A DNA stretch of 64,000 nucleotides, from NCBI RefSeq assembly GCF_030463535.1, contig NC_132900.1, positions 31,891,742 through 31,955,741 of the forward strand, given 5' to 3'. A program made the position numbers and the translations under genes. The notes beneath the pieces are model-generated. The model was not told the origin of the DNA. It did not search any database and saw only the letters and a program-made list of their open reading frames with translations. This DNA comes from Salminus brasiliensis. Its lineage: Eukaryota > Chordata > Actinopteri > Characiformes > Bryconidae. Position 1 is the stretch's first letter. Each line of letters begins with the position of its first letter. Shown in pieces: positions 1 through 64,000 of the stretch.

Positions 1-2006
1 CTAGAGGAGTGAGGCAGAAAGCATAATGGTTATGTTCTGAGCCAAGATAAGCTGCATTCATCCTCGGAGTCTCAGCATTTTCTCATCTCTCATCTTCCTA
101 AACTGGCCTTTAAAGGCACATGAATATAAGAGAACACCCAGACCCTGGCTGTAATCCTGAAAAAATAAAGACTGATTTTAGAAATTCTTCACATTTCCTG
201 CTGAAACATCCCTTTACTCACATGGATGAACTGCTTTGGTGCTTGAAACTGATTTACCCAAGGCATAGCTTCACCGAAGCCGTGGAATGGACGAATGCAA
301 TAGTATATAAACGGTGAGGGGCAGAAGACGAGTTTCTGAGCGTCCATTGGTCAGATTCACACAAACCCATAAATGGACACACAAGTCCACAGACTCCAGA
401 GGGTTAACAGCAGTCAGTACTCTAAACAGGGCTTAAGTTCATCTGTAATATTGACCTTTGGGTCTGGGAGAGTACAAATCAATAATGTAGCCAGAAACTG
501 ACCCTAACCTCAGTCTAGTAGAACTCACCTTTACGTTCTCTGAAAAAGACACCGTATACTTTTAGATCATATATAATCAGAGTGCAACACTCCACACTGA
601 CACATTCAGGAGGATTCTGGAGTCTGAGCTTAAGCTTCAAATGGACTTTTAATACTGTGTGTATTGTATGTCTATCTAACTGTACACTCTTAAAAATGAA
701 GGGGCTTTAAATGGAGAGCATTGCTGCAGAACAATCACTTATGGTTCCATAAAGAAGGTGAGGAACCTTCAATCCAGTTCATCAAGGTTCAACAAGTTCA
801 TCACATTTACACATGTCTATTATGAACATGGTTCTTTGTGGAAGCAAAGTGGTTCTTCTGTGGCCCAGGTCTTCAAATCTGGACCCTGAATGCAGTCTCC
901 AGTCCTGGATTTTGTTCTCATTGGAAGTTAATGGAACAGTTCATGAAATTGATTGCCCAGATAGTGTCACGCCCTCCAAGAACTACAAAATTCATTATTA
1001 GAAGAACTCTGTTCTATGGAATCACCACAAAGAACCAATTGACCACTTTTTTAAGTGCATATTTCACACATGGAAACTCATGAGCGATATTAAGGTGACA
1101 ATAAACCATCATATGACAATTTCAGATTTTTTAAGCTGCTGTGAGCTTGTTTAGCTTTCCTGAGCTGAAATTGTAATACTTTTTACCTTTTTGTGAAAAA
1201 AGCTAAGCGCGCCAAGGCAAAAAAGGTCAATCTGTACAAAATCTAGTACACACTGCACTCTAAGACTCCAGATCTATTATAAACAGAGTTTGTTTTTTTA
1301 GCAGTTTTGCCAAATATTAGTGTTCTACTGGCTGGTGCATTGTGCCACTGTGTTGCACCATAAGACCTTTGCTAAGCTCTCAATAATTGCAGTCCACACA
1401 AAAAAAAATGTTACAAAACAGTCTCAGACAATGACCATTCACACACATTAACCTAATTTCCTAATTATTTTTTTCCTCATTTTTGAAAAAGAAGAAATTC
1501 CAAATTTGAGAAGAAGATGAAACCAGCCACTCCGCCCGCTATACGTGGCTCTGCAATTTTGCCAACAAATAATTAAATAGATTGGAAAGTCATTTAAATG
1601 TTGAGATTTTCACAATATGTGGCTGGAAATTCAGGCTCCACTGGTTTAAGTTTATAAAATAAAAAGGCATGCATCTGATTCAATGACTGTGGAAAACATG
1701 GATCCTGAGCATGGTTCTCTTCCATAAAGCCGCCTTCTTACAATAGAGCAGAGTAAGGGTTAAAACTTGATTACTGAGGGGAGAGAAAAAAATTATGGAG
1801 ATGGGCGGAGCTACATACATCATACTGCAACCGGCCAGCAGAGGCGCTAGACCTGCGTTTGCTTCACTTTTGGGAAACGCTGCGCTGTCCATGTTTTCTA
1901 CAGTCACTGGTCTGCTTCATCAGCATCAATCACAGTTATCACAACTCACCCCAGTACTCAGGTCAGTCTCTTTAGGTCACAGATCTAACGAAGGGTCAAC
2001 ACTTAC
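1..2006. other. Presumed por intron, no coding sequence seen
   Basis: This stretch lies 3' of the first coding exon of por on the minus strand and should be intron. I saw no reading frame resembling the FMN-binding domain that the next por exon should encode. Around 690-1080 there is a repeat-like stretch with the GGTTCTTTGTGG type of words that recur near 61.6 kb, so a degraded MITE is likely. The rest is AT-rich and unremarkable. Confidence 0.5.
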
Positions 2007-2182
2007 GGAGTTTCCAGCTTCTTAAATTCAGGGATGGCCTCAGTCTTCTTGCGGAACATGACCCAGTATATGAACAGGCCCGCAATGAGGGAGAAGAGAA
2101 AGATGTCCAGGTTACTGAAGAAAGGCTCTCCATCTTCCATTAGCTCAGGCCGGGTTGAGGCCTCTGTCTCAGCATCTGCCAT
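2007..2182 (-). CDS. por: NADPH-cytochrome P450 reductase, first coding exon (partial gene)
   Basis: This exon encodes the first 58 residues of cytochrome P450 oxidoreductase, the ER flavoprotein that passes electrons from NADPH to microsomal P450s. The peptide starts MADAETEAS, has a hydrophobic anchor at about residues 21-43 (FFSNLDIFLF onward to YWVMF), then a basic stop-transfer RKK and the conserved PEFKKLET linker that precedes the FMN domain. It starts at ATG 2182 and ends at a consensus donor, GTAAGT, reading down from 2006. A good acceptor (CTTTCAG) ends at 2197, so 14 untranslated bases precede the ATG and an upstream noncoding exon must exist. The remaining exons are beyond the left edge. 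Identification rests on the N-terminal pattern of the family; the exon is short, so this is confident but not certain. Confidence 0.8.
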
Positions 2183-3702
2183 GGTTGCGAGAAGCTCTGA
2201 AAGACCAAAAGAACTTTGTCATTTTATAAAGTAAAAATAAACTATGCTCAAATAGCATGAAATCGCTACCCCAATATTCATATCAGCGAGAATAACATCA
2301 AGAATATGTGAAGCGTGAAACATATTTAAATGAAATTCACCTGATATTTATATATACACATTTATATCACCGTCATATCACAGTTTCTTATGTTTATCTT
2401 ATAAAGTGGACAAACAAATCACCAGTCAGTAAGGCTGGGGACGGTATGACCCACAAAAAATAATAATTGCAAAATGTATTTAACATTTGACAGTTTTATG
2501 GTATATTAATTTATTTACATATTATTGTATTATTTATTCTTGTCAGTAAAACTGACTGCAATATTTTTTAGTGTTGAAAACCAAACCAAATAATAAATAT
2601 ATAGATAAACTAGTCATTACTGCATTCTAGCCTACTTTCTCTAGCAACACACTACGGTGCGTCTATTACAGTATGTAAGAATCACAGACTGCAGGTATAC
2701 TATACTAGATCAGCACTAGCAGTCAGTAAAGCACTATTTTAGGTAGTAAAACAAATGGCGCACTGTATTAAAACATCAATTAAGATTAAAATAAACATCA
2801 TACTGGCTGATTTTATCGGTTATCTTTTTTATTATTCTTATTTATTAAAAAAAAAAAATGTTCAAAAATATGGTCATCATGCCACTACCCAGTCGTAAAT
2901 TAACTTCAACGTGCACACCATCACATCTTTTTAATAATTAGCCACATGTCTTTTCAATCAGGTCCTTTTGTGCAGAACATGAGACGGCTGCATTCCTCCC
3001 TCTATCGGAGAGGACCGACCCCATTGTGTGGGGAGGGAAGGAGACTCTTGTGACCATGAATGAGCAACTAGGGGTGTTTCACAAACCAGTAGCACATAAG
3101 GCTCCCATTTACAGATTAACTACCCTGAGAAAGCCTGTGGTGATGGATACTGAGCAGAAAACCACTGAAACCGTTGTGTGGCGGACAACAGGCACTGCTG
3201 AGCTGATTTTAAGTAACGTGCGAATTTGAAAACCGATAAAGAAGATGAGGAGAAACGATTAGGAGAGCAGAACAGACCTCAATTTTATACTTCAGGACGT
3301 CTAACTGCCCTAATATTTCCCACGTCAGTGGGTCATGCTGCTTTCCATCAGCGGCCGGAGTCAGACAGAGCACAGTCATGTGATGTTGCGATGTTGGTCA
3401 GCACAGGGGCCTGTTAGCTGTTGTATCGGCGCTGTCCAACTTCCCATTTTATCTGCTTGTCTATCAGCTACTGCTTGCTAAAATTGAAGCCTGGAGTCAA
3501 CGCTTGCTAAATACCAGTAAAAGCATGGCTGTTTTCACACCGCCGCTGATCTCAGTGGAAAGGTGAGCCCTGTGGGTGAAGTTTGTCTAGTTATGCTTTT
3601 TACCAGAACAAAAATAAACACGGATTCAAAGCAATCAGATAAAATTAGGGCAAAGCGTAAGATGTTTATGGACATGCTGATTGGTATGAAAGGATTAAAA
3701 CT

Positions 3703-4100
3703 CTGCACTTCCTTTTTTCCTCTGCATTGAGAGCTCAGCGTGACGCGTCTCAGAAATCTTGCGCAAGATACAACGACCTGGTTTTCAGTCAAACATTACG
3801 CTTAGTCATGTTTCAGAATCCATTAGTGTTGGGTCATATATGGTCACACTTTTAATATTTAATAATATGCTTTATAACCCTGATACAGTGTCCACAAACT
3901 TCTGGCCATCCTAGAAGAGTGTTTTCTATTGGGTTGTCTTCTCACAGATGTAGAAGTTAAAGTCTTATGTCTAGTAAGCGAGGTGGGGCATAAACATAAC
4001 AAGTCTACATATATAACAAGGTTTTAAGGAATTAGCCCATCTTTCAGCTCGGGTTTTCGGTTATGCCGGGCGTTTGCGGGTCCCATTGTGTCATTTCCCA
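3703..4100. repeat. Dispersed ~400 bp repeat, copy 1
   Basis: This matches 5705-6100 along most of its length. Shared landmarks in order are CTCTGCATTGAGAGCTCAGC, CTTAGTCATGTTTCAGAATC, GGGTCATATATGGTCACA, CAGTGTCCACAAAC and GGAATTAGCCCATCTT. The two copies differ by scattered substitutions and by an insertion in the second. The words around CAGTGTCCACAAAC resemble the end of the common MITE elsewhere in the window, so this may be a composite or decayed DNA transposon. Confidence 0.7.
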
Positions 4101-4597
4101 TTTACCGAAATCCTCGTTATCACACAACCCTATTTTTTTTAGGTTACTGTAATATAATCCAGAATTCAGGACAAATCTAATTGGGGTCAGCAAAATTCCT
4201 CTCACTGATCCGGTGGCATTTTACCCTGTTTTTCCTGGTCTATGAAACGGCACCGTGGGAAGAATAATTCCTGATCACCTTGCCAACAGCAGCCTAGTAC
4301 CTTTGGCAACCATTCTGTAGGACACCCTGTGCTGCTCTCTAGAGTCACTTACAGTCTCTATGCAGAAAGAAGTGCAACAACAAGCCACAGTAGATCCAGT
4401 ATCCAGACACACCTTCTAATTATTGAATTAAGATACTTTAAAGAGCACCTGTGTGTGAACACACACAGCTTTTATAACCACGATAGGGTTCAGCATCTTG
4501 TCGATCTCGGCAGCAAATTGGATATCTGATGAAAACGAAGGAAAAAAAAGAATTTCTATTTCTTGCTCCTGGGCTTCCCCTACTGTCTAGATATGTA

Positions 4598-4913
4598 ATT
4601 CATGCTTTGAGTCACCCCTAAAGAACAGGCTGTACACATGCATTTCTGGACAAGCTGAGAGCTGCAGAAGCGTCACTGAAAGGTAGAGCAGCATGTGGAC
4701 TGAGGGGGTAGAGTAATACTACAGGATTGGACACTAATATGACTCTATGGGTTACGCAGCGTTACGCTCACAGTTCTGGAGAGCGCCGTCCTGCTCGCTT
4801 CACCAGAGCTCCATAGTGCAGTTAGCAGCGCTCCGAGCCCGGAGTAGCAGCGCTAGAGACGCTGTCCTCCCTGATACAGTCAGTGGAGCAGCACCGTGAT
4901 CCTGAAGCTGCTG
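4598..4913. repeat. 316 bp repeat, copy 1
   Basis: This is nearly identical to 14021-14336: same length, no gaps, about eight substitutions by eye. It begins near ATTCATGC...TGAGTCACCCC and ends at CCTGAAGCTGCTG. Both copies lie in introns (por intron 1 and sbds intron 4). I could not assign a repeat family. Confidence 0.8.
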
Positions 4914-5055
4914 AGTTAAGGTAACAGTGCTATTAAAAATAGCTCATTTTAAACTTTAGCAGCTTTAAAAGCTTTTAAAAACATTTGACCAACAGTGCCA
5001 TCACAGGCACTGCCAACAGAAATGTCACGACCTTTGGCTTATTTTAGGACAGCAC

Positions 5056-5200
5056 AGGTTGTGGAGCAGTAAAACTATGTTCTTGGGAGCAAGAGAGCTC
5101 CATCCAGTACTTCTGGCGTGAGCTGGAGTGGAGGTTGTGATCATAACTAATCATCTCAATTAATGCTGATCCTCTCAGCAACGTGTTCAGCCAAGAAGAC
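5056..5200 (+). repeat. Fragment of the common MITE family
   Basis: This shares the GAGCTCCATCCAGTACTT word and the following bases with the copies at 8.2, 46.7 and 56.0 kb. It is a truncated copy without the left end. Confidence 0.5.
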
Positions 5201-5660
5201 AAGATGACAAAGTCCTAAACTAAAATTTCAGAAGAAACACTGGACAAGCAGATGTCTACAAACATCTGGACATGTGGTGAAATCCAAACCTTCACACTAA
5301 AGTCGGATGCCACAAAACACAGGCTTAAACAGTTCCAACACTGAGATAGCCAACAAATAACCGGTTCAGAGGAATGTGCCTGGCCAGCATTAACACAAGG
5401 CTGACGGCTATTCAGTGTCGAGATAAGACAACGGCTACTATATGGTTACATAAAAAGCCTAAGTGTCCTGACCATAAATAATATCTTATCCTGGGCTCAG
5501 AGCAGATACCCAGAGAGTCCCATAACATGGAGGTAATAATTAAGAACACCATTCAGATGCTGGAGGTCACTTCTGATGGGACTGTAAAGGAGAGCTTTTC
5601 AGTCACCAACTAATCAGCCATCAAATTAGCTTTTTTCCTGTTTGTGGAGAAAAGAAGAAG

Positions 5661-5704
<44 letters not shown>
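5661..5704 (+). repeat. 44-base poly(A) tract
   Basis: An uninterrupted run of A follows GAAGAAG and directly precedes the second copy of the ~400 bp repeat. It could be the tail of a retroposed sequence or a simple homopolymer. Confidence 0.9.
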
Positions 5705-5705
<1 letters not shown>

Positions 5706-6100
5706 CACTTCCTTTTTCCCTCTGCATTGAGAGCTCAGCATAAAGCCCTGACAGACATCTTACGCAAGATACAATGACTAAGCTTAGTCATGTTTCAGAA
5801 TCCTTTACAGTGTTGGGTCATATATGGTCACATTATAATTTATTCTAGTTTTGCCACTATTTGTAGTTATATATTTAATAATGTGCTTCATAACCCTGAT
5901 ACAGTGTCCACAAACATCTGGCCATCCTAGAAGAGTGTTTCCTATTTTGTGTTGTCTTCTCACAGATGTAGGAGCGAGGGGGGGCATGAATATAACAAGT
6001 CCACACTGTTACGTAACAGTTTGGGGATTTTGGAATTAGCCCATCTTACAGCTCTGGTTTTTGGTCACGCCGGATGTTTACGGTTCCCTTCATTGTGGCA
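5705..6100. repeat. Dispersed ~400 bp repeat, copy 2
   Basis: Second copy of the repeat at 3703-4100, about 2 kb downstream in the same orientation. It starts exactly after the poly(A) run. Confidence 0.7.
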
Positions 6101-6224
6101 ACTTTGCTTTTCAGCCACCAAGTAATCAGCCATCACATTCACTTTTTTCTGTTTTTAAAACATATTTAGTGCCATTTCCATCTGATACTGTACTGTACAA
6201 AAACCTCAGATATCTGCCTATCCT

Positions 6225-6347
6225 TCTAGCTACACTACATGTCCAAATACTTGCATTCAGCTACTTTAAGTTGAACACATTGCTGACACAGATCGTCTAA
6301 TCCCTGTAGAAAAGGACTGCCAAAAGAACAGGATAAACATCATAAAA
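6225..6347 (+). repeat. Fragment of the common MITE family
   Basis: It starts ACTACATGTCCAAATACTTG and continues with CATTGCTGACACAGAT, the left part of the element seen at 8.2, 33.5, 38.3, 46.7 and 56.0 kb. The right part is missing. Confidence 0.6.
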
Positions 6348-6349
6348 GC

Positions 6350-6571
6350 GTTCGGTGTGGCGCAACAGATAACACCACTACCTGCCAGTCAGCTGCCACA
6401 CCATGTGGGAGACTGGGGTTCGATTCCCGGTCTGGATGACTGTAATGCGCTACATTAATAAGAGTCCCTGGGCCAGACTCCTAACACTGCACTGACCCGC
6501 CTCTGTAATACCAGTTACTGTGTAAGTCGCTCTGGATAAGAGCATCAGCTAAACGTCGTAAATATAAATAA
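6350..6571 (+). mobile_element. tRNA-derived SINE
   Basis: The head resembles a tRNA gene, with an A-box-like TGGCGCAACAG near 6358 and a perfect B box, GGTTCGATTCC, at 6417-6427. It is followed by an unrelated body and by a tail with GTAAGTCGCTCTGGATAAGA, a tail found in many teleost SINEs, then AT-rich sequence. It does not fold as a functional tRNA over its length. A related copy lies in reverse orientation at 42.9 kb. Confidence 0.75.
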
Positions 6572-6779
6572 ACACTTTATTTACAGATATGTTGTTGCTC
6601 AACACTGTAAAACAAAGGATCACCACTTAAAGTTAGATGTTCTGCCAAGGACAGTAATGGTTCTCTGACTGTAAAGTTGTGCAATATGCAAAGCTGGCAG
6701 AGCTACAGCCAATAATACAGAAACATTGACACGACATTCAGTTTCCAACCTGCTGAAAAGCCTAAACAGGTAAAATCAA

Positions 6780-6872
6780 AAATAAAAACAACAATAATAA
6801 TTATAATAATAATAATAAAGACTGAAACATTTCTTGAATTTAATAACTCATTATTATGGAGTCAGATTCTCA

Positions 6873-6920
<48 letters not shown>

Positions 6921-6921
6921 G
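6780..6921. repeat. AAT/ATA microsatellite with local duplication
   Basis: Two AAT-type tracts are separated by a duplicated segment containing AAGACTGAAAC and TTTCTTGAATTTAATAACTC. The duplication reappears directly after the second tract. Confidence 0.8.
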
Positions 6922-7269
6922 ACTGAAACGTTTCTTGAATTTAATAACTCATTATTATGGAGTAATTTCAGTAAAGTATCCATTCCCTCGGTTTAATAAC
7001 AACTCGTTCCCTCGAGTTAACAGTTTCCTCAGTTAAAGAAATGTTATAAATCATACCCTTGCCTTGGACTAATGTTTATGATTTAATAAATCTGAGGTAA
7101 TCAGCAGAGCCGGCTCCCCCAGTCTACCTACAGACAGCTCCACTGGACAGTCTGGCGGCTAAACGCCTTAAATAAACACTTTAAAAGCTTTAAAAAGTCT
7201 CTAAATGTGATTAAAGCAGCTCTATAGCTACTCCAGAACCCCTGTAAACGGTAGCTAAGGAGAACCGGG

Positions 7270-7790
7270 ACGTTTCGGAGACGTTAGTCAGACAGCTAGC
7301 TTAGCTACGCTAACTCGACACACACAGGCGGCTCATATCACCACCTTCCGGCCCGCGCTCCTCTGCCTCACCCAGCGGCCAGCGGCCAGCGGCCTGCCCC
7401 GGGGCGGCTCGCCAGCTCGGGACTCGGAAGGCCGGAATAAACAGCAACAAGCGGACCGACGTGCTTCGAGTGAAGCGAACAGCCCGAGCGGCTACAAGCG
7501 GAGTGCAGTACCTCAGCCGTGCGCAGCTGCTGCAGAAAGCGCCGTCTGCTCTCAGGACCGCTGTGGGAAGTGTGTGTGTGAGTGTGTGTGAGAGTGTGTG
7601 TGTGCGTGTGTGAGAGTGTGTGAGAGTGTGTGTGGACGCCCCGGAGACTCGCCTCGCTCCCCGCTCGCTCCGCGCGCTCTCCCCGCTCCTCAGCCTGACC
7701 TGCGCGGTACACGCTGTGGGGACGCCTGACGTCACGGCCGCCACATACAACGCCAGACGAGTCCATCCTGCGCGCAGGGGGGGGGGCGGT
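7270..7790 (-). promoter_or_regulatory. por: CpG-rich candidate promoter and noncoding first exon of por
   Basis: This is the most CpG-dense stretch outside the coding genes. It lies 5' of the first coding exon of por and before the divergent sbds gene. Reading the minus strand, a plausible donor GCTGG|GTGAGG ends a putative untranslated exon at 7372. A palindromic CRE, TGACGTCA, lies at 7727-7734, and a GT/GA-type simple repeat at 7568-7640. Reading frames here encode only repeats. The assignment to por is inferred from position; the start site cannot be seen. Confidence 0.5.
7727..7734. promoter_or_regulatory. Consensus CRE (TGACGTCA)
   Basis: A full palindromic CREB/ATF site at the upstream edge of the CpG-rich region, consistent with a proximal promoter element of por. 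Confidence 0.5.
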
Positions 7791-8188
7791 TCACACTCCT
7801 CACGAATTAAGTGTCTGACTGGATACTGAGCGAAACTTACATGTTTTAATAATAATAATAATAATAAAAATCACACGATTATTCGTTGACGTGCCGTCAT
7901 TCGGACTCGGTTCTGTGTTTTTAAACATTACGTAAAGTGCGTAAACCCGCCGGTCCTCACAGTGGGCGAGTCCCCGGTTTTGTAATGGCATTAGGCAGCT
8001 CCGGATTGGTGTCGGTCGTGAATGCACGTGAATTAAAAGTCAAAGTGCAGCGGGCAAGAGGTCAGGGTTATGCAATCACCCCCCCAAACAGAACAGCCTG
8101 TCTTCATGACCCTGAAGCTTCGCTGCTCCTTTCACTCACCATAAACTCACTCTCCCCCACAAAGAGCAAGACCCGAGTATCCACCCAG

Positions 8189-8492
8189 ATACACTACATG
8201 TCCACATACTTGTGGACACCCCTTCTGATGAATGCATTAAGCTACTTTAAGCTGCATCCATTGCTGACACAGATGTGCAAATGCACACACAGCTTGTCTA
8301 GTCCCTGTAGAGAAGAAGTACTACCAATAGAATAGGACTCTCTGGAGCAGATCAACATCATGACCCTATTGGCACCATGCTGCCTAATGCCAGGCGTGGG
8401 CTAGAGGGGTATAAAGCCCCCCAGCATTGAGGAACTGTGTTCTCTGGAATGATGGTGGAGGAGCTCCATCCAGTACTTTCGGGAGGAGTTGG
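8189..8492 (+). mobile_element. Common MITE family, copy
   Basis: It starts at TACACTACATGTCCACATAC and contains the family landmarks CATTGCTGACACAGATGTGC, CTAATGCCAGGCGTGGGCTA, CCCCCCAGCATTGAG and GAGCTCCATCCAGTACTTT. The same order is seen at 33.5, 38.3 and 46.7 kb and, in reverse, at 56.0 kb. There is no coding capacity; this is a non-autonomous DNA transposon by its pattern. The right end is missing. Confidence 0.7.
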
Positions 8493-8499
8493 GAGTCTA

Positions 8500-9290
8500 C
8501 AGTCTACTTTGTTTATTATGTTTCATGTGAAACATGTGCACAAAGACAGATGCCCTGTTTGTGTAATATGCAATAATAATATACAGGTTTTGTGTTTTTT
8601 AAATGTTGAAAAGAATGCTTCATATTTAACTTTGACTTTTAGGGTTAGTTCCTCGACAAGACAGATCAGATGTGGTAAGATAAGTTATTTAAGAGGCTGT
8701 GTTCACAAACACTTTCCTAAAAAAACATACAAACAATAAAAGTTCCTAAGAATTAAATCCCAAATTGGTGCATAAATAATAGGTAAACAGAACCACACAC
8801 ACAAAAATAATTAAATCAGTAAAGAAGATGAAGAAGTGATGGTGGAGAAAACATAATATAAGAAGATTGTCGTGATGCTGGAAACCATCATGTTCCTGAT
8901 GTAGAATTGATTCAGACATTTAAACTGCTCACTTTAGAGGCTGACCTTCATACCTTTTACAGTTTGGGCCCGAGACCAGGGTGAGGCTGTTATAAGGTAA
9001 ATAAAATATTCTAAAACATTTTTCTTTAGAATATTAATTGTTCTTAGAATTTTCTCAAGACACTTTTTGTGAATCCACACCCTGCTTCATTAAAGATCCT
9101 TTGATCACAGAGAAGCTGCACTTTAGGAACATTGTATGCCTTTTAACGTTATATATTACAAACTTCATTTTCAACTCATATCGTAAAATATTTGAAAAAC
9201 ATTCTGATAATAAATTAAATTAAATCAAATTAAATTAAATTAAACCCATTTAGCCCAATGAAGAATGACCTTTCACCTCCGCGCAGTTCT
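8500..9290. other. por-sbds intergenic, AT-rich
   Basis: AT-rich DNA with short AATTAAATTAAAT-type simple repeats near 9210-9245. I see no gene or clear mobile element in it. Confidence 0.5.
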
Positions 9291-9301
9291 TAGACAGACT
9301 C

Positions 9302-9598
9302 CAGCCCAGCAGGGGGCAGCACTGGCGTGTGAGCAGCCCAGCAGGGGGCAGCACTGGCGTGTGAGCAGCCCAGCAGGGGGCAGCACTGGCGTGTGAGCAG
9401 CCCAGCAGGGGGCAGCACTGGCGTGTGAGCAGCCCAGCAGGGGGCAGCACTGGCGTGTGAGCAGCCCAGCAGGGGGCAGCACTGGCGTGTGAGCAGCCCA
9501 GCAGGGGGCAGCACTGGCGTCTGAGCAGCCCAGCAGGGGGCAGCACTGGCGTGTGAGCAGCCCAGCAGGGGGCAGCACTGGCGTGTGAGCAGCCCAGC
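9302..9598 (+). promoter_or_regulatory. 32-bp minisatellite carrying nine CTCF-type motifs
   Basis: There are nine full tandem copies of a 32 bp unit plus a tenth partial copy. Each full unit contains CCAGCAGGGGGCAGC, which fits the CTCF consensus CCASYAGRKGGCRSY at every position. Motifs start at 9306, 9338, 9370, 9402, 9434, 9466, 9498, 9530 and 9562, all on the plus strand. The units are almost identical; one carries GCGTCTGAG instead of GCGTGTGAG. The array ends only 57 bases before the sbds start codon, so it overlaps the sbds promoter or 5' UTR. Reading frames through it are artefacts of the repeat. CTCF binding is inferred from the motif only. Confidence 0.85.
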
Positions 9599-9645
9599 TT
9601 CAGCGGAGAGCGGCTCATAAGAAGAAGCGCGGCGGGCGCAGCTGA

Positions 9646-14559
<4,914 letters not shown>

Positions 14560-15156
14560 CCAGTCTGAGTCTGCATCCTTATCCACCACACTAACCAAAC
14601 GCATATTCAATATTTTTTGTGGTTTATTTTCTATGGAAACTGATTTAGTCAGTTTATTAACTTACGACTGGGTTTAATGAAGCCTTCAGCAGCATTTGTT
14701 GAAGAATCTGGTTTTGCAGTGCTCAAGACCAATAGTTTTGGTTGACTAGTATAATTGTATACTAATAATTTACATGAGTAAGAACTTCCACAGCTGTGTG
14801 AGGCTTTAGTAAATCTTCCTTAAAAGGTTTAAGAAAAAGCAGCTATTTTGAGCAAGGGAATAATTCAACTCAAATCACATAAGGGGTTTATTTTTTCTGT
14901 GAAAATTGAAGTGATTTGTGGACTTGACGGCAAGACAGACTGTGGACTGACTTATTGTATTCAATTACGAGCACATGTAACAGACAGAACAGACAGTAGC
15001 TGTTTACCTTTGATTAGGTATCCGTACTGATGAACACTGGCTTATTTATCCAGCTTGCCTTCCTTAAACACGTGCCGCAGTATCCGCCTTTAACAGTGCA
15101 GCTTGTGCTACTGAGGTAACGTCCAAAATATTTACCACTGTTTACAGAAATGAAAG

Positions 15157-15162
15157 AATAAA
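15157..15162 (+). other. sbds: Poly(A) signal of sbds
   Basis: AATAAA, about 600 bases after the sbds stop codon and before the convergent claudin-like gene. It is the best-placed canonical signal. Confidence 0.6.
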
Positions 15163-15434
15163 ACACAAAATTGATCAAACCTCCTGCCTCTGTGTGCTGC
15201 GTCCACCTTCTTCAGAAGGAAGTTGATGTTGATGACTTGACGTTTTAAACATGGCCAACAGAACCAGATGCATTACTAAATTATATAGGCTATTAAGAAT
15301 TTTAGTTTGTTTACAGTCCTCAAAAAGAGCTGTTTCAGACTAACCGATCAGAAAGGCAGTGTTTCATCACGTACGTACAAAACTCCAACAGAAATATACA
15401 GAATTCCCAACATGAAAACATTCAGTGTTCTCTC

Positions 15435-16091
15435 TCAAATGGGCATAGTAGTCTGTCTGTATGGGCTTGGATTGAACGCAGCGCTATGTATAGCATACAG
15501 TGGGTCCTGTACCTCCGGCTCTGCCCCACGTGTGGGTCCACTTTGTTCCGGCGGGGGTGCCTTACAGCAAAAGACACACAATACTCCTCCCCCAAGCAGA
15601 ACCAACACTGTTCCTGTCCACCCTGTGTACAGAGCTGCTCCACAGTCCGTGGTCAGATGAATATCGGTGTCCAGATTGTTGTTTGTGGCATGAGTGGCCC
15701 AAGCCACCACTACCAGTAGAAGCAGCCCCACTACGATGAAGACCAGTCCAGCAGCTGCCTTAATTTGCATGCGCTGAGGAAACTTTACAAAACCTACCAA
15801 GTAGATGAGTACCGGGAAGATCCCTGCTACAATGGAGGCGATGAGCAGGGCTTTCCAAGAGCGGAAGAATCCAGACAGGGACAACAAAGACATGTAGAAG
15901 TTGCAGTGCAGGCTCCCTTTGCTGAGTTCCTGCCAGTTCAACCAAACGCCGTCCCAGTACAAGACAAGAGTGTCTGTGTTGTTGTCCACGGTTCCAGTCA
16001 CATTCCACATGGGCAAGAACCTGGTCAAGATGGCGCAAAGCCAGCCTGTGAAGGCCAGCCCAAAGCTGGATAGCTCGACCCACCGTTCCAT
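15435..16091 (-). CDS. Divergent claudin-like protein lacking one signature cysteine
   Basis: This is a 218 aa four-pass membrane protein of the claudin type. It starts at MERWVELSSF, the ATG that aligns with other claudins; a longer frame upstream lacks a convincing start. TM1 is at about residues 7-27, then LPMW at residue 29. The first extracellular loop holds WDGVWLNW and LHC63. Where the family has GLW-x2-C, this protein has GVWLNW, so the first cysteine of the loop disulfide is Trp53 while Cys63 is kept. TM2-TM4 are clear, with the second loop between AWATH and the GAALYTGW motif. The tail is Pro-rich and ends TTMPI, without the usual YV PDZ ligand. It is convergent with sbds. Function as a tight-junction protein is inferred; the loss makes normal strand formation doubtful. 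I cannot assign an orthologue. Confidence 0.8.
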   Translation of the reverse strand: MERWVELSSFGLAFTGWLCAILTRFLPMWNVTGTVDNNTDTLVLYWDGVWLNWQELSKGSLHCNFYMSLLSLSGFFRSWKALLIASIVAGIFPVLIYLVGFVKFPQRMQIKAAAGLVFIVVGLLLLVVVAWATHATNNNLDTDIHLTTDCGAALYTGWTGTVLVLLGGGVLCVFCCKAPPPEQSGPTRGAEPEVQDPLYAIHSAAFNPSPYRQTTMPI

Positions 16092-16649
16092 GTTCGACTT
16101 CAGCTTAGGAAGGAAGCAGAGCTGATAACTGACTGTAGGGGGAAACCAGTCGCTCTGGATTCCAGCTGTGGGTGTGGAGGCTGCGCAGTGTTCGCCCGAG
16201 ACACTGGGGATCACTTTTCCTTTTTTTCTTTTCTTTCATGGTTTCAAAACAGTCCCTATTTGCTTTCAGCCTCTCTTTTTTTCCACCCAGAGGCCAAGAC
16301 AATGATGTCAGTGTGACAGCAAGCTCCTCTTTTGTCCTGTGAGGAACTCTTTGTGAGACACAACGTTGTGCTTGAAACGTGAAGGCATCAAGTATGAAAA
16401 ATGTAACCAAATTTTATTCAGATAGGAAACACTGTTAAAACAGACAGCGCAGGCATATTACAGACAACACTGTGCTCAGGCGCGTCAGACCGTGTTCGTG
16501 TGAAGAACCTTCTAAAGAAACGTGCGGTTATTCAGCAGTTTAACAAACATGGAGCCTGTCTTCACCAGCTGTTCTTAAGAAGACATTTCTTCTTAAACCC
16601 AGCTATACGCAGTTTTCACAAAGACTTTTCTTACACTGTATTAATGAAT

Positions 16650-17092
16650 AGACAAAAGTATTGGGACACCTACACGTTTCACCTACAGGAGCTTTTTTGA
16701 CGTCCAATTCTAACCCCATAAGCATTATTCTGGAGCTGGTGCTCCTTTGCTCTCAGCTCTAAGAGCAGCAGGTCTGGAGCTCTGCTGCAGTTACTGAGTC
16801 AGTTGGAGGCTTTTCTGCACTCTGCTCTGAGCTCAGCACTCGGCCCTGACCCCGCTCTGTAACTTTACGTGGTCTGACAGACACTCGGTGGCTGAGCTGC
16901 TCTCTGTGAGCTGTTCCTCCTAAACTCTTCCACTGTTCAATAATAACACCACTCACAGCTGATGGAGGAAGATCTAGGAGGGAGGAGATTTCACCAGCTG
17001 ACTTGTTGTTGGTGCAGCGGTGTCTCCTATTACATACAGAACCACGCTAGAATGATTGATTGATTAGAAGGTGTGTCCCAATACTTTTGTCC
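16650..17092. mobile_element. MITE with terminal inverted repeats (~440 bp)
   Basis: Inverted termini GACAAAAGTATTGGGACACC at the left and its complement, ending near ATACTTTTGTC, at the right (about 17068-17091). The interior has no coding sequence. TIR style fits a non-autonomous Tc1/mariner-like or related DNA transposon common in fish. It lies between two claudin genes. Confidence 0.75.
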
Positions 17093-17194
17093 ACATAGCG
17101 TATTAACTGCAGTTGAAAAAATATGTACATTTGTTTTATTTTTTGGCCAAAAAGTGATCCACTTTACTCTGTTCATGATCTTAAGACTAGAACC

Positions 17195-17827
17195 TCACAC
17201 ATAGTTCCTGAAAGCATAACTGCTGTGGGTTCCTGACTTTGCCGAGGTGTATCTGGTCGAGTGTTTGGCCCTCTGTGGTGGACAGCTGGTGCAGAGAACT
17301 GCCCCTCCGATTAGCAAGAACCCTGCAGTCACCCAGCCCACATAGATCGCCGCCCCCATCTCCCTCTTCAGCGCCTCATGCACAATAGGGTTGTGGAAGT
17401 CCCTGATGATGGAGTCGGCCGTCCAGGACACAGGCACCACGGTGGTGAGGCCCGAGAGTATGAAGGTGATTCCAGATGCCACCACAATCCGGGCTTTGGC
17501 CTGTGGGTTACTCAGGCAGTTGGTGCAGTCGGCCCCGAGCAGGAAGATCACGAAGGCCAGGCATGCAAGCGCCATGGTGGTGACTACAAGGCCACGGGAG
17601 GCCTGCAGCGAAGGGTCTAGGTCCAATAAGGCGTCATATAACTTGCACTGCATTTGGCCTGTGCGCTCATAAACGCAGGTCATCCACAGGCCCTCCCAAA
17701 AGACCTGCGCCACCACAATGTTGGTGCCGATGAAAGCAGTTACCTTCCACATGGGCAGCGCGCAGATGATGATGGTGCCAGCCAAGCCTATCATGGACAA
17801 GGTGATGCCCAGGACCTGCAGAGCCAT
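17195..17827 (-). CDS. Claudin, claudin-4-like group
   Basis: A 210 aa claudin encoded by one coding exon. The signature is complete: W27, then GLW (46-48), C51 and C61 in the first extracellular loop. Four TM segments are evident, starting at LGITLSMIGL. The second loop holds FHNPIV, in place of the usual FYNP. The tail ends RNYV, a PDZ ligand for ZO proteins. The start MALQVLG is chosen because it aligns with the family. Only 8 bases upstream, the minus strand has a strong acceptor, a CT-rich tract then CTTCTGCAG|G (AG at 17836-17837), so an intron in the 5' UTR is likely. A candidate poly(A) signal (TTTATT on the plus strand) lies at 17135-17140. Claudins seal or form ion pores at epithelial tight junctions; the selectivity of this one cannot be read with confidence. 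Confidence 0.9.
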   Translation of the reverse strand: MALQVLGITLSMIGLAGTIIICALPMWKVTAFIGTNIVVAQVFWEGLWMTCVYERTGQMQCKLYDALLDLDPSLQASRGLVVTTMALACLAFVIFLLGADCTNCLSNPQAKARIVVASGITFILSGLTTVVPVSWTADSIIRDFHNPIVHEALKREMGAAIYVGWVTAGFLLIGGAVLCTSCPPQRAKHSTRYTSAKSGTHSSYAFRNYV

Positions 17828-17835
17828 TGAGGGAC

Positions 17836-17865
17836 CTGCAGAAGGAGAGAGAGAGAGAGAGAAAC
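17836..17865 (-). other. Predicted 5' UTR splice acceptor of the 17.2 kb claudin
   Basis: Minus strand reads a long CT-rich tract followed by TTCTGCAG and then 8 bases to the ATG. It is the only typical claudin here with such an acceptor at its start. Confidence 0.5.
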
Positions 17866-17953
17866 AGGGCTGAGAAACGTCTAGAACCACATTTTGAACA
17901 GAAAGGTTCATCCAAGGATCCCTCGACTTGAAGGCAACACTCACTAGGTTCCA

Positions 17954-17968
17954 TCACTAGATGGCAGT
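17954..17968 (+). promoter_or_regulatory. CTCF-like motif
   Basis: TCACTAGATGGCAGT matches the CTCF consensus CCASYAGRKGGCRSY at 14 of 15 positions. It is 127 bases upstream of the start codon of the 17.2 kb claudin. Confidence 0.5.
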
Positions 17969-17999
17969 GTTGACTAGAACATGGTGTGTCAGATGTTCA

Positions 18000-19660
18000 G
18001 ATGTCAGAACTGAGTGTTCAGCTGTGGTCCATCAGGGTATAAATGGTCTTTCAATGCATTCTGGTCCACATTTAGCTAGTGTAGTGAGCTACGATGCTTA
18101 CTATAAATTCTGAGTGCATTGTGGGAGACTGTAGTGCCCTCAAAATTCTACCTAACGATTCGGACGCTTAGCAGGGGCATTGTATGGGGGGGTGTTTGGT
18201 CAATTCTAAGGCCCTATGATTGACAAGGGCCCTAGGAATGTATCTCATTAATGCCCTAAAATGTTTTGGTCATTTTGGTGTGGACGGAGGTAAAAGGAAC
18301 TTTATGAAAATGCTAACATCACAAAGCATGCATATTTCAGGCTGAAATTCATTAAAGCTACAACATCTACATGCAACTTGCACAGTACACTACCTAGAGA
18401 GCAGTGTGTCATTTGGGATTATTGGGTTTTCTTCCTCCTTTGTTATGATTTGGTGCCTCTCCTAGTGAGGAACTACGCCCCCTACAGGGCTAGCATACAT
18501 ATGCAGGTTTTTCATTGGAGGGAAAAAAAATACCCAGATTCGTGTGGACGGAGTCTAAGCAGGGGGCGCAACAAAGTGGTCTGGAGGTCTTCAGGATGAA
18601 GCTGGACACCTCTGGCCTAGGCTTTTACAGACTTTTTACATTACAGACCAATGAAAAAAGCAGCATAATATTCAACACACTGAATCAGAACTGTACTTGA
18701 TAGCTGACATCAGAAATGCCATTTACTTTTGTCACCCTATAACCAGATGGTCCAGATTTTTGAGAATGAGATCAGTGAGTTTGTACACAGCAAGCTGCTG
18801 TTGAGTCACTGCTCGAGCTTCCTCCTGGAAGCTAATAGCCTCTTTCGCAATTTATGGATTAATATAGATTAAATGTGTCGTCTGAGTTATAAAAACCCCT
18901 GAAAAGACAAGGTGAATTCATCTCAAGTCTGATCCATGTAAACAAATCTGATAACATGGTTAAAACTGTTCTGCTGATGGGACAATTACTTCTCTGATGT
19001 TCCCAAATAAAAAAAAAATAAGGCCTTCATAATTCATTGATCAACTTTAAATCAATGTGTGAGGATGGTGGTGTTTTGGTAACAGTTTTGAAAACGGTCT
19101 TTAAAAGTACACATGGTACCGTAAAGGTGTGGGCGGGCTGGAAGAGTGTACTCAGACTTTCCTTGGCAAACAGGTTTTGTTGTGTACTGACCTTAAGGGA
19201 GGAAACCTACAGCCCTCTGCATCCAAAAAGGAACGGGATTAAAATGTCTTTAATATTTAATATTTAAATGAAAGGGTGTCTCACAAAAACAACACTGTCT
19301 TTGGTGCTTAACTGCAGTATATATTATATTTTCATTATAATTGCATTCACAATTATTGTGTAAATTATCATTAATGCAGGACATCTTAGATGTTATTATA
19401 TGTAGTTTATTAAAGCTAAAATAAAACGCATCTAAAGCAATTCAATAAGACAATAAGACCAATAATTATAAAGAACGTCCACTTTCCAACAGAAGAGAAA
19501 TACAGTCTTGCCCATGGTTATCTTCACATCTACATGCATCTGTATACAGTATGTATGCATCATCATATACTTCCATATCATAATGTCCTTCTTATGCTTT
19601 CAGGTGTGAGTCTTTGGTACAGGTGTGAAACATCTCGGTCCTGGTGGTACCTGGCTGGGA
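18000..19660. other. Intergenic, no gene seen
   Basis: AT-rich to mixed DNA between two minus-strand claudins. It contains a weaker CTCF-like motif at 18556-18570 (12 of 15 positions) and no recognisable gene or clear mobile element. Confidence 0.4.
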
Positions 19661-19668
19661 ACTGTGCT

Positions 19669-20316
19669 CTACCCGCTGTTCCATAACTGCTCCATGACCT
19701 GGATTTCTTCACAAGGTGGTGTTTGAGCGATGGTGTTTTTGGTCATTCTGTCTGTTTTTGGCCATGATATGCAGAGAATTCCTCCTCCAACAACCAACAG
19801 AAATCCAGCCGCCCAGCCGATGTAGAGTGAAGCCCCCAGATAGAACCTTTGCTCGTCCACCAGCCCACGGTTGTTGGAATCGCTAACAGTCCTGCTGGTT
19901 GTCCAGAATACAGGTATCAGGCACAAGACCCCAGAGATGATCAGAACCACACCTGAGGCTATAGCTGCCTTCTTCTTGCTGTTTTCATCTAAAACAAAGT
20001 TGTTGCACTTTCCAGAGGTGAAAGCCATGCGGAGCCCAACGACGCCTAACCCCAGGGATATAACCACCAGGGCGCGAGCGGCCTGAAGGTCCGAGCTGAG
20101 GGCCAGCATCGACTCGTAGACTTTGCACTCCGTCTTCCCAGTGTTTCGCACCACGCAGCTCATCCAGATTCCCTCCCAGAGGGTCTGAGGCGTCACAGTG
20201 CTGTTACCAACGAAGACCGTCACCCTCCACATGGGCAGACTGCACACTAGGATCACCCCGACACAGCCAACCAGGGCCAGGGAGCATCCCAGCAACTGCA
20301 AGCCCACAGACGCCAT
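19669..20316 (-). CDS. Claudin without a PDZ-binding tail
   Basis: A 215 aa single-exon claudin. It starts MASVGLQLLG and has W30, GIW (49-51), C54 and C64, and the four TM segments of the family. It departs from its neighbours in several places. The first loop has VVRNTGKTEC where they have [10 protein letters not shown]. The second loop has SNNRGLVDEQRFYLG with no FYNP. The intracellular CTNC after TM2 is CNNF. The tail is longer and ends MEQLWNSG, with no terminal YV, so it should not bind ZO-1 PDZ1 in the usual way. No TATA box is evident upstream. It is still intact, so it is probably a diverged functional paralogue. Confidence 0.9.
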   Translation of the reverse strand: MASVGLQLLGCSLALVGCVGVILVCSLPMWRVTVFVGNSTVTPQTLWEGIWMSCVVRNTGKTECKVYESMLALSSDLQAARALVVISLGLGVVGLRMAFTSGKCNNFVLDENSKKKAAIASGVVLIISGVLCLIPVFWTTSRTVSDSNNRGLVDEQRFYLGASLYIGWAAGFLLVVGGGILCISWPKTDRMTKNTIAQTPPCEEIQVMEQLWNSG

Positions 20317-20319
20317 TGC

Positions 20320-22830
20320 TGCATGGACTGTACCCGAAGCTCACGCTCACGCTCGAGGCAGACTGCTGTCTGTCGTTCTGCGGTGTGAAAGCTGTCTGAG
20401 GCAAAGCCATCAACCTGCAGTTCATGCTCGTTGAAAACAGGTGTGTGCTGTTCGAGAACATTTGGGCCTGCCGAGAAGAATTCCAGCCTTGCAGGATTCT
20501 TTGTGCCTGGGACAGTGGGGGTTGGATCTGCACTCTGTTCTGCAGCCCAATTTACGAGTCTGCGGTTGAAACCTCTTATGAGGAATCTCAAAAAGATTAA
20601 CAGCTATTAGAACCAGCCAGATCTGCCTTCTTCAGTACCGGTTTTGCTTTTGTTTGTGGACAAAGCACCCGAGCTGACCTTTAATCCACATTTCCCACTA
20701 TCCTTTGAGGATTCGTACAAACTGATGAAGAAAAGGAAAGAGGTAAAGATCACCCTTTCTGTTTTGTGCCGCCAGTCATCATATTTTACTCATAAACATC
20801 AGAGCTGTTTTTAATGGGTGGCAAACAATGGATGTAGGTCATGAGCCAGACCTGAAACCCTCGATGCATAACACACCCGACACATTACTGACACCATTGG
20901 ATGAAATTTTTTACATTTCGGAGTAGATAGATATATCGTCATGCTAAAAGGCCAAACATCATGAAGCAGCTTCATGTTTTCACCGATTTAAGAACAAACT
21001 CATATGCATTCTAGTGGTTGGTGTAGCGTAGTGGAGAACAACACTGCCTTCCCTGAGGGTCAGATGTCGGGCCAGACTTCTTTATGGAACCAATGGTGGT
21101 TCTTTCATGCCTAAATTGTAGTCTAAAGTGATATTTGTGGATTTACAGAGCAAAAATGATATCTTAGCAAGTGAAATCCTCTTAAATGTAGTTTAAATAT
21201 CTAATATTTCCCATTTTCAGGTTATTGTAGTAATCTTCAATGGTTGACCATTGCAATTATTTCTAACCTTTTTTATTTTTTACTTGTTTTAAGGGATTTT
21301 AAGGGATTTTTTTTGCATATTTTTCTGCATGGCATCGCTCGAAGACCACCAAAATAAAACCCTAAAAATCAATGAGTCCTTGTGCAAGACTTGCCACAAT
21401 CTCCTTTCTGTGAAACATAATTCAAATGTAAGCTGCTCTAGATAATAATCTCAGCAAAATGCCATAAATGCAGTAAAAACTAAAGCTGCTGTTGTTCATC
21501 CGAGTAGGGAGACAGATTTACAGTTAACATCACCTGTTTTGATTGTGGCTGGGAAAAAATCCCAGGGTGACACTACAGACGTGATGTCAAAAGGTCATAA
21601 AGGACATATTCCATTAAATAAGTATGTAAATGAACGTCAATCTATATTACTAAGGGCAGATACGAGCATATGCTAATGGATCGGGTATCGGCTGTTTTAA
21701 TCCCAATCCAGGTCTGAGTTTTAGTTTTAACCGTAGTTTTCAGAGCGCCACCTGGTGTCCTCAGTTCGCCACTACGCTATAGTCCAGCCGGCTGCAGCAG
21801 CAGTGCGGACGTTCTCAGAAGGTAAATAAAGGAGGTTCTGCAGTGTGGAGCTATTTTACAGTGGAACCTGAAAACAGACCATAATATCTGAACCTTTATA
21901 AAACTCTCACTGAAACGCTCTGTTTTACCAGCGGGAGACATTCACCCACTATAAACCAGTTATTACACACCAGTAGACCAACAACCAGAGATACCAGTCC
22001 AGAGTGTGTAACACCACACACGCACTCTCACACACACTGGAAGTGATTAGACTGCAGTGTTGTAAAGGAGCTGGGAGCTGATTGGTCAGGGAGGAGATCA
22101 GACTGGATTATCAGATATTAAACACAATAAAACATCATTTTAAGAAACGTCAATTAGTCCAGAATGTCTGATTATAGAAACTGATACTGAAATAAAGAGA
22201 TTTTACTGATCTGATTATTCAGCAGCTCGTCTGATCTAAACTCAGATCAGATCAGATCAGTATCGGCTGATACTCAGCATTAAGAGACTCGAATCGGATC
22301 AGACAGCAACATAACCTGATCAGGATAATGCTGTTTCAGACTAGCACCACCTTTCTAAACCCCAAGGAAAAAAGGTTCTACGTAGGGTTTTATCTGTGGT
22401 GGAACCATGTTTTAAATGCTTGTTTGGCAGAACCTAATAAAGTCCTGTATAAATATTAGTATAAGCGCAGATGGTGACATATAATGCCCTACAGTGAATT
22501 GAAAATACCATTGACCCTTTATAAAACTCTCACTGAAATGCTCTGTTTTACCAGCGGGAGAACCGTACTCACACACACACACAGCAGAACTGGTAGTTCT
22601 AGTGGTTGTTGTGGTTCTATAAATACCATTGTTTTTTGGCTAAGAACCAGTGAACAGATTGCACTTGACGGTTTAGTCAGGAGTTGTCCAACCAGCTGCA
22701 CGAGCTTGTCTGCATTCTAGACAGAGCACAGGCTCAACATACTGTCTGATACAATACTGAAAATCCATGTGATTAACTGAGGTTCAGCGTAGTTCAGCAA
22801 TAATAGACAAATGAAAACTTCTGATTTCTG
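20320..22830. other. Intergenic with repeats
   Basis: Holds a SINE-like head near 21015-21075, MITE-like GGTTCTTT words around 21090 and 22370, and a ~45 bp direct duplication (CCTTTATAAAACTCTCACTG onward) at 21893-21938 and 22516-22560. A CTCF-like motif is at 21744-21758. No gene was seen. Confidence 0.45.
21744..21758 (-). promoter_or_regulatory. CTCF-like motif
   Basis: On the minus strand ACACCAGGTGGCGCT matches the CTCF consensus at 14 of 15 positions. Its orientation faces the plus-strand array upstream of sbds. Confidence 0.55.
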
Positions 22831-23486
22831 ATAAAACAAATTTATTTGAATGTGCAAAGTTCATTTAGTGACAAAATGTTAAAGTATAAATAAATACAAT
22901 TTCTTGTATAATCATGTGTTATTTGTAGAACATTCCTTTTTAACCCATTGTGAATGTACTGTTCACTTGGAGTAATCAATACTCTGCTATTTTACATTTG
23001 ACATGGTGAATATATTTATCCAGACAGATGTTTTTACATTAAGATTGAAAGGTAAACAGTGTACTGTTTGGACAGTGCGTCCTTCTTTTTTCCCCAGACT
23101 GTTAATAAGTAAAGACATGTAAAAAAAGATAAGCAAAACTATAAAAACTATAAAAGGTTTTACATCTGGAATGAGTATAAACCAGTGTACCAATGTTTAC
23201 ACAGACAGCTGATACTTCAATCTATAGTGGTATAATAATTCTACTATTTCTTCTTCATACTATTTTTCCCTTCGTTTCCAACAACGTCATCCTTTCTCTC
23301 CTTATAACCCAGAAAAGCTTAGTCCACTTATGTAGATCCTTCCAATTGCTTTTACATCAGCCAACAAACATCTCATGTCCATCTTTTCCAACTCCACTCC
23401 GCCGGATCCTCTTGCAACACGAAGAAAAAGATTGAGGAACGTCCCGACGAATAAAGTGTCTTTTCTTGGCGGTTCTCCAGTCCCGA

Positions 23487-24113
23487 TCAAACATATGCCC
23501 TGCTGGTGGCGGTGGATCGGGGCTGGGAGTACTTGTAGACTTTCTCTTCTTGGGGAGGGCAGGAACTGCAGAGCAGACCTCCACCAAGGATCAGGAGTGC
23601 GGCAGCACCCCAGCCTATGTAGAGCGAAGCCCCCAGCTCCCTTTTCTGAGCAGTGGTGAGGACTGGGTTGTAGAAGTCCTGGATGATGGTGTTGGCCGAC
23701 CAGCAGACGGGGATGAGGCACAGCACTCCTGCAATGATGAAAGTAATGCCACTGGCGATGGCCACCTTGGTCTTGCTGTCCTCGTTCTCCACGAAGTTGG
23801 TGCACTTTCCTCCACAAATGCCCAGGATGATCCCAAACACAGCCACCACAATGCAGATGATGATCAAAGCTCGGGCCGCCTGGAGGTCCTGGGGCAGCGC
23901 CAGCATGGAGTCATAGACCTTACATTGCATCTGCCCCGTGCTCTGTATCACGCAGTTCATCCACAAGCCCTCCCAAATGATCTGCGCTGTCACGATGTTG
24001 GCCCCGATGAACGCGGTCACCTTCCACATGGGAAGGGCGCAAATAATGATGGCCCCTAGGAAGCCGATAATGGCCAGGCCGAAGCCCAGCATCTGGCGGC
24101 ACATGGAGACCAT
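23487..24113 (-). CDS. Claudin, claudin-4-like group
   Basis: A 208 aa single-exon claudin with the full signature: W30, GLW (49-51), C54 and C64. The first loop is [13 protein letters not shown] then [10 protein letters not shown]. The second loop is [19 protein letters not shown]. The tail [11 protein letters not shown] ends in a PDZ ligand and carries Ser/Thr sites. The start is an unusual [15 protein letters not shown]-like TATAAC (24208-24213) and an ACTCCACCC box (24228-24236) lie about 100 and 120 bases upstream. A candidate poly(A) signal is at about 22840. It belongs with the 30.7 and 36.2 kb genes by sequence and tail. It is expected to act at epithelial tight junctions, inferred from the family. 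Confidence 0.93.
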
Positions 24114-24207
24114 TTCGCTTTTTGAGGACTGACCAGCGAGAAAGCTTCTGCTTGTCTGGAGATCTGCTGCAGTGGCGGAACAATGACAACTTACCTTTAG
24201 TCTGCAG

Positions 24208-24236
24208 GTTATAAGGATCTTCTGGATGGGTGGAGT
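24208..24236 (-). promoter_or_regulatory. Core promoter of the 23.5 kb claudin
   Basis: Reading the minus strand, ACTCCACCC is followed 23 bases later (start to start) by TATAAC. The TATA is 100 bases from the ATG. Confidence 0.55.
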
Positions 24237-24259
24237 TACAGTTCTGATGGCTGCTACTC

Positions 24260-25490
24260 AAACCAGTTCACAAGTTTGGTTTCAGGCCTGACGAGATTCC
24301 TCAGAAAGGGGTTTCGGTGAGATTACCATCAATCACATGGCATTCGAAAGTACACCGGTATTGTTTAGAGGTGAACGCGCAGTTAGAAAGAACAGGGAAG
24401 GCATTAGCAGAAAGCCCCTGCGTTTAGGCGGAAGGGAGAGGTAGTGACGTTATCAAGGACGTCTGAAGCAGCAGGTAAAACTGAAGCATCTTCACAAGAA
24501 CAAAATGATACATTTGATCATTTTTCATTTGTTTTAAAACTTGCAAATCATTTAATCTCTTAGAGCCTCAGATCTATTATTCCCTTCTTACATATTTACT
24601 AATGTAAGTTATATATTAGTTTCATTGTAGCTACTGAATACATCACAGTCTTATGCAAACATTTGCGCAGTCCTGGTAAATGATTTTATACGTGAAAACA
24701 AATAAACAATACAATAAACAATCTTAAATCTAAAATAATTCTTTAAATATTAGACACAATTACTTTTCCTGGAAAAACAAATAAAACCACATCATAATTT
24801 TAATATTAAATATCTCATAACTTTTACACTCTTCACAATGAATGTTATTCTTTTTGTAATCTGTTAAATTAAGCAAATAAACAGTAATTATGATTAAAAA
24901 AGAAAAGAATATAAACACGTAATTGGACCGGGTGTCCAAACTTTTTCTTAAGACTATATTATTAACTGAATAAAACATTAACATTTAATAACTAAATAAT
25001 AAGCCAAGGCTAATAAGAGTTAATATTCAATATTAACTCCATATTTATAGCCATTTGATGAACTCCATATTTATGAAACACATCAGTAATAATGTCCATC
25101 TATCTATCTATCTATCTATATATATATATATGAATATATGAATATAATTTATTTTGAATTATTGTTTTGTGTTGTCACAACCCACTATATCACTTTTTAT
25201 ACTATTTAAAAAACACCAGCTTTATATTGTGTGAACCTCATAATCTATGTACAAATAGAAATGATCCAAAATGAAAATCATTAAATTAAAGCATTAAAGT
25301 AAGTTTTCCATGTTGGTGATTATGTTTGGCAAAAAAAATTATAAAGGAAAAAGATTTAATTAAGATTTTTTTAATGTATTGATATCATTTTAGACCAAAG
25401 GTTTAGCTGGTAGTGTAAGATTACTATTAGTGAGATTACTGTTGTTGCATTTTATTAGAAATGAGAGAAAATACACGTGATGTCATACAG
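24260..25490. other. Intergenic, AT-rich
   Basis: AT-rich DNA with an ATCT/AT microsatellite at about 25098-25130. No gene was seen. The right end holds a candidate poly(A) signal for the next minus-strand claudin at 25497-25502. Confidence 0.45.
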
Positions 25491-25897
25491 ACTTTTCTTT
25501 ATTGACAAATGGTTCTCCCAGTCTGAGAGACTAAACAACCATCCCATTATAAACAACATCTCCAGATAACAACAATGAAAAGTAGTGCAGCAACATCAGG
25601 ACACTGTATATAAAACTATAGAAGAATAAACCTGTTCATTTTTCAGACGTTCTCAAATATACAAACAAACACTTGCAGTTTACACATTCGCAGTTTGACC
25701 ATCAGGAAGCTGATCTTAGTAAAAGCTGCTAAACAGGTTCTACTGATTCTCAATCAAAGGTCAGGAATGGACACTGATCAGCCCAGCTTCTTCTTACGAG
25801 CTGAATCCTGGCTACAGTACAGAGAACTAGTCAGCTCGAACAGCTGAAGGCACAAAAGTCAAGAAGCGCTGTTTAAACACTACGCCAGGTGTGTTCC

Positions 25898-26650
25898 TTA
25901 TAGATATTGTCCCGGAACAGCTGAGTAAACCCTCGGAGCTGCGTATGGCTTGTTTGGAACGTAGGTTCCCGTCCCTGTATACGTAACGCTGGGTGCGTAC
26001 GTTTTGACAGGCACGTAGGGTCCAGCTGGTCCCATCATAGGCCCTTGGTAGGGATACATGCTCGGGTTGTTCAGGTATGTATCTTCTCTTGGTGGACAAG
26101 CGGTACACAAGATGATCCCTCCGAGAAGAAGAACGGCTGCCGTGCCCCATCCGATATAGATGCAGCCCCCGATCTCCCTCTTCTGCGTTGCAGGTGTGAG
26201 AGGGTTCTGGTAATCGGAGATGGTGAAGGCCGCAGACCAGCATACAGGGATCAGGCAGATCACTGCAGCTATGATACAAAGGATACCTCCCAGAATGACC
26301 ACTTTGGACATTGAGGATTCGTTCTTCAGGCAGCTTGAGCAACGGCCACCGATGAACGTCATGAGCATCCCGGCGAAGCTGAAGATAATGGCGATGATGA
26401 TGAGGGCGCGGGCAGCCTGCAGGTCTTGCGTCAGGGTCATTATGGCTGACTGGATCTTGCACTGCATCTGCCCCGTACTCTGCATCACACAGTTCATCCA
26501 CAAGCCGTCCCACACAATCTGGCCCGTCACAATGTTGGCACCGATGAAGTAGGTCACGCGCCACATGGGAAGGCCGCAGGTGATGCACACCCCAACAAAA
26601 CCGATGAAGCAGAGGGTCTGGCCTGACACCTCCTTGGCAATCCTACCCAT
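25898..26650 (-). CDS. Claudin with an extended Tyr/Pro-rich tail
   Basis: A 250 aa single-exon claudin, about 40 residues longer than its neighbours. It starts MGRIAKEVSG; an in-frame extension 11 codons upstream lacks a convincing start. It has W30, GLW (49-51), C54 and C64. The first loop has CKIQSAIMTL where neighbours have [10 protein letters not shown]. The cytoplasmic motif is CSSC instead of CTNC. The second loop is DYQNPLTPATQKREIGG. After TM4 a tail of about 65 residues is rich in Tyr and Pro (YPYQGPMMGPAGPYVPVKTY) and ends PGQYL, not YV. No TATA box is clear; an ACTCCTCCC word lies about 125 bases upstream. The tail suggests different scaffold contacts, but that is inference. Confidence 0.92.
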   Translation of the reverse strand: MGRIAKEVSGQTLCFIGFVGVCITCGLPMWRVTYFIGANIVTGQIVWDGLWMNCVMQSTGQMQCKIQSAIMTLTQDLQAARALIIIAIIFSFAGMLMTFIGGRCSSCLKNESSMSKVVILGGILCIIAAVICLIPVCWSAAFTISDYQNPLTPATQKREIGGCIYIGWGTAAVLLLGGIILCTACPPREDTYLNNPSMYPYQGPMMGPAGPYVPVKTYAPSVTYTGTGTYVPNKPYAAPRVYSAVPGQYL

Positions 26651-26799
26651 CTTGAAACCAGCAGAAGTGAAAACCAAGACCACGAGCGTTCGTCACGGAG
26701 GCCTTCACGCTGTCCCATCTGAGAGACAAGCAGGAAGTGCTGGCCTGTTTGGTGAGGAATCTCACAGGGAGGAGTCATGTGTTTGGTTCTTCCAGACAA

Positions 26800-29429
26800 G
26801 CTGGATTCCACAAGTTCTCAGTAGGGTCGGCAGACTGAAGGCTTTCAGAATACACACATGAGCAAAAACACCTTCATGCTTCCGCCTGGCCTAATCTGAA
26901 TAAGGCAAATACTGTTGCTTAAACAAACAGATACCGTGGCTCCATTGTTCTTAGCATTCGTCATCATCAGTATCGTCAATATCATCAGTATCGTCACTAT
27001 AAAAACTTATATCTTGGGGTTTTGTCTTCCATTTTTGTTCGGTTGGTTGTTTTTTTGAGAACACCAGCTACCCGTTTTTGATGTATGGACACATAGAAAT
27101 GGTCACAAATTCCACTAAATTACACTAAATTTTGTTATGGTAGCCAAGGTGGAAAAAAGTACATACCATGTCACAGAAAAACAAAAAATTCATTATGAAA
27201 TATCTTTTAATGGAAGTCAGTTTAAAAGATTTTATTCCAAGACATGTTGGAGAATTTCTATTGGTTCATCTCAGATTCAAGATTTGGCACAGTGTAAATA
27301 ACAAATTATATTAGTTAAAAATAGAAAAAAACCCAAAATGGTTTATATTAAAAGTTTATATTAAAGTTATAAAGTAAATAAGGGCTAATTTAGGGCTAAT
27401 ATTATAATTATAATAATAAGCTATTTATAGTGATCTTACCAACAGGAACCTCCTACCCTGAGGAACACTTCCACCCTGCCCTGAGAAGATGATAGATATG
27501 AATGCTGGTCCAGGACTTGTGTGTTTTTCCTCACCTCGGTTCTTAACTCTGTATGTGATGGAGCAACTAATAGATAGTACTGACCAACTGGCAAAATAGA
27601 CCTCAGAGAGAGGAAACCTAGCTATCTTACGGACGATGGGACTGTGGATAGAGATCATCAATCATTCTAAAAAATCTTCACATGAACCTCACGCTTCATC
27701 AATAAGTTCACCGAGCTAAAGTCTTATTATGCTATATGAGAAGACAATACTAATGAGTCACACAAGTCATGAGATGAACGTTCAGTTTCAACAGAGTGAG
27801 AATTTCATAATCTGAATGTTGTGACTGCAAATCCTGAACCTTTACAGCAGAGACGAATCTAAGTGCTACTACTAATAAAATACTATATAATAGTATATAT
27901 TGGGGGTATGGGTGTATTTACTGGTCCATTTGGACAGTGACACATGTTTTTGTAATTTTGCCTCTGTATATTATCACTGTGCATTTGCAGAGAAGGGTTT
28001 AACAAATAAATTGCTTTGATTGCAAATATTTTTACATAGTCCATCAGTTCAAAAGTAAGTGGACAACATGACAGAAATTTAAATATAAGAATTAGCTTTA
28101 ATACCTGAATACAAATCCTTTGCAGTTAGTGGCTGCCTGAAATCTGGACACTCCCATGGACACCACCCAATTCTGAACATCTGGTACAGTATAATTTCTT
28201 TTTAGCTTCTTATTTTTTATTTATTTTCATCAAAAAGCAAGACTAATGAAATGCGGAATCAAAGAATATCAAAATCAAGAATAAAAAAAAACTAGAAGCT
28301 GCAAAACACCAAACTCAGAAACACAGAAACCAGTTGTGCATTATTCTCAGTGACCACCACCCCACCATTACATTTACATAATTGGTATCAAGCTAAACAA
28401 CTTAGCACCTGCACTGACACCTTGCAGCATTAAATGGTTCACAATGAAAGTGGATTGTATGAAGATTGCAGTGACAGAAAATAAAAAAGTAAAGGAAGTT
28501 CACTATTTAAATCTTTATTATCAGTGAAAATGTAATTTATGTTGTATTTTAGATTCTTTCATAAAGTTAGTTTTGTCTGGGGATGTGGTCTTAATAATGT
28601 TCTAATTACATTGGGATACCTCTCATGTTTTCAGAGCGTTCCTGAAACATTATTTTTGTAAAGATAAGCTTTCTGTAAGATAACCTTCCTGGAATCTTTT
28701 AAAAGCATTTCTAAATGTTCTCATAACGTCCCATCAAGCTGTTTACTAATCTCTGATTTGAGCCAGCATCACAACGGGAGTGATGAGGAGAAAGTGCGCC
28801 ATCTACGCACCCAGAGATAGCATGGCACTCTCTCAGTCTTGGTCTCGGAGGAAAGTGTGTGATGATTCAGGCATGCAGTTTGCAACATGCTGTTCGGTCA
28901 CTATTGCTCACAACATGTCCAATCCCATTAGCCGTTAGCTCCAGTGCTAATGAAAAAGAAGAAACCCACCCTGAGCCCCAAACATGTCTAGGAATGGTTG
29001 AGCTTCTGAATGTTGTATAGTCCTGAACTAGGCTCAATCCCTGTCCAGACAACTGAACAATTATTTCCACAGTCTGTCCCACACTATACCTGAATTTGGT
29101 GATCTAATACTGTAAACAATGGAGACTTTTCAGGAAACCACTAGCGCAGCATGTTGGTTTGAGAACCGGATCCACACCTTTATCAGTTTACAGTGACACT
29201 CTCACAACAAACAGAGAAACGAGAAGCTCAGGACTCAGGCTGAGCTACTATCCAACACTCCGAAAAAAATGAAGGTGCTACAGAGGGTTCAGATTAGAGT
29301 GATCTAATAGAAGAACCACATTTGGTACTAAAACAACAGTATTTGTAAAGGAGACGTGTGTGAGAGGTGTGAGTTGTGAGTGTGAAGAACCTTTATAAAA
29401 ATGAATGACTCTTTACCAAGGTGAAGGAC
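26800..29429. other. Intergenic, no gene seen
   Basis: AT-rich to mixed DNA. A stretch at 27915-28080, with CCATTTGGACAGTGACACAT, looks like a decayed DNA transposon, and 29270-29430 has the AAAATGAAGGTGCTACAGAG words of a fish MITE. No reading frame resembles a protein. Confidence 0.4.
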
Positions 29430-29437
29430 CTTCACGC

Positions 29438-29710
29438 TAGAGCTGGACGATATGGAAAAACATTGATCACGATATTTAAAGACTTTTTAATGATATGTGA
29501 TATTTATCGCAACATTACATCATGTAGATAAAAAAGCACCAGCAGCGTGAACTGCTATCCAAATACTCTCCCATACTGAGACTGATTACACACATGCAGA
29601 TAATCTGTGCTCTATAAACACTGACCATATTCACGATACATTCATAAACGCATATTGTGTGCCAAGATAACAAAATGTATCACAGTATGATAAAATATTG
29701 CCCAGCTCTA
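29438..29710. mobile_element. hAT-type MITE, 273 bp
   Basis: Terminal inverted repeats TAGAGCTGGACGATATGG and its complement ending TATTGCCCAGCTCTA. They are flanked by 8-base duplications, CTTCACGC at 29430-29437 and CTTCACAC at 29711-29718, one mismatch apart, as expected for hAT elements. It sits inside an older MITE-like sequence (29.27-29.43 kb). Confidence 0.8.
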
Positions 29711-29719
29711 CTTCACACT

Positions 29720-30700
29720 CACACAGTTCACACAGACATTGCTCTTTATGAAAGCTCTATGGATCAAAGTAGCAAGAAACTCCAGCAGAAACTCCAAGAA
29801 ACAAATGAGTGAATTTCATAAAACACATCTTTATTTCTTACAGATCAGCCGTCCAAGCGTACAAAAAGCCAGACAGTTTACAGAGAGCACTGCATATCAT
29901 CACTTCTGCCAAAAACCTTGTATCTCCATTTCTGATGTTTTTTTTTTTGTTGCTTTTCTTCAGAATGTGAATCTGACTGTTCTTTACATTGACTTCAATT
30001 AAAAGCTCAGAAGGTTTTTCCTCCTCCTGTAAAGCTGCTGTTTTGCAGATACAATGATACAATGTTACAAATGAAGAAGGATGTTAGCAGCTAATACCTG
30101 TATATTATTTGAAATAGCCTAAAAATAAACCTTATGTAGTACATTAGTATATTTTAAGCCTTTAAGACTATTTTGACATCTGTTGTTTCAACTTTAGCTC
30201 ACAATATTAAAGCACAGGATTCTAGGGATGAACAGTGATATCGATACTGTATCAGTAAAAACTATCATTATTCATCTTTAAAGCAGAATGTTTAGTTGAC
30301 AGTGTGTAAAAACATTAATTTTAATGTTAAAAATCTGCATTTTATTCATTTGACTGCATTTGATATATTTCTCTGGAATGTTAATTCAGTTATTTCCAAA
30401 GAATGAAACATATCAGATACCAGCACTGTCCCACAATACCCACACTGCTGCGTCCCCATGGCATTGGTGGTGGCAGTTCATTATTATTAAGCGCGTCATT
30501 TACATGCATATGGAATGAGAGCTCGAAGAGACAGCAGAAGCTGCAAAAGGGAAAATAATACAGAGTATTTTCACTGACTGCTCCGGAGATAAAAACCCCA
30601 GTTTTGACGTCAACCAAACCTAAACAAACAATCTAAATGACGCGATTCATCGGCGTACAGTAATTTTAGGAAATTGAAAGTCAGTGGAATGAAGATATTC
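29720..30700. other. 3' side of the 30.7 kb claudin, no other gene seen
   Basis: This lies downstream of the minus-strand claudin stop codon, so it includes its 3' UTR. TTTATT (AATAAA on the minus strand) occurs at 30339-30344 and is a candidate poly(A) signal. Nothing else was recognised. Confidence 0.4.
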
Positions 30701-30719
30701 TAGTCTCTCTTCCTCTCTC

Positions 30720-31355
30720 TCAGACATACTCCCTGGAAGTGGCGGTGGATCGGACGGGAGAGAACTTGGGGTTGTAGATACGCTGCTGCTCTTTTGGAGG
30801 GCAGTTCCAGCACAGCAGTGCTCCACCCATGAGCAGGAGACCGGCCGAAGCCCAGCCAATGTAGAGAGACGTCCCCAGCTCCCTCCGCTGAGCCTCAGAC
30901 ATCAAGGGGTTGTAGAAGTCCGAGATGATGGTATGGGCCGACCACGAGACGGGGATCAGACAGAGCAAGCCGGCGATCACGAACAGGACTCCAGCGGTGA
31001 GGCATGCCATGGCCTTGCTGCGCGTGTCCTCAATACAGTTGGTGCACTTCCCACCAGCCATGGACAGCATAATCCCAAAGACACCAGCCAAGATGGAGAT
31101 GATGATCATCGCCCTGGCCGCCTGCAGATCTGAGCCAAGGGCCAGCATGGAGTCGTAGACCTTGCACTGCATCTGCCCGGTGCTTTGGACCACACAGCTC
31201 ATCCAGATTCCCTCCCATATGATCTGTGCCGTCACAATGTTGGAGCCGATGAAGGCCGTGACCTTCCACTGAGGCAAGCCACAGGTAATAATGACCCCTA
31301 GCCAGCCGAGCAGAGCCGTGATCATGCCCATGATCTGAATCCCTTGAGACGGCAT
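30720..31355 (-). CDS. Claudin, claudin-4-like group
   Basis: A 211 aa single-exon claudin with the complete signature: W30 (in LPQW, where most have LPMW), GIW (49-51), C54 and C64. The first loop is [13 protein letters not shown] and [10 protein letters not shown]. The second loop is [23 protein letters not shown] follows TM2. The tail [13 protein letters not shown] ends in a PDZ ligand and is close to that of the 23.5 kb gene. The promoter has TATAAATA (31454-31461) and a CCCCACCTTC box (31479-31488). The start is the only ATG that aligns with the family. Confidence 0.95.
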
Positions 31356-31453
31356 ATTCCTTTTTTACTTTCTACAACCCAGAACTGGAGCAGCACAAAT
31401 GCATGGAGGACCTTCTTCTGATAGCCAAAGATATGCATTCGGCAGAGCTCTGG

Positions 31454-31489
31454 TATTTATAGGTTTCAGGCTGTTATAGAAGGTGGGGT
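31454..31489 (-). promoter_or_regulatory. Core promoter of the 30.7 kb claudin
   Basis: On the minus strand ACCCCACCTTC is followed 28 bases later by TATAAATA. The TATA box is about 106 bases upstream of the ATG. Confidence 0.65.
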
Positions 31490-31703
31490 CTGGTTCTTCT
31501 TGCCTGAATGCTGCTACTTGATACTGGAACCCCTATGGCTCCTGAGGAGAGTGTGTACACCACAAACACAGCCGGAATGACCTTCCAGAGGACTGACAAA
31601 CAACAAGCAAATACCTCAAGGTCAGCTGTTTTACAAACAGGTTCTTCACTTTACCTTAACACTTCACTTTTCAGTTTTTCCACAGAATCGAGGAATAAAG
31701 AAG

Positions 31704-32925
31704 ACCCTAAACCCTAAACCCTAAACCTAACACTCACTCTAACCCTAAACCTAACACTCACTCTAACCCTAAACCTAACGCTCACTCTAACCATAAACCT
31801 AACACTCACTCTAACCCTAAACCTAACACTCACTCTAACCCTAAACCTAACGCTCACTCTAACCATAAACCTAACACTCACTCTAACCCTAAACCTAACA
31901 CTCACTCTAACCCTAAACCTAACACTCACTCTAACCCTAAACCTAACACTCACTCTAACCCTAAACCTAACGCTCACTCTAACCATAAACCTAACACTCA
32001 CTCTAACCCTAAACCTAACACTCACTCTAACCCTAAACCTAACACTCACTCTAACCCTAAACCTAACACTCAATCTAACCCTAAACCTAACACTCACTCT
32101 AACCCTAAACCTAACGCTCACTCTAACCCTAAACCTAACGCTCACTCTAACCCTAAACCTAACGCTCACTCTAACCCTAAACCTAACACTCACTCTAACC
32201 CTAAACCTAACACTCACTCTAACCCTAAACCTAACGCTCACTCTAACCCTAAACCTAACGCTCACTCTAACCCTAAACCTAACACTCAATCTAACCCTAA
32301 ACCTAACACTCACTCTAACCCTAAACCTAACACTCACTCTAACCCTAAACCTAACACTCAATCTAACCCTAAACCTAACACTCACTCTAACCCTAAACCT
32401 AACACTCAATCTAACCCTAAACCTAACACTCACTCTAACCCTAAACCTAACGCTCACTCTAACCCTAAACCTAACACTCACTCTAACCCTAAACCTAACA
32501 CTCAATCTAACCCTAAACCTAACGCTCACTCTAACCCTAAACCTAACACTCAATCTAACCCTAAACCTAACACTCACTCTAACCCTAAACCTAACGCTCA
32601 CTCTAACCATAAACCTAACACTCACTCTAACCCTAAACCTAACACTCACTCTAACCCTAAACCTAACACTCAATCTAACCCTAAACCTAACACTCACTCT
32701 AACCCTAAACCTAACACTCTAACCCTAAACCTAACACTCAATCTAACCCTAAACCTAACGCTCACTCTAACCCTAACCTAAACCTAACACTCAATCTAAC
32801 CCTAAACCTAACACTCAATCTAACCCTAAACCTAACGCTCACTCTAACCCTAAACCTAACACTCACTCTAACCCTAAACCTAACACTCAATCTAACCCTA
32901 AACCTAACACTCACTCTAACCCTAA
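31704..32925. repeat. Telomere-like 24-bp minisatellite, ~51 copies
   Basis: It begins with three CCCTAAA units and then about 51 copies of a 24 bp unit reading CCCTAAACCTAACACTCACT plus CTAA. Each unit holds CTAACCCTAAACCTAA, very close to the vertebrate telomere strand CCCTAA. Variants are GCTCACT, ACTCAATCT and CCATAAACC. The repeat produces a 327-residue false frame of alternating Val-Arg on the minus strand. It starts about 215 bases upstream of the 30.7 kb claudin's promoter. Confidence 0.92.
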
Positions 32926-33239
32926 GCTCTAGCAGAAAAGTGTTGTTGGTTTATTCCTCTAAACAAACAAACAAACCTCATAATAAAAATAAAAACAATA
33001 GTTATGACTTCTGAAATAAGCGCCACTGTGCCCTGCTGAGTACGGTCTGTTGACTCTGGGAGTGACAGCAGTGTTTTAGGTATTGGATAATAAGGACACA
33101 TCCCCCAAAACTATTTATGTTTGCAGTATTTATGTTTATGGCCTTTCTGATGGCAACCCCTGAGGCAGCCATTGGGTAATTCCAGACTGGGGAAAAGTCC
33201 TGAGTCAGGAACTGAGTCAGGAGCTCAGCTTGAATGTAA

Positions 33240-33254
33240 GCAGTAGAGGGCAGC
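33240..33254 (+). promoter_or_regulatory. CTCF-like motif
   Basis: GCAGTAGAGGGCAGC matches the CTCF consensus at 14 of 15 positions. It lies 315 bases right of the telomere-like array. Confidence 0.5.
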
Positions 33255-33450
33255 AGTGCTATTAGATTGGGACAGTCTGCAGCAGATACATTTAAATCAA
33301 CACCGGGTGTCACTCTCATACACATGCACTGACTCTCGGGAGAAGACTGCTGGCCGAGGTTTTTAATAGAGAGTACTACCCTGTTTGCTGATTTGAAATT
33401 AGCTAAGGTTCTGGTTGTAGAGATTCTAAAAAAAGGTTCTCCATGCTTAT

Positions 33451-33660
33451 ATACACTGTGTCCAAATGTTTGTGGACACTCCTTCTAATAAATGCATTCA
33501 GCTACTTTAAGTTGCACCCATTGCTGACACAGATGTGCAAATGCACACACCCAGCTTGTCTTGTCCCTGCAGAGAAGTACTGCCAATAGAATAGGACTCT
33601 CTGGAACATCATGAACCTATTGGCACCATGACTAATGCCAGGCGTGGGCTAGAGGGGCAT
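33451..33660 (+). mobile_element. Common MITE family, copy
   Basis: Starts at ATACACTGTGTCCAAATG and carries CATTGCTGACACAGATGTGC and CTAATGCCAGGCGTGGGCTA. The right part is missing. Confidence 0.7.
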
Positions 33661-34321
33661 TGGGCTTTTTGGGGTTTTAGAGACTTAAAGAACTATCAAA
33701 AGCTTATTAACCTATTCAAAGGTTCTTCCCACTCACACATCTCTTACTTATATGGTTCTCTATGGAACCAAAATGGGTTCATGTAGCACCTTTATTTTTA
33801 CCTTTATTTTAAATAATGTTGGCAAAATACAACGACAGTGTGCACGCTTCTTTAAATGGAATTATGAGATTTCCTAAGTTGGCAGCAAGGCCACGCCCCA
33901 AACCCCTCCTCCTCCTCCTCTTCATCATTAGTCTATGCCCAAGAATCTCCTCCCCTTCCTCCACACCTACACTCAGTCACAAAGGGACAGGTGGGGTCTG
34001 GCCCTGTCGTATTCAGTAGAAGCCACCCAGAACTCCAGCCCAAGCTCACTCCTTAGAGTTCTCCTGTGCCTCAAGCTCAGTTCTGGGAGTGGACCATTCA
34101 CTATAACAAATAAAGGATTGTATGAGTGATGCCCTAGAACAGTGGTTCTCAAACCTTTTAGACCAAGTACCACCAATTATTAAACCAAAACTTCCAAATA
34201 CCACCAATATGTATCACAGAACCACATGTGGCACACATTAACTAAGTGTGTGTGTGTGTGTGTGTGTGTGTGCTTGTTTTAAATAAATTCAATTCTATCA
34301 ACATCTGTCTGACATTATCTG

Positions 34322-34672
34322 CTATATCAGCAATTCTGCGAGTGACTGGGTCATTTGAAAGGGGCACCAGTTCGAGCTGTTCTCATTGCTGGGAATTGCA
34401 GCACACAGCACATGTGGTCTTGGTTCTTCCTCTGTTCCACTTAATGTGAATCCCAGGAAGGATTCTTGCGTCGAACCGTGTTGGAGCACTTTTTTCGGCT
34501 TTGCTAATACGAGCATACTGTCTGTTTGGGCGGGCAGTGAATCCTCTTCCTCCTGCCCAACAGGTGTGGCTGATTTACCAGGGTTGGGCTCACTGCTCCT
34601 GGCATCTGCTACCGTCAGCCAGGATATAATAGTGTTTTTGGAAGATTTAATTTTTACCAGTAATTCTGCCAA
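34322..34672 (-). pseudogene. hAT (ZBED-like) transposase N-terminal remnant
   Basis: A minus-strand frame of about 116 codons with ESFLGFTLSGTEEEPRPHVL then C and IPSNENSS. This resembles the segment of hAT/ZBED5-like transposases where a Tyr/Phe-Gly-Phe-Thr stretch leads into the BED-type zinc finger. The second expected cysteine is absent (Ala-Ala-Ile follows the Cys), and the catalytic domain is missing. It is a decayed fragment inside the hAT element, not a host gene. Confidence 0.55.
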
Positions 34673-34960
34673 AAGTGAGAGACCTACTGATCACATTTCG
34701 GATAGTTTGAGATGGGAACTGCGAACGTGACGAGTAGATGCAATAGAGTACGGCGTCTGCACAGCTCATAATATGAAAATAACACATCAATTTTAATACA
34801 ATTTGTAAAATCAGTTTAATTAAAACAAATTGTATTACAATTAATGTGTTATTTTCATATTATGAGCTGTGCAGACGCCGTACTCCATTGCGTCTACTCG
34901 TCACGTTCGCAGTTCCCATCTCAAACTATCCGAAACGTGATCAGTAGGTCTCTCACTTTT
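34671..34960. repeat. Large near-perfect palindrome (foldback)
   Basis: Left arm 34671-34806 and right arm 34825-34960, 136 bases each, about 96% identical (some five mismatches by eye), with an 18-base centre. It lies inside the hAT element. Confidence 0.9.
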
Positions 34961-35149
34961 TTTATTTAAACTGATTTTATTATCTATTTTTTATTATTAT
35001 TATTTATAAAAACAGAATTATATAAAAACTGATTTAATTAGTAATTTCCACAATTTATTTCATGTTATTTATTTTATTTTTAATTATTAAATTAGTTATT
35101 TTCTCTGGCGCACCACCAGTACCACAGTTTAAGAACCACTGCCCTAGAT

Positions 35150-36200
35150 GAACCACCTTGTACCTTTATTTTTAACCCCTTAAACCTTGTGACCCACACT
35201 TCTTCACTTTCATAACTACTAGTACATCACTGTCATAATTACCATCAGTTTCATAGGCCCTAAAATGGAACCCTGTGGGACTCCACAAGATATAGGGTTT
35301 GGACAGAGTACCACTCCTGATTGATCTGTTTGTTCCAGGTGCACAAAACACTGAATATGAATAAGATGGAACGTTACATACGCTATTAACTGAAATCAGC
35401 ATCCCTCATGCCTAGAACTTAGAACAGAACCTGAGTGAGGTGTACTAGAACTTCCCAGACCTAGATGACAGAAATGTTCTAAATAAGATCTCCGTTACTT
35501 CTAATGAACAGGGTTTGAATGGCCTCAGTCTTACTTCATTAACACTTACATACCTGTTAAATCTCATTCATTTTAGAGCTGTTACCTCATCTCAGAAGTC
35601 TTTCAGCAGTCTATGAGGTTCACATTTTGTAAGTAATGCTTCCATCTCTTCTTTATTTCTCCTGAGACAAAGGAAAGGACATTTCTGCTTTGTGTTTGTA
35701 CATTTTAAATGTATGGAAATTTTTAACAAAGTATCTACATAACCAGTTTTATGGTGACAGTCAGAAGTGATGATTTGCATTACTGTTTGCATGAAGTTCT
35801 TCAGGACATTCTAGAGATGCATGTGTGCACTTATTCAAACCACAGTTCTGTTTTACTTAAGTAAAAAAATAACATAATGGAGTAAACAGATGTTATGTAA
35901 AACTGTTCAAAGCAGTAGAACTGATAAGCTGTTTAATATACAACAAAATAAGATGCATTTGAAATGAGGCTTTCAGCGCAATGTAAAAAAATATATAATA
36001 ACACGGCAGCGTTAAAAAGCATAAGTATGAAAAAGTGTCACACCTAACTTTGGCAGACACTTTCACCCATTACAAATCATTAAGTCGTTGCACCATTACA
36101 TCTTTGCCCTAACAAGTCTTTGATTGGCAGCACAACAAAATAAGCAGCTTGTTCACCAGCTAATGATAATAGTCCAAAAAGTCCAAGCATCCTTCCCATC
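35150..36200. other. Intergenic, 3' side of the 36.2 kb claudin
   Basis: No gene seen. The right half should be the 3' UTR of the minus-strand claudin; a TTTATT (AATAAA on the minus strand) occurs at 35652-35657. Confidence 0.4.
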
Positions 36201-36207
36201 TATCTTC

Positions 36208-36828
36208 TCACACATAACCCTTGGACCCAGAGGGGGCCGAATACTTTGCAGTAGAGTAGTTGTTCTTTGGTGGGCAGTTACAGCAGAGCAAGCCTCCTCC
36301 AATTATCATCAAGGCGGCAGCACCCCAGCCGATGTACAAAGAAGCTCCAAGCTCCATCTTCTGAGAACCAGGGACCACTGGGTTGTAGAAGTTCTGGATG
36401 ACGGAGTTGGCCGTCCAGCAGACAGGAATGAGACACAGCAACCCGGAGACAATGAAGACGACACCTGATGCGATGCCCACTTTGGCTTTGGTGTTTTCGT
36501 CCGCGATGCAGTTGGTGCACATTCCTCCAGCCAAAGCCAGAAAGATCCCAACGATGCCGATCAAAATGGAGATCACACACAGAGCCCGGGCGGCCTGCAG
36601 GTCCGAGCTGAGGGCCAGCATGGAGTCGTAGACCTTGCACTGCATCTGCCCGGTACTCTGGACCACGCAACTCATCCAGATGCCCTCCCAGGTGGTTTGC
36701 GCCGTCACAATGTTCTGCCCAATAAAGGCCGTGACCTTCCACATGGGAAGAGCGCAGACCACAATGGCCATGATCCAGCCGATGATGGCCAAGGCAGTGC
36801 CCAACATTTGCAACCCAGCAGAACCCAT
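36208..36828 (-). CDS. Claudin, claudin-4-like group
   Basis: A 206 aa single-exon claudin. It starts [10 protein letters not shown] and has W30, GIW (49-51), C54 and C64. The first loop is [18 protein letters not shown] and [10 protein letters not shown]. The second loop is [19 protein letters not shown]. The tail is short, [12 protein letters not shown], with a PDZ ligand. Of all the minus-strand genes it is the closest to mammalian claudin-4 and to the fish claudin known as ZF-A89, but orthology cannot be proven here. A TATA box, TATAAAAG, is at 36926-36933, about 105 bases upstream. A segment around residues 72-88 ([15 protein letters not shown]) is nearly identical to the plus-strand gene at 48.0 kb. 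Confidence 0.95.
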
Positions 36829-36925
36829 TCTTGATTGGCTCCTTTCCGCTTAGTCCAAGAGAATGACGAGTCTGAGTAGCGCCGCTTTGGACAAGGTGAT
36901 ATTGACAAGGGATGGGAGCTGGCCC

Positions 36926-36933
36926 CTTTTATA
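36926..36933 (-). promoter_or_regulatory. TATA box of the 36.2 kb claudin
   Basis: Minus strand reads CATATAAAAGGGGCC, with a CCCCTCC box some 20 bases further upstream. It is about 105 bases before the ATG. Confidence 0.7.
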
Positions 36934-36984
36934 TGCTTGAAGTAAGGAGGGGCAGAGAGCACACACACTGACACACTCACAAGT

Positions 36985-39767
36985 CGTCATGGCTTGCCCC
37001 CCTCCAAATTGCCCTTGCTCTTCAGGTTTCGTGTTTTGCTACATGAGTCATAATTGTCACTCTGAGACTGACAGAGTCTACAGGACTTCTATGGAAATTA
37101 CTGGTATCCAGTAAATCCCAGTAATGAGTCATTTTTGCATTCAAGGTGCTTCCAGACATAATTAATAATTGAGGCAATTCAAATATATATATAAGAGCTA
37201 TTTCAGCAGAAACCATTCAAAAGATGGAAATCCATCATAAAAGTGCTGAACAGCATTACTTGGCTTGAATCATTGAAAAAGTTATGTTGCAAGGCTGTCC
37301 CAGTCAAGAACATTAAGGTGAACACAGGTAGAATAGGTGTGTCCCAGTTGTGAAGAAAGAGAGAAATAACAGTGCAAGTTTAACTTGACTAAACCCCCTT
37401 ATGCTTTAAATCTCCTCAATTTAAATCTAAATCAAAGGTCCTGAAACTGTCCAACGTCAAAAGAGTCCACTTTTAAGCCAATAAAACTGGACATTATTTA
37501 TATGCTATCAGCTATTCTCGAAACGGCTCCATTTTTCAAAACAGTCACACCCGACAACTAAGCCATCAGCACAAACACAACAGGCCTAAATCTACAGAGT
37601 AAAGCAGATGAGAACGCGCCCTGATCAAAGCATGAGAAAGTGCAGAAAATGATGAAGGATGCTGACCTTTAACAGAACGTCCTGAGAGAAGGATCTGGCC
37701 TTTTCTGAAGGTTCAGTAGCAGGATCTACAGGAGTCTAACGGTCCTATGTGCTTTAAGTGTTCACCGCCCGGGGTTCTGCCAGGGAAGGACGTGAGGCGA
37801 GCATGGCGGCAGGGGGAAAAGCAAACCAGCGGGGCTTGCCGGGTTCGGCTTTTTCCATCAGGAGGGAAGGAGAGTGAGAGAGTAAGAGATACTGATTGTT
37901 TCATTAAAGAAAGAGAGCACTGTTCAGCAGCCAAAGCTGCCGTTAGGACAATAAAGACTCTTTTTCAGAAGGTAGCTCATTAAAATCTCTCTTGGCCCAG
38001 GGTCAGTGGATAGGGTTCCGTGTGCAGGTACACAGGGAAGGAATTTGCACAATTAAGGAGCTGAAGAAAGACGACTAGCAGAATACCTGCTTCTTTCGCA
38101 GACTGTTCCGCACCATCAGAAACCAGCCGAAATGTGAGATGGCCACCTCTCAGAATGCTCTGGGTAAAGCAAATTAAAGCAAATCTTTACCCCAGATGTA
38201 GTCGATCAGCCAAGACATGCTCAGAGTTTGATGGTTACTTATTTCATTTTTTGCACTAGAGCTACAAGGCTAATGTACACCGTGTAGCCAAAAATGTGTG
38301 GACACCATTTCTAATGAATGCATTTAGCTATTTAAGTTGCACCCATTGCTGACACAGATGTGCAAACGCACACACACAGCTTGTCTAGTCCCTGTAGAGA
38401 AGTATTCCCAATTAATTAGGACAGATAAAAATCATGACCCTATTGGCACCATGCTGCCTAATGCCAGGCGTGGGCTAGTAGAGGGGTATAAAGCCCCCCA
38501 GCATTGAGCTGTGGAGCAGTGGAACTACATTTATTCAGATATGTTGTCTTGTGTTGTCTTGACTAGTCAGAATGGCTTCATAGAAATGTAGTTGACAGCT
38601 GAAATTAGAATTTCTACTATATATATATATATACTATAATAATAATAACAATAATAATAAAATGATGATAATAATGACAGTACAGGAGCGAGTAGGTTAA
38701 GACCAAGAGTTCTAGACACGGAAAAAACGTCTTACCAAGATTGTTAATTAGAGTGCGTGTTGTGACAGCTATCATCTTCGCTCAGAGCTGGATGGATGTG
38801 TTTTTTTGGTGTGGGAACATGGGAGAGAGAAAAATACAAAAGAAACAAAAGAAACATGCCGTGACAAGTCTCACCGACAAGACTCACCGATACAGACAAA
38901 CACAACCGTCCTCTAGAGCTAAACAGCGCAGAGGATCTCACTGCCTCATGGTAATCAGACCAAAATGCCTTCACACATCACACTGTGGTAAAAGCTGACT
39001 AACGTCACTTCCTGTGAAAGACGCTGTTTGGATCTTTGTAATCCTTGGTGAAACTCAGGCCTGAGAGAGTCTGAGTCGGAGAGTGGAGAGGGGTCAGATT
39101 GATTGGGTTTCAGTTTGTGACTTGTACCGTTGTAAAGGCTTGTGGGCAGGGCACGGTGAATAATCAAAGAGAGTGATTGAAGTCAATCAGCCCAGTGTTG
39201 AAGGAGGTATAGAGGTCAACAAATGATGAAGAAAGGACGGAGTCCTCATTAATGTGGTTCAAGCACCTGAATCCTAACGTCTTCCTCATCATTCTCATCT
39301 TCAAGGCTTCTACAGTCTTACTTCCACTGAAAGTTAAGATGGTTTACATCCGCTGTAAAGTTGCTGATTTGGAGATATGAGTGTGTCTCTAATCTGTAAC
39401 TCTAATATGTAAGACAATCCAAATGATCTATGAGTTTATAAATATGTAGATTTATATGCAAAAGTTTAAGCTCCCCTGGTCAAATCACACATTTTGTTGT
39501 TGAGTTCCTAAGTGTGAATTACTGTTTAATTACTTCATTTAATAATTGAATGTTTATTTACTTAATACTTAAAACATTTAATGTTATGTTTATTTTTTGC
39601 ATGTAAAAACATTCAAATGATATAAACTATGTTCACAAATTTACAAAAAGACTTTTAATCTCTAATCTTTTACTGTTTACTTACAAAATCAACAAATATA
39701 ATTTAAGGCTAAACCTTTGCATACCGCTTTGCGTACAGTTTATAATTTAAAAACCTTTTTTTCTATA
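36985..39767. other. Strand-switch intergenic region, left part
   Basis: Region between the minus-strand and plus-strand claudin groups. It contains a common MITE copy (38.27 kb), an AT/AAT microsatellite (38.61-38.67 kb) and otherwise mixed DNA. No gene was recognised. Confidence 0.4.
38271..38526 (+). mobile_element. Common MITE family, copy
   Basis: Starts near TGTACACCGTGTAGCCAAAA and contains CATTGCTGACACAGATGTGC, CTAATGCCAGGCGTGGGCTA and CCCCCCAGCATTGAGC. Right end missing. Confidence 0.7.
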
Positions 39768-39769
39768 TA

Positions 39770-41385
39770 CAGTCATGCCCGAAAGTATTCATACCCCTGT
39801 CAAAGTTTGACTTAAATTTACTTTTATTTAACCAGAAATTATATTTTTGCCTGGAAATGACACAGGCATCTCCCAGGAGATAACACGATGATGTACAAGA
39901 GGCATCATTGTGGGAAAAAATATTTCTCAGCTTTTATACACATTTGAACAAAAAGTGGCATGTCCAAAATTATTCATACCCTTCTCAATAATTAATAGAA
40001 AAGCCTTTATTGGCTATTACAGCAATCAAACGCTTCCTGTAATTGCTGACCAGCTTTTTGCATGTCTCCACTGGTATTTTTGCCCATTCATCTTTAGTGA
40101 TGAGCTCCAACTCTTTGAGGTTCGAGGGTCTCCTTGCCATCACCCTGATCTTTAGCTCCCTCCACAGATTCTCAATTGGATTCAAGTCAGGACTCTGGCT
40201 GGGCTACTGCAAAACATTAATGTTTTTGTCTGCTAACCATTTCTTCACCACTTTGGCTGTGTGTTTTGGGTCGTTGTCGTGCTGAAATGTCCACCGGTTC
40301 CCAAGGCCAAGTTTCTCTGCAGACTGCCTGATGTTGTTGTTGAGAATCTTGATGTATTGCTCTTTTTTCATGGTGCCGTTTACTGCGATCAAGTTCCCTG
40401 GTCCATTGGCTGAAAAACACCCCCAAAACATTAGGTTCCCACCACCATGTTTGACAGTGGGGATGGTGTTCTTAGGGTTGAAGGCTTCTCCTTTTTTACG
40501 CCAAATGGTGCACACATCATTGTGGCCAAACAATTCAATTTTTGTTTCATCTGACCATAAAACAGAACACCAGAAGTCTTCTTCTTTGTCCAGATGAGCA
40601 TTTGCAAAGGTCGAGCGGGCTTTTGTGTGCCTTTTCTGGAGAAGTGGTGTCCTCCTTGGCCTGCGTCCGTGGAACCCAGCAGTGTGCAGTGTCCGTTGAA
40701 CTGTCTGCCTTGAGATGTCGCCACCAGCAGAGTCCAGATTCACCAGGATGGCCTTGGTGGTGATCCTTGGATTTTTCTTCACCTCTCTTACTATTCTCCT
40801 GGCCAGCACAGGTGTCACTTTTGGCTTCCGACCACATCTTCTGAGATTTTCCACAGTGCGGAACTTCTTGTATTTTTTAATAATACTTTGCACTGTAGCC
40901 ACTGGAACTTGAAAACATTTTGATATGGCTTTATAGCCCTTTCCTGACTTGTGAGCGGCCACAATGCACAGCCGCAGGTCCTTAGTGAGCTCCTTTGTCT
41001 TAGCCATGACTGTCCACAAACCAACTGCAGAGAGCTGCTGTTTTTCTCCTGTTGAGTTGATTAAAACAGCTGTTCCCAATGAATCAGGGTAATTAGGATG
41101 CTTTAAAACAGCTTGGACTATTTGGAATGGTATAGAACTTTGGATTTTCCCATATACTGTGACAGTTTTCAAAGGGTATGAATAATTTTGGACATGCCAC
41201 TTTTTGTTCAAATGTGTATAAAAGCTGAGAAATACTTTTTCCCACAATGATGCCTCTTGTACATCATCGTGTTATCTCCTGGGAGATGCCTGTGTCGTTT
41301 CAAGGCAAAAATATAACTTCTGGTTAAATAAAAGTCAATTTAAGTCAAACTTTGCCAGGGGTATGAATACTTTCGGGCATGACTG
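39770..41385 (-). mobile_element. Tc1-like transposon, 1616 bp, nearly complete
   Basis: The element begins CAGTCATGCCCGAAAGTATT and ends with its complement, flanked by TA on both sides (39768-39769 and 41386-41387), the Tc1/mariner target duplication. The inverted repeats are about 215 bases long (to about 39986, and from about 41171). Each has an outer and an inner motif; the inner reads GGCATGTCCAAAATTATTCA. This is the IR/DR layout known from fish Tc1 elements. It carries one transposase frame on the minus strand. A few differences between arms (for example AAATGACACAGG versus the matching CGACACAGG) show some age. Confidence 0.95.
39985..41007 (-). pseudogene. Tc1 transposase with a single internal stop
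   Basis: Full-length frame of 341 codons including the stop, the usual Tc1 transposase length. It starts MAKTKELTKDLR. Domains in order: a paired-like helix-turn-helix DNA-binding region (residues about 1-115, with GKGYKAISK, and GRKPKVT followed by the second helix-turn-helix), then the DDE catalytic domain with WSDETKIELFG, HDNDPKHTA and [15 protein letters not shown], which supply the two Asp and the Glu. The one defect is a TAG at 40204-40206 where the family has Trp in the motif before PSQSPDLNP; the frame continues unchanged to INY and a stop. It is therefore probably inactive, but the lesion is a single base. Confidence 0.93.
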
Positions 41386-41784
41386 TATGTTTACAGCATA
41401 TTTCCCAATAAACTGCTATTTTTGCTGCATAATGATGAACTTGTTCATGCGCACAAGTCTTAGTTTTATATACGTGTTGGTATGTTGGAGTTTCCCACAA
41501 ACAGAACGTTAGAGTCTAAGTGCCTGAAGACACTTTCCAAATCCTCTAAAGCACCTGTTTTCACTCCCAGGTTTGTGGACTAAACGTACAAAGCTGGCCT
41601 GCCCCTGCAGGTGACTTATTAATGAAATGTCACCTGTAGCCAGAAGAGACTGGCTGAGCAGGTTCCTGCTCCCACGCAAATTAATCAGCATGGAGTTTCA
41701 CAAGTCAGAGCCTGCCCTGCACTTAACGCCTTTATGTGCACCTGGCCTACTGTTATGGTACTCTTGGATGTTTCTAAAGCTCCA

Positions 41785-41787
<3 letters not shown>

Positions 41788-41835
<48 letters not shown>

Positions 41836-41851
41836 TGTGTGTGTGTGTGTG
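41788..41851. repeat. (TA)n(TG)n microsatellite
   Basis: About 45 bases of TA followed by a short TG run. Confidence 0.9.
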
Positions 41852-42879
41852 TATATGGGGGGTACCTCACAAGGATGGCTGCAATGCAGTGTTTTACAGC
41901 ATGTTAATCACTATGATCATAATGGCCTCTACCAGCAATTGTTTACAGCAAGCAAGTAATAACACAGTAATTCAATCTTCATCAAAACACAAAAAAATCC
42001 ACTGACATAAACATGTTCCAGGTTTGAAATACATTACTTTAGTTCCCAACCATTCAGTGCACTGATATTTGAATCTAATTGGCTGTCACCTCTGATTTGG
42101 TCTGTAAAGGTTATGTAAAGGATTAAAAAGTGTAAATTCAGAAAATGAATGTATATCGTCTTGAATGATGTCACTGCTGACTGCATACCAGAACCCCCAA
42201 CCTGACAGTTTTCCCTTTGTTTCCATTATTTTGTCTACCCACATCCTAAAGTTAATGTTTGACAGGACTGTAAGCCTTCTCAGAATCCACAGACAAAAAT
42301 GTGACTAAATACCACAGTTCATTCTTATCAAGTCTCAAATAGTCCCCATGTCTGCAGATTCAGTCACTTGAGTAATGTCCAACATTTCCCCAATTTTACC
42401 ACAGAATGCAGAGTCATGGTGACTGAGTCGACAAAAAGTGCCTATTTAAAGTCTACAGTCTTACAATCAGATTTCCTGTCCAGGTTCAGTATAGGAAACA
42501 TATGTGGTCTCTGTGAAAGGCAGCAGTTCCCCAGCACCCTCTAGGTGTCCTCTGCTGGTAAAGGTAAAGCCCAAAGCAAAACCTCTCAGCCAATCAACAT
42601 CACTGTTGTGATTCAAACTTCAACCTGCCTCGGCTAAACAGACCCGGTCTAACACGCTGAGATCATAAAGTTATTTACTCAGGAAGTCCCAGCATGCTCT
42701 TGCTCACAAAGAGGCCAGAATAGATAATATACAGCTAATGAGAGCGCTGTAAAATACTGAAACTGGGATATTACTATTATACTTTATCATTTTTAGTTAT
42801 TTACCTAATAGTTTTACTTTGAAATGCAAAGTTTATTTTTGTATTCATGATACAACTTACAAGGTTACTCATATTACAG

Positions 42880-43014
42880 AGGTGGGCCAATATAGTGTTG
42901 GGAGCCCAAGGACTCTTACTGCTGTAGTGCAGCACAGTCACCCAGACTGGGAATCAAACCCCAGTGGCTCAGTGGCAGGTAGTGGTGTTATCTGCTGTGC
43001 CACACCAACCACAT
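42880..43014 (-). mobile_element. tRNA-derived SINE, reverse copy
   Basis: On the minus strand GGTGTGGCACAGCAGATAAC and the B box GGTTTGATTCC (42950-42960) match the SINE at 6.35 kb, with the following body also related. The 3' tail is decayed. Confidence 0.7.
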
Positions 43015-44136
43015 TTTTTGATTAATTTGTGCCGTCCTATATAAAAACTGAAAATACATGACACTTAAATATTTTTAACGTCTTAACATAATGTGTAGGA
43101 CCCTGAGAAACCACAGATGCTCAGCATTCAACCCCATAACACTCCAAGACTTATTACACTCTGAAGTATTGTCCACCACGGACCACTGACCATTTAAAAA
43201 AAAACTACTATCAATATGCAAGTTGTTTACTGTATCAGGGTATACTTTACTACAGGACATTAGCACATGTGTATTTCATATTACATCACCAAAGTTTCAT
43301 ATTTAGGAGAGTATTTGGACCTATAAGTGAGACTGATGTAAGAATAACAGAATATATAGGTTACAGATTTATTCTGATCAAATACGAAAGAATTAGAAGC
43401 TCAGCTTATTTTTTGAGTTTTTGAGTCCAACTAGTGGAAGTCTGAACCGTTACACAGGGAAGATAATCTGAGATCGGGTAACGGGTCCTGCTCCATCCAT
43501 AGACAAAGAGTGGAATTGTACCTCCCTGCGTGTCTTATTGAAAGGGTGATTCAGCAGTTTTTTTTTGTCCCTCAAGGTTAATGGGAGAAATGCTCATATG
43601 AGTGGGCTCCCATTTCAACCCTGAAAACTCGTTAAAATGTCTTGGTGACAACAGGTAAAAAAGTATATTTTTCCAAATTTTGTAATGATTAGAAATGCTA
43701 AAAATAAATAACAACAAAGACAAAATAAAGAACAGGTGTCAGATTCACATTATGTCCAAAAGTAAAACAATAAATGGATATAGAAGGTTTGTTATACCAA
43801 AATAAATCAAAATTCCTAAAAACCATACTGGATATACAAAAATGAACCTTAACCTCCAAGAACCTGTGTGTAAGCCCAGTAAGCACAGTATGCTCATGCA
43901 TATTAAGTACATATATGCATATTAGTTTCCTAGTTTAATTACTGAATAATTATTATGTTATGAATATTATGTTTTATGATTAATATCAGCAGTAAAATCG
44001 CCATTCATAGTCTTGAAATGAACGCCTGCATTGGTATGTTTCCACCATATGGTTTTGTTTGGTCTTGTGACTGAAAAAGTGACAGACAGTTAGATTAGCT
44101 CTTATATTGGTGCAAAAATGATGCCATTGTGGTCTG

Positions 44137-44168
44137 ACTCCACCTTCAAACTTCTTAGCAGTATAAAG
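44137..44168 (+). promoter_or_regulatory. Core promoter of the 44.4 kb claudin
   Basis: ACTCCACCTTC at 44137 is followed 25 bases later by TATAAAG (44162-44168), about 200 bases upstream of the ATG. A CT-rich tract follows at 44190-44225. Confidence 0.65.
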
Positions 44169-44361
44169 AAGGTAGAACCTGGTTCTATCCCTCTCTCTCT
44201 CCCTCCCTCCTCTTTCCCTCCCTCACCAGTCTCTTTTAAGAAAGCTTTATCCAGTCGAGAGAGATCTAATATCGTGGCTTTTTTCCGGGACTGCATCTGA
44301 GACACAGAGGACCTCAGTCCGCAGAGCCCCCCGGAACAAAGAAGGCGAAGGCGCAGAGACG

Positions 44362-45015
44362 ATGGCTTCAGCTGGCCTGGAGATCCTGGGCATGATTCTG
44401 TCCGTGGCCGGCTGGCTGGGCGTGATGGTGGCCTGCTGCTTGCCCATGTGGCGAGTGGCGGCGTACGTAGGCCAGAACATCGTGATCACCCAGGTGGTGT
44501 GGGAAGGCCTGTGGATGAGCTGCGTGGTCCAAAGCACGGGACAGATGCACTGCCAAATCTATGACTCCATGCTCGGGCTACCTGAGGACCTTCAGGCGGC
44601 CCGTGCCCTCACTGTGGTCTCCACATTTGTCGGGGTGGTAGGCATTGCTCTTGCGGTCGCAGGCGCAAAGTGCACCAACTGCACCTCAGACATGGCCAAC
44701 AAACCCCGCATCATGCTGGGTGCCGGCGGGGCGTTCATTGCGGCCGGCCTGCTGCTGCTGGTTGCCGTGTGCTGGACGGCCAACACCATCATCATGGACT
44801 TCCATGACCCGTTGCTTCAGGAGACCCAGAAGAGGGAGTTTGGGAACTCGTTGTATTTTGGCTGGGGCGCCTCCTGCCTGCTGATCCTAGGGGGAGCCAT
44901 ACTGTCTTGCTCGTGTCCTTCCAGAAGACAGGGCAATCATGCATCGGCCAGAGCTGACTACTCTGTGGTGAAATCCATGGCTGCGACTGGATACGACAGA
45001 AGGGACTATGTCTGA
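44362..45015 (+). CDS. Claudin, claudin-3-like group (YDRRDYV tail)
   Basis: A 217 aa single-exon claudin. It starts MASAGLEILG and has W30, GLW (49-51), C54 and C64. The first loop VAAYVGQNIVITQ differs from the usual [13 protein letters not shown], and the disulfide loop is [16 protein letters not shown]. The second loop is DFHDPLLQETQKREFGNSL, with FHDP in place of FYNP. The tail ends [10 protein letters not shown], the same last seven residues as the other two plus-strand genes and very close to mammalian claudin-3 (YDRKDYV). The TATA box is at 44162. A poly(A) signal candidate (AATAAA, 45937-45942) lies beyond a MITE, so the 3' UTR may include that MITE. Likely role: tight-junction barrier in epithelia, by family. 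Confidence 0.94.
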   Translation: MASAGLEILGMILSVAGWLGVMVACCLPMWRVAAYVGQNIVITQVVWEGLWMSCVVQSTGQMHCQIYDSMLGLPEDLQAARALTVVSTFVGVVGIALAVAGAKCTNCTSDMANKPRIMLGAGGAFIAAGLLLLVAVCWTANTIIMDFHDPLLQETQKREFGNSLYFGWGASCLLILGGAILSCSCPSRRQGNHASARADYSVVKSMAATGYDRRDYV

Positions 45016-45447
45016 GTGGTCTTAGTGGTATTTCTTTAGGAAAGGCTAGATTGTCTAATAGGACACAGGTGAGCACCATGCATGCAGAGACCATCAAATT
45101 GTGCTAGAACTTGCAGAAAACTACAGCAAGATATAGAACACATGTTCGTGATGTAGAAAGTAGATGCAGGTAGCTCTACAGAACGTCTACCAATCAGCTA
45201 CCAGTCAACAGGTACACACCTGAATAGTGAGTGTGCTCATGAATGGGAAATGTACATGACTCTGTGTTTTAATAATGACTGTATCTCATCTAGATTTGAA
45301 CTAAAGGTGGAACCTCTCCAACTACTTCACGACAATAAGCCTAAAGGCTCACAGGTGTCCAGCACTGTGGTACACACTGTCAGACTATTATGGCTCTTTT
45401 TCTTTTCTAAAACTGCTGAGTAAAAAGCACATAATGGAAATGTCAGG

Positions 45448-45902
45448 TGTACAAACTGATCAGCCATAACATTAACACCACCTGCCTAATAATGAGTAGG
45501 TTCACCTTGTGCTGCCACAACAGATCTGGTCATTCGAGGCATGGACTCCACAAGACCTCTGAATGTTAGCAGTAGATCCTGTAAGTCCTGTGAGTTGTGA
45601 AGTGGGACCTCCATGAGCATCAATGAGACTTGGGCACCCACAGCCCTGCTAATTCACCATTGCACCGGTTGTCTTTCCTCTGAGCACTTTTGGTAGGTAC
45701 TGACCACCGCATATCGGGAACACCCCACAAGACCCGCCTGACGTTTTGGAAATGTTCTGACCCAGTCGTCTAGAACATTACAGTTTGGTTCTAGTCAAAG
45801 TGTCTCAGATTCAGACTCTACCCCTTGACAGGCGCCACGGTAGATGTCAATGTTTTGCCACCACCGGCCAGTGGTGTTAAGGTTATGACTGATCAGTGTA
45901 CA
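45448..45902. mobile_element. MITE with palindromic termini (~455 bp)
   Basis: Starts TGTACAAACTGATCAGCCAT and ends with the complement of ACTGATCAGTCATAAC. The inverted termini of about 35 bases include AACATTAACACCACC. The interior has no coding sequence. It lies in or just after the 3' UTR of the 44.4 kb claudin. Confidence 0.75.
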
Positions 45903-45949
45903 TTGGCTTAGCAATGTAAACACATTTTCTGAAAGTAATAAAGTCATTA

Positions 45950-47810
45950 TCAGAGAACATTCAGCACATCAACGCCATCTAAAACATGTGACTTTTTCTT
46001 CTCCAAAGTGCAGACAAGCTTTTCAGACTGTAGAAAAATCAAGAAACCTAAGACTCTGCAAAGTTACGCTACCTAAGCTAAGCAACAAGGACTGCTCTCT
46101 GCAAAGTGCCCCGTATCATATGAAATCTACCCAGCTTTTAAAGAGCTGCTACACACTGAAATTAGCGTGGATATGACAATGCAGCCGTTGTTCTGGGACC
46201 TTCTGCTGCTCCTTTGTGTCCACTCCTCAATTCAGGGGTGCGTAACTGAAACTAGCCACCATGAGATGAAAGCTCCTGCCTTGTTGCTAGGTGAATAAGC
46301 TATCTGGGCCCAGTCTTCAATAGCGTCATTGATTGGGGAAACTAACATTTAGGTCTGAGGAGGCGTGGCTTAGTGCTGTGGCATTCCTTTGTTTAGCTGG
46401 TGGAACTCATCTGAAGGACAAAAGCATTTTTGAGAGACTGAAATATAATATCAGCTAAAAATATTCTTTTGAGGAAATTGATCATTTTGATAACACACAG
46501 TCAAGCCAGGATAATTAGCAAGTATCATGCTTGATATTTGACAGCATCCAGCTTAATTCCTGTTTTTTGGTGTTGTTGAGAAATCCACTCCACTCACTCT
46601 GGGATAAATCACAGTTCTGAGTTTTTTCAGTGTGTATCTCTAATTTGACAACTTTGTATAAAGAGTGCCCAGCAGGTTTTGGCCTATAGAAAACTGTAAA
46701 TGTTCAAAAAGTTTGTGGACACTAATTAACGCATTTAGCTACTTTATTTTGCACCCATTGCTGACACAGATGTGCAAATGCACACACAAACAGTTTGTCT
46801 AGTTCCTGTAGAGAAGTAATAGGACTTTCTGGAGCAGATCAATATCATGTACCTATTGGCACCATGCTGCCTAATGCCAGGCGTGGGCTAGTAGAGGGGT
46901 ATGGAGCCCCCCAGCATTGAGCTGTAGAGCAGTGGAAGAACTGTGTTCTCTGGAATGATGGAGGAGCTCCATCCAGTACTTTGGGGATGAGATGGGTGGT
47001 GATCATCTAACCCCTTAAGCTCTTAAGCTCATGGTGGCCTGTGCCCACAATTTTATATGACATACTTGGCTTTTTACTGTATGTCAAGTGGAGCTATAAA
47101 TCCACAGTCTGTAATGTATCTCATATAGGTGTAAAATACTCTCATGCTCCATCAGAGATCCAACAATACTATCTGTATCCAGCAAAACACCTTCCTACCT
47201 GAGCTGTGAAACCAAAACGACCAAGCATTTTGGTTGAAGTAGGGGTTAAAGTAGGTCAGCAGGAACCAGATAGATGTGTCTGACAGTGTATTTGTCTAAC
47301 CAATATGTGGTGTCTAGGTTCCACAGACACTAAATGTTTATGTTCTGTGACCCTGATTCAAAGAGTAGATGTGTTGCACTTTTGGTCAGGCCTCGTTTGG
47401 TCATGTGACTGACTGTTTGCTGGACTTTTAGTGGAAGCCATCAGATCTTGAGGCATTTCCATTAACATTCAGTGTCAACAAATGAAGCACTGAGGATTGT
47501 CTGCACAAAATCCTTGTATACCACTTTTATGTGAGTCACTCTGCATTGCCGAAAGTTTATGGACTTGGTAGATACGCTCGTTCATGTTTGCAGACCCTCC
47601 CCCAGGTCATACTTCTCTTCTGAGGTTTTGTTCGTTTTGTGGTTTAAGTGTAACCTTCCAGTTATCCTTTAACCAGATTCCCCTGGGCCTTGGTTATCAA
47701 TTCACCTCCCTTTTGCTGGATCTACCATGGGCAGGACATTGAATCATTAAAAAAGTTTCCATGCCAAGGTTGCACTGGGGGAAAAAAGAAAAAAAAACAT
47801 TATTTTGAAA
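45950..47810. other. Intergenic, one MITE, no gene seen
   Basis: Mixed DNA between two plus-strand claudins. Besides the MITE at 46.7 kb nothing was recognised. Confidence 0.4.
46698..46998 (+). mobile_element. Common MITE family, longest plus-strand copy
   Basis: Runs from AAAAAGTTTGTGGACACTAA through CATTGCTGACACAGATGTGC and CTAATGCCAGGCGTGGGCTA to GAGCTCCATCCAGTACTTTG. The right terminus was not found. Confidence 0.7.
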
Positions 47811-47817
47811 AGTTTGA

Positions 47818-47880
47818 CCAATCACCACGAAACCTCATCTGTTCAAAACTCCACCTTCCTCTGTGGAGATAGTTATAAAG
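47818..47880 (+). promoter_or_regulatory. Promoter of the 48.0 kb claudin
   Basis: CCAAT at 47818-47822, ACTCCACCTTCC from 47848, and TATAAAG at 47874-47880. The C-rich box starts 26 bases before the TATA, and the TATA is 108 bases before the ATG. Confidence 0.7.
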
Positions 47881-47981
47881 CACTGGGCCATTGCCGAGAA
47901 CCTCCCTCGGCTTTTTGAACCCTGTGTATTCATATCTGTGGTGGATTCTCAGAGCGAGGCAGCACTTTCTAAAGGTCCAGA

Positions 47982-48638
47982 ATGGTGGCTCTGGGTTTAG
48001 AGATTTTGGGCGTCACCTTGGCGACTCTAGGGTGGATCGTCGCCCTCATATCTTGCATCTTGCCCATGTGGAGAGTCACGGCCTTCATCGGCTCCAACAT
48101 TGTGACGGCGCAGATAATTTGGGAAGGAATCTGGATGAGCTGCGTTGTCCAGAGCACCGGGCAGATGCAGTGCAAAGTCTACGACTCCATGCTGGCTCTC
48201 AGCTCTGACCTGCAGGCCGCCCGTGCTCTGTGTGTGATCTCCATAGTGCTGGGGGTGCTAGGAGTTCTGGTCTCCATCGTAGGGGCCAAGTGTACCAACT
48301 GCATCGATGAGGAGGTAACCAAGGCCAAGGTAATGATTGCTGCTGGAGTTACGTTCATTTGCGCTGCTGTCATGCAGATAATCCCAGTGTCCTGGACAGC
48401 CAATGCTATTATAATGAATTTCTACAACCCGGGGGTGACCGAGGCGCAGAAACGAGAGATAGGCGGCTCTCTCTACCTGGGATGGGCGGCCGCTGCTCTG
48501 CTGTTGATAGGGGGATCAATTCTGTGCTGCAGTTGCCCCCCACGAGAAGAGAAGAGGTACAGTCCGCCAGGCAGGATGGTCTACTCCACGACGAGATCTG
48601 TACCACCCAGCGGGTACGACAGAAGAGACTATGTCTGA
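47982..48638 (+). CDS. Claudin, claudin-3-like group (YDRRDYV tail)
   Basis: A 218 aa single-exon claudin. It starts [10 protein letters not shown] and has W30, GIW (49-51), C54 and C64. The first loop is the standard [18 protein letters not shown] and [10 protein letters not shown]. The second loop is [23 protein letters not shown] follows TM2. The tail has [20 protein letters not shown], with a PDZ ligand. The promoter is the clearest of the cluster (CCAAT, C-rich box, TATA). A poly(A) signal AATAAA lies at 49071-49076, giving a 3' UTR of about 450 bases. The codons for residues 72-88 are almost identical to those of the 36.2 kb gene on the other strand. Confidence 0.96.
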
Positions 48639-49070
48639 GCTAACACTTTCTTCGGTTGACGCTTTGCTAAGAGAGACCTTTGGTAAGAGTCTAACCTCGT
48701 ACCTGCATCTGATCAGACTGATCATAACACCCTGATCTAAAGGAGAATCAAGTCTTTTTTGACCTGAGATGAGCTTCAATGTGATGAGGCGTGAATATGG
48801 GTCACTGCAGCCCAAATATTTTCTTTCGGTCACTGTCGTTGTCCAAAGGTCATTGGGAAGAGCTGTTGTGTATATTTTCCCTGTGGTTGCATATTAACTG
48901 TGCAGACAGATAACAAAACAACTGTAAATACACTTGCTTCATGTTTTTTCTCCTCAGAATTTAGAAATCAACAGTTAAATGGTGCTGAGACCAAGTATAT
49001 ATATGTGTGTGTGTTTCTTATTAAAATACATCTACCTGTTGTGTTTTAAGTATGTTGTATTTCACAGTGT

Positions 49071-49076
49071 AATAAA
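49071..49076 (+). other. Poly(A) signal of the 48.0 kb claudin
   Basis: AATAAA in the context GTGTAATAAACATA, about 430 bases after the stop codon. Confidence 0.55.
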
Positions 49077-49079
49077 CAT

Positions 49080-51410
49080 AACTGTTTATAAAATGACTGC
49101 TGTTTTATGAACAAGGCTGCCTGGGATATTGATACCTTTTCTAAATGTATTTACTGAATACATCTTAAAAAATTGGGTTTTCAAGGGTTCCTGAGTTGAG
49201 ACAATGGTTCTACACAGAATATTCACCATTAAAAACATTTCAATATTTAAATGATTTTTGCCAGGGCGAACTGTTTCTTCTTTAGAGTAAAACCTCCTGT
49301 ATAAGTTTAAAATTGGTTCTATATAGCAACACCAAGAATTCCACCACTCAGGGTCAAAGAACTCTAAACTGATCCATTAAATAATTAATAAATTATTTCC
49401 ATTGATTCTAAACTACTTCTTAACAAATAATGGACATGTTTGTCTGTGTGGGAGATTGTGATTCAGGCTTTTTTGTAGTCTGAGGTTGTAACCAGTGTCT
49501 TTAAAAGCAGGATTGAAAACCATTAAGTAACTGGTTACATATATATAAATAAAGGTGCTACAAATGATTCCTTGACCAGTGTCATATAAGAACCACGTTT
49601 GACTCATGTTTGTAAAAGAAGAATGGTGCAAGCATCTTTTAAAAGCTTAAAGAATCTACAAATAATGAAGTAATCAAGGTTTTACACACATACCAGAGGT
49701 GCAAAGACCTTTTGTAACTCCTGTATTTTTAACCGTACTCAGGTATCATTGTAATGGAATACTGTAACAGTACAGTAACATCCCCTGAATTTGAACATTA
49801 AAATTGTATTAGGCTGTTTTTATTAAAACATCTAATTAAATTTATCATTGTAAAATGAATTTGGACCCTAGTGTTGGAACTTGTTCCACTTGTTATTAGA
49901 CACATTACATCACTGAATCACACTGTGCCAAACAAAGCAAAATTAGAGTTTTTAAGGTTTTATGTGTTAAAATGTTACTTTTTAAAATACTTTTATATGT
50001 TTAAATGTTAACCTTCCAACCTTCTCTCAAGAGTATGTTTGGACTCCACATTTTAAACAAGCAAGAATTTCTTAACATTCTCATTGGCAGTCCTCTTCCT
50101 CCCAACAGTCCTTCAATATATGTTCAGGTGGTTCAGGTAATAAACATATATATATTCTTTTTACTAGTTGTAAGTCATTTTATCTACTAAAAGGGTTTTC
50201 TTATTTTGTCTTAATCTAAGAAATAACATAATTTATTGTTTGTCAAGAAATAATGCTTGTACCAAAATTATGTTCCGGTGGAATAAGACAATAAATATAA
50301 TTCATTAAAACTAGAAAAATATGTTAGAAATAAATTGAATAATATGATAAATATACAAAGTAAAAAAGAGGAATATTAGATATTATACTACATTTAAGAG
50401 GAGATCACCTCCTAATATATTATGTTTTTGCAGTTTGCCTTTGTAAAGTTCCTGTATGTCAGAAAGAAGTGCAACAGAGGATGGCAGACAGTCTCAAACA
50501 GGCCTCCAAGTCTTCAATAATGAGGTGCTGAGTTAGAACCTCCGTCAGTGTAGTTATCTACCTGCCTCTCAAAGGTCTATTAGTGTTCTATAAAAGAAGC
50601 TTGTCTTTGTTAGGGCCCTAATCCAACTGTCCAAGCCACCCCAGTACAATGAGGGTGGTTCAGGGTAGGCAGAGGCCAGGTGGAATTCTCAGTTTCTAGC
50701 CATGGAATGTCCAGGAAGCACATTATTTGAGTTTCTGGGCCATATCTGATGCCCATCCCTGTAGTAAAGCTATGCAGGCATGATGATGAGCAAACACCCA
50801 TAAGATCCACAAACACAGAGGGGCGTCACTGTTATAGGGGTCATGTTTAAGGGTGGGTAAGGGTGGGTCTGTGAAAATACAAAGAGCTATTTGGATCTGG
50901 CCATGATGATCCTCACCACTCACTTTAACCATCAAGAGCAGACCAGACTAAAGGTCATCTGCGTCTGATATTCTTATTTGACTTCTGGAGGAACCCTGGT
51001 GGAAAAGAAGACTGCCATTAGGGGTTAATCACTCTAGAACTGTGCTTGCATTCAGATACTATGAAGAGAATTCCTTCTACTGCATAATAACTGGTTGCAG
51101 GTTTGTTCCCTGGTGATGCCACAGCCATCCGTGGCCCAGAAAGCAAAGCTAGGCTTGTTCTCCTTGGATGGTAGGATGGCCCTCCTTCTCCCATCATAAC
51201 TTAGCATGATGATGGGATAATGATATGATATCATTCAATAAAGTGCAATTTAGTCACAATCACGTACACACAGTGTTCTGTTGTGCCACCAAGGGCCACT
51301 GGATGGCGCCTTACAGCTACAGACCAGACTGTGCAGATGGTCACAATACCAAACATGGATCCAGAATCCCTTTCCACTCTAACCTCAGCAAAAAGTGTAT
51401 AACTACACCA
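49080..51410. other. Intergenic, AT-rich
   Basis: AT-rich DNA with GGTTCTA-type MITE words at 49.2-49.6 kb. A CTCF-like motif lies at 51296-51310. No gene was seen. Confidence 0.4.
51296..51310 (+). promoter_or_regulatory. CTCF-like motif
   Basis: CCACTGGATGGCGCC matches the CTCF consensus at 14 of 15 positions. It lies 100 bases before the 51-bp minisatellite. Confidence 0.5.
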
Positions 51411-51411
51411 T

Positions 51412-52130
51412 ATTAGTCCATAAACACCCCAATAAACACTCTTATACACTAGAATAGGAGATATTAGTCCATAAACACCTTAATAAACACTCCTATACAC
51501 TAGAATAGGAGATATTAGTCCATAAACACCTTAATAAACACTCCTATACACTAGAATAGGAGATATTAGTCCATAAACACCCCAATAAACACTCATATAC
51601 ACTAGAATAGGAGATATTAGTCCATACACACCTCAATAAACACTCTTATACACTAGAATAGGAGATATTAGTCCATAAACACCTCAATAAACACTCCTAT
51701 ACACTAGAATAGGAGATATTAGTCCATAAACACCTCAATAAACACTCCTATACACTAGAATAGGAGATATTAGTCCATAAACACCTCAATAAACACTCCT
51801 ATACACTAGAATAGGAGATATTAGTCCATACACACCTTAATAAACACTCCTATACACTAAAATAGGAGATATTAGTCCATACACACCTCAATAAACACTC
51901 TTATACACTAGAATAGGAGATATTAGTCCATAAACACCTCAATAAACACTCCTATACACTAGAATAGGAGATATTAGTCCATACACACCTTAATAAACAC
52001 TCCTATACACTAAAATAGGAGATATTAGTCCATAAACACCTCAATAAACTCATATACATTAAAATAGGAGATATTAGTCCATAAACACCTCAATAAACAC
52101 TAATATACACTAAAATATGAGACATTAGGC
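51412..52130. repeat. 51-bp minisatellite, ~14 copies
   Basis: Tandem units of 51 bases beginning ATTAGTCCATAAACACCTCA and containing CACTAGAATAGGAGAT. Copies vary at a few positions (CCCC/CTCA/CTTA; TAAACACC/TACACACC), and later copies decay and shorten. Confidence 0.92.
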
Positions 52131-52434
52131 CCAAAACATTTAGTTTGATTACTTGTGGAGGCCTAACAGTCATTAAGCCTGGGTGTTTCTAGTTTAATTA
52201 ACCACAATTTTTAACTAAATTGGGAACTATGGGATTTCTTTTTCACTTTTAAACAAAAACAGTGCATCAAAAATCAGGAGAAGGGCAGATATTTTTCATG
52301 ACCCTGTAACTGACAACAAATACGAAGAGAAACAGCTGAGCAAAAAAATCAAATATGCACCAGGCAACTTTCGGTGAGGTAGTATTTGAAGTCCTTAAAC
52401 CTTATGTTAACGATTATTAATCCTACGCTGTTAA

Positions 52435-52632
52435 AAGTATACGATCCTTGAGGAACTTTTGGAGGTTCTTCTGATTTCATATGTGGAGGAGCCTTTAAAA
52501 GGTGTATTGAGGAACCTTCAGTGAACCTTTTTCTTCTAAAAAAGCATTTTCTTGAAGGTTCCTCAAAGCACCTTAAGATGTTTCTCCACAGTTTCAAAGT
52601 AAAGAACCTCCAAAAATTCCTTGAAACTGATG
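52435..52632. mobile_element. Short MITE with inverted ends
   Basis: The left end, CTTGAGGAACTTTTGGAGGT, pairs with the right end AAGAACCTCCAAAAATTCCT. It is about 190 bases with no coding capacity. Confidence 0.6.
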
Positions 52633-52639
52633 TAAATTC

Positions 52640-55540
52640 TGAGAGTAGTGATGTGTGCGCTTACATACTGAGATTACAGGGTTTAAAGAGAGCCTTTGAG
52701 CTTCTCCTGAATGGTGCTTGATTTAGCTTGCTTCTTGGCTATTTAATTAAGCATAACTAGGGGAAATCTACTGGTAATGCCAGGTCAGACTAGGTCAAGT
52801 GATTTGCAGACTGTCTACAGAGGCACAGGTTTAAGCTCATGATCCCAGACCATGAAAGAAGGTCATGGTATGTACTGGCTTCCTTCACTGTTTGCGTACT
52901 ACAGTTCCATCCATGGTTTTAATTATTACGTTTAGGATGCTGAACATCTGTCTGTTCTGGAGGAGTTTGTGTCTTTTAGAGGTTTTGAAAGGGATTTTCC
53001 TGCAGAGAGTGAAAAGCTGGTTAACTCCTCCAAGCCCTCAAACAGCTCCCCACATTCTGTACAACACTGCATAATCTCCCCCTCCTCAGTCCATATAAAT
53101 TTTGTAAGACAATACTGTCAGCCAGGAACATGTTCTGAAGACATATCCTGGGTCCCTCTTGATAGTACGTCTCTTTAATAACTGTGTAATTACACATTAA
53201 CAATCCATGTAATAACAAGGCAACTACTTGTGATCTATTCACTGTTCAGGATGTATTGCAGGAGTACAGCTCGTGTAATTACATATATGTATCAACTTCA
53301 GTTTTGACTCAAGAGCGTCTCAACGCTCGTAGCTATAACAGAAAAACCAACAGCAGCTCATAGAAATACAGTTACCCTAATTTTATTACACATACGAATA
53401 TTCTGTAACAGCTATTGAGATACACACGTGTAATTACACAGGCTGTACTACTGTAACAGTGAATACATCACCAGCAGTTACACTGTTGATATCTAAATTA
53501 TTAAAGTATATTTCATAAATGTAAAATGGGAAAAACTGGCCCAACTCTGGCAGCACCTTTTCTTTATTTTCCATTAAGTTGCTTAGGTTGAACTCTCAGA
53601 TTCAGCTTGTTTTTAATTAGGTCCAACTTATAATATTAACTATGTAATAATACAACAAGTACTTATTTAATTAACAATCTACTATATTTGATATTTTACA
53701 TTTACGTTGAAGGCATTTAGCGACTTACAGAAGTGCTTCACTGTTTACTCAGTAAATACCCTTAGCTAGTTTGTACTGGCTAGAATCCAAAATACCTCTA
53801 AGCTTAGATACAACTAAATACAGAAGTCAGTCTGGACAATACTAAGATATTATGACACATATGAATTTATAAATGCTGTTTAGTAACCACATTAAGCAGG
53901 CATTGTGCTTAAATTAATAATTGTTATTAATGATATTTATTGTAGAAACCAACAAAGCAGGTGTGCACACGGTCAGCAGTTTTAACAAACTGACCTTTTG
54001 GGTTTGTTTAGACTGAAAACCTGTAACCCCTCCAGCCCTTTCCAGATAAGATTAGACACACTTTGCTATGAACTTTATGTCTTGGTTGGATATTTTTGTC
54101 AGCTTTAAAATGTCCAGACACATAACTTCAATTCCTCTCTGCTAAACACAGGTTCTGGAAGTATCTGCATGAGCGAGCATCACTACACATCCTGTAAACG
54201 CATTTAATCAGTACCTAGGATGAGCTGAGCTAAAGGTGAGGTCTGGAAATAGGATCCACCATCCACCCCGTGACAAAGACACCTCAGAGACATGGCTCAT
54301 TAACATAGGTGATTGGAGGTTTGTGACAACAAACACAGAGGGGCACAGTGGATTTTTGAACTGGTAAAGAAACAAAGGAGATTGTTACTAAGCATCTTGG
54401 TTACCACCTAGTTACGCCCTTAACCCCCCTTATTTGATTATTTCTCTTTCACAGATAATTAAAACAAGCAGGAAGGGGTTAAATTTAATACAATTAATCA
54501 TAAATTTGGTTTTACCTTTTTATTTTCCTTTGCATTTGAGTTAAGAGTGATGTGTCTAGAGTTAAGAAGTTAAGAGTCAAGAAATTAAAGTATAGTTTTA
54601 ATTATAATTACTTTCACATACTACCACATGACGGTTTTTAAGTTGACCTGATACACCATTTTCACCAAGTGCAAATTTGTTAAAAATTGAATTTTAAAAG
54701 TAAAATGGTATTGTTATTTTGTGTAAACTGTAAAATGGCTCGATGTAGTACTAACCAATTGAACTCTAATAATTATTTAATCAGCCAGTGTTCAATTCCA
54801 AGTATTTTGTCAAATTGTTAAATTGTAACCACATAATTTTTGGCTTACTAATTTTCAGTGTTGAGTTTTGTTTTGTATACAGAACGTTAATGATTAATAA
54901 ATATGCTGAAAAAAACTTCTGGTAAAGTCTATATCATTTATTTTGTAATTACACTGTAAAAAGTGGTTTGTCCATTTAAACAAAAAAACTAACTTTATGT
55001 GGCAACAAGCAACTGAACTGGCTTGAACTGGTAGGGTATTATTATTATATGTTTATACACTGTAAAATACTGTAGTCTTTTCAGCAGTTCTTGAAAATAT
55101 GATAAATAAAGATAAGAAGTAAAAAAGAGTATAACTTTGAAAGTAGCCATGGGTAAAATGACAATATTGGAATTGCTACAAACAAAATTGACTAATTTTG
55201 TTACCATTAAAAACAACATGCTTTTCTCAGTATATTGTGAATTGCTTACAGACATTAAAGAACACACACTAACATGGACAACAAGCATAGACTGTTTAGA
55301 TTTTTAATCTGTTCAATATTGCATCTTGTCTGTGTGTCGAAATATTAGTATTTATTTGTTTATTACTATACATATTGTATATCATGTAAATGTCTATGGA
55401 TATGGTTATACGATTCAAATTTGCCATATCAACCACCCCTCGTTTAAAGTACTTATTGGGGTCAGTAAAGGAAGTCGCTCAGTTGCTCATTTTTAGCGGA
55501 TCTTTTCTCAAGAAAACAAATTGATTCTTGACCAAATCAT
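52640..55540. other. Intergenic, AT-rich, no gene seen
   Basis: AT-rich DNA. CACTGTAAAAAGTGG-type words at 54.95 kb and again near 55.74 kb suggest old MITE or retroposon ends. No protein-like frame. Confidence 0.4.
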
Positions 55541-55543
55541 GTC

Positions 55544-55650
55544 TCACCTCACACTCGAAGCCCAGATAACCGAAGTGGAGCTATCTAATTCTGGATATGT
55601 TAGGAGAAGAGCTGCTGTTTGGTTATCTGGGCTTTGAGTAAGGAGTGAGT
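55544..55650. repeat. Inverted repeat, ~32-base arms
   Basis: Left arm with CGAAGCCCAGATAACC near 55556-55571 and right arm with GGTTATCTGGGCTTTG near 55620-55635. The surrounding bases also pair imperfectly (TCTCACCTCACACT with AAGGAGTGAGTC). It could be a small MITE or hairpin. Confidence 0.6.
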
Positions 55651-55982
55651 CTCAAGACCCAAACACTTTCCTTTACGGTCGTCAGGAGTCGGAACTAACC
55701 TGACAGCACTTAGAATTAATACCCATAAAAACAGTACACTGTAAAAATGGTTCGTCGGTTCATCAAATTAACTGGTTTCACTCAACTGAAATAAATACAC
55801 ATTTGGACAAATGTGGACGGTATTGCTCATTCACTGTTTCTTCAAGGGTATTAAAAAACAAAAAAAAACAAAGAAGACTTGTCCAGAGAAGAAGACTTTC
55901 TACTAGATTGTGGAGAAGCATTGCTATTTGGATTTGATTGCATTGATCTGATAGCAGTTAGTGAAGTCAGGATGTTGGATGA

Positions 55983-56282
55983 TAATCACCACCTTAACTC
56001 ATCCCAAAAGTACTGGATGGAGCTCCTCCACCATCATTCCAGAGAACACAGTTCTTCCACTGCTCCACAGCTTCTCAATGCTGGGGCCTTTTTACCCCTG
56101 TAGCTCACGCCTGATATTAGGCAGCATGGTGGCAATAGAGTCATGATGTTTATCTGCTCCAGAGAGTCCTATTCTATTAGCAGTACTTCTCTACAGGGAC
56201 TAGAGAATCGGTCAGCAGTGGGTGCAACTCAAAGTAGTTAAATGCATTCATTAGAAGGAGTGTCCACAAATATTTGGACATA
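55983..56282 (-). mobile_element. Common MITE family, reverse copy
   Basis: On the minus strand it reads from GTGTCCACAAATA's complement through CTAATA/ATGCC-type landmarks to the complement of AAAGTACTGGATGGAGCTC. It matches the plus-strand copies at 8.2 and 46.7 kb. It lies about 350 bases before the promoter of the 56.8 kb claudin. Confidence 0.7.
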
Positions 56283-56642
56283 TTGTTTTAATGATGTTTT
56301 ACGTTCATTTAAACTTCATAGCCTCCTGATTTAAGGTCTATCTTTCTGTACTGTTCACAGTGTAGTGTAATGTAAATGGCAGTAATAACTCTGGATTAGA
56401 CTGTGTTTTGGCAGGTGTGGAACAGAACGTTAAGGAGGGTTTCAGTACTACCATGCACTGCTTGGGACTGGGCTTGTGAGCTGGTTGGCAGTGACAGATG
56501 GATGTTCAGTATGTTCGTAACTTCAACTCCTGGAACTGAAGGCTACCGTAATTCATAACATTTCATATTATTCTTCAAACTTGGCCAAAGCAGGTCAGCA
56601 GTGTCTAAGTCCTTCCTCTGGATGATGTCACTACCCTGGAGG

Positions 56643-56676
56643 ACTCCGCCCCTCTACCTGCTCTGGAGTATAAAGG
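56643..56676 (+). promoter_or_regulatory. Core promoter of the 56.8 kb claudin
   Basis: ACTCCGCCCC at 56643-56652 is followed 26 bases later by TATAAAGG (56669-56676). The TATA is 136 bases upstream of the ATG. Confidence 0.7.
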
Positions 56677-56804
56677 GATACTTGTTTCGCGGAGGAGCCA
56701 CATCACTGACTCTGAGGCTCTGGCTCAAAGCGGCTGACATTCCACCAGCTAAGGCCAAGCATCCAACCGTTACTCGAAGAGACGAGGCGCACCCAACGAA
56801 GACC

Positions 56805-57455
56805 ATGTCTGCCGGATTGGAGCTCATAGGCATCGTGTCGTCCATTCTGGGATGGCTCCTGGCCATCGTCTCCTGCGCCCTGCCCATGTGGAGGGTCACC
56901 GCATTCATCGGCTCCAACATCGTGACTGCCCAGATCATCTGGGACGGCCTGTGGATGAGCTGCGTGGTCCAGAGCACAGGGCAGATGCAGTGCAAAGTCT
57001 ACGACTCCATGCTGGCCCTGTCGCAGGACCTCCAGGCGGCCCGAGCGTTGACCGTCATCTCCATCCTGCTGACCGTCCTGGCCGTGCTGGTGTCCATCGC
57101 CGGGGCCAAGTGCACCAACTGTATCGAGGACGAGTCCTCCAAGGCCAAAGTCATGATCATTGCTGGGGTGCTGTTCATCGTGGCTGGGCTCATGCAGCTG
57201 ATCCCTGTCTGCTGGTCAGCCAACACCATCATCAGGGACTTCTACAACCCGCTGCTGACCGACGCGCAGCGCAGGGAGCTGGGGGCTGCGCTCTACATCG
57301 GCTGGGCCGCCGCAGCCCTCCTCATGATGGGCGGCTCCCTGCTCTGCTGCTCCTGTCCTCCACAGGAGAAGAAATACAATCCCTCCAGGATGGCCTACTC
57401 GACGACCCCTCGCTCCACAGCTCCCGGAGGCTACGACCGAAGAGACTACGTATGA
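56805..57455 (+). CDS. Claudin, claudin-3-like group (YDRRDYV tail)
   Basis: A 216 aa single-exon claudin. The start [10 protein letters not shown] aligns with the family; the frame is open further upstream, but that part contains the TATA box and is 5' UTR. Signature W29, GLW (48-50), C53 and C63. The first loop is [18 protein letters not shown] and [10 protein letters not shown], the second [23 protein letters not shown] follows TM2. The tail [21 protein letters not shown]-type ending carries a PDZ ligand. It is the closest relative of the 48.0 kb gene. The coding DNA is notably GC-rich compared with the flanks. Poly(A) signals: 57930-57935, with another AATAAA at 58193-58198. It is the most claudin-3-like gene of the window. 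Confidence 0.96.
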
Positions 57456-57929
57456 ATGGAAGGAGGAGGAGAACTTTGAGCTGTTATACGCACCTCTTTT
57501 TGGTGTAGTACTTTTCCTGACATGGGTATATATCAGTGCCCTTCCAGACTCCCAGTTATGAAGGAGAACGTTTACTGCAATTATTGTATTTCTTGGCCTA
57601 TGACAGATGGGTTTAGGTCTCTCAATGAGTTACTGCTAAGAAAAATAGCTTAATAACGGCACTGAGGGGAAGAAAAGGTATTTCGCTGGGCTTGTGGTGG
57701 AGAAATGTGTTAGGAAAAGCTTCTGACTGTCAGATAACTGACTGTTAAGGAGAAAGTCTACGATCTAATCTAAGTGCTAATGCTCCAACGGCTTGCTTTC
57801 CAACCCACAGGATCAGCGTGTTTCATTTTTTATTTTTTTTTTACTTTTGTTTTTAAGTATTTCACAGTTTTAATGTACCTGTATCACTGCTTTACCTTTG
57901 AGAGCTTGGCGAAGTTGAGGACATGAGAA

Positions 57930-57935
57930 AATAAA
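57930..57935 (+). other. Poly(A) signal of the 56.8 kb claudin
   Basis: AATAAA about 475 bases after the stop codon. Confidence 0.5.
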
Positions 57936-58199
57936 GAGAGGGTTATCCGAGCTGGTGTACATTGTAGTTTGCTTTACACAAGGGAGGCCTGTGGCCCAGC
58001 AGTGTGGGAAGAAAGCCAGGAGACACAATGTGAGGGCCTCATTGTGGGCAGCCGAGCAGAGAGGAGCATTTGTGTCGAGCTGTGCCTACAGTGGAAAAGA
58101 CCGCCCGGCTGTATTTCTCTTCTTTCTAGAAAGCAGGTGTTTTGTATTCTGTGTTTGTGTGTGTTGGAATTTGTGTATCATGTGTAACAATGTAATAAA

Positions 58200-61100
58200 T
58201 TTGGGTAAAGTGTCGTGATCAGTTTGTTTATTATTCTTCATGTACACTAAGAGCCACCTTCCCTTAATGGTTATTAGACAAATAATATAAATAATATAAT
58301 ATGGCAAAAAGTCACAGTAATTATTCAACTGCATTGTTTAACATTTAATTTTAATTGAATTTTATATTACATTGATCACAATACCACTTAGAGAATAGGA
58401 TTTCTAAACATAAACCCAAACCCATATTCTTTCATTTATTTTTTGATAAAACTACACATATCATCAACGCTGTTACGCAAAAACCTCTTATCTTCAAAAC
58501 AGCAGCTTTACATGAAAAGGGAAAAAAATTACTTTCAATGGAAGTCATTTTGGAGCATTTCTATTGGTCCATTTATCATTAAATACTGATACAGTATAAT
58601 TAATAACTGCCAGATTCACATTATTGTCAAAAAAATAAAAACTGGAGATGCAAGCTTTTAGCCTGACAGTGAGCAAATATTAATATTCTAACAGTAGATC
58701 TGCTAATAGAATTGAATGCTCTGAAGCAGCCGCAAGTGAGTCTAAGGTCACAATGCCCAATGCCAAACATCAACCACAGGGCTGTAAACCCCCCAGTTTT
58801 TGGAGATGGATTCTTGTTTGTGTTCCAGAACTAAGTCTGAGTGCTGAGGGCTATTTTCACGACAGCCTGATTTAAAGTAAAAAAACCTGGAGGAGAGGCA
58901 GACGCTAGAAGTCCTATAAGATCTTTGGGAGAGGTGGGTGAGATACCTCAGCTCCAATCACCCAGTAAATTACAAACACTCTCTGCTTAACGTCTCTCTT
59001 TCTCTCTCTACATACACACTCTTTTACTGGGGGGTCTAAGCACTTTCTGAACACGCTGCAGAAACACTGAGGAACTAAAGGATTTAGTTAAAATAAAAAC
59101 ATCAGATAAAACTGATCTTAAACATGTTTCTCTTTTTAAATTTCAGATCCTAAACTTAAACAGGTTTATCGGTTTAAATATTATTTAGTTCGGTTTTGTA
59201 CTAAAAATATTTGATCTATGCTTGTTGTGTATTATTGTTGTGTATTTAATGTTGTGTATTATTAAATGTGTTTATCAGTAAATTAGTAAAGTATTAGTAA
59301 AGTAAGTCAGTGTATAATAACAATAATAATATATATATAAAATAATAATAATAATAATAATAAATAATAATATGCGAATGAATTAAAATATTGTGATATA
59401 TTGTAAAAACGGCAAAATCTTTTTTAAAAGTGATGCGTATTTTTGGTCAAACCACACAGCCTTACAATCAACCCTCACAGCAATGTTCCAACATTTTGTG
59501 ATCCTTCGTACAATAATTCCTGTTGCAAATTAACAATTAAAACTCTTTTTATAAGTTTAGAATTCTTAATTTATACTGTTATTAAACTTTAATCTCAGGA
59601 TATTACACAACATATCCCGTATTCATATTCACTGAGAAAACTGAGGATTTCCCCCAGTAGAACAGTTTAGTGCTACAAGACCACAGAGTTTAATAGTAGC
59701 ACCTTCCAACAGATGCTGTTTGAAATATTAATGAGGAGGGTGGGTGGTTACCAGCCAGCACCACCTGTTCACCAGGATCATACAGGATCAGTATCACCTT
59801 AACAAAGCCCATCAAGCTCCCTGAGCAGTAAAGCAAATACAAGCACCCTTCTGATACACAGCTCTGTTCAGAAGCTTTAGGCCCCAGATCCCATTATTCT
59901 ACAGTAGAAACTCCAGATCTCATCAGAACAGATAAAGCAGGTGAACATAAAAATAGAGCTTCTCATTCTGAAGAAAGTAGTGAGATCTTGTTGGTGAGCT
60001 AGTCTGAAGAACAGAGCTTGGTTCCTCCAGGGTTCTCCTGGACACGCCCCATTCCAGCCAGCACAGCGTGGAAGATGTGTTCAACTCCATCATCATCATC
60101 ATCATCAGCAGCAGCTCACCTGATTTACCATCATTAAGCCCTGATTTACCACCAAACCAGGTGTTGATCTGAGGAGAGCTCTAAATAACACTAGACTCCA
60201 TGAGGAGAACTCTGGAGATGTTCTAATGATGAACACAGTGATGGAGAACCACCACCACTTTCTGTAGGAGTGATATTATTAGTGTTTATTCTAATTCTAA
60301 ATTTCAGAGTTTTACTGAGCAGATCAGCAGCTCTTTAATTATATTTTATACATGTCTAAAACTACTGAACAGCACCGCAGCCTCTACATTACTGTCATGG
60401 CCAGGCAGAATTAGCTGAAGTAGATGATTTCAGAGGAAGTGTGAACTACCTCTGTTTGAGCTCACATCCAGTTAGAGTAGATGAAGTCACACCTTAGACC
60501 GTAAACCTGCAATTGACTGTAATCACACCTGTTTGAATAATGTAGTAGCAACTCATGGAGCCAGGAGATCAGGTTCACCTCTTATAAACACACATATATT
60601 TATGTTTGGTCTATGATTTTCTTTCAGGAAAAATTGCATAATATCTTCTAATTAGGACACAGAACATCTTGTAATTATAGTTATATAGTATATAAGTATA
60701 TAATATATAAATATATATATGTATGTATAATATATGTATATAATATAATATATGTAATTCTATAAGTAATATTTTGCTATTTTGCTAATTAATGCTGGAA
60801 AAACATTTTTTATATTTATGACATAGGACGTCTCATAAAACAGCTTATTATTATGATATATGTTCTAAAATATACATCATATGTATATTACATAAATACA
60901 TAATAGATACATACATATCTTGCTTTTAGAAAATGTATTAATGTCATAACTGTATGTTACCAGATAAATCAGATAACTGTGTTAATTTTAATGCTCAGTG
61001 GCTGCGATTAAATAAAATAATCATGTGTTACTTCAGGCTTGGTCACAGTGAAATCTTCAGTACCACTGAGCAGCAGAATAAATGCAGAAGTAAAGCCTAT

Positions 61101-61230
61101 GTCCCGCCATTTTTCCTAGAGCGTAAATGTTCCCTTAAGAATTACGTGTTTTTATTTCAAATATTAGTAGAGTTAGTAACGGAAAGCAGAACAGAAAAAG
61201 GCACTAAAAGAGATGAATGATGGGCTGGGA
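58200..61230. other. Intergenic, AT-rich, no gene seen
   Basis: AT-rich, with ATA/AAT simple repeats around 59310-59370 and TATA-rich stretches at 60.66-60.93 kb. No gene or clear transposon was recognised. Confidence 0.4.
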
Positions 61231-61231
61231 A

Positions 61232-61252
61232 GGGGGGGGGGGGGGGGGGGGG
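61232..61252 (+). repeat. 21-base poly(G) tract
   Basis: Uninterrupted run of G, preceded by GGGCTGGGAA. It could form a G-quadruplex and is prone to sequencing error. Confidence 0.9.
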
Positions 61253-61454
61253 CACTCCCGTCCCTACATTCTTTCTCCTATTCTATATACAGGACGCCCT
61301 GAGGACAAGTAAACATTGGTAAAAACCCAGTCGCTCTTCCTTTTATCTCTAAGAAGAACAAACTGAAACAACTGAGCCAGTTTGAACAGGTGTGAAGCAG
61401 ATTAGCACGGTGTAGTGCTGTACGATGTATCATTCATGACCCAAAACATGCTGC

Positions 61455-61532
61455 GTCACCTGAGTCACTGAGTCACCTGAGTCACCTGAGTCACCTGAGC
61501 CACTGAGTCACTGAGTCACTGAGTCGCGTCAC
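61455..61532 (+). promoter_or_regulatory. Tandem AP-1 motif array (TGAGTCA)
   Basis: Six exact TGAGTCA sites start at 61461, 61469, 61478, 61487, 61504 and 61512, with variants TGAGCCA (61496) and TGAGTCG (61520). The period is 8-9 bases. TGAGTCA is the AP-1 (Jun/Fos) consensus. The array may be a simple repeat with incidental sites. Confidence 0.7.
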
Positions 61533-61599
61533 ACTGAAACATCTACATGACACAGCTGTTCAGTTCTGTAAACAGAAAAGAACAAAGTGAAAGCGGTTT

Positions 61600-61980
61600 T
61601 TCAAACTCACATCTCTTTCATCTCACGGTTCTTTGTGGAACCAAAAATGGTTCTTCTATGGCGTCGCTCAAAGACCCTTTGTAGGATCTTTATTTATAGG
61701 CGTGAAGAAAGGCTTATCATTGGTTTGTCCCTCCTGTATATAAAACCCAGGCCTCACTTAACTCAAAGAACTTCAAAAAAAATAAAGGTGCTGCAAAGTG
61801 TGCTTTTCTTTGATGCTATAGAAGAACCATTTTTGGTTCCTTAAAGAAACATCTGTCATATGTGTTAAGAACCTTCTTTAAAAGAAGTGAATGTAAAGGG
61901 ACTTATACTCACATCTCCCTAAAAATGGTTCTATGTGACTTTTTTGGTGTTCTTTATAGCACCTTTATGTATAAGAGTGT
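61600..61980. mobile_element. MITE-like element with inverted GGTTC words
   Basis: Left part GGTTCTTTGTGGAACCAAAA and ATGGTTCTTCTATGGCGTCG; right part GCTATAGAAGAACCATTTTT and GGTTCCTTAAAG, which pair as inverted copies. It is a common type in fish genomes. Exact ends are uncertain. Confidence 0.55.
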
Positions 61981-61989
61981 AGAAAGGCT

Positions 61990-63520
61990 TATCAACTGAA
62001 TACTAAACCCCTTAAAATAACGTCTCTCATTAAAGAAGTGTGTAAACTCTGTGAAGACCAGGCCTGTCTGCCTGTCTGCCGTCTCTACTACCGGCTCAGA
62101 CAAACACACTGGCCTTCCAGCTCTTTGTAAAAGCAGAGACTTGGGTTTCTTAAGAGTTCCCGGGGAAACCCAACTCTCCACTCACGGCCTGGTGCTTTCT
62201 GTGAAACTCTCCACACGTGACCGATACTGGAAGGGGGCAGGGAACAGGGAGTCGCTGGGTAACGAGAGTCATTAGAGTATAGGACTGGGAGACAGTGTGC
62301 CTTTGTTAAGAGCAACATTCACTTCCAAATTAAGCGGGTTTACGGAGGACAGCCGAGCTCGGAGCAGCTTCTCAGTGGTTCTGAAACAGCACCTGGTCTG
62401 GGAGAATAGACCAGCCTAAACTGCCCGGGGTGGAAGCAGCAGTCTGAAGTCTGGAGGCTGTTCAGCTGTTGGGATTATATAATAGGATTATAGTTAGGAA
62501 TCAATGTTTTCAACCATATAAAAACAGTATAACCTGCGTCCAGTGCAACTTCATACTATACATAATTATGCATGATTAGTAGGATGCTTTAAATAGGAGC
62601 CAGTTATTTTATAAGATTGTGGACGCGTCCAGAAAAAAGACCAAAGCGAAATGTAGTTGTTTGTCTCTGAGTTTCCTATAATACCCTTACTTTTATACTC
62701 CAGATTTTATTACATGTTTTAAAGGGAATTAAGAAACAGCTTCAGTAGCTTTGGTTAGGATTCGATGTTTTTTAACAGAAATGGTAGAAAATGTCCTAAA
62801 TGTAGATTTTGAAGCCAAGCAAGACAATTACTGTTTGGTAAACACACACACAAACCTAATTACTGTTTAATTTGCTTAATTTAATATATTTAACATTTCA
62901 AAAAATAAAGCATCAGGCCAACAAAAAATAAATAAATAACATAAGGCAACAATTCGCATTAGGTTTTTGAATTATGGCAACTTTAGATTTAATTATCTGG
63001 ATCCAACACAATTTTATTTCATGTATGGTGAATTAGTGTTTCAGCCACAGCAGAAATGATTTTTTAATAATATGAATTTAACAACTGTCAACAGAAACAT
63101 ATATTCTTAACTTGACTGTACATTAAAAAAATAGGTTTTATTTTTATTTTTAAGCATTTTAGCATTAGGCCAACCAATTTCTTTTTGAGTTAGCTATCTG
63201 CTACATCTTTTAAACATGATGAATCATTTTTTTAGCTGTAAAAAGCATGTTTAAATAACATGAACATCAACATGAACAGATATTAATAAGTTGACTGAAC
63301 CTAAATAAAGACATTTTTTAATATGTGTTTTAAATACAGCTGTTTAACACATTATACACATTATACACATTATACCCACCTCAATCTTCTTTCCCACTAA
63401 TGTCTCAATAAAGTGAACTAAAGCAAATGTCTGAGAGTGCAGCAGTATGTCTGATCTGCAGTGTTTAATCACACTGTACTCACAGTAACACAGAAGTCTG
63501 AGCGAAACCATGAAACTTAC
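61990..63520. other. Intergenic, no gene seen
   Basis: Mixed, then AT-rich DNA. No protein-like frame or clear repeat, apart from short ACACATTATAC repeats near 63350-63375. Confidence 0.4.
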
Positions 63521-63526
63521 TGTACT

Positions 63527-63675
63527 GCCTCAGTGTACCTGCCTCAGTGTACTGCCTCAGTGTACTGCCTCAGTGTACCTGCCTCAGTGTACTGCCTCAG
63601 TGTACCTGCCTCAGTGTACCTGCCTCAGTGTACTGCCTCAGTGTACCTGCCTCAGTGTACTGCCTCAGTGTACCT
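63527..63675. repeat. 13/14-bp minisatellite
   Basis: About eleven tandem CTGCCTCAGTGTA units, some with an extra C (CCTGCCTCAGTGTA). Following it are GCTC repeats and a GCTAGGCTA repeat to about 63763. Confidence 0.9.
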
Positions 63676-63689
63676 GCTGTACACAGCAC

Positions 63690-64000
63690 GGCTCGCTCGC
63701 TCGCTAGCACATAGTTCGAGCCTACGAACGTTAGCTAGGCTAGCTAGGCTAGCTAGGTTAGCTACATACAACCGCAAACATGTCAGAGCTGACGGTCTTA
63801 CACAAGCATTTTCACAGAAATGGTAGAAAACGTGGTTTGTGGTCCATTAAAATGTTTTACTGAGTAAAAATAACGAGCTAGCGCGGTCTTTGAAGGCTTA
63901 AGCTGGTTGGCTAGTTAGCTATCCTAGCTAGCTAGCAGCTAATGAGTGCGTCCCGGGACCTTAAACAGAACAAAAAATCATATTTTTTACAAAAGCAAAA
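63690..64000. other. Right edge, simple repeats, no gene seen
   Basis: GCTCGCTCGCTC and TAGCTAGGCTAGC-type simple repeats, then mixed DNA with many GCTAGC words. There is CpG content at 63690-63780, which might precede a gene outside the window, but nothing shows it. Confidence 0.35.

What the first reader, a model, noticed from the sequence alone, without database searches (positions are those of the whole stretch)
9302..9598. Nine tandem perfect CTCF motifs at the sbds promoter
Each 32 bp unit holds CCAGCAGGGGGCAGC, a full match to the CTCF consensus, all in one orientation. The 32 bp period is close to three helical turns, so all motifs face the same side of DNA. The array ends 57 bases before the sbds ATG and separates por and sbds from the claudin cluster. 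A minisatellite that amplifies an insulator site at a housekeeping promoter would be a strong, copy-number-variable boundary. The array is homogeneous, so it is recent or actively turning over.
Basis: partly seen in the sequence, partly recalled or inferred. Interest (0 to 1): 0.75.

Follow-up and report, generated by a model that had tools for sequence, protein, structure and literature searches.

The report
CTCF-motif minisatellite at fish sbds promoter
Just upstream of the fish gene sbds, a short DNA repeat carries nine identical copies of the binding site of the genome-folding protein CTCF; it is a real feature and probably bound, but it is one of several such repeats in this genome, about as many as chance would give.

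Summary
The array is real: nine 32-bp copies at 9302-9598, one substitution in all, each with a full CTCF core on the + strand, 56 bases before the sbds ATG. Each copy scores 21.2 of 29.0 bits (p 4.6e-8) on a recalled CTCF matrix. CTCF cores are strongly over-represented in this genome (6,629 against 79 for the reversed motif). The array thus separates por from sbds and claudins and faces the latter; the best opposing motif (21743, minus) would enclose sbds and three claudins. The core has no CpG, so its methylation is no usable test, and 'all on one face' holds only locally. The genome holds six other CTCF-core minisatellites with unrelated units, one of 61 copies. Seven arrays are close to random capture (5-6 expected; 2.2-fold over two control motifs, p 0.15). 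Promoter repeats that bind CTCF are known in humans. Occupancy, boundary function and copy-number variation remain untested.

The parts
9302..9598 (+). minisatellite, 32 bp x 9.3, nine intact co-oriented CTCF cores
9306..9576 (+). span from the first to the last CTCF core CCAGCAGGGGGCAGC; cores 32 bp apart with 17-bp spacers
9521..9521 (+). the only substitution in the array (copy 7), outside the core
9599..9654 (+). 56-bp stretch between array and sbds ATG; the CpG-rich stretch of sbds begins about here
9655..14559 (+). sbds coding region with introns (first exon starts 9655; an inner exon matches human SBDS structures; last exon ends 14559, by eye)
2003..2218 (-). por exon with the start codon (NADPH-cytochrome P450 reductase), reading away from the array
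   Evidence: no Pfam family at E 0.001
7101..8000 (.). CpG-rich stretch, probable por promoter and non-coding first exon (inferred)
21743..21761 (-). strongest other CTCF-like site of the window (20.35 bits), convergent with the array, between the third and fourth claudin

Best explanation
A single CTCF site at the sbds promoter was captured by chance in a 32-bp minisatellite and amplified to nine co-oriented copies. CTCF probably binds the array, at any time only some copies of it, because 32 bp per site is about the reach of its 11 zinc fingers. So bound, it would act as a rightward-facing stop for cohesin between the divergent genes por and sbds, leaving sbds and the proximal claudins together on its inner side. 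Shown: array, motif, orientation, gene order, genome-wide motif enrichment. Inferred: binding, partial occupancy, cohesin stopping, any effect on transcription.
For: Nine full cores, p 4.6e-8 each. The core is 84 times more frequent than its reversed form genome-wide, as expected of a used site. Forward motifs prevail at left domain borders in zebrafish (PMC6047509, passages), and a reverse motif of 20.35 bits lies 12 kb to the right. por on the left; sbds and claudins on the right. A promoter VNTR with CTCF motifs is bound by CTCF in human cells (SLC6A4 5'-LPR, PMC2848977, passages). Random capture roughly accounts for the number of such arrays.
Against: No occupancy, accessibility, contact or expression data were at hand. 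The copies carry no match to the upstream CTCF motif (best 3 of 9). A mapped pair of occupied sites (TSP50 promoter) has 33-58 bp between motifs (PMC4562119, passages), wider than the 17 bp here. Two weaker reverse sites lie nearer than 21743 (11511 and 18473, 13.4 and 12.6 bits), and forward sites of 19.2 and 19.7 bits lie further out on both sides, so the choice of partner is a guess. No relative's por-sbds gap could be compared. [quoted passage not shown]
Confidence: 0.5

Rival explanations
1. Inert minisatellite: a GC-rich repeat at a promoter that amplified by slippage or unequal exchange and matches the CTCF core without consequence; one bound copy, or none, would do the same.
For: 113 of 40,000 dinucleotide shuffles of the unit contain as good a site; extrapolation from 170 kb gives about 44,000-50,000 minisatellites of 20-50 bp in the genome; seven CTCF-core arrays against 5-6 expected.
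Against: The core is a strongly enriched word in this genome, so a site of this quality is likely to be bound; the place next to a CpG-rich stretch suggests open chromatin (inference).
Confidence: 0.32
2. The array is a landing pad for another zinc-finger factor with a G-rich site (ZIC family, INSM1), not mainly for CTCF.
For: From recall only: the reverse strand TGCCCCCTGCTGGGC resembles published ZIC motifs. No call tested it.
Against: Full match to the CTCF core in nine of nine copies; no ZIC or INSM1 matrix came from a call.
Confidence: 0.1
3. The array is part of the sbds 5' untranslated region and acts in the RNA (structure, translation).
For: It ends only 56 bases before the ATG, so transcription may start inside or upstream of it; the array holds no ATG.
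Against: Array plus leader fold worse as RNA than the mean of shuffles, all 100 of which fold at least as well (z +4.5); the array as DNA likewise (200 of 200, z +6.5); no Rfam family reaches its gathering score anywhere in the window.
Confidence: 0.05
4. Copy number is an assembly artefact.
For: A 297-bp array of near-identical copies is easily mis-sized by short reads; no reads were available.
Against: The contig is 32.8 Mb long; one copy carries a private substitution; other arrays of up to 2.4 kb are present in the assembly.
Confidence: 0.03

Closest known systems
SLC6A4 5'-LPR promoter VNTR, human (PMC2848977, passages read)
   Same: Short tandem repeat at a promoter whose units hold CTCF-like sites; CTCF bound by ChIP and EMSA.
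   Different: 22-23 bp units there, 32-bp units with nine identical full cores here; site strength was not compared, and binding was not tested here.
DXZ4 (PMC3491370, listing only) and 1q23.3 tRNA VNTR (PMC4041453, abstract read)
   Same: Tandem repeat that binds CTCF; the 1q23.3 repeat is proposed as a boundary.
   Different: Large repeats (7.3-kb units at 1q23.3), not 32 bp; variable copy number shown at 1q23.3, not here.
Clustered CTCF sites (2xCTS) at active promoters (PMC4562119, passages read)
   Same: Two or more close CTCF motifs at promoters, with double footprints.
   Different: Motifs of variable spacing and orientation, not a repeat array. BORIS, which marks them, arose in early amniotes (PMC5973138, start of abstract in the listing), so is not expected in fish.
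Tandem CTCF sites of protocadherin clusters (PMC7087399, abstract read)
   Same: Tandem CTCF sites acting as topological insulators.
   Different: Sites belong to the gene clusters and are not 32-bp repeat units (that difference is recalled, not read).

Membership tests
CTCF binding site | Match to core CCASYAGRKGGCRS | tested here: met
   9 of 9 copies
CTCF binding site | Core is an enriched word in this genome | tested here: met
   6,629 against 79 reversed
CTCF binding site | Upstream motif 5-6 nt before the core (present in a subset of sites only) | tested here: not met
   best 3 of 9 positions against TGCAATACC; optional feature per PMC10287918, passages
CTCF binding site | Occupied by CTCF in cells | not testable with these tools
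   no ChIP data
Minisatellite | Head-to-tail units of about 10-100 bp | tested here: met
VNTR | Copy number varies between individuals | not testable with these tools
   one assembly only
Insulator / domain boundary | Co-oriented CTCF sites with a convergent partner | tested here: inconclusive
   reverse site at 21743, 20.35 bits, 12 kb away; contacts not measured
Insulator / domain boundary | Lies between the genes it is said to separate | tested here: not met
   for 'por + sbds versus claudins': sbds and the claudins are on the same side; for 'por versus sbds + claudins' it is met

The most novel reading that the evidence does not exclude
CTCF sites are themselves prone to tandem amplification in this fish, so that unrelated minisatellites repeatedly grow around a CTCF core (seven arrays found, periods 32-49 bp, up to 61 copies), giving genes such as sbds a rapidly evolving, dose-tunable boundary.
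Probability: 0.15. Interest if true: 0.75.

Novelty: new member of a known kind. Interest (0 to 1): 0.42.

Why it matters
Minisatellites made of CTCF sites are natural dose series for a central question of genome folding: how insulation grows with the number of identical, co-oriented sites at a fixed spacing. This one sits between two divergent genes and next to a claudin cluster, and natural alleles with different copy numbers, if they exist, could be compared directly. Six further arrays in the same genome would serve as replicates.

Tried and rejected
Hairpin or RNA-structure function: rejected, folds worse than shuffles. Known RNA family: none at gathering scores. Exact copies of the 22-base word elsewhere in the genome: none; of a 20-base word in viral contigs: none. 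A duplicate sbds promoter without the array, as an internal control: none, a single match at E 0.001. Papers holding SBDS, CTCF, promoter and POR together: 0. Papers holding CTCF, minisatellite and teleost: 1, not on topic by its title and abstract start. Papers holding CTCF, zebrafish, CTCF motif and tandem repeat: 7, of which 6 listed and none on such arrays by title. I found no report of such arrays in fish in these searches, which cover open-licence papers only. The sigma-70 promoter scan does not apply to fish and was ignored. A bias of CTCF sites towards amplification: tested with two control motifs and a TRF sample, not significant. Limits of the counts: exact cores and periods of about 20-50 bp only; the flanks of the C5 and C28:123376 arrays and the C15, C19 and C28:2531531 places were not fetched; control loci were grouped by eye.

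Full report
Observation. The array is real and as described: 9302-9598, period 32, 9.3 copies, 99% matches; nine exact cores CCAGCAGGGGGCAGC on the + strand at 32-bp steps with 17-bp spacers; a single substitution at 9521 in copy 7. Array and sbds ATG (9655) are 56 bases apart. On a CTCF matrix whose counts I recalled (MA0139.1), each copy scores 21.16 of 28.98 bits, p 4.6e-8.

Chance. For one unit of this composition, 113 of 40,000 dinucleotide-preserving and 9 of 40,000 mononucleotide shuffles reach the same score. So the motif is unusual for one minisatellite, but not for a genome with tens of thousands of them. Ten other rows of the window's tandem-repeat table (of 36; nine distinct arrays) scored no CTCF-like site.

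Genome-wide motif. The window lies in a 1.066-Gb assembly of 103 contigs, which gene content suggests is a teleost (inference). The core CCASYAGRKGGCRS occurs 6,629 times (3,305 forward, 3,324 reverse) against 79 for the reversed control. The reversed control contains a CpG, which lowers its count, so 84-fold overstates the enrichment somewhat (inference). The 22-base word CCAGCAGGGGGCAGCACTGGCG occurs only in this array (9 forward, 0 reverse, control 0).

Topology. por runs leftward: its start-codon exon is at 2003-2218 on the minus strand (E 4.7e-11 to NADPH-cytochrome P450 reductase; no Pfam family for this short piece). An inner exon (E 4.6e-23) and the last exon (E 5e-20) are on the same strand in the 20 kb left of the window, the last one about 19.6 kb out. 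A CpG-rich stretch at 7.1-8.0 kb is the likely por promoter (inference). sbds runs rightward from 9655 to 14559. Ten claudin-type open frames follow: 15.4, 17.2, 19.7, 23.5, 25.9, 30.7 and 36.2 kb on minus, 44.2, 48.0 and 56.6 kb on plus. Nine of the ten were given to Pfam and all nine match PMP22_Claudin; the one at 19.7 kb matches claudin structures. The array thus lies between por and sbds. It cannot separate por and sbds together from the claudins.

Orientation. All nine motifs are forward. In zebrafish, forward motifs prevail at the left border of domains (PMC6047509, passages), and motifs at CTCF-bound boundaries are preferentially convergent (PMC8438036, passages). Across the window plus 20 kb on each side, the strongest reverse motif is at 21743-21761 (20.35 bits), between the third and fourth claudin. 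Weaker reverse sites lie nearer (11511 and 18473), and the array could also pair with more distant ones. In zebrafish no clear bias of motif orientation relative to transcription was seen at start sites, so the orientation relative to sbds needs no special reason.

Packing. CTCF reads its core with fingers 7 to 3 and, at a subset of sites, a further motif 5-6 nt upstream (PMC10287918, passages). The array units lack that upstream motif (best 3 of 9). With 17 bp between cores, neighbouring molecules would compete for spacer DNA; the mapped pair of the TSP50 promoter has 33-58 bp between motifs (PMC4562119, passages). I infer that not all nine are filled at once. Helical phase: 17 degrees off per unit at 10.5 bp per turn, 137 degrees over the array, so 'all on one face' holds only for near neighbours. 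The core contains no CpG and the unit only one, 20 bases from the core start, so the CpG-methylation switch described for CTCF position 2 does not apply to these cores.

Other arrays in the genome. Searching for two co-oriented exact cores 20-50 bp apart, in five pattern combinations that together cover the IUPAC core, found 49, 42, 5, 0 and 1 places, which fall into 12 loci. Seven are arrays of three or more in-register copies: C1:2990248 (45 bp x 24), C2:13417015 (40 bp x 61, 49 intact cores), C3:2858380 (38 bp x 14), C5:5349810 (38 bp x 33 or more), C28:123376 (49 bp x 7), C29:3465783 (34 bp x 21) and this one (sizes of the other six). Five are pairs only (C8, C15, C19, C25, C28:2531531). 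The units share little but the core (by eye). The reversed-pattern control gave 0 in all five searches, but its single count is only 79, so that control is weak.

Is that more than random capture? Two made-up control motifs of similar abundance, with 8,780 and 8,025 single sites, gave 4 and 4 arrays plus 8 and 2 pair loci (grouped by eye, two nearby C5 places counted apart; some of these arrays have periods divisible by three and may be coding). Arrays per site: 7 of 6,629 against 8 of 16,805, ratio 2.2, Fisher p 0.15; all loci: 12 against 18, ratio 1.7, p 0.16. From TRF on 170 kb (8 arrays of 20-50 bp with at least 3 copies, the sbds array included) I expect about 5-6 CTCF-core arrays genome-wide; 7 were seen. 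That sample is small and partly chosen next to arrays. A modest excess is possible but not shown.

What it most likely does. A chance minisatellite around one CTCF site, now a cluster that CTCF can load at several points, between two divergent genes. Modelled insulation rises with the number of clustered sites (PMC11828424, passages; sites there were 180 bp apart), so a stronger rightward-facing stop than a single site is plausible. No step beyond sequence was tested. A CTCF-binding promoter VNTR is known in human SLC6A4, where CTCF binds but over-expressed CTCF did not change the reporter output of that VNTR (PMC2848977, passages). This is a caution against equating sites with effect.

Verdict. 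Real, well observed, wrongly placed in its topology, and a new member of a known kind. The more interesting lead is the set of seven CTCF-core minisatellites with unrelated units in one genome, above all the 61-copy array on C2.

Noticed in passing
L041 (G000:C2:13417001-13419600): 40-bp minisatellite of about 61 copies with 49 intact co-oriented CTCF cores; no CpG-rich stretch by my cut-off in the 15 kb left and 10 kb right of it.
   Followed up: partly
window 9866-10146: A second very homogeneous minisatellite (64 bp x 4.4, 99%) in sbds intron 1, 267 bp after the first; no CTCF-like site.
   Followed up: partly
window 31717-32925: 24-bp array of about 50 copies with telomere-like AACCCT words between claudin genes.
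   Followed up: no
window 51410-52128: 51-bp array of 14 copies inside the claudin cluster.
   Followed up: no
window 40204-41271: Open frame on the minus strand that looks like a Tc1/mariner transposase, between the two halves of the claudin cluster, where claudin strand switches from minus to plus (by eye).
   Followed up: no
window 9255: CCAAT word left of the array. If it belonged to the sbds promoter, growth of the array has pushed it about 265 bp away from the start site (inference).
   Followed up: no
L056 (G000:C3:2854101-2858100): A 35-bp array of about 64 copies lies within 1.5 kb of the C3 CTCF-core array.
   Followed up: no
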